From Acidovorax sp. sic0104 (GTDB taxonomy: Bacteria; Pseudomonadota; Gammaproteobacteria; Burkholderiales; Burkholderiaceae_C): a stretch of 64,000 nt of DNA. This document shows positions 1 to 64,000 of this stretch, piece by piece. How positions within the stretch are numbered: position 1 is the stretch's first letter; each line of letters opens with the position of its first letter. Made by a program: the position numbers and the translations under genes. The notes below the pieces were generated by a model. That model saw nothing but the letters and a program-made list of their open reading frames with translations. It was not told where the DNA came from and did not search any database. The stretch lies in NCBI RefSeq assembly GCF_019219095.1, contig NZ_JAHUWH010000004.1, forward strand, positions 186,001 to 250,000. The letters are read 5' to 3'.

Positions 1-548
1 AGCCCATGGAAGAGGAAAGCCAGGCGCTGTGCGAGGTGGCCGAGACCGAGCTGCTGCCGCGCAGCTTCAGCATGGCACTGGACTGCCATTCGGGTTTCGG
101 CGTGCAGGACCGGCTGTGGTTTCCGTTCGCCCACACGCGCAAGCCCATCCCGCACCTGGCCGAGCTGCATGCGCTGCAGGAGATATTCCTGCAGGCACAC
201 AGCCACCACCCGTACGTGATCGAGCCGCAGAGCGCGCAGTACCTGACGCACGGCGACCTGTGGGACCACCTGTACCTGCAGGCCTGCCGCAACGTGCCCA
301 CGCACACCTTCTTGCCACTGACGCTGGAGATGGGCTCGTGGCTGTGGATCAAGAAAAACCCGCGCCAGCTGTTTTCGCGCTGGGGCATCTTCAACCCGCT
401 CATCGACCACCGCCAGCAGCGCGTGTTGCGGCGCCACATGTTGCTGCTGGACTTCCTGGCGCGCGCGGCGTGCAGCCATGCGCGCTGGGCGCCCGCGCCG
501 CAGCAGCGGGCGCAGCGGCGGGCGGATGCGCTGGCGATGTGGTACTGA
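1..548 (+). CDS. M14-type zinc carboxypeptidase, C-terminal part (5' end outside window)
   Basis: The frame is open at the left edge, so this is the 3' part of a longer gene; the first in-window ATG at 6 is probably internal. The segment DCHSGFG carries what looks like the third zinc ligand (His, about 28 residues after that Met) of an M14 metallocarboxypeptidase. LTLEMGSW, about 80 residues later, fits the catalytic Glu region of the same family. The N-terminal HxxE zinc motif would lie upstream and cannot be seen. Family members remove C-terminal residues from peptides or amidated substrates. The alpha/beta hydrolase gene begins 38 bp downstream on the same strand. The family call is moderately sure; the substrate is unknown. 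Confidence 0.7.
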   Translation, partial: PMEEESQALCEVAETELLPRSFSMALDCHSGFGVQDRLWFPFAHTRKPIPHLAELHALQEIFLQAHSHHPYVIEPQSAQYLTHGDLWDHLYLQACRNVPTHTFLPLTLEMGSWLWIKKNPRQLFSRWGIFNPLIDHRQQRVLRRHMLLLDFLARAACSHARWAPAPQQRAQRRADALAMWY

Positions 549-586
549 GCGATGGCCTGCGCCCAAGGTGCTTTTGAAAGGAACGG

Positions 587-1345
587 ATGCCAGGCTGGAT
601 CTTCCTGCGCGGGCTGACGCGCGAATCGGCGCACTGGGGCGGCTTTGTGGCCGACTTCGAGCGTGCGCTGCCGGGGCACGCAGTGACGGCGCTGGATCTG
701 CCGGGCAACGGGCGGCTGCACGCGTTGCAGTCGCCTGCCACTGTGGCGGGCATGGTGGCCGCGTGCCGGGGCGAGCTGGCGCGCCGGGGCGTGGCGCCGC
801 CGTATTACCTGCTGGCCATGTCGCTCGGCGCCATGGTCGCTACCGAATGGGCTCGTGTGGCGCCGCACGAGGTGCGCGGCTGCGTGCTCATCAACACCAG
901 CTTCAAGCCGTTCAGCCCGTTCTACCGGCGGCTGCGGCCGCGCAGCTACGCCGCGCTGCTGGGCCTGGTGCTGCGGCCGGCAGCGGCCGAACAGGTGGAG
1001 CGCACCGTGCTGCGGCTGACCAGCAACCGGCCTGCCGAGCATGGCGCTGTGATCGGCGAATGGGTGCGTGTGCGGCTGGCGCGGCCCGTGTCGGCACCGA
1101 ACGCGCTGCGCCAGTTGGCCGCAGCGGCCCGCTACCGTGCGCCGCGCACGGCACCCGCTTCAGCGCGCGTGCTGCTGCTGGGCAGTGAGCAGGATGGGCT
1201 GGTGCATGGCGGGTGCTCGGTGGCCATTGCCAACGCCTGGCAAGTGCCGCTGCGGCTGCACCCCGAGGCCGGCCACGACCTGCCGCTGGACGACGGGACG
1301 TGGGTGGTGGAGCAGGTGAGACAGTGGATGGCCGGCGTGGGTTGA
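587..1345 (+). CDS. alpha/beta fold hydrolase
   Basis: A 252-residue single-domain alpha/beta hydrolase. The nucleophile elbow reads LLAMSLGAM, so Ser79 sits in A-M-S-L-G and the usual first Gly is Ala. The acid is probably Asp203 (EQDGLV) and the base His230 (AGHDLP). The oxyanion region is the N-terminal FLRGLTRES stretch, which departs from the usual HG motif. There is no signal peptide, so it should be cytoplasmic. The ATG is preceded by AAGGAAC at a good distance. It may be co-transcribed with the carboxypeptidase in front. Substrate is not predictable; esterase or lactonase activity is typical of the fold. Confidence 0.8.
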   Translation: MPGWIFLRGLTRESAHWGGFVADFERALPGHAVTALDLPGNGRLHALQSPATVAGMVAACRGELARRGVAPPYYLLAMSLGAMVATEWARVAPHEVRGCVLINTSFKPFSPFYRRLRPRSYAALLGLVLRPAAAEQVERTVLRLTSNRPAEHGAVIGEWVRVRLARPVSAPNALRQLAAAARYRAPRTAPASARVLLLGSEQDGLVHGGCSVAIANAWQVPLRLHPEAGHDLPLDDGTWVVEQVRQWMAGVG

Positions 1346-1376
1346 ACCGCATAAAGCCGGGCCATGCGCGACGGGC

Positions 1377-2141
1377 TCAGGGGGTGAGGGCCGCCAGCCC
1401 GCCCTGGGCCACCAGTTCCTGGTACCACTGGGCATAGCCCGCGCTGCTGGGGTGCAGACCGTCGGCTGCGTTCAGCTCCTGGCTGCGGGTGACGAAGGGG
1501 TCTTCATCGCGCGGGCGCAGCAGGCTCACATAGCGCACCTGGCTGGCCGTTGCCACGTCCTGCACCATGGCGTGCAGGCGCTTGGAGCGGGCAGACATGG
1601 CCCACGACAGCGGCGGTGCAAAGAAGGGCGCGTGGCCTACGTTGCCGCAGGGCATCAGCACCACGGCGCGGCCTTTCTCGCGCGCCAGCGCCACGGTCTG
1701 CTCCAGGTGGGCGCGCAACGCCTTCTGGGTGGTGAGGCGGATCACATCGTTGCCGCCAGCCAGCACCAGCACCATGTCATACCCGGCCTCCGCACCCTTC
1801 AGTTGCTGCGCCACGTCGCCGAATTTCGCGCCGTTGGCGGCCAGGTTGTCGATGCGCCACTGGGGGTGGTCCTTGCCGATCAGCCCCGCCAGGCTTTCGG
1901 CAGGGCTGCTGGCGCCCGTGCCCATGGCCGTGCTATCGCCCACCACCAGCAGGCGCTTGGTGGGCTGGTCGGGTTGGGCGGTGTAGGGCTGCGCCTGTTT
2001 GGCCAGATCCAGGGAGGTCGACAAGCGCCAGGGCGCACAGGCCGACACCAACAGGGCGCCGCCCAGTGCGGCGGTCATCACCAGGGCCAGACGGCGGTGG
2101 CGCGAGCGGCTGGGGCGCCGCAGTGGTGGAAGGTGTGGCAT
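1377..2141 (-). CDS. SGNH/GDSL hydrolase, predicted lipoprotein
   Basis: A 254-residue secreted hydrolase. The N-terminus has an Arg-rich segment, a hydrophobic stretch and a lipobox LVSAC, which would make Cys35 the lipidated residue. SGNH blocks are visible: VVGDSTAMG (nucleophile Ser70), an AANGAKF Gly block, LAGGND (Asn131) and ADGLHPSS with the Asp/His pair near the C-terminus. It would act in the periplasm, attached to a membrane, as an esterase or lipase-like enzyme. The ATG at 2141 was chosen because it places the signal peptide at the N-terminus; longer starts add an Arg/Cys-rich stretch without a recognisable role. The stop codon lies inside a short CCCTGAG motif shared with other gene ends in the window. 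Confidence 0.8.
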   Translation of the reverse strand: MPHLPPLRRPSRSRHRRLALVMTAALGGALLVSACAPWRLSTSLDLAKQAQPYTAQPDQPTKRLLVVGDSTAMGTGASSPAESLAGLIGKDHPQWRIDNLAANGAKFGDVAQQLKGAEAGYDMVLVLAGGNDVIRLTTQKALRAHLEQTVALAREKGRAVVLMPCGNVGHAPFFAPPLSWAMSARSKRLHAMVQDVATASQVRYVSLLRPRDEDPFVTRSQELNAADGLHPSSAGYAQWYQELVAQGGLAALTP

Positions 2142-2226
2142 GGCGGTTTGCGAAAGAAGCGGATCAAGCCTGCAGGCTATCGTCACCGCGCCGTGCCCGC
2201 AGTCGGCAGCGCTCCGTGGCCTGCGT

Positions 2227-2306
2227 AGGACAGGGCACCTGCAACGCTTGTAGCGCACCCGGTCGCCGCACTGGCGACCTCACTGGCCACTGTGTTGCCC
2301 TGTCCT
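2227..2306 (-). other. inverted repeat downstream of the SPOR gene
   Basis: Perfect 11-bp arms, AGGACAGGGCA at 2227-2237 and its complement at 2296-2306, flank a 58-nt spacer. The element starts 2 bp beyond the stop codon of the minus-strand SPOR gene. It could form a 3'-end stem, but there is no T-run and the spacer is long, so termination is only a guess. Confidence 0.35.
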
Positions 2307-2308
2307 GC

Positions 2309-3751
2309 CTACTGCTTGAACACCACGGCCTCCAGGTCCATCGCGCGGATGGACTCTGCAGCAGCGGCTGCCTGTGCGCGGCTGTCGTAGGGGCCCACGC
2401 GCACCCGGATGCGGCGGCCCTTGGAGTTGTTGAGCTCCTGCCGGAAGGCCGGCAGCCCTTCGTTGAGCAGCCGGGCCTGGGCCTTGCGCGCATTGGCTTC
2501 GTCGGCGAACAGGCCCACGTTGATGTAGTAGCCCGCCGCGCTGCCCACCGTGGCCAGGGGAGCGCTGGCGGGCGCGGAGGCGGCCGAGGCTGCAGCGGTG
2601 GCAGCAGCAGGCGCCTTTGTGTTGCCGGACGCCGGCGCGGTGCGGGCTGCGCGTTCGGGTGCGGCAGCCGGCTTGCTGGCAGCCCTGGGCTCCGCCTTGC
2701 TGGCAGTCCTGCTGTCGGCCTTGCTGGCCGTCTTGGACTCGGCCTTGCTGGCCGGTGCTGCGGGCTTCGATGCGGAAGGCTCGGGCCTGGCAGCGGGTGC
2801 AGCGGGTGTGCCCTCGGCCTTCTCGCCCTTGCCTGGCTTTGTGGCGGCGGCCTTGTCGCTGGCGGGCTTTTCTGCCGCGGGAACAGCCTTGGCGGCGGAA
2901 GCTGCGGAAGGGCTGGCTTGTTGCAGGGTTGTGGCGGGAGGTGCTGCGGCTGGAGCAGGAGTGGGCGCTGCCACTGCGGATGGGCGTTCAGGGGCAGTGG
3001 AAGGCGCGCTGGCTTGCGGGGTTGGCGCAGATGCGGGTGCTGCTTCAGGTGGCGCAGACGCAGCCTGTGCAAGTCCCGAAGCTGCAGCAGAGGCCGCAGC
3101 CGCCGCCGACGCCTGCGCAACGGTGACGGCAGGTGTCATGGATGTGTCGGCGCTGGACTGGAAACCCGTGCTCGGCAGCGACAGGTAGGCCGCCACCGCG
3201 ACGAGGGCGAGTGCGACGTTGGCCCCCACCACCGCCTGCAGCCGCTTGCGGCTGCTGGCCCGCTGCTCCAGCAGCGCACACGCCTCGGGCACCGTGCGCG
3301 ACGCAGCCAGCGCACGCGAGATGCGCCGGCGGATGTCCGCATGCAGGATGGCATTGCCGTACAAGCCCGGCACCGCGAAGGCCAGCATGGCAAACGCCGC
3401 CAGCACGCCCAGCTCCACGCCCTGTGGCCAGTTCAGGAACTGGCGGCCCAGGGCGAACACCAGCAGCGCCAGGCCCTCGGCCACGGCCACATAGGCCAGC
3501 GCGCCGCTCCACACCTGGCGGAACACCATCCAGTTGAGCGTGGCCAGGCTGGCGGCCCAGTTCCAGCTGGTGGTGGTGCGCCCGGTGGTGTCGAAGCGGG
3601 CGAAGACGGGCAGGTAGTAGTCGGTGTTCACCGGCCCCAGCGCCACGCGGTACAGCGCCGTCATGGCGTTGTCGGACGGGGAGTCCAGCGACATGGCGGG
3701 GATGAGGGAGTCTGCAGGGTCCGAAGTGGCGCGCATGCCTGATTCTGTCAT
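2309..3751 (-). CDS. membrane protein with Ala/Lys-rich linker and C-terminal SPOR domain
   Basis: A 480-residue protein in three parts. The first about 200 residues contain hydrophobic segments separated by a basic cytoplasmic-type stretch, resembling DUF2628-type membrane domains. A low-complexity middle is rich in Ala, Pro, Ser and Lys, with repeated ASKAES/ASKADS/ASKAEP units. The last about 75 residues (YYINVGLFADEANARKAQ to VVFKQ) form a SPOR domain, which binds denuded septal peptidoglycan. It probably sits in the inner membrane and reaches the septum through the linker. The start at 3751 is the first plausible ATG; another ATG at 3694 is possible. No Shine-Dalgarno sequence decides between them. 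It is not one of the named division proteins I can recognise. Confidence 0.72.
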   Translation of the reverse strand: MTESGMRATSDPADSLIPAMSLDSPSDNAMTALYRVALGPVNTDYYLPVFARFDTTGRTTTSWNWAASLATLNWMVFRQVWSGALAYVAVAEGLALLVFALGRQFLNWPQGVELGVLAAFAMLAFAVPGLYGNAILHADIRRRISRALAASRTVPEACALLEQRASSRKRLQAVVGANVALALVAVAAYLSLPSTGFQSSADTSMTPAVTVAQASAAAAASAAASGLAQAASAPPEAAPASAPTPQASAPSTAPERPSAVAAPTPAPAAAPPATTLQQASPSAASAAKAVPAAEKPASDKAAATKPGKGEKAEGTPAAPAARPEPSASKPAAPASKAESKTASKADSRTASKAEPRAASKPAAAPERAARTAPASGNTKAPAAATAAASAASAPASAPLATVGSAAGYYINVGLFADEANARKAQARLLNEGLPAFRQELNNSKGRRIRVRVGPYDSRAQAAAAAESIRAMDLEAVVFKQ

Positions 3752-3908
3752 GCACCGAAGCGCGTGCGGCCGCTGTTGCGGCCACGCAGCGCTGGCGCGG
3801 CGTGCACCCGGCCGGCGGGTGCGCATGCCGCACCGGGCCTGTGCAGGTTGCGGGGCTGCAGGCTTGAAGAGAAATTGGCCACTAGCGCATATCGGGTAAG
3901 CGCTGAAT

Positions 3909-3925
3909 GCTATTGAAAAAGGAGC
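3909..3925 (-). repeat. 17-bp GCT...AGC dispersed repeat, copy 1
   Basis: This copy reads GCTATTGAAAAAGGAGC on the plus strand and lies between the SPOR and TerB-like genes. The flanking AAGCGCTGAAT resembles the GCGCTT flank seen near other copies. Exactly the same length and framing recur at 8475, 18623, 25239, 40163, 52517, 60923 and 62515. Confidence 0.6.
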
Positions 3926-3946
3926 AATCGGACGGGCAATCGGTCG

Positions 3947-5008
3947 TCAGCCGCCCCGCACCATCGCCATGATCTTGCCCGCGTCCAGCGTGGCGGCCTT
4001 CTGCTGGATCTGCGGCAGGTACTGCGACTGCATCTGCTTGGCCGGGCCCAGCAGGTTCTGAAAGCTGTCGCGCAGCATGGCCGTGCTCATCACCCGGCCG
4101 CCCGCGTAGTAGCGCTTGGCCACCTGGCCGAGCGCATAGGTGGTGGCAAACGAGAACGCCACGCCCGTGGCCGCACTGCCCACCCCGCCCAGCATGCCAC
4201 CCAGGCTGCGTCCCGCCACCTTGCCCAGCAGGCCGCCCACCAGCTTGCGGCCGAACTGCTCCAGGTACTGCGACGTCATGCCCACCCCGGCCGCGGCAAT
4301 GAACTCCTTGATGTGGCCCTGGTCCAGCTCCACGCCGTGCGCCTTGCCGATGCCGTAGACCATCTTCACCTGCATGGGGATGATGGCCATGGAGGCCCAC
4401 GACTGCGGCAGCAGCTCCAGCGCGCCGTTGAGCATCGCGTAGTTCAGGATGGACTTGTCCAGCTCTGCATCGCCTGCCGACGCGGGTAGCGAGGGTGCGT
4501 CGGACCTGGCCGGCAGCGTGGTTTGCGAGGCCTGCGATGCCGCCGCATAGGCCGCAGCCCCCGCGCCCGCTGCCACCGTGGCGGCACCCGCCACGCCCCA
4601 TGGCACGGCCGAAGGAGGGGCTTTTTCAGCCACGTCCACCAGCGCACCGGCCTGGTGCTCGAAAGCCTCGGTCTGCTGGGCGCCCAGCTGCAAGGCGGAT
4701 TTCAGCGTGGCGAGAAACTGCGCCTCGGCAGGGCTTTGGCGCCCATCCACATCGCACACGCACACCGCCATCTCGTAGGCCAGCTGGCGGTGGCCGGGGT
4801 CGGTCAGCGCGGCGGCGGCGGCCTGCACCGTGGTGCGCTTGAGCAGCACGTCCTGGTAGATGCGCGGCAGATCGGCCATGCCGCCGTCGCCCGCGAGCGA
4901 CTGCGCAATGCGGCGGATCTCCTCGCGCTCGGAGTCGTCCTTGGTGCCGTCCGCAAACGCGGCCAGCAAGGCGATGGTGAGAATGGATTTTTGCTGTTCT
5001 GGAGTCAT
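3947..5008 (-). CDS. TerB-like N-terminal domain protein with C-terminal glycine-rich membrane-associating domain
   Basis: A 353-residue protein. Residues about 1-125 (MTPEQQKSILTIALLAAFAD through DVDGRQSPAEAQFLATL) resemble the helical TerB/DjlA-type domain, with acidic motifs ADGTKDDSE and DVDGRQSPAE. An Ala-rich linker follows. The C-terminal half (about 200-330) has Gly-rich helices resembling the DUF697/YcjF-type region and may associate with the membrane. The ATG at 5008 starts the TerB-like motif directly; a longer reading to 5065 adds no recognisable sequence. Function is unknown; relatives are linked to stress responses, but nothing here proves that. Confidence 0.65.
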   Translation of the reverse strand: MTPEQQKSILTIALLAAFADGTKDDSEREEIRRIAQSLAGDGGMADLPRIYQDVLLKRTTVQAAAAALTDPGHRQLAYEMAVCVCDVDGRQSPAEAQFLATLKSALQLGAQQTEAFEHQAGALVDVAEKAPPSAVPWGVAGAATVAAGAGAAAYAAASQASQTTLPARSDAPSLPASAGDAELDKSILNYAMLNGALELLPQSWASMAIIPMQVKMVYGIGKAHGVELDQGHIKEFIAAAGVGMTSQYLEQFGRKLVGGLLGKVAGRSLGGMLGGVGSAATGVAFSFATTYALGQVAKRYYAGGRVMSTAMLRDSFQNLLGPAKQMQSQYLPQIQQKAATLDAGKIMAMVRGG

Positions 5009-5283
5009 GCGGTGCGGGCCTGCAAGGCCGTGAAATGAAGGGGCTGTCACGCTGCCCCAGCCCAAAGGGGCTACGGGCGGCGTGCGGAGTCAGGTGCAGT
5101 CTAGGGCGCGCGCTTTCAACGCCACGGCTTGTGGGGAATTGCAGGCATCTGGTAACCAGGTGCATCGGGGCACGGGCTGCCAGCCCTGCGCTCCCCACTC
5201 GGGTTTCCCCTTGCGTAGTTGATCGGCTGTGCGCCCGGACCCGGCTTGCGTACAGTGGCTGTCTCAATGCAAGGAGGCAAGGC

Positions 5284-5406
5284 ATGCGGCAAGCGGCGAC
5301 GACCAGCAGGGCAAGCAATACCAGCGTTACGGGCAGTACGGGCAGTAAGGGCAGCACCAGCAGGGCAGGCACCACCACGCCCAGCGCGCGGGGCGCCACC
5401 CGATGA
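5284..5406 (+). CDS. small Ser/Thr/Gly-rich ORF overlapping the acyl-CoA ligase start
   Basis: A 40-codon frame begins at ATG 5284, six bases after a near-perfect ribosome binding site AAGGAGG at 5271-5277. It ends with TGA at 5404-5406, overlapping the ATG of the next gene at 5403 (ATGA). The product is almost entirely Thr, Ser, Gly, Ala and Arg, encoded by a run of GGGCAG- and ACCAGC-like units. The strong ribosome site plus the exact ATGA overlap argue that it is translated and feeds ribosomes to the ligase, whose own start has no visible ribosome binding site. The peptide itself may have no independent function. Composition is low-complexity, so homology would be hard to prove. Confidence 0.5.
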   Translation: MRQAATTSRASNTSVTGSTGSKGSTSRAGTTTPSARGATR

Positions 5407-6917
5407 ACATCGCCCACCTGCTGCGCCGCAGCGCGCAACTGCACGCCCACCAGCCCGCCGTGCTGCAGGGCGACCGTGTGCTCTTCGACTACCAAACGCT
5501 GGGTGCCCGCACCGCCGCGCTGGCCGCCAGCCTGCGCACACGCTACGGCGTGTTGCCCGGCGACCGCGTGGCCATCTACGCCGCCAATGCGCCAGAGTAC
5601 CTGGAGGCGCTGCACGCCATCGTGTGGGCCGGCGCCGTGCACGTGCCCGTCAACTACAAGCTGCACGCCAAAGAGCTGGCTTACGTGCTGGCCGACTCCG
5701 GCGCACGCGTGGTGCTGGTGTCCGAGGCCCTGCACCCCGCCGCGCGTGATGCGGGCGCCGACCCCGCAGCCACCCTGGTGCTGGGCTCTGCCGACTACCA
5801 GCATGCCGTGCAGCAGCACGGTGCGCCGATGCCCGTGCACGACCGTGCCCCGGACGACATCGCATCGCTGTTCTACACATCGGGCACCACCGGCCGGCCC
5901 AAGGGCGTGATGCAGACGCACCGCAACCTGCTGGCCATGACGGCCTGCTACTTCACCGACGTGGACGACGTGCTGCCCGGCGACGCCATGGTCTACGCCG
6001 CGCCCATGTCGCACGGCGCGGGCTTGTACAACTACGCCCAGGTGCTGCGCGGCGGGCGGCACGTGGTGCCCATGTCCGGAGGCTTCGACCCTGCCGAGCT
6101 GGTGCAGCTGGCCGCCACAGTGGGCCAGCTCACCCTGTTTGCCGCGCCCACCATGGTGCACCGCCTGGTGGACCATGTGCGCGCCACGGGCGCCGACGTG
6201 CAGGGATTCAAGACGATTGTCTACGGCGGCGGCCCCATGTATGCGGACGACCTGCGCACCGCCATGGCCGTCATGGGCAAGGATCGCTTCGTGCAGATCT
6301 ACGGCCAGGGCGAAAGCCCCATGACCATCACCGCGCTGTCACGCGCGCACCTGGCCGACACCACCCACCCCCGCTGGCCTGAGCGCATGGCCTCGGTCGG
6401 CGTGGCGCAGTCGCTGGTGGAAGTGCGCGTGGTCGACGCGCAGGGCCAGCCCATGCCCACCGGCGACACCGGCGAGGTGCTGGTGCGCGGCGACACCGTC
6501 ATGCCCGGCTACTGGAACAACCCCGATGCGACGGCCCGCACGCTGCAGCGCGGCTGGCTGCACACCGGCGATGTGGGTGTGCTGGATGCCGATGGCTTCC
6601 TGACCTTGAAGGACCGGTCGAAGGACGTGATCATCTCCGGCGGCAGCAACATCTACCCGCGCGAGGTGGAAGAGGTTTTGCTGCTGCACCCCCAGGTCCG
6701 CGAGGTGGCCGTGGTGGGGCAGCGCGATGCGGAGTGGGGCGAGGTGGTGGTCGCTTACCTGGTAGCGGGCGAGGGCGGGCCGGTGGGGGACGCGGTGCTG
6801 GACGCGCTGTGCGGGGAGCACATCGCGCGGTTCAAGCGGCCGAAGGTGTATCGGTGGGTGGAGGGGTTGCCGAAGAATAGTTATGGCAAGGTGTTGAAGA
6901 CGGAACTGCGTGGGTAG
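5403..6917 (+). CDS. AMP-dependent acyl-CoA synthetase/ligase
   Basis: A 504-residue member of the ANL adenylating superfamily, which activates a carboxylic acid as acyl-AMP and transfers it to CoA. The P-loop-like A3 motif [14 protein letters not shown] starts near residue 157. The A8 hinge region reads [19 protein letters not shown], followed by [17 protein letters not shown]. The C-terminal catalytic Lys lies in KNSYGKVLK. Length is normal for fatty-acyl or aromatic-acyl CoA ligases. The start overlaps the stop of the small ORF upstream, suggesting translational coupling. Substrate cannot be read from sequence; medium/long-chain and aryl acids are typical options. Confidence 0.92.
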
Positions 6918-7131
6918 ACGCGTTGCATGGGGTGGCAATGAAGCACCGGTTCATCGCTGCTCCTCATGCGCCTACTCAGCCACACATGCGCCACTTGTGA
7001 GCGGGTTCCGTTGCGGTCCTACAAGCGGTGGCCTTCGGTGTCCCTAAAGTTGCGGGCTTCGTGTGTCCGAATCGAGCGGCAACAGCTCATCGGCACAACC
7101 CTCCAATTCACTTCGTTTTATCTCCCCGACC

Positions 7132-7392
7132 ATGATGCAGATCGTCTCCGATGCAGCGCAACCCGGCCTCATCATCGTGAACCTGGACGCGCAAGGCCAC
7201 GACCTCTCCGTCCGCCTGGACCGCGCCATGCTGGAGCACACGCTGGGCGTGCACGGCGCTTTTGCATCCCTCGCCCAGGCTGTGGGCCGCAACATCGAAC
7301 GCATCCAGGACGCCGCATTGCGCAAGTACCAGCAGACCCGCCAGCGGTGTGTGATTTTGTCGAAGGCTGAGTTGATGCGGGTTGCGGTGTGA
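7132..7392 (+). CDS. small DUF1488-like protein
   Basis: An 86-residue protein beginning MMQIVSDAAQPGLIIVNLDA. It is moderately charged, with no signal peptide or membrane segment, and ends in a helical stretch (NIERIQDAALRKYQQT) followed by VILSKAELMRV. Size and the beta-rich-then-helical layout resemble DUF1488 proteins, but I cannot confirm that without a search. The first of two adjacent ATG codons was taken; a longer frame to 7063 is possible but its extension is Ser-rich and uninformative. It stands alone between the ligase and a long gene-poor stretch. Confidence 0.6.
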   Translation: MMQIVSDAAQPGLIIVNLDAQGHDLSVRLDRAMLEHTLGVHGAFASLAQAVGRNIERIQDAALRKYQQTRQRCVILSKAELMRVAV

Positions 7393-7806
7393 TGGCTGGG
7401 CCCGTGTTGGATCAGCGGGCGTTCTGAACGTGTGGTCGTGGTCTTTACTCGCGTTATGAACTACCGGTATAGGCTGACAGTGGCCGTTCTGATTTGCGTC
7501 GGGAATGTCAGTTTTCGCTGTAACGCGACATTGACAGACAAGCACCGAGTTCGCCGCATCAGGCCCTTAGCATCAGACGCACATTATCGAATTGCTCGTC
7601 CACAAATACATCCATCCAGATCTGTTCCGGGGTCGGTGTTGACAGCGCGATACCGAAAGACTCTCGCGATTGTGCGACGGTAACCGCTGCAAAGCGGTCA
7701 ACCGCCTCACCGCCAGCCACACGAACCCACTCAGTAAACCCCCTCCCTCCACGGTTATCCGGCCCCGCCTACCATCCCGTCCTTCTTCCCTTCCCAAAGC
7801 CCTCCC
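7393..7806. other. 414-bp gene-poor stretch, partly AT-richer than neighbours
   Basis: Between the DUF1488-like gene and the DsbA-like gene. The part around 7430-7700 is visibly less GC-rich than its surroundings. It holds a 6-bp inverted repeat (AATGTC/GACATT around 7504-7533) and the end of a coding-like frame on the minus strand, listed separately. No promoter could be assigned with confidence. Confidence 0.4.
7559..7738 (-). pseudogene. orphan 3' coding remnant of unknown family
   Basis: On the minus strand a 59-residue frame ends with TGA at 7559-7561. It reads FTEWVRVAGGEAVDRFAAV, then a middle stretch, then EQIWMDVFVDEQFDNVRLML. The composition is that of a normal globular acidic protein, unlike the Arg/Ala/Pro-rich shadow frames around it. 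There is no convincing start: the frame continues upstream through Gly/Arg codons, and the only ATG is near its end. The likeliest reading is the C-terminal remnant of a gene whose 5' part was lost. I do not recognise the family. Confidence 0.35.
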
Positions 7807-8463
7807 ATGCCCACCCCCACCACCCTCAAAATCGATTTCGTCTCCGACGTCTCCTGCCCCTGGTGCATCATCGGCCTGCAGTCGCTGGAGCAGGCGGCGG
7901 ACCGCCTCAAGGACCAGGTGGCGCTGGACCTGCACTTTCAGCCGTTCGAGCTGAACCCGCAGATGGGCCCGGAGGGGCAGGACATTGGCGAGCACCTGCA
8001 AGAAAAGTACGGCGCGACGCCCGCGCAGAGCCAGAAGAACCGCGAGGCCATCGCGGCGCGCGGGGCTGAGTTGGGTTTCACTTTCAGCATGGACAAGCGC
8101 AGCCGCATCTACAACACCTTCGATGCGCACCGGTTGCTGCACTGGGCTGAAGAGCAGGGCGTGCAGCCAGCGCTCAAGAAGGCGCTGTTCAAGGCCTACT
8201 TCACCGATGGGCAGGACCCGAGCAGCCATGAGGTGCTGGTGCGGGTGGCGGGCGAGGTGGGGCTGGATGCGGCCGAGGCGCGTGCGCTGCTGGCGTCGGA
8301 CCGCTTCACAAACGAGGTGCGTGAACGGGAGCAGTTCTACCTGCAGCACGGCATTCATTCGGTGCCGGCGATCATCGTGAACGAGCGGCACCTGATCCAG
8401 GGTGGGCAGCCGGTGGAGGTGTTCGAGCAGGCGCTGCGGCAGATTGCGGCGCAGCAGGTGTGA
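7807..8463 (+). CDS. DsbA-family oxidoreductase (FrnE-like)
   Basis: A 218-residue thioredoxin-fold protein. The active-site motif is C17-P-W-C20 in SDVSCPWCIIGL, and the cis-Pro loop is HSVPAIIVN near residue 185. A long helical insert lies between them, as in FrnE and 2-hydroxychromene-2-carboxylate isomerase relatives. There is no signal peptide, so it should work in the cytoplasm as a dithiol-disulphide oxidoreductase. In isomerase members the CxxC pair is usually lost; its presence favours the FrnE-type redox role. The start lies in a pyrimidine-rich leader without a clear ribosome binding site. Confidence 0.88.
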   Translation: MPTPTTLKIDFVSDVSCPWCIIGLQSLEQAADRLKDQVALDLHFQPFELNPQMGPEGQDIGEHLQEKYGATPAQSQKNREAIAARGAELGFTFSMDKRSRIYNTFDAHRLLHWAEEQGVQPALKKALFKAYFTDGQDPSSHEVLVRVAGEVGLDAAEARALLASDRFTNEVREREQFYLQHGIHSVPAIIVNERHLIQGGQPVEVFEQALRQIAAQQV

Positions 8464-8474
8464 GGCTGTGATTT

Positions 8475-8491
8475 GCTATTGAATGTATAGC
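8475..8491 (+). repeat. 17-bp GCT...AGC dispersed repeat, copy 2
   Basis: This copy reads GCTATTGAATGTATAGC and starts 12 bp after the stop of the DsbA-like gene. It is followed by TGCTGGCGCTTGCTGGATAA, giving the fullest flank in the window. Confidence 0.65.
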
Positions 8492-8537
8492 TGCTGGCGC
8501 TTGCTGGATAAGCGGTAAGGGCTGAATTACATAAAAA

Positions 8538-8561
8538 CAAAGGGGCCCTGGGGCCCCTTTG
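8538..8561 (-). terminator. strong GC hairpin with T-run on the minus strand
   Basis: The arms at 8538-8547 and 8552-8561 are complementary over 10 bp or more with a 4-nt loop. Read on the minus strand, the stem is followed by TTTGTTTTTAT, a good intrinsic terminator for transcripts coming from creA. On the plus strand no T-run follows, so it would serve the DsbA-like gene poorly. Confidence 0.7.
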
Positions 8562-8670
8562 TCGTTGTGGTGTGCTTGTCTTGCTGTGCGTTGGGTGCTT
8601 TGCGTGCTGTGCGCTCTCGGGCTGGGTCCGTTGACATGGCGTGAACGGGGTTGGGCGGCGTGCTGTGTGG

Positions 8671-8696
8671 CGCTTCGACAGGCTCAGCGTGAACGG
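8671..8696 (+). repeat. REP-like half site (CTTCGACAGGCTCAGC type)
   Basis: The sequence CGCTTCGACAGGCTCAGCGT and the following GAACGG match one arm of the larger palindrome at 39771-39830. A shorter related piece, GTTCGACAGGCTGACC, is near 17655. It appears to be a degenerate single copy of a repeat that is a full inverted pair elsewhere in the window. Confidence 0.5.
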
Positions 8697-8753
8697 ATTG
8701 GGGTGGGGTGGGTGCCAGGGGCAGGGCGGGATGCTTACCCTGGCTGACAGTGA

Positions 8754-8845
8754 CGCGGCTGCAGCCACTGCCCCAGCCGCAGTTGCAGTTGCAGTCGCAG
8801 CCGCAACCGCAGTTGCAACCGCAGTTGCAACCGCAGTTGCAGCCA
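8754..8845. repeat. 12-bp minisatellite next to the creA stop codon
   Basis: About 90 bp consist of imperfect 6- and 12-bp units, with CCGCAGTTGCAA repeated three times at the right end and degenerate CAGCCG/GTTGCA units to the left. The array ends about 10 bp beyond the creA stop codon. It is too short in period, and lacks spacers, to be a CRISPR. Copy number may vary between strains. Confidence 0.7.
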
Positions 8846-8853
8846 CGGGGGCA

Positions 8854-9414
8854 TCACTTGCGCAGCGGGATGGCCGTGGCGCGGTCCACGGGCACGGCGG
8901 TCACGCTGTTCTGCGGGGAGCCGTCCACCAGTTTTTCAGAGTACGTCAGGTACACCAGCGTGTTGCGCGAGGCGTCCACCATGCGCACGATGCGCAGGCG
9001 CTTGAACAGGATGGACATGCGTTCGCTGAAGACTTCTTCCTGCTTCTTCAGGGGCTCTGGGAAGCTGATGGGCCCGACCTGGCGGCAGGCGATGGAGGCC
9101 TCGGCGCGGTCTTCGGCCAGGCCCAGGGTGCCCTTGATGCCGCCGGTGCGGGCGCGCGAGACGTAGCAGGTCACGCCCTGCACGGCGGGGTCGTCGTACG
9201 CTTCCACGATGATGTCGTGGTCGCGGCCCAGCCACTGGAAGGCGGTGTCCACGGTGCCGATCTTTTCGCCGGACGCGGCGTGCGCCGGTGCGGCCATGCC
9301 CATGCACAGGGCCGAGGCTGCGAGCGCGGCGAAAGCGGCAGCGGCCCGGGTCTTGATCGTCTGTGTGGTCGCGATCGTCATCGTTGGCTGCGCCTTCTTC
9401 ATTGTCGTCATCAT
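8854..9414 (-). CDS. creA: CreA family periplasmic protein
   Basis: A 186-residue CreA homologue of unknown biochemical role. A signal peptide ends near PAHAASGEK, and the mature part starts EKIGTVDTAFQWLGRDHDI. Family-typical stretches include VTCYVSRARTGGIKG, PLKKQEEVFSER and TLVYLTYSEKLVDGSP. Two Cys residues in the mature protein (in VTCYV and SIACR) may form a disulphide. The first ATG at 9414 lies 2 bp after the cphA stop codon, so translation is probably coupled to cphA; further in-frame ATGs at 9411, 9402 and 9381 are possible. An intrinsic terminator for this unit is at 8538-8561. Confidence 0.88.
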   Translation of the reverse strand: MMTTMKKAQPTMTIATTQTIKTRAAAAFAALAASALCMGMAAPAHAASGEKIGTVDTAFQWLGRDHDIIVEAYDDPAVQGVTCYVSRARTGGIKGTLGLAEDRAEASIACRQVGPISFPEPLKKQEEVFSERMSILFKRLRIVRMVDASRNTLVYLTYSEKLVDGSPQNSVTAVPVDRATAIPLRK

Positions 9415-9416
9415 CG

Positions 9417-12005
9417 TCACGCAGCCGCTCCGGGCGTGGGAGCTTCGGAGCAGCGCTGGGCCAGGTGGGCCAGGGCTTCTTCGACCTGGTCCACCAGCAC
9501 CAGGCACAGGTCGCCGGGCTGCAGGCGTTCCAGGGCTGCGTCGATGGCGATGAATTCGCCGCGGATTTCTTCGACGTGTTGGGTGCGCGGTGCGCCGGCC
9601 AGGCCTTCGCGCAGCAGGTTCATCACTTCGCCGTCGGCGCGGCCGCGCTGGGCGGCGTCCTGGTACAGGATGACGTCGTCGAAAGCGGCGCCCAGGATGA
9701 CGGTCTGCTCGCGGATGTCTTCGTCGCGGCGGTCACCGGCGCCGCTGATGACCACGCTGCGGCGCTTGGCGGGCAGGGCGTCCACGGCCTGCACCAGGGC
9801 GCGCATGGCGTCGGGGTTGTGGCCGTAGTCGGCGATCACGGTGGCGCCGCGGTAGTCCATGATGTTGAAGCGGCCCGGTGCGTTGTCGCTGTCGTTCACA
9901 AAGCCCGACAGGCCGCGGCGTATGGTCTGCCAGGGCATGCCCACGCCCCAGGCGGCGGCGACGGACGCCATGACGTTCTCGACCTGGAAGCCGATCTTGC
10001 CGTTGCGGGTGATGGGCACGTCGCGCAGGTGGATGGTCTCGCGCCACGAGCCTTCGGATGCGACGATGGAGTCGCCGTCCACGTACACGGTGCGGTGGCC
10101 CTGCGCGCGGTGCGTGGCCATCACGGGGTGGTGCCGGTCGGCGGCAAAGAAGATGATCTTGCCAGGGCATGACGGTGCCATGGCGGCCACGATGGGGTCG
10201 GCGGCGTTGAGCACGCCGTAGCCGTTGGGGGCCACGTTCTGCACGATCACGCGCTTCAGGACCGCCAGGTCTTCCACCGTGGTGATGTAGTTCAGCCCCA
10301 GGTGGTCGCCCGCGCCGATGTTGGTGACCACGGCCACCTGGCAGCGGTCGAAGCCCAGGCCTTCGCGCAGGATGCCGCCGCGCGCGGTCTCGAACACGGC
10401 GGCGTCCACCTCGGGGTGCAGCAGCACGTTGCGGGCGCTCTTGGGGCCGCTGCAGTCACCGCTGTCGATCTGGCGGCCGTTCACGTACACGCCGTCGGTG
10501 TTGGTCATGCCCACGCGCAGGCCTTGCGCGGTGAACAGGTGGGCGATGAGGCGCGCAGTGGTGGTCTTGCCGTTGGTCCCGGTGACAGCCACGGTGGGGA
10601 TGCGGCCGTCGTCGCCATGCGCGTACAGCTTGTCCACCATGGCCTGGCCCACGTTGCGGGGCTTGCCGTAGCTGGGTGCCAGGTGCATGCGCAGGCCGGG
10701 GGCGGCGTTCACTTCGACAAAGCCGCCGCCTTGCTCTTCGAGCGGGCGCAGGACGGTCTCGGCCACCATGTCCACGCCGCAGATGTGCAGGCCCACCATC
10801 TGGGCAGCTGCGATCGCGCGGGCTGCGACGTCGGGGTGCACGTCGTCGGTCACATCGGTGGCGGTGCCGCCTGTGGACAGGTTGGCGTTGTTGCGCAGGA
10901 TGACGCGCTGGCCTTTTTCAGGCACGGAGTCGGGCGTCAGGCCCTGTAGCGTGAGGCGGGCGACGGCGATGTCATCCAGGCGGATCTTGGTGAGCGATGT
11001 GGCGTGGCCTTCGCCACGGCGCGGGTCCTGGTTGACGATGTCCACCAGCTCGCGCACGGTGCGCTGGCCGTCGCCCAGCACCTGGGGCGGCTCGCGGCGC
11101 GCGGCGGCGACGAGCTGGTCGCCCACGACCAGCAGGCGGAAGTCGTGGCCGGGCAGGAAGCGCTCGACCATCACGGTGCCGTATTCGGCAGCAGTGCGGA
11201 AGGCTTCCTCGAGCTGGGCGCGGTCGGTGATGTTGACGGTGACGCCCTTGCCCTGGTTGCCGTCCTGCGGCTTGACCACGACGGGCAGGCCAACCTTGAG
11301 CGCGACTTCCCAGGCTTCATCAAGCGTATCGACGGGCTTGCCCAGTGGCACGGGCACGCCGGCGGCGTGCAGCAGGCGCTTGGTCAGGTCCTTGTCCTGG
11401 CCGATGGATTCGGCCACGGCGCTGGTGGAATCGACCTCGGCGGCCTGGATGCGGCGCTGCTTGGAACCCCAGCCGAACTGCACCAGGCTGCCGCGTGTGA
11501 GGCGGCGGTACGGAATGTTGCGCGCCACGGCGGCGGCCACGATGGAGCCGGTGCTGGGGCCCAGGCGCTCGTCTTCGTCCAGCTCGCGCAATTCGTTGAT
11601 CACGGCGTCTGCATCAAAGCTGCCAGTGCCTTGCGCGGCATTGATGAGTTGCTCTGCGTATTCAAATGCCTTGCGTCCCACGGCTTCTTCGCTGTATTCC
11701 ACAACCACCTGGTAGACGCCCGCGTCGGTGGTGGCGGTGGTGCGCGCAAAGGTGACGGGGCAGCCGGCCTGCGCCTGCAGCGCCAGGGCAGCGGTCTGCA
11801 GCACGTGAGCCAGCGAGATGTCGGGGCCGCCGCTTTCCGGGTGCAGTGCGCCGATGCCCGGGAACAGTGCCCGCAGGCGGGTTTCGAACCCGGCCATCTG
11901 GCTGACGGCACGTTCGGCTTCAGGGCAGGTCACGATGGCCTCGATGGCCATGTGGCGGCTCCAGAGATTGGGGCCGCGCAGGGCCCGTGTGCGGGATACA
12001 TCCAT
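9417..12005 (-). CDS. cphA: cyanophycin synthetase CphA
   Basis: An 862-residue cyanophycin synthetase that adds Asp to the backbone and Arg to its side chain using ATP. Residues about 1-160 form the N-terminal domain. The ATP-grasp part follows, with LPVVVKPQDGNQGKGVT and VEVNAAPGLRMH. The Mur-ligase-like part has an intact P-loop GTNGKT at residues 476-481 and FGHNP-type downstream motifs such as IADYGHNPDAM. The ATG at 12005 is followed by MDVSRTRALRGPNLWS, the usual CphA beginning. It lies downstream of cphA' in the same direction, with a 237-bp spacer that holds a hairpin repeat, and directly upstream of creA. This is the catalytically complete copy of the two. Confidence 0.96.
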   Translation of the reverse strand: MDVSRTRALRGPNLWSRHMAIEAIVTCPEAERAVSQMAGFETRLRALFPGIGALHPESGGPDISLAHVLQTAALALQAQAGCPVTFARTTATTDAGVYQVVVEYSEEAVGRKAFEYAEQLINAAQGTGSFDADAVINELRELDEDERLGPSTGSIVAAAVARNIPYRRLTRGSLVQFGWGSKQRRIQAAEVDSTSAVAESIGQDKDLTKRLLHAAGVPVPLGKPVDTLDEAWEVALKVGLPVVVKPQDGNQGKGVTVNITDRAQLEEAFRTAAEYGTVMVERFLPGHDFRLLVVGDQLVAAARREPPQVLGDGQRTVRELVDIVNQDPRRGEGHATSLTKIRLDDIAVARLTLQGLTPDSVPEKGQRVILRNNANLSTGGTATDVTDDVHPDVAARAIAAAQMVGLHICGVDMVAETVLRPLEEQGGGFVEVNAAPGLRMHLAPSYGKPRNVGQAMVDKLYAHGDDGRIPTVAVTGTNGKTTTARLIAHLFTAQGLRVGMTNTDGVYVNGRQIDSGDCSGPKSARNVLLHPEVDAAVFETARGGILREGLGFDRCQVAVVTNIGAGDHLGLNYITTVEDLAVLKRVIVQNVAPNGYGVLNAADPIVAAMAPSCPGKIIFFAADRHHPVMATHRAQGHRTVYVDGDSIVASEGSWRETIHLRDVPITRNGKIGFQVENVMASVAAAWGVGMPWQTIRRGLSGFVNDSDNAPGRFNIMDYRGATVIADYGHNPDAMRALVQAVDALPAKRRSVVISGAGDRRDEDIREQTVILGAAFDDVILYQDAAQRGRADGEVMNLLREGLAGAPRTQHVEEIRGEFIAIDAALERLQPGDLCLVLVDQVEEALAHLAQRCSEAPTPGAAA

Positions 12006-12159
12006 GGGGAGTCTCTTTCTCAATATCCGTCGGGACCACAGTCCGACTTCACTACATCTGTCAGGTTGCTCAGCGTCAATTTCACACAGTACGTGGTGAC
12101 GCCAGCGGCACATGAAACTGGCGCGACCAAGGCGAGTGCCCCCGCGCAAGGGCCGCCCC

Positions 12160-12240
12160 GCCGCGCTGGGGGCGTTCCCCTCCCGTATTGCGAAGCAATA
12201 CGAGAGAGGGGGAAGGCGCGAAGCGACTCAGGGGGTGCCA
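12160..12240 (-). repeat. CTCAGGGGG-type intergenic repeat with strong hairpin between cphA' and cphA
   Basis: A stem CGTATTGC/GCAATACG (12184-12191 and 12195-12202, GAA loop) is extended by C-rich and G-rich arms. It is followed by GGCGCGAAGCGACTCAGGGG, ending 3 bp before the cphA' stop codon. Similar CGACTCAGGGGGG sequences adjoin the stop of tonB (40803-40815), and looser versions adjoin the stops at 20430 and 1377. It may act as an intercistronic stem that adjusts cphA expression. Confidence 0.6.
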
Positions 12241-12242
12241 TT

Positions 12243-14447
12243 TCAGGTGGGCAGGCCAAGGGGTGCCGGCAGGTCAGGCTCGAAGGTCTTGATGCCCGCG
12301 CCGATCAGGTCGGGTGCGATGTCCAGTGCCCAGGCGGCGCCCACGGCAGCCAGCAGGGCGTCGGTGTCGGGCACCACGGCGTTGCGGCCGAAGGTCAGGT
12401 CCGCCAGCGAGCCCAGCACGTGTTCGGCACTGCCGGTGGCCAGCACCACGCGGCCGTTCTTGACGATGACGGCGCGGCCGTTGTCGGTGGCGCGGTGTTC
12501 GACGATGACGGGCAGGGTCGGGTCCTGCGCGTACAGCACGACCGAGCCGTCCGACAGGGGCGCCAGGTCGGCCACCTGCTCGATGGCGGCGTTCAATACC
12601 GCGGCGCCTTCGGACAGCACCACGTCCACCTGGGTGCGCATCACCTTGGTCATCTGGTCCTGCTCGTGCACGTCGAATTCGGCCAGCGTTTCCACGCCGT
12701 CCATGTCGGTCACCACGCCCACCTGGCAGCGGTCGTAGGCCAGGCCGTCGCGCAGGATGGTGCGGGCGTCGCTTTCGATCACGGCGGCCTGCACGGTCTG
12801 GTTCATCAGCAGGCGGTGAGCGGCCTCCCAGTGAGCGCAGTCGGTGGTTTCCACGCAGCGGCGGTCCAGAAACAGGCCTTCGCGGCAAGCCAGGCCGGTG
12901 TGGTGGCCGCCCAGGTGCAGCAGCCACGCCACCAGGCGCGCAATGATCGATGTGCTGCGCGTTCCGGCCACGCCCACCACGGGGATGCGGCCCACCTGGC
13001 CGGATTCGTCGTCGGACGGGAACAGATGTTCCGCGATGGCCTGGCCCACGGGGCGGGGCGCGCCCACTGCGGGCTTGAGGTGCATCAGCAGGCCCGGGCC
13101 GGCGTTGACTTCGACGATGGCGCCGCCCTGCGTGTGCAGGGGCTTGGAGATATCGAGCGCCACCATGTCGATGCCGGCGATATCGAGGCCCACGACCTTG
13201 GCGGCAAGCTGCGCGATGTAGGCGACTTCGGGGTGCACGTCGTCGGTGCAGTCCACGGCCACGTTACCGTTGCGCTGCACCACGATCACGCGGCCGGCGG
13301 CGGGCACGGAGTCGGCGCCCAGGTCCTGGCGCTTGAGCTCGAGCTGCACCTTGGTGTCGGTGGCCAGGTCGATGATCTCGAGCGGGTACTCTTCTTCGTA
13401 GCCACGGCGCGGGTCGGAGTTGAGCTGGCTGTCGATCAGCTCCTTGACGGTGTTGTGCCCGTTGCCGGTGATGCTGACCACCTCGCCGCGCGCGGCGGCC
13501 ACGACCTTGCCGCCCACCACCAGCAGACGGTGTTCGTCGCCGGGGATGAAGCTCTCGACCATCACGTCGCTGCCTTCGGGGTAGGCCACGTGGTAGGCCG
13601 CCTCGATGTCTTCCTTCTTGCGCAGGTCGAGCGTGACGCCACGGCCGTGGTTACCGTCGGAGGGCTTGACCACCACGGGCAGGCCGATGTCCTGCGCGGC
13701 TTCCCAGGCTTCTTCGGGGCTGTTGACGACCTGGCCATCCGGAATGGGCACGCCGCAGGACTTGAGCAGGGTTTTGGTCAGGTCCTTGTCGCTGGCGATG
13801 CCTTCGGCGATGGCGCTGGTGAATTCGGTCTCGGCCGTCCAGATGCGGCGCTGGCTGGCGCCATAGCCCAGTTGCACCAGGTTGCCGTCGTTCAGGCGGA
13901 TGTGCGGGATGCCGCGGTCGGTGGCGGCGGTGACGATGCAGGCGGTGCTGGGGCCGAGGTACTGGTCATCGACCTCGGTGCGCACGCGGGCCACGGCGGC
14001 TTTCACGTCGAAGGGCTCGTCGTTGATGGCGGCCATGATGAGCGCGTGGCCCTGGGCCAGCGCCACGCGCGCCACGCTTTCGTCTCGGGCCCGGAACACC
14101 ATGCGGTACACGCCCCGCTGGCTGGTGCTGCGCGTCTGGCCGAAGCCGGTGGGCATGCCCGCCAGGTTCAGCAGCTCGATCACGATGTGCTCCAGCACGT
14201 GCCCGCACCAGGTGCCTTCTTCCAGGCGCTGCAGGAATCCGCCGCGCTCGCCCACGCCGCAATGGTGCTCGATCAGGGCGGGCAGCCAGGCGGTGAGGCG
14301 GTTGTTGAAGCCGGGAATGGTGTTGGAGGGGAAGTCCTCCAGTTCGCCCAGGTCCAGCCAGACTTCCAGGACCGGCCGGTAGGTCCAGATGTTGGGTCCG
14401 CGCAGGTAGTTGATGCGCAGCAGTTGGATGTCGTTGAGTTTCGCCAT
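12243..14447 (-). CDS. cphA': cyanophycin synthetase-like protein CphA' with degenerate Mur-ligase P-loop
   Basis: A 734-residue CphA paralogue, shorter than the 862-residue copy beside it. The N-terminal domain (LRGPNIWTYRPVLEVWLDL) and the ATP-grasp motifs LPVVVKPSDGNHGRGVT and VEVNAGPGLLMH are intact. The Mur-ligase-like P-loop, GTNGKT in CphA, reads GTRSTS at residues 495-500, so the phosphate-binding Lys is missing and the second ATP site is probably dead. Betaproteobacteria often carry such a second copy; cyanobacterial CphA2, which also has only one working ATP site, re-polymerises beta-Asp-Arg dipeptide. A similar salvage or helper role is an inference here. It is the first gene of the minus-strand unit and divergent from the ABC transporter. 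Confidence 0.93.
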   Translation of the reverse strand: MAKLNDIQLLRINYLRGPNIWTYRPVLEVWLDLGELEDFPSNTIPGFNNRLTAWLPALIEHHCGVGERGGFLQRLEEGTWCGHVLEHIVIELLNLAGMPTGFGQTRSTSQRGVYRMVFRARDESVARVALAQGHALIMAAINDEPFDVKAAVARVRTEVDDQYLGPSTACIVTAATDRGIPHIRLNDGNLVQLGYGASQRRIWTAETEFTSAIAEGIASDKDLTKTLLKSCGVPIPDGQVVNSPEEAWEAAQDIGLPVVVKPSDGNHGRGVTLDLRKKEDIEAAYHVAYPEGSDVMVESFIPGDEHRLLVVGGKVVAAARGEVVSITGNGHNTVKELIDSQLNSDPRRGYEEEYPLEIIDLATDTKVQLELKRQDLGADSVPAAGRVIVVQRNGNVAVDCTDDVHPEVAYIAQLAAKVVGLDIAGIDMVALDISKPLHTQGGAIVEVNAGPGLLMHLKPAVGAPRPVGQAIAEHLFPSDDESGQVGRIPVVGVAGTRSTSIIARLVAWLLHLGGHHTGLACREGLFLDRRCVETTDCAHWEAAHRLLMNQTVQAAVIESDARTILRDGLAYDRCQVGVVTDMDGVETLAEFDVHEQDQMTKVMRTQVDVVLSEGAAVLNAAIEQVADLAPLSDGSVVLYAQDPTLPVIVEHRATDNGRAVIVKNGRVVLATGSAEHVLGSLADLTFGRNAVVPDTDALLAAVGAAWALDIAPDLIGAGIKTFEPDLPAPLGLPT

Positions 14448-14699
14448 GGATTGCAGCGGTGTGTTTGCGGCCTTGGAGAGGCTTCTGAGGACAAAGAGGA
14501 CGGGATGGACGGAGATTGTGCGTCAGCCGCGCACTGGCTGGCAGTGTCAGCCAAATGATCGCTGCAGACGTTACATGAGGATGCCGCCGCCCCTCGAATC
14601 ACACCTCCGAAGAGGTTCCGAGATGCAGTATCGGCGAGAATTCGCGCTTTCGCGAGACCGGTGGCGGCATGCTGCCGGGGGCGGGGATACCAACCAAAA
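14448..14699. promoter_or_regulatory. divergent control region between cphA' and the ABC exporter
   Basis: The 252-bp spacer must hold the promoters of both the cphA'-cphA-creA unit and the ABC-DUF1854 unit. Its centre is less GC-rich than the flanking genes. I could not assign a convincing -35/-10 pair or an operator on either strand. Confidence 0.4.
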
Positions 14700-17009
14700 A
14701 TGCAACATCACCATTCTGTGGACGCTTCGGGTGTCTTTTCCAGCCCTGTCGGGGCTGATCTGCGGGCCATGCTCTCTGAGAGAGAGAACGTGCTGGCGGC
14801 GTTACAGGTTGACCTGAGCGCGGATCTGCGGTTTGCCGCCGGCTGGGTGGTGGTGACGTCCGAGCGCCTGCTGGCCTGCGATCCCGGCACGGCCTCCTGG
14901 CGCGACTGGCCCCTGGGCAACGGTCTTTCCCTGCGTTTGCAGGACCACGGTGGCGTCGGCTCGCTGGAACTGCACGGCCCCAGCGAGCGCCTGGCTCTGT
15001 GGCGCTTCACGCTGGCGCACCATGCCCAGGTGCTGCGCCTGGTGCAGCGCTTCGAGCAGCAAATCGCCCGGGGCGATGTGGGCGGGCCGGACGAGGCGGA
15101 TGAGCCTCTGTGCCCCACCTGCCACACGCCGCTGCCGCCGGACACCGAGGAATGCCCCGCCTGCGCGCGGGCCCAGCCGCCGCAGACCTCCACCTGGGTG
15201 CTGCTGCGCCTGTGGCGGTTCGCGCGGCCGTACCGCAAGCACCTGGCCGCCGGTTTCGGGCTGACGCTGGCGTCCACCGCCGCGACGCTGGTGCCGCCGT
15301 ACTTGACCATCCCGCTGATGGACGACATCCTGATCCCGTTCCAGAACGGCAAGCAGATCGATCCGGGCCTGGTGCTTCTGTACCTGAGCGGCCTGCTGGC
15401 GTCGGCCCTGGCGGCCTGGGGATTGAGCTGGGCGCGTACCTACATACTGGCGCTGGTGTCCGAGCGCATCGGCGCCGACCTGCGCACCACCACGTACGAA
15501 CACCTGCTGCGCCTGTCGCTCGACTACTTCGGCGGCAAGCGCACGGGCGACCTGATGGCGCGCATCGGCTCGGAGACGGATCGCATCAACGTCTTCCTGT
15601 CGCTGCACGCGCTTGACTTCGTGACCGACGTGCTCATGATCATGATGACCGCGGCCATCCTGTTTTCCATCAACCCGTGGCTGGCCCTGGTCACGCTGGT
15701 GCCGCTGCCCTTCATCGGCTGGATGATCCACACCGTGCGCGACCGCCTGCGCACCGGCTTTGAAAAAATCGACCGCGTGTGGTCCGAGGTGACCAACGTG
15801 CTGGCCGACACCATTCCCGGCATCCGCGTGGTCAAGGCCTTCGCCCAGGAAAAGCGCGAGGCCCAGCGCTTTCGCGATGCCAACCAGCACAACCTGGAAG
15901 TCAACGACAAGCTCAACAAGACCTGGAGCCTGTTCACGCCCACGGTGTCGCTGCTGACGGAAATCGGGCTGCTGGTGGTGTGGGCCTTCGGCATCTGGCT
16001 CGTCTCGCGCAGCCAGATCACGGTGGGGGTGCTGACCGCCTTCATAGCCTACATCGGGCGCTTCTACAGCCGGCTGGACTCCATGAGCCGCATTGTCTCG
16101 GTCACGCAAAAGGCCGCCGCCGGCGCCAAGCGCATCTTCGACATCCTGGATCACGTGAGCAATGTGCCCGACCCCGTCCAGCCCGTGAAGGTGGACCGGG
16201 TCGAGGGCGCCATCGCCATGCGCAACGTGGGCTTTCGCTACGGCAGCCGCTCGGTGATCAAGGGGCTGGACCTGGACATCCGCCCCGGCGAGATGATCGG
16301 GCTGGTGGGCCACAGCGGTTCGGGCAAGAGCACGCTGGTCAACCTGATCAGCCGGTTCTACGACGTGAGCGAGGGCTCGATCCAGGTGGACGGCGTTGAT
16401 GTGCGCCGCTTCGCCGTGGCCGACTACCGCCGCCACATCGGCCTGGTGCTGCAGGAGCCGTTCCTGTTCTTCGGCACCATTGCCGAAAACATCGCGTATG
16501 GCAAGCCCGACGCCTCGCGCGATGAGATCATCGCCGCCGCCCGCGCCGCGCACGCGCACGAGTTCATCCTGCGCCTGCCGCACGGCTACGACTCGCTGGT
16601 GGGCGAGCGCGGCCAGGGCCTGTCGGGCGGCGAGCGCCAGCGCATCAGCATCGCCCGCGCGCTCCTGATCGACCCGCGCATTCTGATCCTGGACGAGGCC
16701 ACCTCGGCCGTGGACACCGAGACCGAGAAGGAAATCCAGAAGGCCCTGGACAACCTGGTGCAGGGCCGCACGACCATCGCCATTGCCCACCGCCTGTCCA
16801 CGCTGCGCAAGGCCGATCGCCTGGTGGTGATGGACCGCGGCGAGGTGGTGGAGGTGGGGCCGCACGACGAACTGATGGACAAGCAGGGCGCCTACTGGCG
16901 TCTGTACGAAGCCCAGGCGCGCCGCGCCGAAGAGGACGCGCAGGCCGCTGGCGTGGTCATTGTCGACAGCAGCCTGCTGCACCCGGCCCACCCGGCCGGC
17001 AACTCCTGA
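14700..17009 (+). CDS. cyanophycin-locus ABC exporter with zinc-ribbon linker
   Basis: A 769-residue fused ABC transporter (membrane domain plus ATPase). Residues about 1-130 form an unusual soluble N-terminal domain. A zinc-ribbon follows: C138-x2-C141 and C152-x2-C155 (LCPTCHTPL...ECPAC). About six membrane segments span 170-480. The ATPase has Walker A GHSGSGKST near 536, signature LSGGERQR near 641, ILDEATSAVD and an IAHRLS switch His. As I recall, this architecture is found beside cyanophycin genes in betaproteobacteria and named for that association. Transported substrate is unknown. The ATG at 14700 was preferred over 14661 because it follows a purine-rich GGCGGGGATACC leader. Confidence 0.9.
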   Translation: MQHHHSVDASGVFSSPVGADLRAMLSERENVLAALQVDLSADLRFAAGWVVVTSERLLACDPGTASWRDWPLGNGLSLRLQDHGGVGSLELHGPSERLALWRFTLAHHAQVLRLVQRFEQQIARGDVGGPDEADEPLCPTCHTPLPPDTEECPACARAQPPQTSTWVLLRLWRFARPYRKHLAAGFGLTLASTAATLVPPYLTIPLMDDILIPFQNGKQIDPGLVLLYLSGLLASALAAWGLSWARTYILALVSERIGADLRTTTYEHLLRLSLDYFGGKRTGDLMARIGSETDRINVFLSLHALDFVTDVLMIMMTAAILFSINPWLALVTLVPLPFIGWMIHTVRDRLRTGFEKIDRVWSEVTNVLADTIPGIRVVKAFAQEKREAQRFRDANQHNLEVNDKLNKTWSLFTPTVSLLTEIGLLVVWAFGIWLVSRSQITVGVLTAFIAYIGRFYSRLDSMSRIVSVTQKAAAGAKRIFDILDHVSNVPDPVQPVKVDRVEGAIAMRNVGFRYGSRSVIKGLDLDIRPGEMIGLVGHSGSGKSTLVNLISRFYDVSEGSIQVDGVDVRRFAVADYRRHIGLVLQEPFLFFGTIAENIAYGKPDASRDEIIAAARAAHAHEFILRLPHGYDSLVGERGQGLSGGERQRISIARALLIDPRILILDEATSAVDTETEKEIQKALDNLVQGRTTIAIAHRLSTLRKADRLVVMDRGEVVEVGPHDELMDKQGAYWRLYEAQARRAEEDAQAAGVVIVDSSLLHPAHPAGNS

Positions 17010-17025
17010 ACCGCCGGACCCTGCG

Positions 17026-17550
17026 ATGAACGACGCTTTTTCCTCTTCCAACGCCTCGCTGCCCCAGGTGCCCTCCGCAGGCCTCACGGGCTTTCGGCTC
17101 ACGCGCAACGCCCACGGCCGGCTGTCGCTGACCTTGGCCGACGGCTCGGTGCACGATAGCGTCACGCCCGTGCGGGCGTTCCCGATCGCCGCACCGGGCG
17201 AGGGGCTGTCCCTGGTCGGCTCCGATGGGCATGAGCTGCTGTGGGTGGATCGGCTGACCCAGCTGGACGCTGATGCGCTTCGCCTCATCGAAGAAGAACT
17301 GCAGGCGCGGGAGTTTGTGCCTACTATCGAAAAGATCGTTGCGGTATCGAGCTTCTCGACCCCTAGTACCTGGGAAGTACTGACCGATCGCGGTGCAGCC
17401 AAACTGGTGCTCAAGGCCGAGGAGGACATCCGCCGCCTCGGCGGGCGCACCCGGCTGCTGATCGCGACGGGCGATGGCCTGCAGTTCCGCGTGCCGGACA
17501 CCACGGCGCTGGACAAGCATTCGCGCAAGTTGCTCGAGCGGTTCCTCTGA
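17026..17550 (+). CDS. DUF1854 family protein of the cyanophycin locus
   Basis: A 174-residue soluble protein. The core reads VHDSVTPVRAFPIAAPGEGL, then LLWVDRLTQLD, then EFVPTIEKIVAVSSFSTPSTWEV, typical of DUF1854. It begins 16 bp after the ABC transporter stop and is surely co-transcribed with it. In my recollection the family is tied to cyanophycin metabolism by genome context only; no activity is known. Possible roles are a regulatory subunit of the exporter or a polymer-associated protein, both inferred from context. There is no signal peptide or membrane segment. Confidence 0.88.
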   Translation: MNDAFSSSNASLPQVPSAGLTGFRLTRNAHGRLSLTLADGSVHDSVTPVRAFPIAAPGEGLSLVGSDGHELLWVDRLTQLDADALRLIEEELQAREFVPTIEKIVAVSSFSTPSTWEVLTDRGAAKLVLKAEEDIRRLGGRTRLLIATGDGLQFRVPDTTALDKHSRKLLERFL

Positions 17551-18022
17551 AACGGGGCCGCGCTCGCGGTCCTTTTGGCAAGTGGCTGGCATGCAGAGAT
17601 CGCTGCTGCAGGCATGGGCCAGTCGCAGGTGGCGCGATGCATCAATTCGGGCGTTCGACAGGCTGACCACGCGCACACCTCACGGTGCGCGGCCGCTTCT
17701 CGCGCCCGGCCGGCACCTGTTCGCCAGGCGTTTTGTCGGGCTGCGGCTCTGATTTCGTTTTTTTCTGCCAACAGACGCTTCAAACATCCGAGGCGTCGCC
17801 TCGCTTTCCCCGGTTTCAATCGCCCCGTTGGCGGCACCTATGTCTGCTGAAGGATGTCTTAAGGCCCGTGGATGGCTCCAAACATGCCTCCATACCTAGG
17901 GAAAACCCTGTTTTTTGTTCAATCGGTGAAAAAGACCTAAATTTCCCTTTCTTTTTGCCGTAATGAAGTACGAAGAGGCCGAAAGACCCTCTGTACTTTT
18001 TAACAACTACCGGGCCCATGCC
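17551..18022. other. 472-bp intergenic region, AT-rich towards its right end
   Basis: No credible gene is seen. A fragment of the REP-like repeat lies near 17651-17668 (GTTCGACAGGCTGACC). From about 17750 the DNA becomes AT-rich, with poly-T tracts and a small AGGG-AAAA-CCCT stem followed by T residues near 17900. The right end carries the sigma-28-like promoter listed next. Confidence 0.5.
17938..17964 (+). promoter_or_regulatory. sigma-28 (FliA)-like promoter
   Basis: TAAATTTC at 17938-17945 and GCCGTAAT at 17957-17964 are separated by exactly 11 bp, the layout of the FliA consensus TAAAGTTT-N11-GCCGATAA. Six of eight -35 and five of eight -10 positions match, including the invariant TAAA and GCCG. 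Transcription would start near 17972, about 50 bp before the ATG at 18023. Confidence 0.5.
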
Positions 18023-18454
18023 ATGCAAATGCCACCTGTCGATCGATCGCCGAGTTGGCGTCCTCAGGGCGCTGATTTGTATTCCACTGGCGCTTCGGGC
18101 GCCCCTCCTGTGCGTCCCATCAACGCCGCCAACCCCGTCGAATCCATGGATCGGCTGGGCGAAGGCGCGATCGTGCGCGAGCCGGACAAGCCGTCCAACC
18201 CCGATACCGCCAACCGCGACTGGACCGAGGTCAAGAAGAAGGACACCGTCGAGGAGCCGCCCGAACCCCCGAAGGAGCCCATCTACAAGCAACTTCTGGA
18301 GCTCATACAGTCCATGTGGCGTGCCAGCGGCAGCGCGGTGGAGGTGGCGCAGGACATCAACAAGATGACCCTGCAGGAGCGCATGGCGCAGCAGGTCAAG
18401 AACGAACCGCTGATCTACTCGGACCCCAAGGTCAAGCGCACGGGTGGTTTGTAG
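18023..18454 (+). CDS. hypothetical Pro-rich protein behind a motility-type promoter
   Basis: A 143-residue protein with no recognised domain. The N-terminal two thirds are rich in Pro, Arg, Asp and Ser and look disordered. The C-terminal third forms likely amphipathic helices (KQLLELIQSMWRASGSAVEV and QERMAQQVKNEPL). The upstream frame extends to 17963 but would overlap the predicted -10 element, so the ATG at 18023 was chosen. A strong terminator 28 bp downstream makes this a single-gene transcript. The FliA-like promoter suggests a link to flagella or chemotaxis; nothing in the protein itself proves it. Confidence 0.65.
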   Translation: MQMPPVDRSPSWRPQGADLYSTGASGAPPVRPINAANPVESMDRLGEGAIVREPDKPSNPDTANRDWTEVKKKDTVEEPPEPPKEPIYKQLLELIQSMWRASGSAVEVAQDINKMTLQERMAQQVKNEPLIYSDPKVKRTGGL

Positions 18455-18481
18455 GCCCGGTCAGGTTGCCCATCGAAGAAC

Positions 18482-18512
18482 AGCGCAGTGCGGCGACGCA
18501 CTGCGCTTTTTT
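18482..18512 (+). terminator. intrinsic terminator of the 18.0-kb gene
   Basis: An 11-bp perfect stem (AGCGCAGTGCG at 18482-18492 and its complement at 18497-18507) with a GCGA loop is followed by six T residues. It is the cleanest intrinsic terminator in the window. Confidence 0.92.
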
Positions 18513-18622
18513 CTTTGGGTTTCGGGTTGCGGGTTCTCTGGATTTGGAGTGGGCCGCCGGGCGCGGCTGCGCGCAGGGCCCTGCGCTGGGGGCTGGCGAA
18601 ATGTCTCTCGCCTCGGTCATTT

Positions 18623-18639
18623 GCTATTGAAAATGTAGC
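18623..18639 (+). repeat. 17-bp GCT...AGC dispersed repeat, copy 3
   Basis: This copy reads GCTATTGAAAATGTAGC, followed by TGCCAACGCTGGCTGAATGG, a diverged form of the flank at copy 2. It lies in the intergenic space downstream of the minus-strand EF-hand gene. Confidence 0.65.
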
Positions 18640-18750
18640 TGCCAACGCTGGCTGAATGGACGGTTGGGTGGATTTTTATTCAAAATCTCGAGCCTGCACC
18701 AGCGCTGGCCTCGCCACGGGCAGCAGGCACTTGCAGGCGCTGGCGGGCGA

Positions 18751-19200
18751 TCACTGCGGGGCCGAAGACGCCGGCGCTGAGGGCGCTGGCTCCGCAGGTG
18801 TTGCAGGCTGCGCGGCCGCAGCCTGCTCCGCCTTCTTGCGGTCACGCTCTGCGCGGTACTTGGCGGCGAAGGCGCGGACTTCGGCGTACGAGGCAAAGCC
18901 GTCGTGGTCCGTGTCAGCATCGTCGAAAGCAGCGGCCAGGCGCGGAAACAGCTTGACCTCCGAGCGGCTGAGCTTGCCGTCGCCGTTGAAGTCGAGCATC
19001 TTGAATTCGCGGATCGCCTTGACTTCGCCCTTGGACAGGCCGGGCTGGGACTCATCGGGTACGGCAAAGGGGTTGGCGGCCGGTGCCGGCGCCTTGGCGG
19101 GGGCGGGTTGCTGCGCGAATGCGTTACCGCACAGGGCCGCTGCAACAACTGCAGCCGACGCGAGGGACTCCAGCGTGGGTCGTGAAATTCTGGTGGGCAA
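18751..19200 (-). CDS. secreted EF-hand calcium-binding protein
   Basis: A 149-residue exported protein. A signal peptide ends near CGNAFAQQ, followed by an Ala/Pro-rich linker. Two EF-hand loops are visible: DFNGDGKLSRSE and DTDHDGFASYAE, both with Asp at position 1, Gly at position 6 and Glu at position 12. The C-terminal tail is Ala/Pro/Ser-rich. The start codon is TTG, supported by AAGGAG seven bases upstream and by the lack of an early in-frame ATG. It probably binds calcium in the periplasm as a sensor or buffer. It forms a single-gene unit. Confidence 0.8.
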   Translation of the reverse strand: MPTRISRPTLESLASAAVVAAALCGNAFAQQPAPAKAPAPAANPFAVPDESQPGLSKGEVKAIREFKMLDFNGDGKLSRSEVKLFPRLAAAFDDADTDHDGFASYAEVRAFAAKYRAERDRKKAEQAAAAQPATPAEPAPSAPASSAPQ

Positions 19201-19372
19201 TGCGTGCTCCTTCGGCGCTTGGCCGCGATGTCATGGTGGCACAGTTGGGCCCGCACCCAAGGTTTGCAACCGGGCTTTGCAGCCTTTCACCCAGCGTTGC
19301 ACGGCTTTGCAGAACTTTGCCGGGCCGCATCGCGCGCCAGGCGCAGTGGTGAGTGCGCAGGGCGGTTCCGTA

Positions 19373-20293
19373 TCAACGTTCGGCCGCCTTCGGTGGGTTG
19401 GAGATGCCGCTGTTCACATGCCCGGCCGGTACATGGCGGGCGGCTGAGGCCACGTGGCTGCGCTGGTCGTCGAAGAAGAAGTCCGGTTCGAACTCTCGCA
19501 GGAATGGGCCTTTTTCCAACCCGCCCAGGAACATCGCCTCGTCCACTGTGATACCCCAGTCGAGCAGCGTGCGCACAGCGCGCTCGTGCGCGGGTGCGCT
19601 GCGCGCGGTGACCAGCGCGGTCCTGATGCGCATGGTCTTGGAGGCATCGGCCTGCTGCTGCAATTGGTGCAGGGCTGCTAGCAGCGGCTTGAATGGGCCG
19701 CCGGCCAGCGGCTGAGCGGCCTTGGTGACCTCGTTGGCCTGGAAGGCGGGCAGGCCGGCCTCCTGGTAGATGCGCTCGGCTTCGTCGGAGAACAGCACGG
19801 CGTCGCCGTCGAAGGCGATGCGCACCTCGTGGGGGTAGCGGTCGCCGGCCGGGGTGGAGTCGGTCATCACCCGCGCGGCCGGAAAGCCGATGCTCAGTGC
19901 CTGCTGCACGTCTTCTTCATTGGCCGACAGGAACAGGTGCGATCCCAGGGGCCGCAGGTAGGCAAATGGATTGCGCCCCCGCGTGAACACCCCGCGCTCG
20001 ATGCGCATGCCCGCCGCCTGGGCCGACGCGAACACGCGCATGCCGCTGGCTGGGTCGTTGCGCGAGAGCATGACCACCTCCACACGCTGCACGTCGGCCG
20101 TGTTGAAGGCCAGCAGCTTGCGCACCAGCGGAAACGCAATGCCGGGCCGCGCCGGCTGGCGCACCAATTCGAGCTGGCGGCGCATGTAGGCCGCCTCGTC
20201 GCCGGACTCGAACAGGCGGTTTTCTTCCTCCAGGTCGAACAGCGCCCGCGAGGAGATCGCCACGACCAGCTTGTCGTCCAGTGTCACGGCCAT
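19373..20293 (-). CDS. 5'-nucleotidase family protein (cytosolic NT5C1-like)
   Basis: A 306-residue protein resembling the cytosolic 5'-nucleotidase family better known from animals and scattered bacteria. It begins MAVTLDDKLVVAISSRALFD, where the first acidic residues stand in the haloacid-dehalogenase position. FDGDAVLFSDEAERIYQ, TARSAPAHERAVRTL and GLEKGPFLREFEPDFFFDDQ are characteristic later blocks. It would dephosphorylate nucleoside monophosphates. The ATG at 20293 was chosen because it starts the family motif directly. No signal peptide is present. The neighbouring gspF is on the same strand but unrelated. Confidence 0.82.
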   Translation of the reverse strand: MAVTLDDKLVVAISSRALFDLEEENRLFESGDEAAYMRRQLELVRQPARPGIAFPLVRKLLAFNTADVQRVEVVMLSRNDPASGMRVFASAQAAGMRIERGVFTRGRNPFAYLRPLGSHLFLSANEEDVQQALSIGFPAARVMTDSTPAGDRYPHEVRIAFDGDAVLFSDEAERIYQEAGLPAFQANEVTKAAQPLAGGPFKPLLAALHQLQQQADASKTMRIRTALVTARSAPAHERAVRTLLDWGITVDEAMFLGGLEKGPFLREFEPDFFFDDQRSHVASAARHVPAGHVNSGISNPPKAAER

Positions 20294-20429
20294 GACGGGC
20301 ACTCCATCTTGGTGATCGTCATCGCCGTGGCTTCCAGCGTAACCGTGAAAACGGCGCTGCCAGGCCACCGGGCCTGTTCCCGTCCCGAAGGCAGGTGGGA
20401 GGCCGCGCAGCGGCTCAAGGGGGGCTTGC

Positions 20430-21662
20430 TCATTTCACGAACTGGTTGAGCTGAATGATCGGCAGCAGCACGGCCAGCACGATCATCATCACGATCAGGC
20501 CCATGCCCACGATGAGCAGCGGCTCCAGGATGGTGGCCAGAGCCATGGCGCGGCGCTGTACCTCGGTGGAGAGCTGGCGCGCAGCGCGCTGCAGCATCAC
20601 CGGCAATTGGCCTGTCTGCTCGCCCAGCCGCGCGAACATCGACAGCAGTCCCGGAAAGCGCTTTTTCTGCGCCAGGGCCGAGGCCAGCGGCGCACCTTCG
20701 CGCACCAGCACCAGCGCATCGAGCGCATCCGCGCGCAGCGCGCGGTTGCTCAGCGTCTCGGCGGCGGCCTGCAGGGCCTTGAGGATGGGCACCCCAGCGC
20801 CCGAGAGCATGGCCAGCGTGCCGGCAAACCGCGCCGCGTTGTAGCCACGCGCGAGCTTGCCCACCAGGGGCAGGTTCAGCCAGGCTGCATCGAACCTCTC
20901 GCGCACCGAGCCGATGGACAGCGCCCAGCGCGCCACGCCGCCCAGCACCACGGCTGCGAGCAGCAGGGCCCAGCCATAGTTGCGCACGAAGCCGCTGATG
21001 CCCAGCATGGCCACGGTCAGGAAGGGCAGCGCGCGCTTGGTCCCCGCGAACACGCTGGCCACCTGCGGCACCACGTAGCCCACGAGGAACAGCACGATCA
21101 CGATGGCCACGATGGTCACGATGGCCGGGTAAAGCGCCGCGCCCACGAGCTTGGCCTTGAGCGCCTGTCGCTCTTCGAGATCGTCGGCCAGACGCTCCAG
21201 GACCAGGCCCAGGTTGCCGCTGTGTTCGCCGGCGCCGATCACCGCGCAATAGATGTCGGAGAACTCGCGCCGGTGCTGCGACAGGGCCCGCGCAAAGGTG
21301 GCGCCTGCGTTGACTTCGGCCCGCAGTGCCGCGACCAGATGGCGCTGGCGTTCGTCCTCTGCCTCTTCGGACAGCGCCGTGAGCGCGCGCTCCAGCGGCA
21401 GGCCTGAAGACACCAGCCCGGCCAGCTGGCGCGTCCAGATCGCCAGCGCCGTGGCGCCGAACACGGGCCGAGTGAAGAGGCGCTGGCCCAGGCCCGGCGC
21501 GCTGCCGGCGGTGGACTGGCCCGTCTGCACCATTTCCACCACCAGGGGCACCAGCGCCTGGGCCCTGAGCAGGCCGCGCGCGGCCTTGGCGGTGTCGGCC
21601 TCCATGAGGCCCTTGCGGGTCTGGCCCTGGGCGTCCAGGGCTTCAAAGGAAAAAGCGGGCAT
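20430..21662 (-). CDS. gspF: type II secretion inner-membrane platform protein GspF
   Basis: A 410-residue GspF/PilC-type protein. It begins MPAFSFEALDAQGQTRKGLM, the usual start of this family, and contains the duplicated membrane-platform domain. The first copy covers about 75-195 (QLAGLVSSGLPLERALTALS and HSGNLGLVLERLADDLE). The second lies at about 275-400 (MLSGAGVPILKALQ and GQLPVMLQRAARQLS). Three hydrophobic segments are visible. It recruits the secretion ATPase to the pseudopilus base. No other gsp genes lie in this window, so this copy is either part of a split locus or serves a distant set. The ATG at 21662 was chosen by alignment to the family start. Confidence 0.9.
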   Translation of the reverse strand: MPAFSFEALDAQGQTRKGLMEADTAKAARGLLRAQALVPLVVEMVQTGQSTAGSAPGLGQRLFTRPVFGATALAIWTRQLAGLVSSGLPLERALTALSEEAEDERQRHLVAALRAEVNAGATFARALSQHRREFSDIYCAVIGAGEHSGNLGLVLERLADDLEERQALKAKLVGAALYPAIVTIVAIVIVLFLVGYVVPQVASVFAGTKRALPFLTVAMLGISGFVRNYGWALLLAAVVLGGVARWALSIGSVRERFDAAWLNLPLVGKLARGYNAARFAGTLAMLSGAGVPILKALQAAAETLSNRALRADALDALVLVREGAPLASALAQKKRFPGLLSMFARLGEQTGQLPVMLQRAARQLSTEVQRRAMALATILEPLLIVGMGLIVMMIVLAVLLPIIQLNQFVK

Positions 21663-21808
21663 GCGGGCGTAGGCGTGAAAAGCGGTCGGTGTGCCGGTGG
21701 CCCAGGGTGGGGCCGTCACCGGCAGTGCATTCGGTAGCCTGGGATGGTAGCCGCTACGTGGGGCGATTCATCCGCATCGCGTGTTGTCGCCCCCCGCCGG
21801 GGCCTGTT

Positions 21809-22837
21809 TCAGTGCGCGGCGGCAGGGCTGGTGAGCGCCGCATGGGCCTGCGCGGCGATCTCCAGCGAGCGCAGCCGCAGCGCAGGGTCGTACACGTCGC
21901 TCACCAGCATGAACTCGTCGGCCTGCGTGGCCTCGGCCAGCTGCGCCAGGCCGGCGCGCACGGTATCGGGCCCGCCGATGACGGCCGCTGCCAGGAAGTC
22001 GCCGATCGCCGCACGCTCCTGCGGCTGCAGGCGGGCGGCAAAGTTCTCGACGGGCGGCAGCAGGCGCCGCCGGTCGCCCGTCAGGATGCCCAGGACGCGC
22101 TGGTAGGTGCTGCTGGCCAGGTATTCGGCCTCCTCGTCCGTGGGGGCGGCGATCAGTGGCACGCCGATGGCCACGTGGGGCTTGGGCCATGCATCAGACG
22201 GCCGGTACAGGTTGCGGTACAGGTCGATGGCCTGGTGCAGCAGGCGAGGCGCGAAGTGCGAGGCAAAGGCGTAGGGCAGGCCGCGCTCGGCCGCGAGTTG
22301 GGCCGAGAACAGGCTGGAGCCCAACAGCCAGATGGGTACGTTCGTGCCCGCACCGGGCATGGCGATCAGGCGCTGGCCGGGCACCTCGGGGGCCAGCAGG
22401 CGCTGCAGCTCGGCGACATCCTGAGGGAAGTCGTCCGCCGTCTCCACGCGGCTGCGGCGCAACGCGCGCATGGTGGCGGGGTCGGTGCCCGGTGCGCGGC
22501 CCAGGCCCAGGTCGATGCGGCCGGGGTACAGCTCGGCCAGGGTGCCGAAGGCCTCGGCCACCACAAGGGGCGCGTGGTTGGGCAGCATGACGCCGCCCGA
22601 ACCCACGCGGATGCGCGAAGTGCCGCCTGCGATGTGGCCCACCAGCACGGCGGTGGCCGAGCTGGCGATGCCCGCCATGTTGTGGTGCTCGGCCAGCCAG
22701 TAGCGGGCAAAACCCAGCTTCTCGGCATGTTGTGCGGTGCGCAGGGCGATCTGCAGGGCATCGGCCACCGTGCCGCCTTCGCGGACGGCAACCAGATCGA
22801 GCATGGACAGGGCAGAGCGGTGGGCAGTGGAAGTCAT
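21809..22837 (-). CDS. LLM-class flavin-dependent monooxygenase
   Basis: A 342-residue bacterial-luciferase-like protein. Its core shows [59 protein letters not shown] and [16 protein letters not shown], the standard TIM-barrel blocks. It would oxidise an organic substrate with O2 and reduced FMN supplied by another enzyme. A box GACAAT lies 6 nt before the ATG, suggesting a leaderless transcript. Substrate is unknown; this subgroup includes many uncharacterised members. Confidence 0.92.
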
Positions 22838-22843
22838 GCGTGC

Positions 22844-22849
22844 ATTGTC
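22844..22849 (-). promoter_or_regulatory. -10-like box immediately before the flavin monooxygenase start
   Basis: On the minus strand GACAAT is followed by six bases and then the ATG at 22837. That places the expected transcription start at or beside the A of the start codon. No Shine-Dalgarno sequence is present in the gap. Confidence 0.45.
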
Positions 22850-23034
22850 TTGCGCGCAAGGCATTCGTGTCGCGGGGTGCCCCAGAGCCGGCTGCGCCAG
22901 AAGGGTTGCATCCGGCACAACATACTCGCCGGTAATTTTTTGGTAGCCAAAAATGCTGCGCCCCCACAAAATGTTTCAAGGCATTACTGGCGGGTCATTT
23001 CCGGCTCCGCGCAAGGCCGCTACCGGGACCAAGC

Positions 23035-23520
23035 ATGGGTTTTTTCAGCCGTCTGTTCAAGATCAGGGAGCAAGACCCCGCCAGCCCCGACACCACCTGG
23101 GCCATGGAGGACAACGGCAGCGAACTGGTGCTGGACGCAGAGTACGCCTCGATGCTGATGACCGAGATAGACATCGATGCCGCCATTGCCAGCCACGAGC
23201 GGTGGCGCCTGCAGCTGCAGGACATGGTCAACCGCCGATCCGAGGAGGTCATGCGCCCCGAACGCATCTGCCAGGACGACCGCTGCGACCTGGGCCGCTG
23301 GCTCTACGGCACGGGCAAGGTGCGCCTGGGCCACTACCCTGCGTTTGCCATGCTGGTGGCGCGGCACAAGTACTTTCACCAGCAGGCCGCCGACGTGGTG
23401 ACGCTATTCCAGGCGGGCGAGCAGCAAAAGGCCGTGCAGTTGCTCAACAGCAGCTGCCGCCACGCGTCGAACCAGGTGCTGCTGCTGCTCAAGGAACTCA
23501 AGCGCGGACTGGGTCGGTGA
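23035..23520 (+). CDS. CZB-domain (chemoreceptor zinc-binding) protein
   Basis: A 161-residue protein made mostly of one CZB domain. The zinc ligands are visible: H54 in IASHERWR, C84 in CDLGRWLYG, and H111 and H115 in ARHKYFHQQ. Such domains bind zinc and often respond to hypochlorous acid or zinc when fused to chemoreceptors or diguanylate cyclases. Here it stands alone after a short N-terminal segment (FFSRLFKIRE), so a partner protein is likely. No membrane segment is present. It is transcribed divergently from the flavin monooxygenase. Confidence 0.85.
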   Translation: MGFFSRLFKIREQDPASPDTTWAMEDNGSELVLDAEYASMLMTEIDIDAAIASHERWRLQLQDMVNRRSEEVMRPERICQDDRCDLGRWLYGTGKVRLGHYPAFAMLVARHKYFHQQAADVVTLFQAGEQQKAVQLLNSSCRHASNQVLLLLKELKRGLGR

Positions 23521-23908
23521 GCGCGATGGTGGCGCGGCCTCGGTAACAGGGCGTACATTCAGCACGAAGGCCGTGCAGGCGCAGGACGCGGGCCGGCGTC
23601 GGGGCGTCGGGCTTACCCTTTGCTCATCATTCGATAGCGTTCAGCGTTCATCCAGCATGGCTGTGCGCAGTGTTTTGCTGCGCGGCAAGGCATTTGCTGG
23701 CCGCGCCTGGGGCGGGACTCTCACGCGGCACCCGCACCTATCGCCGGGCCGCAGGGCTATACACCTCTTACATCTGCAGACATCGAACGGCGCAACATTT
23801 TGCGTTTTGATGGCTATTCTTCGCCGCGCATCGAAAGGCTCTTCACAGCGGCCCGTGCGATGCAGCAACGCAATAACAATCAACCGCAACGATGAGAGAG
23901 GGATTCGC
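23521..23908. other. 388-bp intergenic region before the M48 protease
   Basis: No gene was recognised on either strand. The left half is GC-rich without periodic coding signal; the right half, from about 23770, is AT-richer and probably contains the protease promoter. I could not fix a -35/-10 pair. Confidence 0.4.
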
Positions 23909-24661
23909 ATGGACCGCCGTCAACTGTTGACGCTCGCCACCTTGGCGTCTGGCGTGAGCGCCGTGTCGCCCGTATGGGCGCAGTTCGATCTGGGCAAGAT
24001 GCTCGATGCCGGCAAGGACCTGACCAAGTCCGAAAGCCTGACCGATGCCGAAGTCAGCAGCTACTTCGACCAGATGGCTCAGGAGAGCGACCGCCAGAAC
24101 AAGATCGCCCCCGCAGGCAACCCGTACGCCTCGCGCCTGAACAAGCTGACCTCAGGCCTGGGCACATACGACGGCCTGAAGATGAACTTCAAGGTGTACC
24201 TGACGCCGGAGATCAACGCGTTCGCCATGGCCAACGGCACCATCCGCGTGTATTCGGGCCTGATGGACAAGTTCACCGACGACGAAGTGCGCTACGTCAT
24301 CGGCCACGAGATCGGCCACGTCAAGCACGGCCACAGCAAGGCCCGCATCCAGGCCGCCCTGCGCACCAGCGCGCTGCGCAACGCGGTGTCGGCCAGCAAC
24401 AGCCGCGCTGGCGCGCTTGCCAGTTCGCAGCTGGGTGACCTGTTCGAAAAAGTGGTGCGTGCGCAGCACTCGCAAAGCAACGAGCGTGAGGCAGACGACT
24501 ACGCGATGGGCTTCATGAAAGCCAAGCGCTACCAGCCTGCGGCCTGTGTCTCCGCGCTGGAGAAGCTGGCGGCCATGTCCGGCGGCGACTCGACCAGTTT
24601 CCTGTCCACACACCCGTCTCCCAAGGAGCGGGCAGACCGCATGAAGACGCAGCTGGCCTGA
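23909..24661 (+). CDS. exported M48-family metalloprotease
   Basis: A 250-residue zinc protease. The N-terminus MDRRQLLTLATLASGVSA resembles a twin-arginine or Sec signal, with cleavage probably after SPVWAQ. The zinc motif HEIGHVKHGH follows the usual YVIGHEIGH block, and the downstream Glu ligand is in SQSNEREADDYAMGF. The family degrades misfolded envelope proteins (LoiP/BepA type); this short version lacks a TPR domain. The ATG at 23909 is supported by GAGAGAGGG a few bases upstream. The protein lies alone between a CZB gene and convergent ruvC. Confidence 0.92.
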   Translation: MDRRQLLTLATLASGVSAVSPVWAQFDLGKMLDAGKDLTKSESLTDAEVSSYFDQMAQESDRQNKIAPAGNPYASRLNKLTSGLGTYDGLKMNFKVYLTPEINAFAMANGTIRVYSGLMDKFTDDEVRYVIGHEIGHVKHGHSKARIQAALRTSALRNAVSASNSRAGALASSQLGDLFEKVVRAQHSQSNEREADDYAMGFMKAKRYQPAACVSALEKLAAMSGGDSTSFLSTHPSPKERADRMKTQLA

Positions 24662-24688
24662 GCTGGTGCAATTGATGGGCGGCACGCC

Positions 24689-25237
24689 CTAATAGCTGCG
24701 CCCACCCTTGTACATCGCGTGCTGGCGCCGGTTCAGCGTGGCCGCTTCGCCCAGCCGGCCCATGGCTGTTCCGGCATGGGCATGGGTGATGGCCAGGCCC
24801 AGGCCGTCGGCCGCATCGGTGCCCGGCAGGCCGGGCAGCTGCAGCAGGCGGCGCACCATCTCCTGTACCTGGCTCTTGGCCGCCCGGCCGTGGCCCACCA
24901 CGGCTTTCTTCATCTGCAGCGCGGTGTACTCGGCCACCGGCAGGTTGCTGGCCACCAGCGCCGTGATGCACGCGCCCCGCGCCTGGCCCAGCAGCAGCGT
25001 GGACTGCGGGTTGACGTTGACGAACACGATTTCGACCGAGGCCACGTCGGGCTCGTAGCGGGCCGCTACCTCGGTGATGCCGTCGAACAGGATCTTCAAA
25101 CGGCCGGGAAGGTCACCCAGCGCCAGCGTGGTGGTGCGGATGGTGCCGCTGGCCACGTAGCTGAGCTGGTGGCCGTCCATGTCCACCACGCCGAAGCCGG
25201 TGGTCTGAAGGCCGGGGTCGATGCCTAGGATTCGCAT
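24689..25237 (-). CDS. ruvC: crossover junction endodeoxyribonuclease RuvC
   Basis: A 182-residue Holliday-junction resolvase. The acidic residues are in place: D7 in [13 protein letters not shown]69 in ASVEIVFVN, and D140 and D143 in [16 protein letters not shown]. It cuts branched junctions produced by RuvAB during recombination. ruvA and ruvB are not in the window. The start at 25237 touches a copy of the 17-bp repeat, which supplies the leader DNA just upstream. No clear ribosome binding site is visible. Confidence 0.97.
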
Positions 25238-25238
25238 T

Positions 25239-25255
25239 GCTATATTTTTGGTAGC
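25239..25255 (-). repeat. 17-bp GCT...AGC dispersed repeat, copy 4 (ruvC leader)
   Basis: This copy reads GCTATATTTTTGGTAGC on the plus strand and begins one base upstream of the ruvC ATG on the transcript side. It is followed by TAACGGCGCTTTCCC, matching the GCGCTT flank. Confidence 0.65.
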
Positions 25256-25294
25256 TAACGGCGCTTTCCCATCAATCGGTAGGCGCCGTTTTTC

Positions 25295-26287
25295 TTATAG
25301 GCCGAAGTACCAGCGCACCGAATGGAAGAACACGGGCGCTGCAAAGCACAGTGCGTCCACGCGGTCGAGCAACCCGCCCGCGCCGGTAACGGACATGCCC
25401 TGCATGCCCCAGCTCGTGATGCCGCGGTCACGCTTCAAGGCCTTCATCACGAGGTGGCCCAGGCTGCCCGCCACGCAGGCCAGCAGCGCCATGCCCAGCG
25501 CCTGGCCGGGCTTGAAGGGCGTGATGAAGGTGAGCAGCCCACCCATGAGTCCGCCCACACCCACACCTGCGAGCCAGCTGACCCACTGAAAGCTTTGGCT
25601 CACCTGTGGCGCCACGGGCTTGTGCGGGAAGCGCCGGCCCAGCAGGTGCTGCACGACCATGCAGGTCTGCACCACGAAGACCAGGAAGAACACCAGGAAC
25701 GCGCCCTTGTCGCGGTAGCCCGGAAAGTCCAGCAGCAGCAGCGCGGGCACATGGCTCATGCCATACACGCAGACCATGATGCCCCATTGCAGCTTGGCGT
25801 TGCGCTCCAGAAAGCGCTGTGGGTCGTTGGCGAGAGCGCTCACCACCGGGATGGCCAGGAACACGTAGACCGGTATGAACACCGTGAACAGGTCGAAGTG
25901 CTTGCTGCCCACGATCCAGAACTGCAGCGGCAGCACCACGAAGAACGCGAGCACCAGGCTGCGGTGGTCGCCGCGGCGCGTGGGCGAGAGCGTGATGAAC
26001 TCGCGCAGCGCAAAGAACGCCACGATGGCAAACAGCACCGTGGCGACGGTCTCGCCCAGCACCCAGCCCACCCAGAACACGGTGGCCATCATCCAGGAGG
26101 TCTTGAGCAGGCCCCAGAAACGCTTGGCCTCCAGCGTCCGGGCTTCCGATGCCGGGTCGTCGCTCGCGTGCTCGCGCAGGTTGCGCACGAAGGCCCACAC
26201 GGTGACGGTGGACAGGATGCCGAACACGACCAGGAACAGCGCCCCGATCTGCTGGGTGGCGGTGAGGTTGCGCAGGAAGTCGTTCAT
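25295..26287 (-). CDS. phosphatidate cytidylyltransferase-like protein (CdsA/YnbB type)
   Basis: A 330-residue membrane protein with about eight hydrophobic segments. The C-terminal block MKALKRDRGI, a short stretch, then GAGGLLDRVDALCFAAP aligns with the CdsA signature (KR...KD...HGG.DRxD). The usual Lys-Asp pair and the His before Gly-Gly are not conserved here (GITSWG and GAGG). This fits the divergent YnbB branch, or a weakened enzyme, better than the main CdsA. It begins 10 bp after the acyltransferase stop on the same strand, suggesting a two-gene lipid unit. Confidence 0.75.
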   Translation of the reverse strand: MNDFLRNLTATQQIGALFLVVFGILSTVTVWAFVRNLREHASDDPASEARTLEAKRFWGLLKTSWMMATVFWVGWVLGETVATVLFAIVAFFALREFITLSPTRRGDHRSLVLAFFVVLPLQFWIVGSKHFDLFTVFIPVYVFLAIPVVSALANDPQRFLERNAKLQWGIMVCVYGMSHVPALLLLDFPGYRDKGAFLVFFLVFVVQTCMVVQHLLGRRFPHKPVAPQVSQSFQWVSWLAGVGVGGLMGGLLTFITPFKPGQALGMALLACVAGSLGHLVMKALKRDRGITSWGMQGMSVTGAGGLLDRVDALCFAAPVFFHSVRWYFGL

Positions 26288-26297
26288 GGTTTAAGGC

Positions 26298-27071
26298 TCA
26301 GACGTCCCGCAGGGCGATCACGGCGCGGCGCGCACGGTCGAGGAAGGGCCGGCGCTCTTCACCCGCTTGAAGGGCGATGGGCTCGCCGAATGTTACCGAG
26401 CACAGGATGGGTACGGGCACTACCTCGCCCTTGGGCATCACGCGCTGCACGTTGTTGATCCAGGCAGGCACCAGCACGACCTGCGGGAACATCTGGGCCA
26501 GCTTGAACAGCCCCGACTTGAACGGCTGCGGCTCGTCGCCATGGCCGCGCGTGCCTTCGGGAAAGATCACGATGGAGTCGCCGCTCTCCAGCGCGCGCAC
26601 CAGGGGCGCCAGCGGGTCCGACTCAGGCAGGGCCGCTCGCCGCTCTTGGGGCGTGGGTGCGCGCGGCGGGGCTTCGGGTGACGGGTCGGGGCCTCCTGCC
26701 ATGGCGGTGTCGGCCTCGGCCGAGGCGCTGGCCATGGCACCGATCACCCCCACGGGGTCGTTCGCCACCGGGGCGGGCGGTCGGGCAGGTGTGGCCTGGC
26801 GGTCCACGTACACGGCGTTGAACACCGCCGTGGTGATCCACTGCCGAAACGGCGTCTTGGTCCAGTAGTCCTTGGCCGCGATGGGCCGCGTGATGCTGCG
26901 CAGCTCCTCAGGCAGCGCGGCCCAGATCAGCACCATGTCGGCGTGGCTCTGGTGGTTGGCGAAATAGATGCGCTGCTCGGCCTTGGGCGGGCAACCGTAC
27001 CAGCGGGCCTGGGAGCCGGTGAGGAACCGCACGATTCCCAGCAGGAGGAGACTCATCAACTTGGCAAGCAT
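26298..27071 (-). CDS. 1-acyl-glycerol-3-phosphate acyltransferase-like protein with internal insert
   Basis: A 257-residue PlsC-family protein. The catalytic motif is N39-H-Q-S-H-A-D45 (FANHQSHADMV) and the glycerophosphate motif IFPEGTRG lies near residue 170. Between them residues about 92-152 form a Pro/Ala-rich low-complexity insert not typical of PlsC. An N-terminal hydrophobic helix anchors it to the inner membrane. It is followed at once by the CdsA-like gene, so the pair could process lysophosphatidate and CDP-diacylglycerol for one lipid product. Confidence 0.85.
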   Translation of the reverse strand: MLAKLMSLLLLGIVRFLTGSQARWYGCPPKAEQRIYFANHQSHADMVLIWAALPEELRSITRPIAAKDYWTKTPFRQWITTAVFNAVYVDRQATPARPPAPVANDPVGVIGAMASASAEADTAMAGGPDPSPEAPPRAPTPQERRAALPESDPLAPLVRALESGDSIVIFPEGTRGHGDEPQPFKSGLFKLAQMFPQVVLVPAWINNVQRVMPKGEVVPVPILCSVTFGEPIALQAGEERRPFLDRARRAVIALRDV

Positions 27072-27205
27072 GGCGCGGATGATACGTGGCGCATGCCGGC
27101 CCGCCTGCCGGTATCTCGGCGGCGTCCGCAGTCACCCGGGGCCGCCGGTGGTGTGCGTTGACGTGCCCCGACGGCGCCCCACGTGCGCTGCCTTCGCTGG
27201 CAGGC

Positions 27206-29035
27206 TCAGAGCGCGTCGATCCTGATCAGGTCCTGGTTCACGGGGCCCCGGGGTGGCGCGATGCAGACATCGGGGTGTTGACTGATGTTGTGCAGGAGGC
27301 GCGGGTTCAGAGGTTCGGTATAGAACACCGCTTTCACGCAGGCGAGCTCGTCGGGCCGGGTCACGGTTTCCAGCATGCGGGCCATGTGGTTCCTCATGGC
27401 GTCCTCGGCGTGGTGGTGCGCCGGTTCGCCCGATCCATCCATGCGAAACACCACCAGGTTGATCCTGAACCGGTGCCCATCGATTTCCCGGGACTGCAGG
27501 CTGCCCACCCAGCATCCGTCGATCCGGTGGTTGCCGATGACCGCATCGCGAAACAGGCCGCGCGCGGCGGCGGGGAGCGGCTCCAGGGGCTCGTTGGCAA
27601 ACCGGCTCCACAGGTCTTCGTCGATGAAGGCGTCGGTCCAGCGCGTCGCGGCGTCCAGCATTCTGATCGACCGTTCGATGTCCCGCGCGCAGTCGCGGCC
27701 CAGGTGGTGCTCGGAGATCCGTTGCAGCGCCGGCACCGCCATCTTCTTGTTCAGCCGCACGGCCGCCTGCAGATAGGCGATGCCGTCCTCATGCTCAGCG
27801 TCGAGCAGGGCGCGGCCCAGCTCGTAGTTCAGGTACGCGTCGCCAGGATGCTCTGCCACCAGGGCGCGCAGTGCATCCAGTGCCTCTGCGGATGTGGACA
27901 GCGATGCCGTCGCCACGGCCTGCAATGCCAGGTCGGCCGGGTTCGTGCCGGCTTGCGCCTGCAGCCAGCGCAAACGGTAGTGAGCAAAGCACCACCCGTG
28001 CTGGTGCTTGTAGATCCATGCCGCCTGGTGCGCATGCAAGCGCGCCGGCCAATCGTCAGGAAAGGCCTCGGCCCCCGCGCAGGCGCCATACCACTGAGGG
28101 GGCTTGATCGCTACGCCAAGCTGGCTTGCGCGCTGCTGCAGGAGGGGGTGTGTGTCGTAAAGGCTTGCCGGGCGCGCGGCCGCCACTGCCAGCATGGGGG
28201 TGAAGGACTGCGCCGCGTGGAGCTGTACCTTGCGGTGCACGGTCTCGAGAATGTCGCCGGGCGGGGTGTCGGACTCGAGCTTCCATTGCACCCAGTCCTG
28301 CTGCATCGCATGCTGCTCGATGTGCTGCTGCAGTTCGATCTTGACCAGCGCGTCGATCAGGCTGTCAGCCAAGCCCGCACGTTGGGCGCATTCGTCGGCT
28401 TCGTATTCGCACTGGTGTGACCAAGCAGAAGACTGGCGCAGGAAGTACGGGATGAACCAGCGGGCCACCAGCTTTTGCAGCGACTGTATGGCCCCGTCCT
28501 CGTCGGACCGGCGTGCCAGCAGAAAGATGCCCCACTTGTAGCGGACCCGGTAGATCCACTGGCCTGCCCGGTTGTGCTGCCGCGAGAAGTGCCCCAGTTC
28601 ATGCGCCACGATGGCTTTGACTTCATTGCTGGAGAGGCACTGCAGCAGCGGCAGCCCGATGCTGAGCGTCCTTTGTGCGCCCAGTCCCATGAATCCGGTG
28701 GAGACATGGGCCGAGGCATTGAGCTCATCGGTCAGCACGATGCGGTGAATCCTTGTGCCCCCCACGGCCGCCGACAGCGCGTGGACCCACTGATGCAGCA
28801 CGCTTTCCGGCGCCACCTCGATCGCGTCCCGGTCATCGACGGGGTCTGGCTGGATCGCCCACACCACCACCAGAAACAGCGTGGCGCCGATCAGCAGCGA
28901 AGTGCTTGGAGCGTAAAAGATGGAGCAGAGCAAGGTCAGCGCCACTGCGGGAACGAGTGCGAGGATGTAGTAAATGGCCTCTACAAAAAAGCACAAAACG
29001 ATCAGTTTTAATTTCTGGAAAGTCGAAAATTGCAT
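27206..29035 (-). CDS. large membrane M48-family metalloprotease
   Basis: A 609-residue protein. Two N-terminal membrane segments (about 8-60) precede the catalytic part. The zinc motif HELGHFSRQHNR is clear, and CEYEADECAQRAG supplies the downstream Glu. The C-terminal 300 residues look like helical repeats (ALRALVAEHPGDAYLNYELGR), perhaps TPR-like. It would be an integral inner-membrane protease. The ATG at 29035 begins MQFSTFQKLK directly before the first membrane segment; an upstream extension to 29146 is Cys/Gly-rich and unlikely. Lower GC near its start suggests a recently acquired gene or a strong leader. Confidence 0.82.
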   Translation of the reverse strand: MQFSTFQKLKLIVLCFFVEAIYYILALVPAVALTLLCSIFYAPSTSLLIGATLFLVVVWAIQPDPVDDRDAIEVAPESVLHQWVHALSAAVGGTRIHRIVLTDELNASAHVSTGFMGLGAQRTLSIGLPLLQCLSSNEVKAIVAHELGHFSRQHNRAGQWIYRVRYKWGIFLLARRSDEDGAIQSLQKLVARWFIPYFLRQSSAWSHQCEYEADECAQRAGLADSLIDALVKIELQQHIEQHAMQQDWVQWKLESDTPPGDILETVHRKVQLHAAQSFTPMLAVAAARPASLYDTHPLLQQRASQLGVAIKPPQWYGACAGAEAFPDDWPARLHAHQAAWIYKHQHGWCFAHYRLRWLQAQAGTNPADLALQAVATASLSTSAEALDALRALVAEHPGDAYLNYELGRALLDAEHEDGIAYLQAAVRLNKKMAVPALQRISEHHLGRDCARDIERSIRMLDAATRWTDAFIDEDLWSRFANEPLEPLPAAARGLFRDAVIGNHRIDGCWVGSLQSREIDGHRFRINLVVFRMDGSGEPAHHHAEDAMRNHMARMLETVTRPDELACVKAVFYTEPLNPRLLHNISQHPDVCIAPPRGPVNQDLIRIDAL

Positions 29036-29182
29036 GGCATTTTTTGCGGTGTTGCCGATTGGAATGCCAGATGCTCCGCATGTACAGACTGCCCCGCGCG
29101 ATGGGGGTGAATTGCAACACTTGCCACGGCCGCAAGGTTCGCGCATCTGCGCTGGCTGCGCATTCCGGTGACGATGGGGAGC

Positions 29183-29207
29183 CAGTCAGTCAGTCAGCCA
29201 GCCAGCA
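29183..29207. repeat. tetranucleotide repeat (CAGT/CAGC)n
   Basis: About six consecutive 4-bp units, CAGT then CAGC, lie about 110-140 bp upstream of the exported hypothetical gene. Such tracts can change length by slippage; here the tract is outside the likely coding frame. Confidence 0.5.
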
Positions 29208-29320
29208 CCATGAACACCGGCAGCAGGTATCCTGAGTCACCGGCCGGCGATCGCAGTGATCTCGGTTTTGCACGGCTGGCGGGCTTGGCTGCCGGGGATC
29301 AATTGTTGAAGTGGAAATTC

Positions 29321-29899
29321 ATGAGAGCGCTCGTGCCCCTGTTCTTCGCGTTGGCATCCGTCTCCGCAGCAGCCGAAGTGTCGCGCCCAATGCTGGAGAT
29401 CAAGACACGCTGCCTCGCGAACAGCACTGCAATCGAACTGCATTTCGAAATTCGCAATCTCGGTGATCGGACTGTGTGGATCTACCAGGACACCGAGCCA
29501 TGGTCTCCCGCTTTTATAAGCAATAGATTTTCAGCCCAGGCGGGAGAAGAGGCTCCACAGGCGCTTCTCGGGCCATTGGCGTTCGGGCACTCCGTCGAGT
29601 CGGTGAAGGTGCTCTCAGGTGGGGCCGCGAAAGGGGTCGTTCAACTGCACCATGTGTTCCCCGAAATATTGCGTACTGCTGTCACCCAGCCGGTCCGGCT
29701 GTCTTGGCGATGGCAAGGACTTGCAAGTTTCTCGGAACGGTTCGAGGAGTTTTCGCCCACTGCGTTTTTTGAAGGAAGCATGACCATTCGTGCAGGGGGC
29801 TGCGATGAATTCGCAAACGCGGCAGCTGAGCTGGGGCCTGTTCACACTATTTTTTGCCAGTGCGAAGGCCGTCCCAGTCGCGCCAATCCAGGCGCGTGA
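29321..29899 (+). CDS. exported hypothetical protein, 3' end inside a MITE-like element
   Basis: A 192-residue protein with a signal peptide (MRALVPLFFALASVSAAAEV). The mature part reads like a beta-sandwich (IELHFEIRNLGDRTVWIYQ), but I recognise no family. The ATG at 29321 follows a long in-frame extension that lacks features, so the signal peptide start was preferred. The last about 22 codons (from 29834) lie inside the left arm and interior of the inverted-repeat unit, so the original C-terminus was probably replaced. The gene ends with no visible terminator. Confidence 0.6.
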   Translation: MRALVPLFFALASVSAAAEVSRPMLEIKTRCLANSTAIELHFEIRNLGDRTVWIYQDTEPWSPAFISNRFSAQAGEEAPQALLGPLAFGHSVESVKVLSGGAAKGVVQLHHVFPEILRTAVTQPVRLSWRWQGLASFSERFEEFSPTAFFEGSMTIRAGGCDEFANAAAELGPVHTIFCQCEGRPSRANPGA

Positions 29900-30094
29900 C
29901 GACGACAAGGCCGGGGCCTTGGTCAGGAACGCAGCGACGAGTGGCGTGGCTGTGGCGGCCTTCTCTTCGGGTTGCGATTCAAAAGGGCCATCCGCGGCGT
30001 TGCCAAACCTCACTGGGGCTGTACCTCAGCTTCGTTTGGCGCCTCGCGCTTTTTCCATCGCAACGCATCCGGCAAAAATAGTGTGAACAGACCC
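29834..30094. mobile_element. MITE-like unit with about 24-bp terminal inverted repeats
   Basis: The left arm at 29834-29858 and the right arm at 30071-30094 are inverted copies. The core CTGTTCACACTATTTTT is identical in both, and the full arms match at all but about two positions. The unit is 261 bp and encodes no transposase. It overlaps the last codons of the exported gene and touches the TAG stop of the MocR-type gene. No clear target-site duplication was found. Confidence 0.55.
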
Positions 30095-31521
30095 TAGGTC
30101 GAACGCAATGGCATCAACACGCTCTGGAGAGCCTTTCTGAATCTTGGGTCCATCACGGCCCCCACGTTGTAGCGGGACCATGGCGAGGCCGCAGAGGCGT
30201 CGACGCTGAAAATCGTGCCCGGCGCCAGTCGGACGTTGTGTGGCAGCAGGGCGTCTGCCAGAGTCATTGAATCATTCACCCCCGGCATGGACACCCACAG
30301 GTAGAGGGACTGGGCGTTCTTCGCGAAGATGTTCGCGCCGACGGATTCGAAAAGTGCTCGCGCGCCTTCCGTGGCTTCGCCCAGCCGACTGCGCAAGCGG
30401 GTCAGGTGTCTCTGGTAGTGGCCTTCGCTCAACATCACATCCACTGTTCTTTCGCAAAGCTCCGAACTGCTGACGTGGATGAGCGCTTTCAGGTCCGCAA
30501 GATCACTGGCCAGATCTGCGCCGCAGGCAATGAACCCCACGCGCAGCGCGGCCGAGAACGACTTGGAGAAGCTGCCGATGTAGATCGTGCGCTCAAGCTG
30601 GTCCAGAGAAGCCAGGCGCGGCGACGAGGTCGGTTTGAAGTCCGCAAGCGGATCGTTCTCCACGATCAGCAGGTCATACTTGTGTGCCAGTTGCAGCACG
30701 CGAAAGGCCTTTGCTGCGGACAGGTCCGAGCCTGTCGGGTTGTGTGCGAGCGACTGCGTGAAGAAGAGTCTGGGCCGCTGGGTGATCAGCAACTGCTCCA
30801 GAGCTTCCAGGTCGGGACCATCGTGCAGGCGCGGTACGCCCAGCACCTCGGCGCTGGCCATCTTCAATTTGCCGAACAAAGGGTAGTAGCCCGGGTCGTC
30901 CACCAGGACCTTGCCACCGGGTGGCACGAAATAGCGAATGACGATGTCCATGGCCTCGTTGGCACCGTGCGTCAAGACAATCTGCCGAGGTTCGGCGCCG
31001 ATCCCGAAATCCGCGACTTTGCGCACCAGATGCTCTCGCAGGGGCGTGTACCCGAAGCGGCTGCCGTAGCGAAAGAGGGAGCCCAGTCCTGTGCGTACGA
31101 CTTTCTGGTGGTACTTGTCCAGCCTCACATCCGAAAGCCATTCGACCGGTGGAAAGCCATCGGCGATCGCCAAGGCGCCAGGCTCGGTCTTGAGCTGCTC
31201 ACGCATCAGCCAAACGATGTCTCTGGCTCGTCCCAGGCTGCCCGCCTCGTCGTCCGCCGCCTTGGACGCGGGCTTGTCGACCACGAAGTACCCGGCACCT
31301 CGACGAGGTTCGATCAGCCCGCGCGAGACGAGCAGTTCGAAAGCCGTGACCACGGTGTTCTTGGCGTATTTGTGGAGTTCGGCCATCTCGCGCAGCGACG
31401 GCAGTTTGTCGCCGACCTTGTAGGCGCCGTCGCGTATCTGCCTTTCGATGGCATCTGCGACCGAGACCGGCAATGTGGCGGGTCGGGAGCGACGTGTCCG
31501 GGAGCTTCCTTCTGCTGTCAT
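30094..31521 (-). CDS. MocR-type transcriptional regulator (GntR HTH + aminotransferase-like domain)
   Basis: A 475-residue regulator. Residues about 15-85 form a GntR-type winged helix (DGAYKVGDKLPSLREMAELH...VSRGLIEPRRGAGYF). The rest is a class-I aminotransferase fold, with the PLP-binding Lys in YIGSFSKSFSAALRVGF. Such proteins sense an effector through PLP and usually control a divergent gene. Here the divergent neighbour is mvaA, 128 bp away, with TACCGT-like repeats in between. The stop codon abuts the MITE-like unit. Effector identity is unknown; a mevalonate-route metabolite is an inference from context. Confidence 0.93.
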   Translation of the reverse strand: MTAEGSSRTRRSRPATLPVSVADAIERQIRDGAYKVGDKLPSLREMAELHKYAKNTVVTAFELLVSRGLIEPRRGAGYFVVDKPASKAADDEAGSLGRARDIVWLMREQLKTEPGALAIADGFPPVEWLSDVRLDKYHQKVVRTGLGSLFRYGSRFGYTPLREHLVRKVADFGIGAEPRQIVLTHGANEAMDIVIRYFVPPGGKVLVDDPGYYPLFGKLKMASAEVLGVPRLHDGPDLEALEQLLITQRPRLFFTQSLAHNPTGSDLSAAKAFRVLQLAHKYDLLIVENDPLADFKPTSSPRLASLDQLERTIYIGSFSKSFSAALRVGFIACGADLASDLADLKALIHVSSSELCERTVDVMLSEGHYQRHLTRLRSRLGEATEGARALFESVGANIFAKNAQSLYLWVSMPGVNDSMTLADALLPHNVRLAPGTIFSVDASAASPWSRYNVGAVMDPRFRKALQSVLMPLRST

Positions 31522-31576
31522 CTTTCACCTATTGCACATCGCTGTGCCCTTGCTGGACAAGAAACTGTTTGCCCAA

Positions 31577-31628
31577 ACTGTACCTTTCTTGATTGGTACG
31601 GTGATCTTAAAGTTTACCCATACCGTAT
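31577..31628. promoter_or_regulatory. candidate MocR operator in the divergent mvaA promoter
   Basis: ACTGTACC at 31577-31584 and GGTACGGT at 31595-31602 form an imperfect inverted repeat with 7 of 8 complementary positions. A third related box, TACCGTAT, is at 31621-31628. TTGATT at 31589-31594 could be a -35 element for mvaA. Position and spacing fit the direct or inverted repeats typical of MocR sites. Confidence 0.4.
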
Positions 31629-31649
31629 CCACTACCAAGCAGTCATTCA

Positions 31650-32933
31650 ATGGTCGACTCACGACTTCCAAATTTTCGTTCTCTCACCCCGTCACAGCGC
31701 CTGGAGCATGTTGCGCGCGTTGCCGACCTGTCCGAGGAAGAGAGGGCTCTCATCAGCGGGCCCGGTGCGCTCACCGTGGAGCGCGCCAACGGCATGGTGG
31801 AGAACGTCCTCGGAACGTTCGAGCTTCCATTCGGTATCGGCGGCAACTTCCAGGTGAACGGCCGCGATGTCCTGGTGCCGATGGTGGTTGAAGAGCCCTC
31901 GGTGGTGGCTGCCGCGTCGTTCATGGCCAAGCTGGCTCGCGATTGCGGCGGCTTCGAAACCTCCAGCACGGGGCCGCTGATGCGTGCCCAGGTGCAGGTC
32001 ATCGGAATCACTGACCCCTATGGCGCGCGCCTGGCGCTCCTGAAGCACCGCGACGAGATCCTGGCGGTCGCCAACAGCCGCGACAAGGTTCTCATCGGCC
32101 TGGGCGGCGGCTGCCGTGACATCGAGGTCCACGTGTTTCCCGACACGGCACGCGGTCCGATGGTCGTCATGCACCTCATCGTTGATGTGCGCGACGCGAT
32201 GGGTGCCAATACCGTCAACACCATGGCCGAGTCGGTTTCGCCCCTGGTGGAGAAGCTCACAGGCGGCACCGTGCGGCTGCGTATCCTGTCCAACCTCGCC
32301 GACCTGCGTCTGTCGCGTGCCCGCGTGCGGCTCACGCCCGAAACGCTCACAACCAAGGAGCGCAGCGGCGAAGAGATCATCGAAGGCGTGCTGGATGCCT
32401 ACACCTTCGCGGCCATCGATCCGTACCGTGCGGCGACGCACAACAAGGGCATCATGAACGGCATCGACCCCGTCATCGTTGCCACCGGCAACGACTGGCG
32501 AGCGGTCGAGGCTGGCGCCCATGCCTATGCCAGCCGAAACGGCCGCTACACCTCACTGACGACCTGGGAAAAAGACACCCAGGGCGCGCTGGTCGGCACC
32601 ATCGAAATGCCCATGCCTGTGGGCCTGGTGGGGGGCGCGACCAAGACACATCCGCTGGCCCGCCTGTCCCTGAAGATCATGGGCGTCAAGTCGGCGCAGG
32701 AGCTGGGTGAGGTGGCCGTCGCCGTGGGTCTTGCACAGAACCTCGGGGCGCTGCGTGCCCTGGCCACCGAAGGCATACAGCGCGGCCACATGGCACTGCA
32801 CGCCCGCAACATCGCCCTGGTCGCTGGAGCCACGGGCGACGAGGTGGATGCCATCGCCCAACGGATGGCTGCCGAGCACGACGTGCGCACCGACCGAGCG
32901 CTCGCCTTGCTCGAAGAGCTGCGCCGCAAGTAA
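31650..32933 (+). CDS. mvaA: class II (degradative) hydroxymethylglutaryl-CoA reductase
   Basis: A 427-residue enzyme very similar, from memory, to Pseudomonas mevalonii MvaA, which oxidises mevalonate plus CoA to HMG-CoA with NAD+. Diagnostic segments are [38 protein letters not shown] (catalytic Glu), [33 protein letters not shown] (catalytic Lys and Asp) and [12 protein letters not shown] (catalytic His). Length fits the class II soluble form and there is no membrane anchor. It leads the plus-strand cluster with mvaB and two transport proteins, and faces the MocR regulator. The catabolic direction is inferred from that context. Confidence 0.95.
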
Positions 32934-33019
32934 GACATCCAGCGTTGCCGACAGGTTGGCTGGGTCAGCCAAGCTGAAAGCCCGTCAGACCGTTCCCTGA
33001 TAACTTGGAGACAATCACA

Positions 33020-34012
33020 ATGAAACAACCCCAGCTCAAGCGCCGCACCGTGCTCGGCTCCCTCGGCGCCACGATGTTGTCAACGGTGGCGTTACCTGCG
33101 TTCGCCCAGAGCGCCGCGTTCCCCAACCGCCCTGTCAAGATCATCGTCCCCTGGGCAGCAGGCGGCGGTGGCGACGTGATCGTGCGCCTCATGGGCACGA
33201 GCCTTCAGAAGCGGCTCGGCCAGGCCATCGTGGTGGACAACCGCCCCGGTGCCGTCGGCACGATCGGCAGCGTCGCGGCGGCGCGCAGTCCGGCGGACGG
33301 TTACACGCTCGTCTACGGCGGCATGGAGTCGCACACCATTGCGCCCCATGCAATGAAGAAGTCGCCTTACGATCCGAAGAAGGAATTCGTCGCTATCGCT
33401 CCCCTGGGATTCTTCCCGGCAGCGCTGGTTGTGAGTGCATCCCACCCCGCCAGGAATCTGAACCAGTTCCTGCAGATGGCCAAGGATGCAAAGAACCCGA
33501 TGAGCTTTGGCTCATGGAGCACTGCCACGTCCGGACACCTGATGATGGAGGCGCTCAAGGTCGCAAAGAACGTCGATCTCCTGCATGTGCCTTATAACGG
33601 CACCGCGCCCCTGCTGAATGCCCAGTTGTCTCAACAGGTGGACTGTTCCATCAACGTCCTGTCGACCGTTGAACCCCACATCCGCAGCGGCAATCTGCGT
33701 TTGCTGGCCGTCTCAATGCCCCAGCGCCTGCCGGAGTTCCCGGACGTCCCGACCTTGAAGGAAATCGGTCTCAATGTCGAACGGGGACCCTGGGTGGGAA
33801 TTTTCGGGCCCGCCGGAATGCCGGAAGACGTCATTGCACGCGTGCATGAAGCTGTCGACGCCACCCTCAAGGAGCCTGCCATCGTCGAGCAGACCAAGAA
33901 GATGTTCTTCGTCGTCGAACACATGGAGCAGCGTGCGTACCAGAACTTCTATTTCAGCGAGATCGATCGCTGGGGCCAGTACGTCAAGACCGCCAAGGTT
34001 GCGATCGAGTGA
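33020..34012 (+). CDS. Bug-type tripartite tricarboxylate transporter substrate-binding protein
   Basis: A 330-residue periplasmic binding protein. The signal LKRRTVLGSLGATMLSTVAL ends at ALPAFAQ, and the mature protein has FPNRPVKIIVPWAAGGGGD, the Bug-family start motif. VDNRPGAVGTIG and YNGTAPLLNAQL are further family blocks. Such proteins capture carboxylates for TctAB-like membrane parts, which are absent here, so it may serve a distant permease or act as a sensor. The ATG at 33020 has TTGGAGACAA upstream. Location between mvaA and mvaB suggests that a mevalonate-like or related hydroxy acid is its ligand. Confidence 0.92.
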   Translation: MKQPQLKRRTVLGSLGATMLSTVALPAFAQSAAFPNRPVKIIVPWAAGGGGDVIVRLMGTSLQKRLGQAIVVDNRPGAVGTIGSVAAARSPADGYTLVYGGMESHTIAPHAMKKSPYDPKKEFVAIAPLGFFPAALVVSASHPARNLNQFLQMAKDAKNPMSFGSWSTATSGHLMMEALKVAKNVDLLHVPYNGTAPLLNAQLSQQVDCSINVLSTVEPHIRSGNLRLLAVSMPQRLPEFPDVPTLKEIGLNVERGPWVGIFGPAGMPEDVIARVHEAVDATLKEPAIVEQTKKMFFVVEHMEQRAYQNFYFSEIDRWGQYVKTAKVAIE

Positions 34013-34046
34013 TTGCATCGGCGTTGCGTGAAACCACAGGCCCGCA

Positions 34047-34083
34047 GCCCCGCAGACCAGTGCCGCTGGCGCCTCTGCGGGGC
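34047..34083 (+). terminator. perfect 10-bp hairpin after the Bug gene
   Basis: GCCCCGCAGA at 34047-34056 pairs with TCTGCGGGGC at 34074-34083, and the loop contains a second small stem. There is no T-run, so attenuation or mRNA protection between the Bug gene and mvaB is as likely as termination. Confidence 0.4.
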
Positions 34084-34171
34084 AGCGGGATAGCCGACCG
34101 GTGCGAGGAGCGGAGCTCCAGGCCGGTTGCAGCCCGTTGTAGATCAAGCCACTTCAGCACCAGCAAACCCC

Positions 34172-35086
34172 ATGAGCGAGCACGTCAAGATTGTTGAGGT
34201 CGGTCCGCGCGATGGTCTGCAGAACGAGAAGCAGCCTGTCAGCGTGGACACCAGGGTCGGGCTGATCGAGCGGCTGGTTGGCGCAGGCGTCAGGCACATC
34301 GAGGCCGCGTCTTTCGTGTCGCCGAAATGGGTGCGCCAGATGGCTGGCAGCGCAGAAGTCATGCGACGCGTGCCGCGCATGGCGAATGTCCACTACAGCG
34401 CGCTCACGCCCAATATCCAGGGGCTGGAGGCTGCCATGGCAGCGGGCTGCGAAGAAATCGCGGTCTTTGGTGCCGCCTCGGAAACGTTTTCGCAGCGAAA
34501 CATCAATTGCTCCATACGCGAGAGCCTGGAGCGCTTTCGCGCTGTCATGAACGTCGCGCTCCAGAACAAGCTGCGGGTGCGCGGCTATGTTTCTTGTGTC
34601 CTGGGGTGTCCCTATGAGGGGGACATCGAGCCCGGGAAAGTTTCGGAAGTAGCGCTCATCTTGCGGGAGATGGGCTGCCACGAGATCTCACTGGGAGACA
34701 CCATCGGCCGTGGCAATCCTGACTCCACACGGCGCATGCTCGAGGCCTGCATCCGTGTGATTCCTGCACCGCAGTTGGCCGGCCATTTCCACGATACCTA
34801 CGGCATGGCCATCGCCAACATCGTTGCGTCCCTGGAGCTGGATCTCCGTACCTTCGACAGTTCCGTTTCGGGGCTGGGCGGCTGCCCTTATGCTGCCGGC
34901 GCTTCCGGCAACGTCGCGACGGAGGACGTGGTGCACCTTCTGCACGGGCTGGGATACGCGACCGGCATCGACCTGCACAAGCTCATCCGGGCGGGGTCGT
35001 ACATCGGTTCTGCACTGGGGCGGGCGACCTCTTCGCGCGCAGCACTGGCCGTCTACGGCGACTGTTCAACCACATCGGCTGCCTGA
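34172..35086 (+). CDS. mvaB: hydroxymethylglutaryl-CoA lyase
   Basis: A 304-residue TIM-barrel enzyme that cleaves HMG-CoA to acetoacetate and acetyl-CoA. Markers are VEVGPRDGLQNE (metal-binding Asp14), EAASFVSPKWVRQMA, AGHFHDTYGMA (metal-binding His) and the catalytic Cys loop SGLGGCPYAAGASGNVATED. The ATG at 34172 places the family motif at the N-terminus; the extension to 34127 is not conserved in character. Together with mvaA it completes mevalonate breakdown, though the same enzyme also serves leucine catabolism. Confidence 0.95.
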   Translation: MSEHVKIVEVGPRDGLQNEKQPVSVDTRVGLIERLVGAGVRHIEAASFVSPKWVRQMAGSAEVMRRVPRMANVHYSALTPNIQGLEAAMAAGCEEIAVFGAASETFSQRNINCSIRESLERFRAVMNVALQNKLRVRGYVSCVLGCPYEGDIEPGKVSEVALILREMGCHEISLGDTIGRGNPDSTRRMLEACIRVIPAPQLAGHFHDTYGMAIANIVASLELDLRTFDSSVSGLGGCPYAAGASGNVATEDVVHLLHGLGYATGIDLHKLIRAGSYIGSALGRATSSRAALAVYGDCSTTSAA

Positions 35087-35410
35087 TCTGGCGAGGGTGA
35101 AGGTGCACCAGACGCCAATGCGCGTCGCAAACTTTTCGCACGGGCACTGACGCCGCTTTTTTACAGACGGCAATCCGGCTTTCGAGGCTGGCCGCCGAGG
35201 GGTGGAACCAGGCCTGCGTGTTTACCCCCATCGATGCTGAAAACGCATTCCTAAGTGATTGCTGCACAACGCCTTTCCTTGGCATCAGCATGCCGTTGAA
35301 TATTCGCCAATAGCCTCTGGAGCTGGGGATTTCTAGACTGACAGTGGCTCGGAATTCCGCCGAGCCGCAACCAGCAGCAATGCGGCTGCCAATCGTCAGG
35401 AGACAACCCA
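35087..35410. other. 324-bp spacer upstream of the MFS gene
   Basis: No gene was recognised. A 7-bp inverted repeat GGCTCGG/CCGAGCC lies at 35346-35366, about 45 bp before the MFS start, and could be an operator or a leader stem. The middle is AT-richer and probably carries a separate promoter for the MFS-kinase pair. Confidence 0.4.
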
Positions 35411-36733
35411 ATGAGTGCAAATCAAGCCGCCGGTACGGCGTTGGAGGAGTCGGTCTATCGCAAGGTGGTATGGCGGCTCATACCGTTCCTTTTTCTTTGC
35501 TATGTCGTCGCGTACCTGGATCGGGTCAATGTAGGCTTTGCGAAGTTGCAGATGCTGAACGACCTGAAGTTCAGTGAAACGGTCTATGGCATCGGTGCCG
35601 GAATCTTTTTCATCGGGTACTTCCTTTTTGAAGTGCCCAGCAACATCATCCTTCACAAGACCGGGGCCCGGGTGTGGATCGCCCGGATCATGATCTCGTG
35701 GGGCATCATCTCCGCCGCGATGATGTATGGGAGCTCTCCAGCAAGCTTCTACGTTCTGCGCTTTCTCTTGGGGATTGCCGAAGCGGGCTTCTTCCCAGGA
35801 ATCATCCTTTATCTGACGTACTGGTTTCCTGCGGCGCGCAGAGCGCGCGTTGTGGCGCTGTTCATGACGGCCATCGCGCTCTCCGGGGTCATTGGCGGCC
35901 CGTTGTCGGGCTGGATCATGACGTCGTTTGCCGGCGTCCAGGGCCTGGCTGGCTGGCAGTGGATGTTCGTCCTCGAAGGGATCCCTTCCGTGATCGTCGG
36001 CTTCATCGTGCTGGGCTATCTCGACGACTCCGTCAAGGGCGCCAAGTGGCTCAGTGAGCCAGAAAAGCAGAACATCATCAACAACATCGCGCGTGAGGAG
36101 CGGTTCAAGAGCGACCACGGTGTTGGCGGCGCGTTCCGCAACCCGCAGGTCTGGCTGATGGCGGGCATCTACTTCTGCTTCATCATGGGGCTGTACGGCG
36201 TGAGTTTCTGGTTGCCGCAGTTGATCAAGAGCGCTGGGGTCAAGGATGTGCTGGATGTCGGCATGTTGACCGCCATTCCGTACGGGCTTGCTGCGTTGGC
36301 CATGGTGCTGGCCAGTCGCAGCTCCGACAGGACGGGTGAGCGCCGGTGGCATACCGTCGTGGCTGCTTGCGCGGGCGCTGCGGGCTTGGCGCTGAGTGCG
36401 CTGTTCGGCAACGATGTGACGCTGTCCATGGTGGCCTTGAGCTTGGCAACGATGGGCATTCTGTCCACCCTTCCGTTGTTCTGGACTTTGCCGACTGCCG
36501 TTCTGGGCGGCACTGCAGCCGCTGCCGGCATAGCGCTGGTCAACAGCGTCGGCAACCTGGCCGGCTTTGTGAGCCCCTTCATGGTCGGCGCCATCAAGGA
36601 TGTGACCGGAAGTGCGCAAGCCGGGCTTTTCGTATTGGCCTGCAGTCTCATGATGGGCGCTCTGCTGACCCTCGCCGCGACCCGCAGGCGTGGCACGGCC
36701 AGCGAGCCGCCCCGCGTGCCGGCTCGCGCATGA
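35411..36733 (+). CDS. MFS transporter, anion:cation symporter type
   Basis: A 440-residue carrier with twelve predicted membrane helices. The N-terminal VAYLDRVNVGFAKLQM and GYFLFEVPSNIILHKTGAR motifs are typical of the ACS group, which imports carboxylates and sugar acids with protons. A good ribosome binding site (AGGAGACAA) precedes the ATG. Its stop overlaps the start of the glycerate kinase-like gene (ATGA), so the two are coupled. The substrate is probably an organic acid feeding the kinase, such as glycerate or a related hydroxy acid; mevalonate is a second option given the mva genes. Confidence 0.92.
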   Translation: MSANQAAGTALEESVYRKVVWRLIPFLFLCYVVAYLDRVNVGFAKLQMLNDLKFSETVYGIGAGIFFIGYFLFEVPSNIILHKTGARVWIARIMISWGIISAAMMYGSSPASFYVLRFLLGIAEAGFFPGIILYLTYWFPAARRARVVALFMTAIALSGVIGGPLSGWIMTSFAGVQGLAGWQWMFVLEGIPSVIVGFIVLGYLDDSVKGAKWLSEPEKQNIINNIAREERFKSDHGVGGAFRNPQVWLMAGIYFCFIMGLYGVSFWLPQLIKSAGVKDVLDVGMLTAIPYGLAALAMVLASRSSDRTGERRWHTVVAACAGAAGLALSALFGNDVTLSMVALSLATMGILSTLPLFWTLPTAVLGGTAAAAGIALVNSVGNLAGFVSPFMVGAIKDVTGSAQAGLFVLACSLMMGALLTLAATRRRGTASEPPRVPARA

Positions 36734-38103
36734 GGACGCACATGACGGCGAGCGTCCATCCACTGCCCACCCTGGGTTTGGCTGCCCCCGTGTCGGATTC
36801 ATCGCTTGAGTTGACTCTTGCCCACGTCCACGGGCCGTCGAAGCTGGATGTGGAGCCACAGTCCGACCGAGAACTGCTGGTGAAGATGTTCGACGAAGCG
36901 TTGAAGGCCGTGGACCCGAAGACAGTGGTTTCGCGTTACCTGCCGCAGCCCGGTCATCGCGGCCGGACCATCGTCATCGGTGCAGGTAAAGCAGCCGCTC
37001 GGATGGCAGCGGCCGTGGAAGAGGCTTGGTCCGGGCCGTTGGAGGGCATCGTGGTGACCCGCTACGGCCATGGTGAAAGGACCCGCCACGTGCGCGTCAT
37101 CGAGGCAGGTCATCCCGCCCCGGATGCGGCCGGCCGAGACGCGGCGAGGCAGATTCTGGCGCTTGCGCAGAGCGCTACAGCGGATGACCTCGTCATCTGC
37201 CTGATGAGCGGCGGCGGCTCAGCGCTGCTATCGCTGCCGGCGGACGGCATTGCTCCGGAAGAAAAGGCCGGGATCGCCAAGGCCCTGCTGCAGAGCGGCG
37301 CGCCGATCAGCGAGATCAACTGTGTGCGCACCCACCTCTCCGCGATCAAGGGTGGGCAGCTGGGCGTCGCCTGCGGCGAGGCCAGGGTCGTCACCTTGAT
37401 CATTTCGGACGTGCCGGGTGATGACCCGGCGCTGGTGGCCTCCGGCCCGACCGTGCCATGCACCAGCACTGCACTGGAGGCGCTGGACATCCTGAGGCGG
37501 CGCAACATCTGGGCGCCTTTTGAAGTGATGGACCGGCTGCGTGGCATGGCGCTGCAACCCCGGAAAGAACTGGGGCCTCGGCAGGTGCAAGTCATCGCGA
37601 CGGCGCAAACTGCGTTGGCGGCCGCGGGACAGTATGCGCGGTCTCAGGGGCTCAATGTGCTCATGCTGGGCGGCAGCCTGGAGGGCGAGTCCCGGGATGT
37701 GGCTGCGGTGCACGCGGGTATCGCAGCGCAGATCGCGACGCATGGAGAACCCACCCCCGCGCCCTGCGTCATCCTTTCCGGTGGAGAAACCACGGTGACT
37801 GTCCGGGGCGGCGGCAGGGGCGGGCGCAATGCCGAGTTTCTATTGGCTCTGGCCCTGGCGGCTGACGGGCTGCCCTTGAGTGCGCTGGCGTGCGATACCG
37901 ATGGGATCGACGGTGTGGAAGCAAACGCTGGTGCTTTCATCGACGCCCACACCCTTGCCCGTGCCAGGGGCGTTCGGCTCGATGCGCAGAACCATTTGTT
38001 CTCCAACGATGCCTACACATTCTTCGAGCGTCTCGGCGACCTCGTGGTCACGGGACCTACACGCACCAATGTCAACGACTTCCGCGCAGTGCTGGTGAGG
38101 TAG
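36730..38103 (+). CDS. glycerate 2-kinase family protein (GckA/TtuD-like)
   Basis: A 457-residue protein of the MOFRL/DUF4147 kinase family. The N-terminal part has RTIVIGAGKAAARMAAAVEE and CLMSGGGSALLSLPADG; the C-terminal MOFRL domain has VILSGGETTVTV, GRGGRNAEFLLALAL and DTDGIDG. Such enzymes phosphorylate glycerate to 2-phosphoglycerate or act on hydroxypyruvate-related acids. The ATG at 36730 overlaps the MFS stop; a second ATG at 36742 is possible. The first about 45 residues are not typical of the family and may be a local extension. The gene ends the catabolic cluster. Confidence 0.9.
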   Translation: MRTHMTASVHPLPTLGLAAPVSDSSLELTLAHVHGPSKLDVEPQSDRELLVKMFDEALKAVDPKTVVSRYLPQPGHRGRTIVIGAGKAAARMAAAVEEAWSGPLEGIVVTRYGHGERTRHVRVIEAGHPAPDAAGRDAARQILALAQSATADDLVICLMSGGGSALLSLPADGIAPEEKAGIAKALLQSGAPISEINCVRTHLSAIKGGQLGVACGEARVVTLIISDVPGDDPALVASGPTVPCTSTALEALDILRRRNIWAPFEVMDRLRGMALQPRKELGPRQVQVIATAQTALAAAGQYARSQGLNVLMLGGSLEGESRDVAAVHAGIAAQIATHGEPTPAPCVILSGGETTVTVRGGGRGGRNAEFLLALALAADGLPLSALACDTDGIDGVEANAGAFIDAHTLARARGVRLDAQNHLFSNDAYTFFERLGDLVVTGPTRTNVNDFRAVLVR

Positions 38104-38310
38104 CCACGCAGCATCGTCAAACCAAGTTCGTTGCCACGCTCGGGCCGGGCCGCGCTCGAGGCAGGCCGCTGCGCAATGCCTGCAGTGCTCTTGCCAAGGG
38201 AAAGTCGCTGTGGCAGCCGGCCCGCCTTTCAGTACATTGGGTGCCATCAACTTCCTGCACATCCTCCCTCCGGCTTTGGCGGACCCGAAGTCCGAGGCTG
38301 GCTCGCCACC

Positions 38311-38958
38311 ATGGAACTCCATCAGCTCAGGGCTTTCGCTGCGGTAGCCAGGACGGGCCACCTTGCGCGAGCGAGTGACGACCTGCACTTGACGCAGTCA
38401 GCGGTATCCAAGCAGCTCAAGGCGCTGGAGGAAGAGCTGGGCACCTTGTTGTTCGAACGGGGCCCGGCCGGGATGGCCCTCACCTGCGCTGGCCGCCAGT
38501 TGTTGCCACTCGCCCAACATGCACTCGACTCGGTGCAGCAGCTTGCGAGTGCCGCTTCATCGCTTCGAGGAGTGGTGGCGGGCCCACTCAGGCTTGGAAC
38601 CATCATCGACCCCGAGTCCTTGAAGCTGGGCCCCATGTTGGCATCGCTTCTCAATTTCTACCCGCATGTCGATGTGTCTTTGAACCACGGCATCTCGGGA
38701 ACCGTTCTGGAGAGGTTGCGCGCCGGCCTGATGCGCGAGCGGTTGGCAAGCCAGGTCATTGCGCAAGGGGCCGCCGCTGTGTGGCGTGGTGCGAGGGTGC
38801 CGTGCCCGTTGTCGCTGCTTTGGCGCAGGTCGAGGGCTGACTCTGCCGTCCTTCGGGCTCTCGCAGCATCCGTTCAGCGGGTCTGGCAGATCGATGCGGA
38901 TGGTGCCGAGGCCGTCTCGGTCACGAAGAACAACCCTGCCGGCGACCGGCTGACGTAA
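38311..38958 (+). pseudogene. LysR-type regulator with an internal in-frame deletion
   Basis: A 215-residue frame, compared with about 300 for intact LysR regulators. The N-terminal winged helix is complete (MELHQLRAFAAVARTGHLAR and LTQSAVSKQLKALEEELG). The effector domain starts normally (GPLRLGTIIDPESLKLGPML) up to VLERLRAG. The next residues, LMRERLASQVIAQGAAAVW, look like the C-terminal end of a LysR domain, so roughly 85 residues seem to be missing at the join near 38734. DNA binding could survive but effector sensing should not. It may once have controlled the cluster upstream. Confidence 0.65.
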
Positions 38959-38979
38959 GCCGGGAGACGGCGCCAGGCT

Positions 38980-39714
38980 TCATGGCAGCTCGGCGCTGCC
39001 CATCCGCGCCATGATGGTGCGCGTGCGGCCTGCCAGGTAGGCCGATCCCGGCGCTTTCTCGAACCGCTTGGGCGCGGGCAGCATCACGGCCAGGCGTGCG
39101 GCTTCGCCCGCGCCGAGCTTGCTGGCGCTCTTGCGAAAGTAGTGCTGGGCTGCGGCTTCGGCGCCGAACACGCCTTCGCCCCACTCCACGCTGTTGAGAT
39201 AGATCTCGAGGATGCGTTGCTTGGAGAGCAACTGCTCCAGCAGCAGCGTGAGCACGAACTCCTGGCCTTTGCGCAGCAGGGTGCGCTCGCCCGACAGCAG
39301 CAGGTTCTTGGCCAGTTGCTGCGTGATGGTGGAGCCACCGCGGATCCTGGGCGCACGCTGCGGGCGGTCGGGGGCGCGGGCCTGGGCCTTGCTGGCCTGG
39401 GCTTCGGCTTTCGCGTTGCGCTCCCACGCTTTCTCGATGGCGTTCCAGTCCACGCCATCATGGCTGACGAAGCCATCGTCCTCCGAGGCGATCACGGCGC
39501 GCTTGAGGCTGTCGGAAATACTGGCGTACGGCACCCACTGCTGGCGCCAGCGGACATGTCCTGTGGCGGACAGCTGGCTCCATGCTTCGGAGCGCTGGAA
39601 GCTCGTGGATTCCGGGTCGATCATGGCCATGGCCGCAATGCGGGCCACGAAGAACAGCTGCAGCGCCACGAAGGCGAGCACCACCAGTCCCAGCCAGCGC
39701 AGCACGGCTTTCAT
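38980..39714 (-). CDS. mtgA: monofunctional biosynthetic peptidoglycan transglycosylase
   Basis: A 244-residue GT51 enzyme that polymerises lipid II into glycan strands. An N-terminal membrane helix (LGLVVLAFVALQLFFVARIA) anchors it. The catalytic Glu is in VIASEDDGFVSHDGVD, and RGGSTITQQLAKNLLLSGER is the second hallmark. A basic linker (AEAQASKAQARAPDRPQRAP) is somewhat longer than usual. The ATG at 39714 was chosen over 39768 because it places a short basic N-terminus before the helix. It lies upstream of no obvious partner; aroE follows across a REP-like palindrome. Confidence 0.95.
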   Translation of the reverse strand: MKAVLRWLGLVVLAFVALQLFFVARIAAMAMIDPESTSFQRSEAWSQLSATGHVRWRQQWVPYASISDSLKRAVIASEDDGFVSHDGVDWNAIEKAWERNAKAEAQASKAQARAPDRPQRAPRIRGGSTITQQLAKNLLLSGERTLLRKGQEFVLTLLLEQLLSKQRILEIYLNSVEWGEGVFGAEAAAQHYFRKSASKLGAGEAARLAVMLPAPKRFEKAPGSAYLAGRTRTIMARMGSAELP

Positions 39715-39770
39715 TGGAGCGTTTTTCTCGGTGTCGGGTGTTGTGGATGCATGGGCCTGCCTTTGCACAA

Positions 39771-39830
39771 CCGTTCGGGCTGAGCTTGTCGAAGCCTCGC
39801 GCGGCGCTTCGACAAGCTCAACGTGAACGG
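39771..39830. repeat. REP-like palindrome between aroE and mtgA
   Basis: The arms CCGTTCGGGCTGAGCTTGTC plus GAAGC (39771-39795) and its near-complement (39806-39830) form a stem of about 24 bp with a GC-rich loop of about 10 nt. It lies between aroE (39858) and mtgA (39714). It is the only complete copy; half sites occur at 8671 and near 17655. No transposase (RAYT) gene is present. Confidence 0.75.
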
Positions 39831-39857
39831 TTCAAGGGCGTGCATGCGGACGGTGGC

Positions 39858-40697
39858 TCAGGTGGCCTGCTGCATCTCGCTCAGAACCTGCGCCGACGGC
39901 GGGCGCACGCCGCGCCACAGCAGGAAGGCCTCCGCCGCCTGCTCCACCAGCATGCCCAGTCCGTCACGCGGCACCGCGCCGTGCTGGCGGGCCCAGTCGA
40001 GGAACCCCTGCGCGGCAGGGCCGTACATCATGTCGTAGGCCAGGCTGCGGGGGCGCAGCACATGGGGCGCCACGGGCACGCCCGCACCGGCCAGGCTGGT
40101 GGCCGTGGCATTGATGATCACATCGAAATCGGCCTCTACCGCTTGCGGGGTAAGCGCGAGAAGCTCTGATTTTTGTAGCGCCGCCAAGGCGCTGTGGGTG
40201 TGCACCAGCGCCTGGGCTTTCTCCAGGGTGCGGTTGGCCACGGTGATGTGCCGCGCGCCCGCCAGCAGCAGCGGGCCCAGCACACCTGCCGCGGCCCCCC
40301 CCGCGCCCACCAGCAGCACATCGCGCCCCGCCAGCGAGACGCCGGCGTTGCGCGTGATGTCGGCCACCAGGCCCAGGCCATCGGTGTTGTCCGCGTAGAT
40401 GCTGCCGTCCGGGCGGAAGGTGAGGGTGTTGGCCGCTGCGGCCAACTGCACACGTTCGCTGCATTCGGTGGCCAGGCCCGGCGCGTCGATCTTGAACGGC
40501 ACCGTGACGTTGCAGCCGCGCCCGCCCTGGGCGGCGAACTCGCGCACGCCCTGGGCAAAACCGTCCATGGGCACCAGGCGGCGCTCGTAGGTGAGCGATT
40601 CGCCCGTCAGCTCGGCAAAGCGGGCGTGGATGGCGGGCGAGCGGCTGTGCGCTACGGGGTTGCCCATCACGCAGTACAGGTCGGCAGAGGAGGTCAT
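39858..40697 (-). CDS. aroE: shikimate dehydrogenase (NADP+)
   Basis: A 279-residue enzyme reducing 3-dehydroshikimate to shikimate. Substrate-binding motifs include YCVMGNPVAHSRSPAIHARF, the catalytic Lys in CNVTVPFKIDA and Asp in YADNTDGLG. The NADP-binding loop is LLVGAGGAAAGV, followed by ITVANRTLEKA. The ATG at 40697 precedes TSSADLYCVMGNP. A copy of the 17-bp dispersed repeat (40163-40179) lies in the coding sequence and encodes part of a surface-loop segment AALQKSELLAL. It points the same way as tonB and rnr upstream. Confidence 0.96.
   Translation of the reverse strand: MTSSADLYCVMGNPVAHSRSPAIHARFAELTGESLTYERRLVPMDGFAQGVREFAAQGGRGCNVTVPFKIDAPGLATECSERVQLAAAANTLTFRPDGSIYADNTDGLGLVADITRNAGVSLAGRDVLLVGAGGAAAGVLGPLLLAGARHITVANRTLEKAQALVHTHSALAALQKSELLALTPQAVEADFDVIINATATSLAGAGVPVAPHVLRPRSLAYDMMYGPAAQGFLDWARQHGAVPRDGLGMLVEQAAEAFLLWRGVRPPSAQVLSEMQQAT
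40163..40179 (-). repeat. 17-bp GCT...AGC dispersed repeat, copy 5 (inside aroE)
   Basis: This copy reads GCTCTGATTTTTGTAGC on the plus strand and is kept in frame within aroE, encoding residues of ALQKSEL. It is the clearest example of this repeat domesticated as coding sequence. Confidence 0.6.
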
Positions 40698-40815
40698 GTG
40701 GTTAATTGCTGCGTGCAACGCTGGAAGGGGGCTGAACCGGGGCCGCCGTGGAACGGGCTTTGCCCGGCCACTGGCGGCGCCCCCCGGGGAAGCCGCCGCA
40801 GGCGACTCAGGGGGG

Positions 40816-41676
40816 CTACCTCACACTCGTTTCCAGGGTCTGGTCCCGGGTGAACTTGAACCGCGCCACCATGGCGATCTGGTCGGCTTTCTTGCGCATG
40901 TCGGCGCCGAAGGTGCCGAACGGCCCGGCGGCGCGGGCGATGGCCTCGGCACGGCGGTCCAGGGTCGAATTGCCCGAGCTTTGCACGACCTCGGTGTCCA
41001 GCACCCGGCCATCGTGGTTGACAGTGACGATCATGGTCAGCTCCCCATACAGCTTCTTGCCGCCCTGCTCGGGGAAGTTCTCGGTGCCCTTGTCCTCCAC
41101 CTTGCGGCGCAGGGCGTCGTAGTAGACGGCGTAGGCCTCTTCGCGCGTGGCGGGGCTGATGTAGCGCTTCTTGGGGCGCGAATTTTCTTCGTTGATGCGC
41201 TTTTCGATCTCGGCCAGGAGCTTGACGAGCTGGCGGCGCTTTTCCTGCTCGGCCGCCTGCTCGGCGCTCTGGCTCGCCTTGCGCGGGTCGGGCTCGGGCA
41301 GGGTGGCCAGCTGCTTGCGCAGCTGGGCGAGCAGTTGGGCCTGCTGCTCCTGCATCGCGTCCATCTTGCGCTGGGCTTCCTCGAAGTCGTCGCCGATGGC
41401 GGTGAGGGCCGAGTAGGGCAGGGGGCTGGTGGCGCGCCCTTTTTCTGCGTCACCGCCGCCCGCCAGGTTGGCCTGGGCAATCGCCTGGGCCTTGTCGGGG
41501 CGCTCGTTGGACTTGGCGTTGACCAGGATGACTTCGAGCGGCGTGTCCTGGAACACGCGGTTGAAGCCCTCGGGGTCGATGAAGCGCACGGAGATCAGCG
41601 CGGCGTGCACGGCGATGGAGACGCCCAGCGCCAGCTGCAGCGTGCTGAAGGTGCGAAGGAAGGCGGGGAGTTTCAT
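40816..41676 (-). CDS. tonB: TonB-family energy transducer
   Basis: A 286-residue periplasm-spanning protein. One N-terminal membrane helix (LALGVSIAVHAALISVRFI) is followed by a helical, Gln/Glu/Lys-rich linker (about 100-170). The C-terminal TonB domain includes LYGELTMIVTVNHDGRVLDTEV and ARAAGPFGTF. It transfers proton-motive force to outer-membrane receptors; exbB and exbD are not in the window. The linker is coiled-coil-like rather than the Pro-rich type of Escherichia coli. A GATAAT box lies 8 nt before the ATG. The TAG stop falls inside the CTCAGGGGGG repeat. Confidence 0.88.
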   Translation of the reverse strand: MKLPAFLRTFSTLQLALGVSIAVHAALISVRFIDPEGFNRVFQDTPLEVILVNAKSNERPDKAQAIAQANLAGGGDAEKGRATSPLPYSALTAIGDDFEEAQRKMDAMQEQQAQLLAQLRKQLATLPEPDPRKASQSAEQAAEQEKRRQLVKLLAEIEKRINEENSRPKKRYISPATREEAYAVYYDALRRKVEDKGTENFPEQGGKKLYGELTMIVTVNHDGRVLDTEVVQSSGNSTLDRRAEAIARAAGPFGTFGADMRKKADQIAMVARFKFTRDQTLETSVR

Positions 41677-41684
41677 CGCCGGTG

Positions 41685-41690
41685 ATTATC
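41685..41690 (-). promoter_or_regulatory. -10-like GATAAT box before tonB
   Basis: On the minus strand GATAAT is followed by 8 nt (CACCGGCG) and then the tonB ATG. It overlaps the last codons of rnr, which ends at 41689, so tonB could be transcribed separately with almost no leader. Confidence 0.45.
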
Positions 41691-43767
41691 AAGGTGCAGC
41701 GGCTGCCGCAGCGGCTTCGGCGGGGGCCTCGTTAACGTCCACTGCAATCGCAATCGGCCCGGCCACGGCGTCGTCGTCTTCCTCGGCGTCTTCCACCGGG
41801 CCGTCGTCGCTGCTGTCTGCCGGGTCGTCCAGGCGTTCGATCACGGTGCCGTGGATGTCGAGGGTGATCTCGTCCACCTCGCCCAGCTTGACCTTCAGGC
41901 GTGCGCCGCGCGGCAGGTTCTGCGCGCCCAGCACGGGGAAGACCAGCGGAATGTCGTCCGCACGCACCAAAAAGCTGCCGCCCGGGCCTTCCTTGAAGAC
42001 GGTGGCGTTCAGCTCGGTGATGCCGTTCTGCTCCACGTACTTGAGCGTCCAGAAGCGCTCCATACCGGCCTGGTAGCCGTTGTAGGCGCCGTAGGCGGCA
42101 TCAAAGCTGCTGATGATGGAGAACAGGTCGGCGTCCTTGGGCTTGAACGGCGCGGCCAGTGCTGCGGTCTTGCCGTGGCGGGCGCAGGCAATGATCTGCC
42201 ACTGGTTGACCAGGTCGGTGTAGCGGCGCAGGGGCGAGGTAGCCCACGAGTAGGCCTTGACGCCGATGCCCGCATGCGGCAGCGCCTTGGTGCCCATGCG
42301 CACCTTCACGCCCGGCGCCATGCTGGCCTGGCTGCGGTAGATGCCGGGCACGCCCAGCTCGGCCATCCAGCTGCCCCAGGTGCTGTTGGCCACGATCATG
42401 GCCTCGGCCACGATCAGATCGAGCGGCGATCCGCGCTGGCGCACGCTGATCTGCACCTGCTCATTGCCGGTGGGCTCGGCGCCGTCATTGCCGACGAGGC
42501 GGAAGTTGTAGTCCGGCCGGTTGAAGTTCTCGGGCTTGCCGCGCACGACTTCGCGGCGGGCCTTGAGGTCCTTGGCCAGGCGGTGCAAAAATGATAGCTG
42601 GGGGCGCAGGTCAGACAAGCGCTGCGGGTCGTTTTGATGCTGAAAAGAAGGGTTGGCCAGCCATTCTTCGGTCACCACGGCATCGAGCTGGTCATGGCGC
42701 AGGTTGGCAACCACGTGCACGCGTTCGAGCCTGGTCTCGGAGCCCTTGAATTCCAGCGTGGCTTCGTCGATGGTCACGTACAGCGACACGGCCGGGTTGG
42801 CGCGGCCTTCGTCCAGCGTATAGGTCTGCACCACGTCGTCGGGCAGCATGGTGATCTTGTAGCCCGGCATGTACACGGTGGACAGGCGGGCGCGGCCCAA
42901 CTGGTCGATGGCGCTGCCCGGCTGGATGGCCAGGCCGGGCGCGGCGATGTGGATGCCCAGCACCACGGTGCCGGTGCCCAGGCCCTGTACCGACAGCGCG
43001 TCGTCGATTTCAGTGGTCTGCGAGTCGTCGATGGAGTACGCCTGCGCGGTGGACAGCGGCAGCTCATCGGCAATGACGGGCGCCGTGACGGCCGGAAAGC
43101 CCGTGCCCTTGGGGAAGTTCTCGAACAGGAAGCGTTTCCAGTGGAACTGGTAGGCCGAGTCGATGGCGCCGGCCTTTTGCAAAAGGTCGAGCGGCGCGGT
43201 GTGCGTGGCGCGGCTGGCATCGACCACGGCCTTGTACTCGGGCGCGTTCTTGTCGGGCTTGAACAATATCTTGTAGAGCTGGTCGCGGATGGGCTGCGGG
43301 CATTCGCCCCGGCCCAGTTGCGCGGCCCACTCGTCGATCTGCGCAAGGATGGCCTTTTTCTTCTCGATGGCGGCCAGCGCCTGTTGCAGGATCTCGGCCG
43401 ATGCCTTCTTGAAACGGCCCTTGCCCGCGCGGCGGAAGTAGTGCGGTGCGTCGTACAGGCGAAACAGCGCGCCGGCCTGCTGGACCATGGTGGCGTTGTC
43501 GGAAAAATAATCGCGCGCCAGATCAGCAAAGCCGAATTCGTCTTCGGGAGCGAACTCCCACGCCAGATCCAGCTCGATGGTCTCGGCCACGGCCTGGGCC
43601 TGGGCGATCAGTTCGGCCGGGGCCGGTTTTTCGAACTTCAGGAGGATGTTGGCGGCCTTGACCTTGACCCGCTTGCCGGAATCGAGCTCCACCTGGGCCG
43701 AGGTATCGGCTTCCGACAGGATACGGCCGGCCATGAATTTGCCGGCTTCTTCAAACAGTGCATGCAT
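41689..43767 (-). CDS. rnr: RNase II-family exoribonuclease
   Basis: A 692-residue 3'-5' exoribonuclease. The catalytic centre reads YSIDDSQTTEIDDALSV, with the Asp cluster of the RNB domain. Later blocks include YMPGYKITMLPDDVVQTY, VAEAMIVANSTWG and WATSPLRRYTDLVNQWQ. The C-terminus has an S1-like region and an acidic Ala/Asp-rich tail. Length lies between RNase II and RNase R, so the name rnr is provisional. The ATG at 43767 has GACAAT 7 nt upstream. A degraded half copy of the 17-bp repeat lies in the coding sequence at 42582-42598. Confidence 0.92.
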   Translation of the reverse strand: MHALFEEAGKFMAGRILSEADTSAQVELDSGKRVKVKAANILLKFEKPAPAELIAQAQAVAETIELDLAWEFAPEDEFGFADLARDYFSDNATMVQQAGALFRLYDAPHYFRRAGKGRFKKASAEILQQALAAIEKKKAILAQIDEWAAQLGRGECPQPIRDQLYKILFKPDKNAPEYKAVVDASRATHTAPLDLLQKAGAIDSAYQFHWKRFLFENFPKGTGFPAVTAPVIADELPLSTAQAYSIDDSQTTEIDDALSVQGLGTGTVVLGIHIAAPGLAIQPGSAIDQLGRARLSTVYMPGYKITMLPDDVVQTYTLDEGRANPAVSLYVTIDEATLEFKGSETRLERVHVVANLRHDQLDAVVTEEWLANPSFQHQNDPQRLSDLRPQLSFLHRLAKDLKARREVVRGKPENFNRPDYNFRLVGNDGAEPTGNEQVQISVRQRGSPLDLIVAEAMIVANSTWGSWMAELGVPGIYRSQASMAPGVKVRMGTKALPHAGIGVKAYSWATSPLRRYTDLVNQWQIIACARHGKTAALAAPFKPKDADLFSIISSFDAAYGAYNGYQAGMERFWTLKYVEQNGITELNATVFKEGPGGSFLVRADDIPLVFPVLGAQNLPRGARLKVKLGEVDEITLDIHGTVIERLDDPADSSDDGPVEDAEEDDDAVAGPIAIAVDVNEAPAEAAAAAAAP

Positions 43768-43774
43768 GGCAGGG

Positions 43775-43780
43775 ATTGTC
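43775..43780 (-). promoter_or_regulatory. -10-like GACAAT box before the exoribonuclease gene
   Basis: GACAAT on the minus strand is followed by 7 nt (CCCTGCC) and the ATG. The arrangement repeats that at the flavin monooxygenase and tonB genes. Confidence 0.45.
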
Positions 43781-43917
43781 CCATGGGTGGCGGTGGGGTC
43801 CGGTGGGGGGCTGACCAGTCCGGGCGTGGACGCGGCCCCGCGGTTCGCTGCGCCTATGATCCGCGTGACGCCCCGCCGGTCTTTCCCTTCATTCCCTAGC
43901 CGCCCTTTCCTGCCGAG

Positions 43918-45486
43918 ATGCCTTTTTCCGTCGCGCCGTTGTCGTTTGTCCTGGCGGTAGCGCTGCCGTTTCTGTTTTCCTTCACAGACTCTCCCACAGG
44001 CAACTTCTGGCCGATGCTGGTGTCCTGGGTGTGCGGGGCCGGTTTGCTGCTGATGGCCGCCTTGCGGGGCGCGCGCCCCCGGGGGCTGGAGCCCGCCGGC
44101 CGCCTGGCGTGGGGCCAGCTCCTGGCGCTGGGGCTGGCGGTGGCAGCGACGGCGGGCAGTTTCATCGGGCTGGTCCAGTACCTGGCCGGCGACGTGGGCC
44201 TGGCGCCCTGGATCCATGCCTCGACCATCGGGCAGGCGGTGGGCAACCTGCGGCAGCGCAATCAGCAGGCCTCGCTGTTGAGCCTCGGGCTGTGGGCGCT
44301 GCTGTGGTGGACGCAGCATGCGCAGCGGTGGCGCTGGGCGCCGGGCACCATGCTGGGCGCCGCACCGCGCTGGAGCCTGCCCGAGGGCATGGCCAGCGTG
44401 CTCACGGTGGCTGCGATCGCCTGGATGTCACTGGCGCAGGCCGCGACGGCGTCACGCACCGGCGCCGTGCAGTGGCTGCTGGTCGTGGGGCTGGTGGTGT
44501 GCTGGCGGCGCACGGGGGCGGGCGCTGCGCTGCGGCTGGCTTTGGCGGCGCTGGCGCTTTACGTCGTCGCGGCCTGGGCGCTTCCAGAGCTGCTGTGGCA
44601 GCTGCAGGGTGCGCGCGCGGAGGTGCTGTCCCAGCGCTTTGCGGGCGATTCGCACTCCTGCACCAGCCGCCGGGTGCTGTGGTCGAACATGCTCACCCTC
44701 ATCGCGCAGAAGCCCTGGCTGGGCTGGGGCTGGGGTGAGCTGGACTATGCCCACTACATCACCCTGTTCCCCGGCGAGCGCTTTTGTGTGCTGCTGGACA
44801 ACGCGCACAACCTGCCGCTGCACCTGGCGGTCGAGCTGGGGCTGCCTGCGGCGGCGGCACTGTGCGCTGGCGTGCTGGCCTGGGTGGTGGCCAGCCGGCC
44901 CTGGCGGGAGGTGGACCCGGCGCGCCAGCTCGCGTGGGGCGTGCTGGCCATCATCGGGCTGCACAGCATGCTGGAGTACCCGCTGTGGTACGGCCCTTTC
45001 CAGATCGTGACCCTGGCTGCCCTGGCGTTGCTGCTGTGGCCCCGGCGCCGGGTGCTGTCGGCGCGCGGCATGGCGGCGGCGGGGGCCTGCACGGCCTTGC
45101 TCTGGGCGCTGTGCGGCTATGCCGCGTGGGACTACCGCCGTGTGAGCCAGCTGTACAAGCCCTATGCCGAGCGGGCTGCGGCCTACCGCGATGACACGCA
45201 GGCCAAGGTGGGCGGCTCCGTGCTGTTTGCAAACCAGGTCGATTTTGCGCGCCTGACCACCATGGCGCCCACCCGGGACAATGCGGCCCGGATGAATGCG
45301 CTGGCCCTGGAGATGCTTCACTACTCCCCCGAACCGAGGGTTGTCGAGGCGCTGATCGAGAGCGCAGTGATGCTGGGCGAGGACGATGAGGCGGCGTTCC
45401 ACATGAAGCGCTACCGCCTGGCCTACCCCCGCGAATACGAACGGTTCATGGGCCGGCGCAGCGCGCAGGCCTCGGAGCCGGGCTGA
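43918..45486 (+). CDS. O-antigen ligase/PglL-like oligosaccharyltransferase
   Basis: A 522-residue membrane protein with about eleven hydrophobic segments. NLRQRNQQASLLSLGLWAL, near residue 105, is a hallmark of PglL/PilO-type O-oligosaccharyltransferases. A periplasmic loop with SRRVLWSNMLTLIAQKPWLG and DNAHNLPLHLAVELGLP matches the Wzy_C domain, and HSMLEYPLWYGPF follows. The last about 100 residues form the Wzy_C_2 tail. Such enzymes attach lipid-linked glycans to pilin or other secreted proteins. No pilin or glycan genes adjoin it, so the acceptor is unknown. Confidence 0.85.
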   Translation: MPFSVAPLSFVLAVALPFLFSFTDSPTGNFWPMLVSWVCGAGLLLMAALRGARPRGLEPAGRLAWGQLLALGLAVAATAGSFIGLVQYLAGDVGLAPWIHASTIGQAVGNLRQRNQQASLLSLGLWALLWWTQHAQRWRWAPGTMLGAAPRWSLPEGMASVLTVAAIAWMSLAQAATASRTGAVQWLLVVGLVVCWRRTGAGAALRLALAALALYVVAAWALPELLWQLQGARAEVLSQRFAGDSHSCTSRRVLWSNMLTLIAQKPWLGWGWGELDYAHYITLFPGERFCVLLDNAHNLPLHLAVELGLPAAAALCAGVLAWVVASRPWREVDPARQLAWGVLAIIGLHSMLEYPLWYGPFQIVTLAALALLLWPRRRVLSARGMAAAGACTALLWALCGYAAWDYRRVSQLYKPYAERAAAYRDDTQAKVGGSVLFANQVDFARLTTMAPTRDNAARMNALALEMLHYSPEPRVVEALIESAVMLGEDDEAAFHMKRYRLAYPREYERFMGRRSAQASEPG

Positions 45487-45545
45487 CGGGCTGGCCGGCT
45501 GCCCACAGGGGCGCTGTCTGGCGGCCCCGCCGGTTCCTTCGCCGC

Positions 45546-46142
45546 TCAGGCCAGGGCAAGGAACTCCACCACGGCGGGCAGGTATTCCTCGAAATTCACG
45601 AGCGCATGCTCTCCGCCCTCCTGCAGCAGCACGCGGGCATGGGGGTAGCGCGCCACCATTTCACGCCAGTCCAGCACCTCGTCGCCCTTGGCGATGATGG
45701 CCAGCTCACGGCTGGCCGGGGGCTGGCTGCTGGTATCCAGCGCCCGCAGTTCGTCGATGTACTCGGGCCGGAAGTAAAACCGCTCCGCCGGGTCGTGCCA
45801 TGCGGTCTGCTCGCCGATGTAGCGCGCCAGGTCGCGGGCCGGATGGGCAGCGGGGTTGAGCATCACGCTCGGGCAGCGCTTGTGGTGGGCCACCCAGCTG
45901 GCGTAGAAGCCGCCGAGCGATGAGCCGACCACGCCCATCGCCGCGCCGGGCCACTGGGCGATGCCTTGGGCCACCAGCTCCATCGCCTCCCGGGGCGAAG
46001 GCGGGAGCTGAGGGCACCAGAAGGTGACGTCCGGATGGCGCTGCGCCACGTGCGCGGCCATCTGCCGGGCCTTGGCGGACTGGGGCGACGAGCGAAAACC
46101 GTGCAGGTACAGAAGGTGGGTGACGGGCTGTGTGGTGGTCAT
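45546..46142 (-). CDS. YqiA/YcfP-type alpha/beta esterase
   Basis: A 198-residue small esterase. It begins MTTTQPVTHLLYLHGFRSSP with the oxyanion HGF motif. The nucleophile is in VVGSSLGGFYA (G-x-S-x-G form), the acid is likely in IIAKGDEVLDW, and the His is in GGEHALVNFEEYL. Family members hydrolyse short acyl esters, palmitoyl-CoA among others. The ATG at 46142 was chosen because the upstream frame has no matching sequence. The gene is divergent from the kinase fusion and convergent with the PglL-like gene. Confidence 0.9.
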   Translation of the reverse strand: MTTTQPVTHLLYLHGFRSSPQSAKARQMAAHVAQRHPDVTFWCPQLPPSPREAMELVAQGIAQWPGAAMGVVGSSLGGFYASWVAHHKRCPSVMLNPAAHPARDLARYIGEQTAWHDPAERFYFRPEYIDELRALDTSSQPPASRELAIIAKGDEVLDWREMVARYPHARVLLQEGGEHALVNFEEYLPAVVEFLALA

Positions 46143-46199
46143 GGCGGGGGAAAACGACAGGGCAGGGGAATCACTGCTGCGATGGCGGATGGGCAGGCA

Positions 46200-46242
46200 T
46201 AAGATTCGTGCCATGGGCGCCGCGTCCAAGGGCCCGGATTGA
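46200..46242 (+). promoter_or_regulatory. -10-like box and 9-codon upstream ORF before the kinase gene
   Basis: TAAGAT at 46200-46205 is followed by 7 nt and ATG 46213, which opens a nine-codon frame (MGAASKGPD) ending at TGA 46240-46242. The kinase ATG at 46251 lies 8 nt later. If transcription starts at the first ATG, this leaderless uORF would precede kinase translation. Confidence 0.35.
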
Positions 46243-46250
46243 TCCCCACC

Positions 46251-48692
46251 ATGACCGATTTTGCCCCGCTTTCCACCGGCAGACGCTGGGCCCTGGGATC
46301 CAACAACGACAAGCAGCCAGCGTCCGTGGGCCGCTTCGAGCTCAAGAAGATGCTCGGCCGTGGCGCCCAGGCGACCGTCTGGCTGGCGCTGGACCCGCGC
46401 CTGCAGCGCGAAGTGGCCGTCAAGCTCATGCGCCCCGTGCAGGAGCAGGACCCGTCCGTGCTGGAGCAATGGCTGCGCGAGGCGCGGCATGTGGGGCGCC
46501 TGGCGCACCCCTTCATCGTGCCGGTGTTCGAGGCGGACGTGCAGGGGCGCCAGCCTTTCATCGTGTTCGAATACGTACCGGGCAGGACCCTGGCCGAGCA
46601 CATTGCCCAGCAGGGCCGATGCACGCCGCACGATGCGGTGGCGCTCATGGTGGACGTGCTCGACGGCCTGCAGGCCGCGCACCAGGCCGGCATCGTGCAC
46701 CGGGACCTCAAGCCCTCCAACATCATGGTCGACACCCAGCGCCATGCGCGGGTGATGGACTTCGGGATGGCGGCGCCCGTGCAGGCCGAGCCCGATGCGC
46801 AACTGGCCAGCGGAACGCCTGCCTACCTGGCGCCCGAGGCCGCGGCGGGCGCCGCGCCATCGCCCGCGATGGACGTGTATTCCGCGGCGCTGGTGCTGGT
46901 GGAGATGCTCACGGGCCAGCCGCTGATCCACCAGAAGGACACCTGGCAGGCCCTCTACCGTATCGCCAACGAAACCCTGCAACTGCCGCGGGACCTGGGC
47001 CCCGGTGTGGACGACGGCCTGCGCGCCATCCTGCAGCGCGCCATGGCGCGCGATCCCGGCGAGCGCTACGGCTCGGCCGCGGATTTCAGGGATGCGCTGC
47101 GCGCCTGGGCGGCGCCGGCCAGCGCGTCCAGCGCGGCGAGCAACGCCACGCTCGACTTCTTGCTGCGGCGCATGCGCCACAAGAGCGACTTCCCGGCGCT
47201 GTCCGATTCGGTGGCCCGCATCCAGCGCGTGGCAAATTCCGAGGACGACAGCATCAGCGACCTCACGCACGAGATACTGAAGGACGTGGCGCTGACCAAC
47301 AAGCTGCTGCGCCTGGTCAACAGCGTGCATTACGCGCACGCCGGCCGCGGCACCATCAGCACCGTGTCGCGGGCGGTGAGCCTGGTGGGCTTCAATGCGG
47401 TGCGCAACATGGCGCTCAGTCTGGTGCTGCTGGACCACATGCAGGACAAGGCCCATGCCAGCCAGATGCGCGAAGAGTTCCTGCGCGCGATGATGGCCGG
47501 CTCAGTCGCTGCCGAACTGTGCGAGCCCGGCCAGGCGGCCGAAGAGGCCTTCATCGGCGCGATGTTCCAGAACCTGGGTCGCATGCTGTGCGAGTTCTAC
47601 TTTCCGGAAGAGGCGCGGCAGATACGCGGCCTGGTCGCCGCCGGCCGCCTGGAGGGTGGCGAGGAGTCGGCTGCGCTGCAGGTGCTGGGCCTGGGCTTCG
47701 AAGACCTGGGCGTGGGCGTGGCCCGCGTCTGGGCGCTGCCCGACAGCCTGCAGCGCTGCATGCGCAAGCCGCTCGGCTCGCCCATGCAGCGCGCGCCCGA
47801 GCAGGGCGTGGAGCGGCTGCGCTGGGTGGCCATGGCGGCCAACGAGGTCGCGACCACGCTGCTGCTGAGCGAGCCAGCCCAGGCGGAAGCTCGCCTGGCC
47901 CAGGTCGGCACGCGCTATTCGCGCACCCTGGCTCTGTCGGCGCAGGAGATTGCCGATGGCACGGTGCGCGCGCGCCACAAGCTGGTGGCCTTGGCCGAGG
48001 CGCTGGACCTGCGCGTGGACCCTGGCGCGCCGGCCGCGCGGCTGCTCAAGCTGCCGCTGGTGGCCGACGCCGCATCAGTGCAGGACGACGGCTTGACGCC
48101 GCACGAGCTGCGGGAAAGCGAAACCCAGCCTCTGCCCGCGCTGCTGGAGTCGCAGGCCAGCAGCGCGGTGTCCGTCACGCAGATCAATGAGCTGCTGGCT
48201 GCTGGTATTCAGGACATCACCAATGCCATGGTGGACAGCTTCGAGCTCAACGACGTGTTGCGCATGATCCTGGAGACCATGTTCCGGGCGCTGGGGTTTC
48301 GCCGCATGGTGTTTTGCCTGCGCGAGGCGCGCACCGATATGCTCACCGGCCGCTTCGGGCTGGGCGAGGGCAGCGAGGCTGCGGTGCGCGCCCTCAAAGT
48401 CCCTCTCAAGGCGCCGGGCGACCTGTTCGCGGCCGTGTGCCTGCGGGGCGCCGACACCCTCATCAACGACGCCACCGAGCCGCGCATGCAGGCCCGGCTG
48501 CCGGCGTGGTACCGCAGCGGGCTGGACGCCCCCTCGTTCCTGCTGCTGCCCCTGCAGATCAAGGGCCAGACCTTTGCGCTCATCTATGCCGACCAGTCCA
48601 CGCCCGGGGGGATCGTGGTGGACGACAAGGCCCTGGGCCTGCTGCGCACCCTGCGCAACCAGGCCGTGATGGCCTTTCGGCAGGCGGGTTGA
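46251..48692 (+). CDS. Ser/Thr protein kinase fused to HDOD and GAF-like domains
   Basis: An 813-residue signalling protein. The N-terminal kinase (about 28-290) has a Gly loop GRGAQATVW, Lys58 in VAVKLM, HRDLKPSN with catalytic Asp152, and DFG at Asp170. The middle is an HDOD domain (about 305-520), including FPALSDSVARIQRVANSEDD and LVNSVHYAHAGRGTISTVSR. The C-terminal about 180 residues look like a GAF sensor (FELNDVLRMILETMFRALGF). HDOD domains lack hydrolase residues and usually relay regulation. The ATG at 46251 is the first good start; an earlier TTG at 46239 is unlikely. No membrane segment is present, so it should be cytoplasmic. Confidence 0.93.
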   Translation: MTDFAPLSTGRRWALGSNNDKQPASVGRFELKKMLGRGAQATVWLALDPRLQREVAVKLMRPVQEQDPSVLEQWLREARHVGRLAHPFIVPVFEADVQGRQPFIVFEYVPGRTLAEHIAQQGRCTPHDAVALMVDVLDGLQAAHQAGIVHRDLKPSNIMVDTQRHARVMDFGMAAPVQAEPDAQLASGTPAYLAPEAAAGAAPSPAMDVYSAALVLVEMLTGQPLIHQKDTWQALYRIANETLQLPRDLGPGVDDGLRAILQRAMARDPGERYGSAADFRDALRAWAAPASASSAASNATLDFLLRRMRHKSDFPALSDSVARIQRVANSEDDSISDLTHEILKDVALTNKLLRLVNSVHYAHAGRGTISTVSRAVSLVGFNAVRNMALSLVLLDHMQDKAHASQMREEFLRAMMAGSVAAELCEPGQAAEEAFIGAMFQNLGRMLCEFYFPEEARQIRGLVAAGRLEGGEESAALQVLGLGFEDLGVGVARVWALPDSLQRCMRKPLGSPMQRAPEQGVERLRWVAMAANEVATTLLLSEPAQAEARLAQVGTRYSRTLALSAQEIADGTVRARHKLVALAEALDLRVDPGAPAARLLKLPLVADAASVQDDGLTPHELRESETQPLPALLESQASSAVSVTQINELLAAGIQDITNAMVDSFELNDVLRMILETMFRALGFRRMVFCLREARTDMLTGRFGLGEGSEAAVRALKVPLKAPGDLFAAVCLRGADTLINDATEPRMQARLPAWYRSGLDAPSFLLLPLQIKGQTFALIYADQSTPGGIVVDDKALGLLRTLRNQAVMAFRQAG

Positions 48693-48722
48693 GGCGCCGG
48701 GAACCGGTGACAGGCTTTGGAG

Positions 48723-48742
48723 GCCCCGATAATCGGGGCATG
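48723..48742 (+). promoter_or_regulatory. palindrome with embedded -10 box at the rodA start
   Basis: GCCCCGAT and ATCGGGGC (48723-48739, one central base) form a perfect palindrome that ends just before the rodA ATG at 48740. It contains GATAAT at 48728-48733, 6 nt from the ATG. A factor binding here would block transcription; in RNA the stem would cover any ribosome site. Confidence 0.45.
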
Positions 48743-49927
48743 GCTGCCGTTTTCGACAAACCCACGCTCGCCCAGCGTTTCATGCCCCTGTTCCGCGGGT
48801 TCGACCTGCCCTTGCTGCTGGTCGTGATGCTGCTGGCCGGCGCCGGCCTGGTGGCGATGTATTCCTCGGGCTTCGACCACGGCACGCGTTTCATCGACCA
48901 TGGCCGCAACATGCTGATCGCCGGTGCCATCCTGTTCATGGTGGCCCAGGTGCCGCCCCAGAAGATCATGGCCTTTGCCGTGCCGCTGTATGCGGCCGGC
49001 GTGGCGCTGCTGGTGGCAGTGGCGCTTTTCGGCATCACCAAGAAGGGCGCACAGCGGTGGGTGAACGTGGGCATCGTCATCCAGCCGAGCGAAATCCTCA
49101 AGATCGCCATGCCGCTCATGCTGGCGTGGTGGTTCCAGAAGCGCGAGGGCACGCTGCGCCCGCTCGACTTTGCGGCAGCGGGGCTGCTACTGGTCATTCC
49201 GGTGGGGCTCATCATGAAGCAGCCCGACCTGGGCACGTCGCTGCTGGTGCTGGCGGCCGGGCTGTCGGTGATCTTCTTCGCCGGGCTGTCCTGGAAGCTG
49301 GTGCTGCCGCCGGTGCTCATCGCCGGGGTGGGCATCTTCACGCTGGTGATGCTGGGCGACCAGCTGTGTGCCGACGGCGTGCGCTGGGTGGTGCTGCACG
49401 ACTACCAGCAGCAGCGCGTGTGCACGCTGCTGGACCCCACGCGCGACCCGCTGGGCAAGGGTTTTCACATCATCCAGGGCATGATCGCCATCGGCTCGGG
49501 CGGGGTCTGGGGCAAGGGCTTCATGGCCGGCACGCAGACGCACCTGGAGTTCATCCCCGAGCGCACCACTGACTTCATCTTCGCCGCGTTTTCCGAGGAA
49601 TTCGGCCTGGCGGGCAACCTGTTCCTGAATGTGTGCTTCCTGCTGCTGGTCTGGCGCGGCCTGGCCATCGCCGTGGGCGCCACCAGCCTGTTCGGGCGCC
49701 TGATGGCGGGCGCGGTCTCGATGATCTTCTTCACCTATGCGTTCGTGAACATGGGCATGGTCAGCGGCATCCTGCCTGTGGTGGGCGTGCCGCTGCCGTT
49801 CATCAGCTACGGCGGCACCGCCATGGTGACCCTGGGGATGGCCCTGGGCATCCTGATGTCGGTCGCGCGCGCCCAGCGCCAGGACCCGAAGGACGCGCGG
49901 CCCGCGCTGCTGGGGGCCTCCGCGTAG
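48740..49927 (+). CDS. rodA: rod-shape peptidoglycan polymerase RodA (SEDS family)
   Basis: A 395-residue SEDS glycosyltransferase with about ten membrane helices. Family blocks include AQRWVNVGIVIQPSEILKIA, MKQPDLGTSLLVLAAG and the catalytic-region ERTTDFIFAAFSEEFGL. The C-terminal VVGVPLPFISYGGTAMVT is strongly conserved. It works with a class B PBP in lateral wall growth; mreBCD and the PBP2 gene are not in view. The start at 48740 lies at the edge of a palindrome holding a GATAAT box. Some RodA-like proteins are FtsW paralogues; the sequence and length favour RodA. Confidence 0.95.
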   Translation: MAAVFDKPTLAQRFMPLFRGFDLPLLLVVMLLAGAGLVAMYSSGFDHGTRFIDHGRNMLIAGAILFMVAQVPPQKIMAFAVPLYAAGVALLVAVALFGITKKGAQRWVNVGIVIQPSEILKIAMPLMLAWWFQKREGTLRPLDFAAAGLLLVIPVGLIMKQPDLGTSLLVLAAGLSVIFFAGLSWKLVLPPVLIAGVGIFTLVMLGDQLCADGVRWVVLHDYQQQRVCTLLDPTRDPLGKGFHIIQGMIAIGSGGVWGKGFMAGTQTHLEFIPERTTDFIFAAFSEEFGLAGNLFLNVCFLLLVWRGLAIAVGATSLFGRLMAGAVSMIFFTYAFVNMGMVSGILPVVGVPLPFISYGGTAMVTLGMALGILMSVARAQRQDPKDARPALLGASA

Positions 49928-49995
49928 ATCCTGTTCAAATCCTTTCGGAGCCGCAACAGCGGCCGCAGGCCGGGCAACATAAGGACTGACCCACC

Positions 49996-51549
49996 ATGAA
50001 GCGTTTGCACCCTGTTTCCTTGCAGATGGCAACCTGGGCCCTCGTGCTCTCGGCGGGCGCGCTGGCGTCGTGCGGTGGAGGGGGCGGGGGCAGCAGCGAC
50101 GCCGGCGCAGGCAACAACCCCGGCGGCGCGCAGCTGCCCGCGCGCGAGGCGCTCATCGCCCGCGCCCGGGCGCTGGAACTCAACACACCCTATGTGCCTC
50201 CCCCGGGCGATGTGCTGGAGCACCATACCGCCGGCTACGCCAAGACCATGTGCTCGGCGGTGTTCATCACCGGGCTGGACCCGGACGTGGCGGCCGAGAG
50301 CGTGGGGTACTTCACGGGCCCCTACGAGCAGCGCAAGCGCGTGGGCAAGCCGGTGGTGGACCGCGAGCGCAAGGAAGTGCGCATCACCATCCCCGGCGGG
50401 CCGACGGTGGTGGCGCGCCATCATGCGTCGCAAGGCTGCGTGGCGTTGCCGCCGGGGCGTGATGGCGTGTTCTTCACCCCTGCCGCCGTGCGCAGCAACC
50501 TGCCCGACGCGGCCACCCAGCCCTGGCCCATGGGCGACGTGCTGCCCGGCGGGTTGCCATCCGGCTACGACACCGGCCGGGCCGCGCAGGCGGTGGATGC
50601 CGCGTTTTTGGTGCCCGACGCCTACACGACGGCCTTTGTGGTCACCTACAAGGGCCGCATCATCGGTGAACGCTACATGCCCGGCATCACGCGTACCACC
50701 CCGCTCGAATCGTGGTCCATGGGCAAAAGCGTGGTGGCCACGCTCATGGGCGTGCTGATGCAGCAGGGCGAGTACAAGCTTGACCAGCCCGCCCCCATCC
50801 CCGAGTGGCAGACCGCGGGCGACCCGCGCCAGCAGATCCGCATCGCCGACATCCTGCACATGTCCAGCGGGCTGCGCATCAAGGCGCCGGACGACCCTGA
50901 CTTCGACCCTGCCGGCACCTACCCGGATCACACCTATCTCTATACCGGCCGCGTCAACTCGTTCAACTACGCGGCCACCCGGCCGCAGCAGTGGCCACCC
51001 GGCGCGGTGGGCCGCTACCGCAACACCGAGCCCGTGCTGGCGAGCTACCTGGTGCGCCTGGCCGTGGAAAAGCGCGGGGAGGACTATTTCTCGTTTCCGC
51101 AGCGCAGCCTGTTCGACAAGATCGGCGTCCGCTCCATGGTGATGGAGACCGACCCCTACGGCAACTTTCTCACCCAAGGCTATGAGTTCATGGCCGCGCG
51201 CGACTGGGCGCGCCTGGCAAACCTGTACCTGCAGGACGGCGTCTGGAACGGCGAGCGCATCCTGCCCGCGGGCTTCGTCAATTTCGTGAGCACCGTGGCT
51301 CCCGCCTGGGCTGCTGACAAGCGCCCCATCTATGGCGGCTTCTTCTGGATCAACGGCACGGGGACCTTCCCGGCCCTGCCCACCTCGGCGTACTACATGC
51401 TTGGCGCGGGCGGGCAGTTCGTGATCATCGTGCCCTCGCACGACCTGGTCGTGGTGCGGATGGGCTTCGACAAGGGCTCGCCCCTGGCGGGCGTCGGACT
51501 GCAGCGCGCACTGGCGCTGCTGATGGAGGGGCTGCCGCGCACGCGGTAG
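49996..51549 (+). CDS. beta-lactamase-fold serine hydrolase, predicted lipoprotein
   Basis: A 517-residue class C beta-lactamase-like protein. The signal ends in LASC, so Cys26 should be lipidated, and a Gly/Ser-rich linker follows. The nucleophile motif S-x-x-K is S241-M-G-K244 in LESWSMGKSVVATLMG. Further motifs are YRNTEPVLASYL (Tyr/Asn pair) and a C-terminal GAGGQFVIIV block near the KTG position. It is more likely an esterase or peptidase than a resistance enzyme. AAGGACTGA precedes the start. It stands alone after rodA. Confidence 0.9.
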   Translation: MKRLHPVSLQMATWALVLSAGALASCGGGGGGSSDAGAGNNPGGAQLPAREALIARARALELNTPYVPPPGDVLEHHTAGYAKTMCSAVFITGLDPDVAAESVGYFTGPYEQRKRVGKPVVDRERKEVRITIPGGPTVVARHHASQGCVALPPGRDGVFFTPAAVRSNLPDAATQPWPMGDVLPGGLPSGYDTGRAAQAVDAAFLVPDAYTTAFVVTYKGRIIGERYMPGITRTTPLESWSMGKSVVATLMGVLMQQGEYKLDQPAPIPEWQTAGDPRQQIRIADILHMSSGLRIKAPDDPDFDPAGTYPDHTYLYTGRVNSFNYAATRPQQWPPGAVGRYRNTEPVLASYLVRLAVEKRGEDYFSFPQRSLFDKIGVRSMVMETDPYGNFLTQGYEFMAARDWARLANLYLQDGVWNGERILPAGFVNFVSTVAPAWAADKRPIYGGFFWINGTGTFPALPTSAYYMLGAGGQFVIIVPSHDLVVVRMGFDKGSPLAGVGLQRALALLMEGLPRTR

Positions 51550-51709
51550 GACCGGTGCCAATCAGGCGGGCCCGCACCGGGGCCGCCGCGCGTACATCCC
51601 GATCCGAACTGGGGTCTCTGCCCCGGCGTTGCATGTGCCGCGGCAAGCGGGTACAACCCGGCTGGCGGTTCCCGCATTCCTTGGCCTGTGCACACGGAGG
51701 ACATCCCCC

Positions 51710-52048
51710 ATGGCGGCGAAGTTCGAGCTGAAGAAGTCGAAGAACGACAAGTTTGTGTTCAACCTGCTGGCCACCAACGGCCAGGTCATCCTGACCAGCG
51801 AACTGTACGAATCCCGTGCCAGTGCGCTCAGCGGTATCGAGTCCGTCCGCAAGCATGCGCCGCAGGGCGGCCGGTTCGGCCGGCTGAGCGCCAAGGACGG
51901 TTCGCCCTATTTCACCCTCAAGGCCGGCAACGGCCAGGTCATCGGCCAAAGCCAGATGTACACGGGGGCCAAGGCGCGGGATGCGGGCATCGAGTCGGTG
52001 CAGGCCCATGCGCCTGGGGCGGGCGTGGACGATCAGACCGCTGCCTGA
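51710..52048 (+). CDS. YegP family protein (two DUF1508 repeats)
   Basis: A 112-residue protein consisting of two related about 45-residue beta-rich repeats. The first is FELKKSKNDKFVFNLLATNG to GIESVRKHAP, the second GRLSAKDGSPYFTLKAGNGQ to GIESVQAHAP. Each has the NGQVI core. Relatives form small dimers of unknown function, sometimes stress-induced. A strong ribosome binding site CGGAGGACA precedes the ATG. It is a single-gene unit between the serine hydrolase and tldD. Confidence 0.92.
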   Translation: MAAKFELKKSKNDKFVFNLLATNGQVILTSELYESRASALSGIESVRKHAPQGGRFGRLSAKDGSPYFTLKAGNGQVIGQSQMYTGAKARDAGIESVQAHAPGAGVDDQTAA

Positions 52049-52126
52049 CACGGATTTGCAGGCGGCCCTGCCTCACCCGCGCAGGGGCATCTGCGGCGGC
52101 CGTCCGGCGGGACAGGGCGGCGCGCC

Positions 52127-52132
52127 TAAAAT
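52127..52132 (+). promoter_or_regulatory. -10-like TAAAAT box before tldD
   Basis: TAAAAT is followed by six bases (GCCGCG) and the tldD ATG at 52139. No Shine-Dalgarno sequence fits in the gap, which suggests a leaderless transcript. Confidence 0.5.
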
Positions 52133-52138
52133 GCCGCG

Positions 52139-53623
52139 ATGACTCTCCGCACTTCCACTGCCGCCCCCCAGCGCGCGGCGACCAGCCAGCGCATCGATGT
52201 TGCCCGCGAACTGCTGCTGACTCCCTTCGGCCTCGACGAGAGCCATCTGGCCCGGGCCCTGGCCGAGATCCGCGCCCACCAGGTGGACGACGCGGACCTG
52301 TACTTCCAGTACACGCGCAGTGAAGGCTGGAGCCTGGAGGAAGGCATCGTCAAGACCGGTTCGTTCAGCATCGACCAGGGCGTGGGCGTGCGGGCGGTCA
52401 GCGGGGAGAAGACCGCTTTTGCGTACTCGGACGACATCTCCGAGGCTTCCCTGCTGGATGCCGCACGCACTGTGCGATCAATTTCGGCTGCATCGCGCTC
52501 TGGCAGGGCGCGAGTAGCTCCTAAAAAGGTAGCGGCGGGCCGCAGCCTCTACCCTGGCGTGGACCCCATCGCATCGCTGGACAGCACGGCCAAGGTGGCC
52601 CTGCTGGAGCGGCTGGAGCAGCGCGCCCGTGCCAAGGACCCGCGCGTGTCCCAGGTCATGGCGGGCCTGGCCAGCGAGTACGACGTGGTGCTGGTGGCCC
52701 GAGCCGACGGCACCCTGGCGGCCGATGTGCGTCCGCTGGTGCGGCTGTCGGTGACGGTGATCGCCGAGCAGAACGGCCGGCGCGAGGTGGGCTCGGCCGG
52801 CGGTGGCGGGCGTTTTGGCCTGGCGTACTTCGACGACGCGCAGATGAACCAGTACGTTGATGAAGCCGTCAACGCGGCGCTGGTGAATCTCGAATCCCGC
52901 CCCGCACCGGCTGGCGAGATGACCGTGGTGCTCGGCCCTGGCTGGCCCGGCATCCTGCTGCACGAAGCCATCGGCCACGGGCTGGAAGGCGACTTCAACC
53001 GCAAGGGCTCGAGCGCATTCAGCGGCCGCGTGGGCCAGCGGGTGGCGGCCAAGGGCGTGACCGTGCTGGACGACGGCACCATCGCCGACCGCCGTGGCTC
53101 GCTGAACGTGGACGATGAAGGCAATGCCAGCCAGCGCAACGTGCTGATCGAAGACGGCATCCTCAAGGGCTACATCCAGGACTCGCTCAACGCCCGCCTG
53201 ATGGGCGTGGCGCCCACCGGCAACGGCCGCCGAGAGAGCTATGCGCACATCCCCATGCCGCGCATGACCAACACCTACATGCTCGGTGGCGACAAGGACC
53301 CGCAGGAGATCGTGGCCAGCATCAAGAAAGGGCTGTACGCCACCAATTTCGGCGGCGGCCAGGTGGATATCACCTCGGGCAAGTTCGTGTTCTCGGCCAG
53401 CGAAGCCTACTGGGTCGAGAACGGCAAGATCCTGTATCCCGTGAAGGGCGCCACCATCATCGGCAGCGGCCCGGAGTCGCTCAAGAAGGTCACCATGATC
53501 GGCAACGACATGCGCCTCGATAGCGGTGTAGGCACCTGCGGCAAGGAAGGCCAGAGCGTTCCGGTGGGCGTGGGCCAGCCCACGCTGCGCCTGGAAGGCC
53601 TGACGGTGGGCGGTACGGCCTGA
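52139..53623 (+). CDS. tldD: metalloprotease TldD
   Basis: A 494-residue TldD protease subunit, partner of TldE/PmbA. The HExxxH zinc motif lies in ILLHEAIGHGLEGDFNRKGS. Strongly conserved blocks include IDQGVGVRAVSGEKTAFAYS, GTLAADVRPLVRLSV, NGRRESYAHIPMPRMTNTYM and the C-terminal GKEGQSVPVGVGQPTLRLEG. The heterodimer degrades unfolded peptides and, in some hosts, matures microcins. tldE is not in the window. Between about residues 120 and 145 a loop (RSGRARVAPKKVAAGR) is encoded partly by a copy of the 17-bp repeat and differs from the usual TldD sequence. Confidence 0.97.
   Translation: MTLRTSTAAPQRAATSQRIDVARELLLTPFGLDESHLARALAEIRAHQVDDADLYFQYTRSEGWSLEEGIVKTGSFSIDQGVGVRAVSGEKTAFAYSDDISEASLLDAARTVRSISAASRSGRARVAPKKVAAGRSLYPGVDPIASLDSTAKVALLERLEQRARAKDPRVSQVMAGLASEYDVVLVARADGTLAADVRPLVRLSVTVIAEQNGRREVGSAGGGGRFGLAYFDDAQMNQYVDEAVNAALVNLESRPAPAGEMTVVLGPGWPGILLHEAIGHGLEGDFNRKGSSAFSGRVGQRVAAKGVTVLDDGTIADRRGSLNVDDEGNASQRNVLIEDGILKGYIQDSLNARLMGVAPTGNGRRESYAHIPMPRMTNTYMLGGDKDPQEIVASIKKGLYATNFGGGQVDITSGKFVFSASEAYWVENGKILYPVKGATIIGSGPESLKKVTMIGNDMRLDSGVGTCGKEGQSVPVGVGQPTLRLEGLTVGGTA
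52517..52533 (+). repeat. 17-bp GCT...AGC dispersed repeat, copy 6 (inside tldD)
   Basis: This copy reads GCTCCTAAAAAGGTAGC and is translated as part of a variable surface loop of TldD. Length relative to Escherichia coli TldD is preserved, from memory of that sequence. Confidence 0.6.
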
Positions 53624-53656
53624 GGCCGTTTCCAGCCACGCAGCGCACACGACAGC

Positions 53657-54667
53657 ATGCAGTTCACGCGGCTACTTTCCGGGTCCGGGTGGGGTCCCGC
53701 CGCGCTGTGCGCGCTGGGCTGGACCTTGAGCGGGTCGGTCCTGGCCTCCCAGTGCCTGGTGCGGGAAACAAGTCCCACCGCGCCCGTGCGCCAACTTTTT
53801 GTGGTGGCAGGGCAGTCCAATGCCGCGGGCCTGGCGTCTGTGAAGGACGTCGTCGGCGGGCCGGAGGACTATGCGCGGCAGGACACGGTCTTTCCGAATG
53901 TGAAGATCTATGGGATCTATGGTGCACCCCTGGGTGTGGCGGGTAGAGACGACGGGCGGCTTTCGCGGGGATTGCCGTGGAGCCGCTTCGCATCCTGGCA
54001 GACGGCGCAGCCTGGTTTCGGTTTCAAGAACGTGAAGCCATATGCCAGCGAATTTCCCCCTGGCGTGACGGCGAAGGAAGTTTTTGGCCCGGAATTATAT
54101 TTGGCGAGATACTTGAATGATGTACCGCCTCATGACTCCTATATTGTCAAGCTGGCCGTGGCGAATACATCGCTGAGTTCCCTGGGTGCCCTGGATAATT
54201 GGGCCCCAGGTGGACGATTGAATAACGAGCTTCTGAAAATGATCGCTGATGCCTATAATTCCCAGAGGTGGAAGGTCAGGCTGCAGGTTGCCGGTATTTT
54301 CTGGATGCAGGGGGAAACGGATGCGCTCAATGAAGCATCGGCTCTTCAATATAAAAAGAATCTGAGCGGATTCATAAAAAGATTCCGGCAATCGCTCGTC
54401 CGCATGAAGTGCGCCAGCGATGTCGAAGTTCCCGTGGTGGTAGGGCGGATCCAGGACAATCCGACATGGGTGCACAGGAGTCATGTGCGTCTGGCACAGG
54501 CTCAGGTGGCCCACGAGCTGCCGCGAGTCAGCCTTGTCGATACGGATGATTTTTCCGCTCACCTTGTGGTAGGGGGCGTCCATTTCAATGAGATTGCACA
54601 GGCGCGGCTTGGAGAGAGAGCTTTTGGGGCTTTCTTCGCGGGCGCTGGCCATGCAAGAAAAGAGTGA
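53657..54667 (+). CDS. sialate O-acetylesterase-like (SASA/DUF303) carbohydrate esterase
   Basis: A 336-residue exported SGNH-type esterase. A signal peptide (ALCALGWTLSGSVLASQCL) precedes LFVVAGQSNAAGLASV, the SASA nucleophile block. WMQGETDALNEASALQYKKN and VGGVHFNEIAQARLGERAF carry the other blocks, including the His. It would remove acetyl groups from sugars in the periplasm or outside. The 3' half is clearly less GC-rich than the preceding core genes. A UUCG terminator follows, so it is probably its own transcript though functionally linked to the carbamoyltransferase cluster. Confidence 0.85.
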   Translation: MQFTRLLSGSGWGPAALCALGWTLSGSVLASQCLVRETSPTAPVRQLFVVAGQSNAAGLASVKDVVGGPEDYARQDTVFPNVKIYGIYGAPLGVAGRDDGRLSRGLPWSRFASWQTAQPGFGFKNVKPYASEFPPGVTAKEVFGPELYLARYLNDVPPHDSYIVKLAVANTSLSSLGALDNWAPGGRLNNELLKMIADAYNSQRWKVRLQVAGIFWMQGETDALNEASALQYKKNLSGFIKRFRQSLVRMKCASDVEVPVVVGRIQDNPTWVHRSHVRLAQAQVAHELPRVSLVDTDDFSAHLVVGGVHFNEIAQARLGERAFGAFFAGAGHARKE

Positions 54668-54696
54668 CCCTCTGTCGGGTTGTGCTTCCCGGGTTG

Positions 54697-54717
54697 CGAG
54701 CGCTTCGGCGCTCTTTT
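54697..54717 (+). terminator. UUCG-loop intrinsic terminator after the SASA gene
   Basis: GAGCGC at 54697-54702 and GCGCTC at 54707-54712 pair around a TTCG tetraloop, followed by five T residues. It separates the esterase from the carbamoyltransferase transcript, which starts within the next 35 bp. Confidence 0.85.
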
Positions 54718-54752
54718 TGAGTTTCGCTTGTAGAACGTGTGGTTGATCCTCT

Positions 54753-56585
54753 ATGAATATATTGGGAATTTCTTCGTATTATCACGACAGTGCAGCAGCC
54801 ATCCTGCGCTCGGGTCGGATAGTCGCCGCTGCACAGGAAGAGCGATTCACCAGAAAAAAGCACGATGCACGGTTTCCGGAGAATGCGGTCAGATATTGCC
54901 TTCAGGAGGCCAATGTTCGGGTGAGTGACCTGGATTCCATCGTTTTCTACGATAAGCCGATTCTGAAATTCGAGCGGCTTCTCGATACCTACCTGAGCTA
55001 TGCGCCGAGCGGTTTCCGCTCCTTCGTCGCGGCAGTCCCCGTGTGGCTGAAAGAGAAGCTTTATCTCAAGCGGACCCTCAAGCACGAGCTTGCTGCCCTG
55101 CTGGCGTGCAAGGAGTCGGAACTGCCGCCCATCCTGTTCGCGGAGCACCATGAATCCCATGCTGCGTCTGCGTTCTACCCGAGCCCCTTCGACAAGGCGG
55201 CCGTCTTGTGCCTGGACGGCGTCGGCGAATGGGCCACCACCTCGGCCTGGCTGGGGGACGGGGCAGATCTCAAGCCCCTGTGGCAGATTGAGTTTCCGCA
55301 TTCCCTGGGATTGCTCTATTCGGCATTCACTTATTACCTGGGCTTCAAGGTCAACTCTGGTGAATACAAGCTCATGGGGCTGGCGCCTTATGGCAAGCCC
55401 ATTTACACGCAGCTGATCTGGGATCACTTGATCGACATGAAGCCGGACGGGTCTTTCCGGTTGAACCTCGATTATTTTGATTACTGCACCGGCCTTCGGA
55501 TGACGAACCAGAAGTTCGCGGACCTGTTTGGTGCACCGCCTAGGGATTCCGATGCCACCCCGACGCAGCGAGACATGGACCTGGCGGCATCCATTCAGGC
55601 GGTGACGGAAGAGGTGGTGATCAAGCTGGCCCGCCAACTGCAGAGCGAGACGGGCGCGGACTACCTGTGCATGGCGGGCGGTGTGGCACTCAACTGCGTG
55701 GCCAACGGCCGATTGTTGAGGGAAGGCATCTTCAAGGACATATGGATCCAGCCGGCGGCCGGGGATGCGGGGGGGGCGCTGGGCGCAGCCTACGCTTCCT
55801 ATCACACGTACCGCGGGCAGCCCCGCGTTCAGGGCGAGGCAGGCAGAGACCAGATGCAGGGCTCGCTGCTCGGCCCGCAGTATCCGCAGGCCGCCGTCAC
55901 CCAGGCGTTGAGCGAGCTGGGTGCGAGCTACACCGTCCTGGACGACGAGAGCCTGTACAGCACGGTCGCTGGATTGCTGGCGAGCGAAAATGTGGTGGGC
56001 TGGTTCCAGAACCGGATGGAATTTGGCCCGCGTGCTCTGGGCGCCCGCTCGATCATTGCGGACCCCCGTTCGAGCGCAATGCAGTCCCAGTTGAACCTGA
56101 AGATCAAGTTCCGGGAGTCCTTCCGTCCCTTCGCCCCTGCCGTCAAGGAAGAGGCGGTGGAGAAATACTTCCATCTTGATCGCCCGAGCCCCTACATGCT
56201 GCTGGTGGCGCAAGTGCACGACAGCATTCAGCTCCATCCAGACCAGTCGCTGGAGGGCCTGGCGCAGCTGCACCAGGTGCGCTCCAGCATCCCGGCCGTG
56301 ACCCACGTGGACTATTCTGCGCGGGTGCAGACCGTGAACCCCGAGAGCAACCCGCAGTTCTACAAGCTGCTGACGGCGTTTGAGGCGCAGACAGGTTGCC
56401 CGGTTCTGGTGAATACGTCCTTCAACGTGCGTGGCGAGCCCATCGTGTGTACGCCAGAGGATGCGTATCGCTGCTTCATGGGAACGGACATGGACTATCT
56501 CGTGGTGGGAAATGTCCTGCTGGCCAAGGAAGATCAGACGAATGCCAAGGTCGAGTTCCGCAAGGGCGCCCTGGCACTGGATTGA
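54753..56585 (+). CDS. O-carbamoyltransferase (NodU/CmcH/SxtI family)
   Basis: A 610-residue carbamoyltransferase that transfers carbamoyl from carbamoyl phosphate, through carbamoyl-adenylate, to a hydroxyl group. The N-terminal Kae1-like domain has MNILGISSYYHDSAAAILRS, the metal-binding AEHHESHAASAFY and LCLDGVGEWATTS. The C-terminal YrdC-like part has MEFGPRALGARSIIADPR and LVNTSFNVRGEPIVCTPEDA. The acceptor is unknown; in relatives it is a Nod factor, antibiotic or toxin. It starts a four-gene run with almost no gaps: SxtJ-like, a 50-residue SxtK-like protein and an SGNH hydrolase. Confidence 0.95.
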   Translation: MNILGISSYYHDSAAAILRSGRIVAAAQEERFTRKKHDARFPENAVRYCLQEANVRVSDLDSIVFYDKPILKFERLLDTYLSYAPSGFRSFVAAVPVWLKEKLYLKRTLKHELAALLACKESELPPILFAEHHESHAASAFYPSPFDKAAVLCLDGVGEWATTSAWLGDGADLKPLWQIEFPHSLGLLYSAFTYYLGFKVNSGEYKLMGLAPYGKPIYTQLIWDHLIDMKPDGSFRLNLDYFDYCTGLRMTNQKFADLFGAPPRDSDATPTQRDMDLAASIQAVTEEVVIKLARQLQSETGADYLCMAGGVALNCVANGRLLREGIFKDIWIQPAAGDAGGALGAAYASYHTYRGQPRVQGEAGRDQMQGSLLGPQYPQAAVTQALSELGASYTVLDDESLYSTVAGLLASENVVGWFQNRMEFGPRALGARSIIADPRSSAMQSQLNLKIKFRESFRPFAPAVKEEAVEKYFHLDRPSPYMLLVAQVHDSIQLHPDQSLEGLAQLHQVRSSIPAVTHVDYSARVQTVNPESNPQFYKLLTAFEAQTGCPVLVNTSFNVRGEPIVCTPEDAYRCFMGTDMDYLVVGNVLLAKEDQTNAKVEFRKGALALD

Positions 56586-56591
56586 AACCTC

Positions 56592-57008
56592 ATGAGCAAG
56601 AAAACTGAAAATCTCCCGGTGGTGAGCGATACCGAACTGCGCAAGTTCGGCTACGTGATGGCGGGCTTCTTTGCCCTGTTCTTCGGCGTGCTGCTGCCGT
56701 GGTGGTGGTCCATGAAGTGGGCCTACTGGCCCTGGGTGGTTGCTGCCGTGTTCCTGGCCGTTGCTCTGGCTGCGCCCGGGCTGCTGCACTGGCCGTACAG
56801 GTTCTGGATGCGCCTGGGCAGGGTGCTGGAGTGGGTCAACACAAGATTGGTGCTGGGTGTCGTGTTTGTCCTGGTCTTTGCTCCGCTTGGGTGGGTGCTG
56901 CGGTTGCTGGGCAAGGACACCCTGCAAAAGAAGTGGGACAGTCGTTTGACGACATACCGAGTCAACAAGGTGCCTAGGAAGGCCGATCACATGGAGCGTC
57001 AATTCTGA
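56592..57008 (+). CDS. SxtJ-family membrane protein
   Basis: A 138-residue protein with two or three hydrophobic segments (FGYVMAGFFALFFGVLLPWW, VVAAVFLAVALAAPGLLHWP and LVLGVVFVLVFAPLGWVL). It begins 6 bp after the carbamoyltransferase stop, and its stop overlaps the next ATG. The sequence and position match SxtJ, an uncharacterised partner found next to O-carbamoyltransferases, as in saxitoxin clusters. It may anchor the enzyme at the membrane or handle its product. Role is inferred from context only. Confidence 0.82.
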   Translation: MSKKTENLPVVSDTELRKFGYVMAGFFALFFGVLLPWWWSMKWAYWPWVVAAVFLAVALAAPGLLHWPYRFWMRLGRVLEWVNTRLVLGVVFVLVFAPLGWVLRLLGKDTLQKKWDSRLTTYRVNKVPRKADHMERQF

Positions 57009-57160
57009 TGTTGGAATTACTGAAAGAACTCGTCCTGTTCTTCAAGGAACACAAGCGGTATTCGCTGATCCCCGTGCTGGCGGTATTGCTGCTGCTGGGC
57101 GCCCTCATTGTTTTCGGACACGGATCGGTGTTGGCACCCTTCATCTACACGCTGTTCTGA
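57008..57160 (+). CDS. small membrane protein, SxtK/DUF5989-like
   Basis: A 50-residue protein with one membrane helix (LIPVLAVLLLLGALIVFGHG) after a charged amphipathic start (LKELVLFFKEHKRY) and a short tail. Its ATG overlaps the SxtJ-like stop by one base. The size, single helix and position after carbamoyltransferase and SxtJ match the SxtK/DUF5989 group. The order and tight coupling suggest that the three proteins form one membrane complex. Confidence 0.8.
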   Translation: MLELLKELVLFFKEHKRYSLIPVLAVLLLLGALIVFGHGSVLAPFIYTLF

Positions 57161-57163
57161 TCC

Positions 57164-58318
57164 ATGAAGAAACTCTTGTACCTCCTGCTGCCGACACTGG
57201 CACTTTGCATGCTGGTCGGGCTGGGATATGGGGTCGGGGTCTACACGGTCGCGGGACGGTTCGAGAAGACAATCCACTGGGTCGAGCAGGGGGAGACCCT
57301 GGCGGGCGTGCTGGCGATCACGCCGCTCAACGATGAGCAGCGAAACGGCATCAAGAATGCCTACAGCAACCCGGACATCGACGCTCGCAATATCAGCTGG
57401 TCGGTCCCCAATCAGCCGACCCCCTTTGTGGGCACCGCCCCGGCTCCGGGGCAGCACCACAATGCGCATATCAATGCATGGCAGATGCGCAACAGTGAAG
57501 AGGTCCAGGTCCCCAAGCCTGCGGGCGTCTATCGGATTTTCCTTACCGGGGGGTCCACGGCCTTTGGGTCTGGAGCGCCCAGCCAGGACAAGACGATCGG
57601 CAGCCTGCTCAATGGCCTGCTCGCGGACAGGCTGTCGCAAAAGACGGGGCGGCGCTATGAGGTCTTCACCTTCGCCAACCCGTCCTGGGCGTCGACGCAG
57701 GAGCGCATTGCCATTGAGAACTACCTGTCGGAGCTCCAGCCCGATCTGGTCGTTTCTCTGTCTGGCAACAACGACGTCTTCTGGGGTGACGCGGGCCGCA
57801 ATGTGCTGTGGTTTGCCGCAGGGGCGGACGAGTACTTCCAGACGCTGGTCAATACGGGCCTGAAAACAGCGGGCAGAAAAGAGTTGTCTGCGCTCCCGCA
57901 GGCTCGGCCGACATCGCAGCCCGTGGCTGCTGAGCTGGTGTCCTATCGGCTGGAAAAGAATGCACGCCTGAGCGCGCAGGCGTTGGAGCATGTGAATGCT
58001 GACTGGATCTTCTTCCTGCAGCCCACGTTGTCCGTGACGCGCAAAGCGCTGAGCTCTCGCGAGCAGGCTTTTGTTCCGGCATCGAAGAACTATTTCGTGC
58101 AGTGTTATGCACTGATGTCGTCCAGTTTGGCCGGGCTGCGCCAGAGCAATTTCAGGTTTGTCGACTTGTCGAAGATTTTTGACAGCTACCAGGCAACCGA
58201 TGAAGTATTTCTCGACCAGTTTCATTTCGGTGACAAGGGCAATGCCGTCATTGCCGACGCAATGTTCTCCGCCATAGCCCATCATCTGACGGGGCAGTCC
58301 GCCGTTTCCAAACCATGA
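57164..58318 (+). CDS. membrane-anchored SGNH/GDSL hydrolase of the carbamoyltransferase cluster
   Basis: A 384-residue protein with an N-terminal membrane or signal segment (LLYLLLPTLALCMLVGLGYG). SGNH blocks are FLTGGSTAFGSGAPSQDKT (nucleophile Ser), FANPSWASTQE, VVSLSGNNDVFWG (Asn) and FLDQFHFGDKGNAVIAD (Asp/His pair). It starts 3 bp after the SxtK-like stop. SGNH proteins of this type often add or remove acetyl groups on polysaccharides, so this may finish decoration of the same carrier. Two hairpins follow the gene (58325-58350 and 58377-58410). Confidence 0.82.
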   Translation: MKKLLYLLLPTLALCMLVGLGYGVGVYTVAGRFEKTIHWVEQGETLAGVLAITPLNDEQRNGIKNAYSNPDIDARNISWSVPNQPTPFVGTAPAPGQHHNAHINAWQMRNSEEVQVPKPAGVYRIFLTGGSTAFGSGAPSQDKTIGSLLNGLLADRLSQKTGRRYEVFTFANPSWASTQERIAIENYLSELQPDLVVSLSGNNDVFWGDAGRNVLWFAAGADEYFQTLVNTGLKTAGRKELSALPQARPTSQPVAAELVSYRLEKNARLSAQALEHVNADWIFFLQPTLSVTRKALSSREQAFVPASKNYFVQCYALMSSSLAGLRQSNFRFVDLSKIFDSYQATDEVFLDQFHFGDKGNAVIADAMFSAIAHHLTGQSAVSKP

Positions 58319-58324
58319 CGCAAT

Positions 58325-58410
58325 GCGGCCAAGCCTGAAGGTTTGGCCGCGCAACCGCGCCCGAGTTGTTGCTTTGCCGTCGCACCGTGTGCCCATGCAG
58401 GGTGCGACGG
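58325..58410 (+). terminator. two consecutive hairpins after the SGNH gene
   Basis: The first stem pairs 58325-58335 with 58340-58350 (11 bp with one G-U pair, TGAA loop). The second pairs 58377-58386 with 58401-58410 (perfect 10 bp). Neither has a full T-run, but together they plausibly end the carbamoyltransferase transcript. Confidence 0.5.
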
Positions 58411-58432
58411 TCGTTTCCTCTGGCGGGGAGCG

Positions 58433-58438
58433 CAAAAT
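58433..58438 (+). promoter_or_regulatory. -10-like CAAAAT box before the hypothetical gene
   Basis: CAAAAT is followed by six bases (ACCCGC) and the ATG at 58445, the same spacing as at rodA and tldD. Confidence 0.4.
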
Positions 58439-58444
58439 ACCCGC

Positions 58445-58984
58445 ATGCCCGCCACGATTCCGAGCCAGCAGTTGACACTCCAGTCGTTTGGAGACATCAG
58501 CCGCTTTCTGCGCGAGGGCGTCGCCGATGAAGAGTCCCGTCAGCTGCGGGATAGCCTGAGCGCGCTTTCCAGCCAGATCGACGAGGCCGTGCGCACCCGG
58601 CGCACCAGTACCGACACGGCCACCATCATGCAGCGGGTGGCTAGCCTGTCTCAGTGCGCTCGCGAGCACCAGCTGTTCCTCACCGGCCTGGGCTCGGCAT
58701 GGCATGCGCTGTACGAGTTCGGTGCGTATCAGCGCGCGCTGCGCGAACTGCGCAACGCCATTGCCCACTGGCAGCAGATGCTGGAGCGCCGCAGCGCCAA
58801 GGAGAGTGCGGGGTTTGATCAGTTCGAGCTGCTGGCCTGGCGCACGCTGGGAGAGGCCTTGCTGCTCATCGACATGTACGAACACCACAGCGATCCGCCC
58901 AGCGACCTTTCTGACGTCGGGGGGCGGTCCAAGTTGTCCGCTCTGCAGCGCGTTCGCAACTGGTTTGGGCGGTTGCGGCGCTGA
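58445..58984 (+). CDS. hypothetical helical protein
   Basis: A 179-residue protein without signal peptide or membrane segment. It is predicted to be almost all helical, for example DEESRQLRDSLSALSSQIDE, LTGLGSAWHALYEFGAYQRA and ELRNAIAHWQQMLERRSAKE. I do not recognise a family. The ATG at 58445 lies behind a -10-like box. It ends about 86 bp before the aroG leader peptide, so the two could in principle share read-through, though the leader has its own promoter. Confidence 0.6.
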   Translation: MPATIPSQQLTLQSFGDISRFLREGVADEESRQLRDSLSALSSQIDEAVRTRRTSTDTATIMQRVASLSQCAREHQLFLTGLGSAWHALYEFGAYQRALRELRNAIAHWQQMLERRSAKESAGFDQFELLAWRTLGEALLLIDMYEHHSDPPSDLSDVGGRSKLSALQRVRNWFGRLRR

Positions 58985-59057
58985 AGGGAGTTGCTGTGCC
59001 GTGCACTGTTGCTCAGTCGCAACGCACTGGGCTTGCTGCACTGCGGCACTCCTGTGC

Positions 59058-59063
59058 TACATT
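59058..59063 (+). promoter_or_regulatory. extended -10 of the aroG leader promoter
   Basis: TACATT preceded by TGC gives an extended -10 element; a weak -35 TTGCTG lies at 59033-59038. The expected start of transcription is at or next to ATG 59071, so the leader peptide itself would be translated from a leaderless RNA. Confidence 0.5.
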
Positions 59064-59070
59064 GCTTTCC

Positions 59071-59127
59071 ATGCAAGTTCGCAGCGCGTTTTATTTTTGG
59101 TTTTTTATCTCGGTCCCCGGCGGATGA
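59071..59127 (+). CDS. aroG attenuator leader peptide
   Basis: An 18-codon frame encodes MQVRSAFYFWFFISVPGG and stops at TGA 59125-59127. Six of its central residues are aromatic: four Phe, one Tyr and one Trp in the run FYFWFF. It sits about 140 bp upstream of the DAHP synthase start, between a good -10 element and a terminator-type hairpin. This composition and position are diagnostic of a transcription-attenuation leader that senses charged aromatic tRNAs. Confidence 0.85.
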   Translation: MQVRSAFYFWFFISVPGG

Positions 59128-59203
59128 GAGGAAAACGCGCAAGCAGACACAACCTCCCCATACCAACCGCCGACGCTGCAAAGCCCGGCGGTTTTTGTTT
59201 TTT
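59118..59203 (+). promoter_or_regulatory. aroG transcription attenuator (antiterminator and terminator stems)
   Basis: Three segments compete. CGGCGG at 59118-59123, at the end of the leader ORF, and CGGCGG at 59186-59191 can each pair with CCGCCG at 59167-59172. Pairing of the last two forms a terminator stem followed by TTTTTGTTTTTT (59192-59203). A ribosome stalled on the aromatic codons would leave the first segment free to pair, blocking the terminator. A ribosome reaching the stop codon would cover it and allow termination. Confidence 0.82.
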
Positions 59204-59269
59204 CAGCCTCCGCTTTTCATCTCCGTTCCTTTCTTCATCCAACCAACGACTCCACGAGGAAGCAGCACC

Positions 59270-60391
59270 ATGACGGTCTCCCACACCCCCACCAGCGATG
59301 CCTGGTACCGCAGCGTCGAGAAAACCAGCCAGACCGACGACGAACGTATCAAGGACATCACCGTGTTGCCTCCTCCCGAACACCTGATCCGCTTCTTCCC
59401 CATCAGCGGCACGCCGGTGGAGTCGCTGATCACCCAGACCCGCCAGAACATCCACAACATCATGGCCGGCGACGACGACCGCTTGCTGGTCATCATCGGT
59501 CCCTGCTCCATTCACGACCCGGCTGCAGCCCTCGAATATGCCCGCCGCCTGAAGGTGGCCCGCGAGCAATACAAGGACACGCTGGAGATCGTGATGCGCG
59601 TGTACTTCGAAAAACCCCGCACCACGGTCGGCTGGAAGGGTCTGATCAACGACCCCTACCTGGACGAGACCTATCGCATCGACGAAGGCCTGCGCATCGC
59701 GCGCCAGCTGCTGATCGACATCAACCGCCTGGGCATGCCTGCGGGCAGCGAGTTCCTGGACGTGATCTCGCCCCAGTACATCGGAGATTTGATTTCCTGG
59801 GGCGCCATCGGCGCGCGCACCACCGAAAGCCAGGTGCACCGCGAACTGGCCTCGGGCCTGTCTGCCCCCATCGGCTTCAAGAACGGCACGGACGGCAACA
59901 TCCGCATCGCCACCGACGCCATCCAGTCCGCCAGCCGCGGCCACCATTTCCTGTCGGTGCACAAGAACGGCCAGGTCGCCATCGTCAACACCAATGGCAA
60001 CAAGGACTGCCACGTGATCCTGCGCGGCGGCAAGGCGCCCAACTACGACGCCGAGAGCGTGGCCGCCGCCTGCAAGGACCTGGAAGCCGCCAAGCTGCCC
60101 GCCACGCTGATGGTGGACTGCAGCCATGCCAACAGCAGCAAGCAGCACCAAAAGCAGATGGACGTGGCGCGCGACGTGGCCGGCCAGATTGCTGGGGGCT
60201 CGCGCAGCGTCTTCGGCCTGATGATCGAGAGCCACCTCACCGCGGGCGCCCAGAAGTTCACGCCAGGCAAGGACGACGCCTCCGCGCTGACCTACGGGCT
60301 GAGCATCACCGACGCCTGCCTGGGCTGGGACGATTCGCTGCAGTCGCTGGCAGAGCTGTCCGAGGCTGTGAAGGCACGTCGCGCGCGCTGA
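59270..60391 (+). CDS. aroG: 3-deoxy-7-phosphoheptulonate (DAHP) synthase
   Basis: A 373-residue type I DAHP synthase, condensing phosphoenolpyruvate and erythrose-4-phosphate at the head of the shikimate pathway. The metal-binding Cys lies in IIGPCSIHDPAAALEYARRL. RVYFEKPRTTVGWKGLINDP, EFLDVISPQYIGDL and LMVDCSHANSSKQHQKQ are further family blocks. GAGGAAG precedes the ATG at 59270. An aromatic leader peptide and attenuator lie directly upstream. Feedback specificity (Phe, Tyr or Trp) cannot be read safely; the leader composition leans towards Phe. Confidence 0.97.
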   Translation: MTVSHTPTSDAWYRSVEKTSQTDDERIKDITVLPPPEHLIRFFPISGTPVESLITQTRQNIHNIMAGDDDRLLVIIGPCSIHDPAAALEYARRLKVAREQYKDTLEIVMRVYFEKPRTTVGWKGLINDPYLDETYRIDEGLRIARQLLIDINRLGMPAGSEFLDVISPQYIGDLISWGAIGARTTESQVHRELASGLSAPIGFKNGTDGNIRIATDAIQSASRGHHFLSVHKNGQVAIVNTNGNKDCHVILRGGKAPNYDAESVAAACKDLEAAKLPATLMVDCSHANSSKQHQKQMDVARDVAGQIAGGSRSVFGLMIESHLTAGAQKFTPGKDDASALTYGLSITDACLGWDDSLQSLAELSEAVKARRAR

Positions 60392-60507
60392 TGAACGCCG
60401 CAGGGTCGCGCCGCGCTGGCGTGGCCCTAAACTGATACCGTGGTGCCGATACCTGGCACGCGCTGCCACCAACCCCGGTTATCAGAACAGAAGAAAGGCA
60501 ATCCAAC

Positions 60508-60819
60508 ATGCACAGCGAAGTCTCCGTCCGCCTGGCCGCAAGCCAGGAATTCCGGTTCGATCTGAAAGACGCCGAGCCCATGGGCCACGAGGCCGGCCGG
60601 CGTTGGCTGGATGAACAGTTCACCGCGCTGGACTGCGAACCCCTGCGCGCCAGCGGCAAGGTGCTGCTGGCCGACAAGGTGTTGACCGTGGCGCGTGCCG
60701 CGGGCGAAAGGCTGCTCGCCGACCCCGCCTGGCTGAAGGACTTTGCCCGCGCATCCACGGCCGCGCTGGCCAAGCCGGTGGTGCGGGTGGATGTGCCTGC
60801 GATGGCCGTCACGTTCTGA
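60508..60819 (+). CDS. hypothetical conserved-looking small protein
   Basis: A 103-residue soluble protein beginning MHSEVSVRLAASQEFRFDL. It is acidic to neutral with mixed beta and helical character and no cysteine pair apart from one Cys in ALDCEPL. A purine-rich AGAAGAAAGG precedes the ATG. I recognise no domain. It lies between aroG and the convergent mpl gene. Confidence 0.6.
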   Translation: MHSEVSVRLAASQEFRFDLKDAEPMGHEAGRRWLDEQFTALDCEPLRASGKVLLADKVLTVARAAGERLLADPAWLKDFARASTAALAKPVVRVDVPAMAVTF

Positions 60820-60922
60820 TCACCTTCTCGGGACGGCGCGCCGAGGGGGTGGCTGCGTCGCTCCCTTCAAGTTGCGGATGCGGTAGAAATTGCTCCTAAG
60901 GCTTGTCAAATAAGCGCCTGCA

Positions 60923-60939
60923 GCTATTTATCTTGTAGC
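60923..60939 (-). repeat. 17-bp GCT...AGC dispersed repeat, copy 7 (spans the mpl stop codon)
   Basis: This copy reads GCTATTTATCTTGTAGC on the plus strand. On the minus strand it encodes the last Mpl residues LQDK and supplies the TAG stop codon. It was apparently captured as the 3' end of the gene. Confidence 0.62.
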
Positions 60940-62363
60940 GCTTGCAGCAACTTGGCGTGGACGCCCCCGAACCCGCCGTTGCTCATGCACACGATGTGAT
61001 CGCCTGGCAGGGCGGACTGGGCGACCAGCGTCACCAGCGTATCGATATCTGCGGCCGTCTGGGCGCGCCGCCCGGGGCCCACGCCCAGCGGTGCCAGGGC
61101 TTGCGCGGCGTCCCAGTCCAGGCCTGCGGTGTGGCAGAACGCCAGATCGGCGGGCTCCAGGGACCAGGGCAGTTGCGCCTTCATGGCACCCAGCTTCATG
61201 GTGTTGCTGCGGGGCTCGAACACGGCCAGTATCCGGGTGGGCTGGCCACCACCGCTCTTGCCGTCGTTTGCCGCATCGATGCTGCGGCGCAGGCCGTCCA
61301 GCGTGGTGCGGATGGCCGTCGGGTGGTGGGCGAAGTCGTCATATACGGCGACGCCACCCACTGTGCCGCGCAGCTCCATGCGGCGCTTGACGTTCTGGAA
61401 CGACCCCAGCGCGAGGGCGGCCTGCTTCGGGGGGACGCCCACATGGTGCGCCGCGGCGATGGCTGCCAGCGCGTTGAGCTGGTTGTGCACGCCCGTCAGG
61501 CCCCATTCGACGCGGGCGGTTCTCTGGCCCCGGTGCAGCACGTCGAAGGCGTGCGGCGGGCCGTCGGCCGAAAAGTCGCCCACGGCGTCGCCGAAACTGC
61601 TCACCTCACTCCAGCAGCCCATGTGCAGCACCCGGGCCAGGCTTTCCTCCAGTCCGTTGACCACCACGCGGCCCGATGGCGGCACGGTGCGCACCAAGTG
61701 GTGGAACTGCCGCTCGATGGCTGCCAGGTCATCGAAGATGTCCGCGTGGTCGAACTCCAGGTTGTTCAGTACGGCGGTGCGGGGGCGGTAGTGCACGAAC
61801 TTGCTGCGTTTGTCGAAGAAGGCCGTGTCGTATTCATCGGCTTCGATGACGAAAAGAGGGCGGGCTGCGGGTTGCTTGGCGGCGAACTGGCCCAGGCGGG
61901 CCGACAGGCCGAAGTTCAGCGGCACGCCGCCAATCAGGAACCCGGGCTGCTGGCCTGCGCTCTCCAGGATCCACGCGAGCATCGACGTGGTGGTGGTCTT
62001 GCCGTGCGTGCCCGCCACGGCCAGCACATGGCGGCCCTGCAGCACATGCTCGGCCAGCCACTGCGGACCGCTGGTGTAGGGCAGGCCGGCCTCCAGAATG
62101 GCTTCCATGAGCGGGAACTTGGGAGACCCATCGGGCAACCGGGCACGGCTGACCACATTGCCCACCACGAACATGTCGGGCTTGAGGGCCACCTGATCTG
62201 CGCCGAAGCCCTCGATCAGGTCGATGCCCAGGGCCCGGAGCTGGTCGCTCATCGGCGGGTACACGCCCGCATCGCAGCCGGTGACTTTGTGCCCCGCCTC
62301 GCGCGCCAGCGCCGCCAGGCCGCCCATGAACGTGCCGCAGATGCCCAGTATGTGTATATGCAT
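60924..62363 (-). CDS. mpl: UDP-N-acetylmuramate:L-Ala-gamma-D-Glu-meso-DAP ligase
   Basis: A 479-residue Mur ligase that reattaches recycled murein tripeptide to UDP-MurNAc. It opens MHIHILGICGTFMGGLAALA. The ATP loop is AGTHGKTTTTSMLAWILE; further blocks are FVIEADEYDTAFFDKRSKFV, LNNLEFDHADIF and YDDFAHHPTAIRTTLDGLR. Length and sequence fit Mpl rather than MurC. TAGAAT lies 8 nt before the ATG. The last few codons come from a copy of the dispersed repeat, so the natural C-terminus has probably been altered. Confidence 0.96.
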   Translation of the reverse strand: MHIHILGICGTFMGGLAALAREAGHKVTGCDAGVYPPMSDQLRALGIDLIEGFGADQVALKPDMFVVGNVVSRARLPDGSPKFPLMEAILEAGLPYTSGPQWLAEHVLQGRHVLAVAGTHGKTTTTSMLAWILESAGQQPGFLIGGVPLNFGLSARLGQFAAKQPAARPLFVIEADEYDTAFFDKRSKFVHYRPRTAVLNNLEFDHADIFDDLAAIERQFHHLVRTVPPSGRVVVNGLEESLARVLHMGCWSEVSSFGDAVGDFSADGPPHAFDVLHRGQRTARVEWGLTGVHNQLNALAAIAAAHHVGVPPKQAALALGSFQNVKRRMELRGTVGGVAVYDDFAHHPTAIRTTLDGLRRSIDAANDGKSGGGQPTRILAVFEPRSNTMKLGAMKAQLPWSLEPADLAFCHTAGLDWDAAQALAPLGVGPGRRAQTAADIDTLVTLVAQSALPGDHIVCMSNGGFGGVHAKLLQALQDK

Positions 62364-62371
62364 GGGCGCAG

Positions 62372-62377
62372 ATTCTA
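62372..62377 (-). promoter_or_regulatory. -10-like TAGAAT box before mpl
   Basis: On the minus strand TAGAAT is followed by 8 nt (CTGCGCCC) and the mpl ATG at 62363, with no ribosome binding site in between. Confidence 0.45.
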
Positions 62378-62514
62378 AGAGCCAGCCCACGGGCGGCCGG
62401 GCGCCGTGGCCCAGAGCCCGCTGCGGTGCCGCAAGGCGCTCGCACAAAGGGCGCGGCCTGCAAGGTATGAGGGGGGTGCGGCGGGCTCTGAAGCCCATCA
62501 ATGCTGCGTGGACA

Positions 62515-62531
62515 GCTACTAAAAATGTAGC
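62515..62531 (+). repeat. 17-bp GCT...AGC dispersed repeat, copy 8
   Basis: This copy reads GCTACTAAAAATGTAGC and lies in the divergent spacer between mpl and the 62.6-kb gene. Confidence 0.65.
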
Positions 62532-62639
62532 AATTGTGCCAGCGGTACTGACGATCCCATCGGATCCAAGGGTCAACCCCTATCCACCGTGGCGGTTGGC
62601 GCCACAATGCGAAGGTGTCTTTCTGCCGCCCTGACTGCC

Positions 62640-63239
62640 ATGCACACACCTTTGAGCGAAGAGATCGCCCACACCACGGCCCGCCTGGTAGTGGAAGAGG
62701 GCCTGGAATGGGGGCCGGCCAAGCGCCGCGCGCTGCGCCAGATGGGCCTGCCTGCCCGCACGCCGCTGCCCGACAACGACCAGGTCGAGGCGGCGGTGCG
62801 CGAATACATCGACATCTTCTGCGCCGACACCCAGCCCCGCGAATTGCGGGCCCTGCGGCAACTGGCGCTGGTTTGGATGGAACGCATGGCCGCTTTCCGG
62901 CCGCATCTTGCCGGCGCAGTGTGGCATGGCACCGCCACACGCCTGTCGGATATTTATCTTCAATTGTTTTGCGATGACTCGAAATCTGCGGAAATAGCGC
63001 TCATCGACCACCATGTGGACTACGAACCGCGTACCGTGACGGGTTTCCACGGCGAGTCCGTGGAGGCCCTGAGCCTGGGCAGCAAGTCGCCGGAACTCAA
63101 TGAAATGATCGGCGTGCACTTGATGATTTACGACCTGGACGACCTGCGGGGTGCCTTGCGGCCCGACGCGAAAGGCCGTGTGCCGCGTGGCGACATCACG
63201 GCCGTGCGGCGCCTTCTGCAGGAAAATGCTGCCCCATGA
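62640..63239 (+). CDS. hypothetical protein with nucleotidyltransferase-like motif
   Basis: A 199-residue soluble protein. The N-terminal half is helical (EIAHTTARLVVEEGLEWGPA). The centre reads HGTATRLSDIYLQLFCDD, which resembles the GS..R..SDIDL motif of nucleotidyltransferases, but a Tyr replaces the second Asp. The ATG at 62640 was chosen; starts at 62589 and 62607 are also possible and would add an unconserved-looking tail. Its stop overlaps the thioredoxin ATG (ATGA), so the two are coupled. Function is unknown. Confidence 0.6.
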   Translation: MHTPLSEEIAHTTARLVVEEGLEWGPAKRRALRQMGLPARTPLPDNDQVEAAVREYIDIFCADTQPRELRALRQLALVWMERMAAFRPHLAGAVWHGTATRLSDIYLQLFCDDSKSAEIALIDHHVDYEPRTVTGFHGESVEALSLGSKSPELNEMIGVHLMIYDLDDLRGALRPDAKGRVPRGDITAVRRLLQENAAP

Positions 63240-63817
63240 ATGCTCCTGTACCTTCCGAGTCCACCCTGGCGGCAGAGTCTGCGCCGTTCCCATCGTCGGG
63301 GCGTCGGCGTCTGCTGTATGCAGGAGTGGCGGGCGCTGCGGCACTGGGTGGTGCCGGGCTCGCATGGTGGAAGTTCCAGCCGCATGCCATCGAGAGCGGC
63401 GCGGAGCAGGCCTTGTGGGCGCTGGATTTCGAGCGGCCCGAGGGCGGGACGGTGGCGCTCAAGGAGATGGCCGGCAAGCCGTTGCTCCTGAACTTCTGGG
63501 CCACGTGGTGTGCGCCCTGCGTCGAAGAGCTTCCCATGCTCAACGCGTTCTTCCGCGAACAGGCCGCCAATGGCTGGCAAGTGCTGGGTTTGGCGATCGA
63601 TCAGCCCTCGGCGGTGCGCAAGTTCCTGGCACGCATTCCGCTGGAGTTTCCCGTGGGACTGGCTGGAATGGGGGGGACTGAACTGGGCCGTTCGCTTGGC
63701 AACCTCACCGGTGGCCTGCCTTTTACCGTCGTGCTGGGTGGCAATGGCCGGGTGCTGCACCGTAAAATGGGGCAGGTGACGCCGCAGGATCTGCAACTCT
63801 GGGCTTCTTTGCGATGA
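63236..63817 (+). CDS. TlpA-like membrane-anchored thioredoxin
   Basis: A 193-residue redox protein. An N-terminal membrane or signal helix (LLYAGVAGAAALGGAGLAWW) follows a basic GRRR stretch. The active site is FWATWCAPCVEELPML (W-C-A-P-C), and the cis-Pro loop is GGLPFTVVLGG. It would reduce disulphides in the periplasm, for example in cytochrome c maturation. Its ATG overlaps the stop of the preceding hypothetical gene. It lies just upstream of accB. Confidence 0.92.
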   Translation: MNAPVPSESTLAAESAPFPSSGRRRLLYAGVAGAAALGGAGLAWWKFQPHAIESGAEQALWALDFERPEGGTVALKEMAGKPLLLNFWATWCAPCVEELPMLNAFFREQAANGWQVLGLAIDQPSAVRKFLARIPLEFPVGLAGMGGTELGRSLGNLTGGLPFTVVLGGNGRVLHRKMGQVTPQDLQLWASLR

Positions 63818-63975
63818 CTTCCAGGCGGTCCAAATCCGCCTTCCTGGATGCCGAAAGGTGCGGGGACGTGCGAATTGTCAGCGGAAGTTCATGAAAAATA
63901 AGTGTGGAAGACGGTGATAGGGTGAAATTGGAGTAAATTCGCGCCCTATTCAGTTTTATAGCCGTTGGAGCTTCC

Positions 63976-64000
63976 ATGGATCTGCGAAAACTCAAAACCC
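63976..64000 (+). CDS. accB: acetyl-CoA carboxylase biotin carboxyl carrier protein, 5' end only
   Basis: Only eight codons are visible, MDLRKLKT, the usual start of AccB in betaproteobacteria. TTGGAGC lies 6 bases upstream as a ribosome binding site. Position after the TlpA-like gene fits the common mpl - hypothetical - tlpA - accB - accC order, from memory. The call rests on eight residues plus context. Confidence 0.7.

Follow-up and report, generated by a model that had tools for sequence, protein, structure and literature searches.

The aroG locus and its leader

The window (the whole 64,000-nucleotide stretch of DNA that was analysed) carries an aroG gene on the plus strand at 59270..60391, encoding a class I DAHP synthase (3-deoxy-7-phosphoheptulonate synthase) of 373 amino acids. 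The protein matches TIGR00034 with 538 bits (cut-off 173) and scores 554 against the equivalog NF006723, slightly below the cut-off of 568. Among the matches listed, the closest named relative is Acidovorax sp. Leaf191, whose AroG is 98% identical. By eye, a Shine-Dalgarno-like GAGGAA precedes the gene at 59256..59261 (+). Further upstream on the same strand, window positions 54753-58318 hold a NodU/carbamoyltransferase-like gene (with an NCBIfam match far under the cut-off), a 138-amino acid ORF and a 384-amino acid ORF that has no NCBIfam match.

A leader peptide ORF of 18 codons, MQVRSAFYFWFFISVPGG, is located at 59071..59127 (+) and ends in a TGA stop codon at 59125-59127. It contains consecutive Phe-Tyr-Phe-Trp-Phe-Phe codons at 59089..59106 (+), which form the predicted stall region. 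Segment 2 (CGGCGG, 59118..59123, +), the left arm of the antiterminator, lies within the last leader codons. Segment 3 (CCGCCG, 59167..59172, +) is common to the antiterminator and the terminator, and segment 4 (CGGCGG, 59186..59191, +) is the right arm of the terminator, followed immediately by the T-run TTTTTGTTTTTT (59192..59203, +). The original prediction, which had reported an ORF of this length with FYFWFF ending at 59127, was correct to the base, and its three GC-rich segments and T-run are all present in the layout described. Two further helices are predicted. In a protector hairpin that is suggested by folding and encloses segment 2, segment 1 (GCGCGUUUU, 59084..59092, +) forms the left arm and AAAACGCGC (59132..59140, +) the right arm, and a second antiterminator helix has its left arm (AUG.GAGG) at 59124..59131 (+) and its right arm (CCUC..CAU) at 59153..59161 (+).

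As in trp- and phe-type attenuators, an intrinsic terminator, identified by sequence, stands between the leader and the gene. A terminator scan of positions 58800-59500 returned three terminator-like sites, including this hairpin, against a shuffle mean of 0.7. The whole-leader fold is modestly better than that of shuffled sequences (z -1.86, 10 of 200 shuffles as good).

The genome has a second AroG-type gene (locus L001, minus strand, ATG near 2540), which is without such a leader. A third PF00793 match (L003) falls in a 418-amino acid open frame that overlaps a 469-amino acid ORF at its end. We took the latter ORF for CTP synthase, and given this neighbour the L003 match is presumably KdsA. 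A leader is also absent from the stretch scanned at pheA (L246). At trpE (L245, contig C2, minus strand) there is a separate leader-like ORF, MFIHHVFITGCSDRGAWPWRPPVCLNA, containing WPW. Its ATG lies at 2267 (plus coordinates), which is 236 nt upstream of the trpE start. The box TGCTACACT, similar to that of the aroG leader, is directly 5' of this ATG. By eye, no T-run was found downstream of the trpE leader-like ORF, so if it is regulatory it may act otherwise than by a T-run terminator.

Conservation of the leader among close relatives

We examined 81 loci, comprising the window and 80 named relatives, the best 80 of at least 581 confirmed through AroG. A leader, here an ATG-started ORF that is 18-29 codons long and has an aromatic cluster, precedes aroG in 79 of the 81, which bears out the expectation of FYFWFF-like peptides in related Comamonadaceae and, as in trp- and phe-type leaders, places a cluster of end-product codons ahead of the biosynthetic gene, here for DAHP synthase. 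The other two loci were not assessable, one because its upstream DNA is just 31 nt long (L013) and the other, from a beta MAG (L082), because its contig ends upstream of an intron end. There, the 3' terminus of a group II intron (RF00029, L082:70-141) lies between the expected leader site and aroG. All 79 assessable loci have the aromatic cluster, with four to nine aromatic codons per leader, and 77 contain Phe, Tyr and Trp together (L040 and L067 are without Trp). Outside the cluster the peptide is variable in both sequence and length (18-29 amino acids).

The frequency of such ORFs by chance was estimated by searching the 300 nt before aroG for short ATG ORFs with at least five Phe, Tyr or Trp codons within eight. 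The test was carried out on 78 loci, with L081 excluded for Ns (a run of 100 N at L081:1360-1459, between the terminator and aroG). Such an ORF was found in 77 of the 78 loci compared with 68 of 15,600 dinucleotide-preserving shuffles, and a stretch with all three residues in 76 loci compared with 17 shuffles. None of the 78 antisense strands had one. A chance ORF was rejected as an explanation on the basis of these shuffles. Among the codons around Trp, 58 of the 216 that differ between leaders are synonymous and 37 are aromatic-to-aromatic exchanges, i.e. fractions of 0.27 and 0.17 versus 0.16 and 0.07 for random single changes, in a rough, ungapped count over 69 of 71 distinct leaders.

The leader ORF is probably leaderless

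An extended -10 promoter element, TGCTACATT, is predicted from its match to the consensus at 59055..59063 (+), 7 nt 5' of the leader ATG, and transcription is predicted to start at or adjoining the A of that ATG. A sigma-70 scan that requires a -35 element reported zero promoters before the leader. Taking the best-scoring box within 4-10 nt upstream of the ATG at each locus, we found a TGnTAnnnT box 6-8 nt 5' of the ATG in all 79 loci, and a Shine-Dalgarno-like tetramer before the ATG in none of them. The promoter consensus of the leader loci is CTGTGCTACATT; the -35 region is not conserved. The proximity of the extended -10 box to the ATG, together with the missing Shine-Dalgarno sequence, suggests that the leader ORF is probably leaderless, as had originally been proposed. 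Among 40 leaders from other Burkholderiales families, this spacing between the -10 box and the ATG is kept in 17 (and in no leader from families f3, f8 and f32), and 3 have a Shine-Dalgarno-like tetramer.

The leaderless layout predicted here is that of rnTrpL, which the available text of PMC10117765 and PMC7298713 describes as giving rise to both a functional leader peptide and an sRNA. It is conceivable, although unlikely, that here too the terminated leader RNA or peptide acts in trans, like rnTrpL/peTrpL, and that attenuation in cis is just part of its role. Against this, it is the codon content and the pairing segments that are conserved, and the peptide varies outside its aromatic cluster (18-29 amino acids).

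Covariation of the pairing segments

In the alignment of the 79 leaders (A1), segments 2, 3 and 4 are almost invariant and so uninformative for covariation; the search was therefore widened to other families. The resulting set of 119 comprises the 79 leaders and 40 distinct leaders from other families. The base beside the GGCGG/CCGCC core is mostly C-G-C in the three segments and is jointly T-A-T in members of families f1, f4, f10, f11, f13, f23, f32 and f44 (Fisher p 5e-8 for the joint change, uncorrected for kinship). At this variable position segments 3 and 4 can pair in 115 of the 119 leaders and segments 2 and 3 in 99. These segments can form an antiterminator that uses the left arm of the terminator and is mutually exclusive with it, with an exception at this position in family f8, where segment 2 does not follow the change in segments 3 and 4 (0 of 5 pair).

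A second alignment (A2) contains 67 sequences, namely all 40 leaders from other families and 27 of the 79. In A2 the terminator helix (segments 3 and 4 with the flanking AA/UU) is paired in 99.3% of cells, of which 24 are changed on both sides, and the antiterminator (segments 2 and 3) in 94.8%, of which 13 are changed on both sides. For each helix, 0 of 500 shuffles had as many. Covariation is confined to two of the eight terminator pairs and one of the six antiterminator pairs, while the core never or hardly varies. The second antiterminator helix was assessed in 52 leaders of the set of 119, made up of the 40 from other families plus 12 from the group of 79, by comparing the pairing of each leader's arms with each other and with arms from other families. 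Own-sequence pairing exceeds cross-family pairing, and 0 of 2000 permutations were as good. The advantage is seen in 40 of the 52 sequences and 10 of the 13 families (f12, f23 and f32 pair no better with themselves). These covariation tests control only partly for relatedness and base composition. Across families, changes in segment 3 go together with changes in both segment 2 and segment 4, as expected of a terminator/antiterminator switch, so the compensatory stem changes that the original prediction proposed to look for were found, three-way ones included.

Pairing of the protector hairpin is weaker in the alignment. It pairs in 61.6% of cells, compared with 59.2% after shuffling and 66.4% if the arms are slid by two columns. 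The register of this hairpin shifts between clades, and covariation is weak in one alignment register.

Phe and Tyr codons are T-rich and the fold of the whole leader is modestly above shuffles, which would suit an ordinary terminator preceded by an aromatic run that is merely a chance T-rich stretch. We consider this scarcely credible given the rarity of such ORFs in shuffles, the Trp codon, the synonymous codon exchanges, the three-segment complementarity with its covariation and the association with a single kind of gene described below. A plain terminator was rejected because of the three-segment covariation. A riboswitch or RNA-binding protein that senses a free aromatic amino acid would fit a terminator/antiterminator pair, taken alone, equally well. 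By eye, however, A1 and A2 contain no conserved aptamer-like part beyond the ORF and pairing segments, and Rfam yielded no riboswitch match in window positions 50000-64000 or in 14 aroG leader loci. A riboswitch was rejected on the latter ground, and we regard a sensor of either kind as highly unlikely.

Modelling of ribosome positions

The effect of a translating ribosome on the leader was modelled with partition functions, in which the ribosome is a mask reaching 12 nt from the first A-site base (an assumed footprint). Before segment 4 is made, the modelled antiterminator probability in the window is 0.0003 for the free RNA. It is 0.98 when the ribosome is stalled, averaged across the six aromatic codons, and 0 when the ribosome has reached the stop codon. 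The means over the 79 leaders are 0.27, 0.96 and 0.00, respectively, and the stalled value exceeds the free value in 78 of them. In the mask model, therefore, a stall would free segment 2 and a ribosome at the stop codon would cover it. The stop codon is 13-31 nt past the start of segment 2 in 61 of the 79 leaders, so ribosome coverage is less sure there; the distance is 6 nt in the other 18, including the window.

At equilibrium the full-length transcript favours the terminator in all states, even when the ribosome is stalled (mean 0.92), so antitermination would have to be kinetic and decided during transcription. In classical trp attenuation the decision is likewise made during transcription.

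In the free state, the mean antiterminator probability is 0.15 for natural leaders and 0.46 when the ORF is shuffled, and 73 of the 79 are below their own shuffled mean. (This mean differs from the 0.27 given above because the transcripts modelled differ by one base.) The low value is due to pairing between the ORF and the stretch that follows segment 2. A shuffled spacer gives 0.08, lower than the 0.15 of the natural spacer. The free antiterminator probability is above 0.5 in 12 of the 79 leaders.

Distribution beyond close relatives

A covariance model built from A1 (R1) found only the aroG leader as a strong match in its own genome (next best E 0.23). R1 matched at E <=0.01 in 107 of 300 Burkholderiales genomes, and 69 of the 300, the window's own included, have full-length matches at E <1e-6. 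Forty of these 69 (29, L092-L120, and 11, L247-L257) were examined by tblastn of AroG, and all 40 precede an aroG-type gene. Of 80 regions upstream of aroG-type genes from the same sample, hand-picked across families, 28 have the leader. Counting the model matches as well, it is present in 14 Burkholderiales families (f1, f3, f4, f8, f10, f11, f12, f13, f20, f23, f30, f32, f40 and f44) and was not seen in 16 others, each sampled by one to five regions (f2, f5, f6, f14, f15, f18, f21, f22, f25, f26, f28, f33, f39, f43, f47 and f51). Seven regions with a looser aromatic ORF (L134, L163, L164, L165, L172, L184 and L193) were not counted, a judgement based on the missing ATG, few aromatic codons or unfitting segments. 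Copies without the leader also occur inside leader families (L124, L134, L140, L144, L167-L172 and L181); in f30, for example, one genome has it (L247) and L167-L169 do not. Relatives lacking the ORF or hairpins had been named in advance as the finding that would speak against an attenuator. There are none among the 79 assessable Comamonadaceae-type loci, but the 16 families in which no leader was found mean that the same cannot be said of the sampled Burkholderiales at large.

Burkholderiales aroG copies without the leader are numerous (L128-L131, L152-L158, L167-L169 and others). The element has therefore probably undergone several losses or gains in the order.

A second covariance model, built from A2 (R2), was searched against 299 genomes from the phylum and 321 from the class. 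Outside Burkholderiales we fetched 22 full-length matches with E <1e-5. Five are from the same class (four from f57 and one from f128) and the remainder from another class (six from f85, ten from f88 and one from f92). The gene after the match is a DAHP synthase in 22 of 22, 55-61% identical to that of the window, and all 22 leaders contain Phe, Tyr and Trp (e.g. MNAARASFYFWYYFPKPLAEEGLRSP and MITVATSYFWYFSYDSLLAAGGSRSI). T-A-T occupies the variable position in 17 of 21 of these leaders. A -10-like box is found 5-9 nt before the start codon in 17 of 21, using a pattern that was widened after inspection, and a Shine-Dalgarno-like tetramer in 0 of 21. Families f57 and f128 are probably Xanthomonadales, and f85 and f88 probably rhizobia. 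The element spans at least three proteobacterial lineages. R2 also picked up a Phe leader before pheA (L225), which matches Rfam RF01859 with 124 bits and served as an unplanned control. The weak model matches L226, L227, L232-L235 and L242 were set aside as they are not aromatic leaders before aroG.

Amino acids represented in the leader

The 40 leaders from other Burkholderiales families comprise 19 with all three aromatic amino acids, 19 with Phe and Tyr and two with Phe only (L142 and L191). One of them (L111, with a GTG start) was read by hand and counted as Phe and Tyr. Eleven further leaders (L247-L257) comprise two with all three, eight with Phe and Tyr and one with Phe only. Across these 51 leaders Phe is present in 51, Tyr in 48 and Trp in 21, making Trp the most dispensable of the three in other Burkholderiales.

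On the proposed reading, all three amino acids would be sensed. The original prediction that one leader averages the supply of three end products fits the Comamonadaceae-type leaders and those outside Burkholderiales, but does not extend to the 30 of 51 other Burkholderiales leaders that are without Trp. Because of this absence, Phe and Tyr may be the main signal. One version of attenuation would accordingly have Phe (with Tyr) as the real signal and the Trp codon as either a passenger or a slowly read codon that paces the ribosome. It draws on the occurrence of the three residues in these 51 leaders, on the separate leader-like ORF with WPW at the genome's own trpE, and on the Corynebacterium glutamicum aroR leader (Phe-Tyr-Phe), which answers Phe but not Tyr limitation according to the available part of PMC11802643. 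Against it stands the retention of Trp, which is present in 77 of the 79 leaders of Comamonadaceae type and in all 22 from outside Burkholderiales, and we consider this version a serious possibility that falls somewhat short of probable.

A proposed attenuation mechanism

The conserved peptide and the covarying stems support the reading of the aroG leader as an attenuator. We conclude that it is very likely a ribosome-mediated transcription attenuator that reads charged Phe, Tyr and probably Trp tRNAs. RNA polymerase would start at the leader ATG and a ribosome would load on the leaderless message. A ribosome stalled within the aromatic run (59089-59106) would disrupt the protector hairpin. 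Segment 2, thus freed, would pair with segment 3 before RNA polymerase had made segment 4, and aroG would be transcribed. A ribosome that reached the stop codon (59125-59127) would cover segment 2, allowing segments 3 and 4 to form the terminator and halt transcription at the T-run. In an untranslated leader, segment 2 would be hidden by the protector hairpin, which would likewise favour termination. A shortage of the aromatic amino acids would thereby switch aroG on. The ORF, its conserved codons and its complementary, covarying segments are features of the DNA itself; the start site, translation, stalling, termination and response are what this scheme would predict.

The element is real, conserved and coherent, and the mechanism proposed for it is of a known class. 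Within the literature searched, its mix of codons, its probable leaderless layout and its breadth are new. The broader picture, which we hold with confidence evenly divided, is that the shikimate entry enzyme of Comamonadaceae-type Betaproteobacteria, Xanthomonadales and rhizobial Alphaproteobacteria is controlled by a single leaderless leader, which pools the charging of tRNA-Phe, tRNA-Tyr and tRNA-Trp. Such leaders would form an old, widespread and unnamed family with Phe/Tyr-only versions in sister families. If this is true, the attenuator family sums three end products during a single passage of the ribosome, at the enzyme that sets carbon flow into all aromatic amino acids. Many of the sampled Proteobacteria appear to use such a ribosome-read switch, often one able to read all three end products; in Escherichia coli, the DAHP synthase genes are described in the available part of PMC11802643 as controlled by the repressors TyrR and TrpR. 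The leader would offer a way to test how the supply of several amino acids is weighed by one leader, and the RNA family could join Rfam and be used to annotate the aroG promoter in many genomes.

Comparison with known leaders

Close structural parallels are Phe_leader (pheA/pheST) and Trp_leader (trp operons), which consist of a leader peptide, a 2:3 antiterminator and a 3:4 terminator. The aroG leader resembles Phe_leader (RF01859) and Trp_leader in this layout and differs in the genes it precedes; the Rfam leader families, RF01859 included, gave no match in the 14 aroG loci or in window positions 50000-64000. In the enterobacterial ilv and thr leaders, one leader counts several amino acids. 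These differ from the aroG leader in having branched-chain or Thr/Ile codons and in not preceding the shikimate entry enzyme.

A three-aromatic leader before a DAHP synthase was not found in the literature searched, which was largely without subscription papers or supplements; the available text of PMC11109978 and PMC1262725 has nothing on DAHP synthase. A five-genome study without a betaproteobacterium reports, in its available part, two shikimate-gene uORFs with Phe and Tyr (PMC6429828). In Shewanella, RNA motifs are predicted for aroF and aroH (PMC2659441), and for E. coli aroF a Tyr-tRNA attenuator has been suggested (PMC2659441, with a remark in PMC8632094). These predictions share Proteobacteria and DAHP synthase genes with the aroG leader, and differ from it in that the available descriptions, on which this comparison is based, mention no aromatic leader peptide.

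The original prediction held that attenuation of aroG-type genes is much less familiar than that of trp or pheA. The attenuator reading is supported, but attenuators before DAHP synthase genes are not unknown, as the following two examples illustrate. The Acholeplasma uORFC-13-1 motif before aroF has a predicted uORF with Phe codons and a terminator (available part of PMC8632094). It has the predicted uORF and terminator before a DAHP synthase in common with the aroG leader and, compared by description only, differs in its RBS, its Phe content of at least one residue and its range, with 24 sequences that come from a single genus and from environmental DNA. Attenuation by ribosome stalling has been reported for the C. 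glutamicum aroR leader (Phe-Tyr-Phe) before aroF, which encodes a DAHP synthase (Neshat et al. 2014, as described in the available parts of the review PMC11802643 and of PMC4046766). The aroR leader likewise places a short aromatic leader peptide before a DAHP synthase gene. By description, it has only Phe-Tyr-Phe and belongs to another phylum, whereas the 79 aroG leaders contain between four and nine aromatic codons, Trp mostly among them, together with a conserved CGGCGG switch of three segments.

A leaderless ATG was originally thought unusual for an attenuator, a view that has to be qualified since leaderless leaders are already known. In the available text of PMC10117765 and PMC7298713, the Sinorhizobium meliloti trpL/rnTrpL is an attenuator ORF that starts at the first base of the transcript. 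It has the leaderless layout that is predicted for the aroG leader and differs by its Trp codons and its site before trpE(G), and the aroG leader is a candidate for a leaderless attenuator in addition to it.
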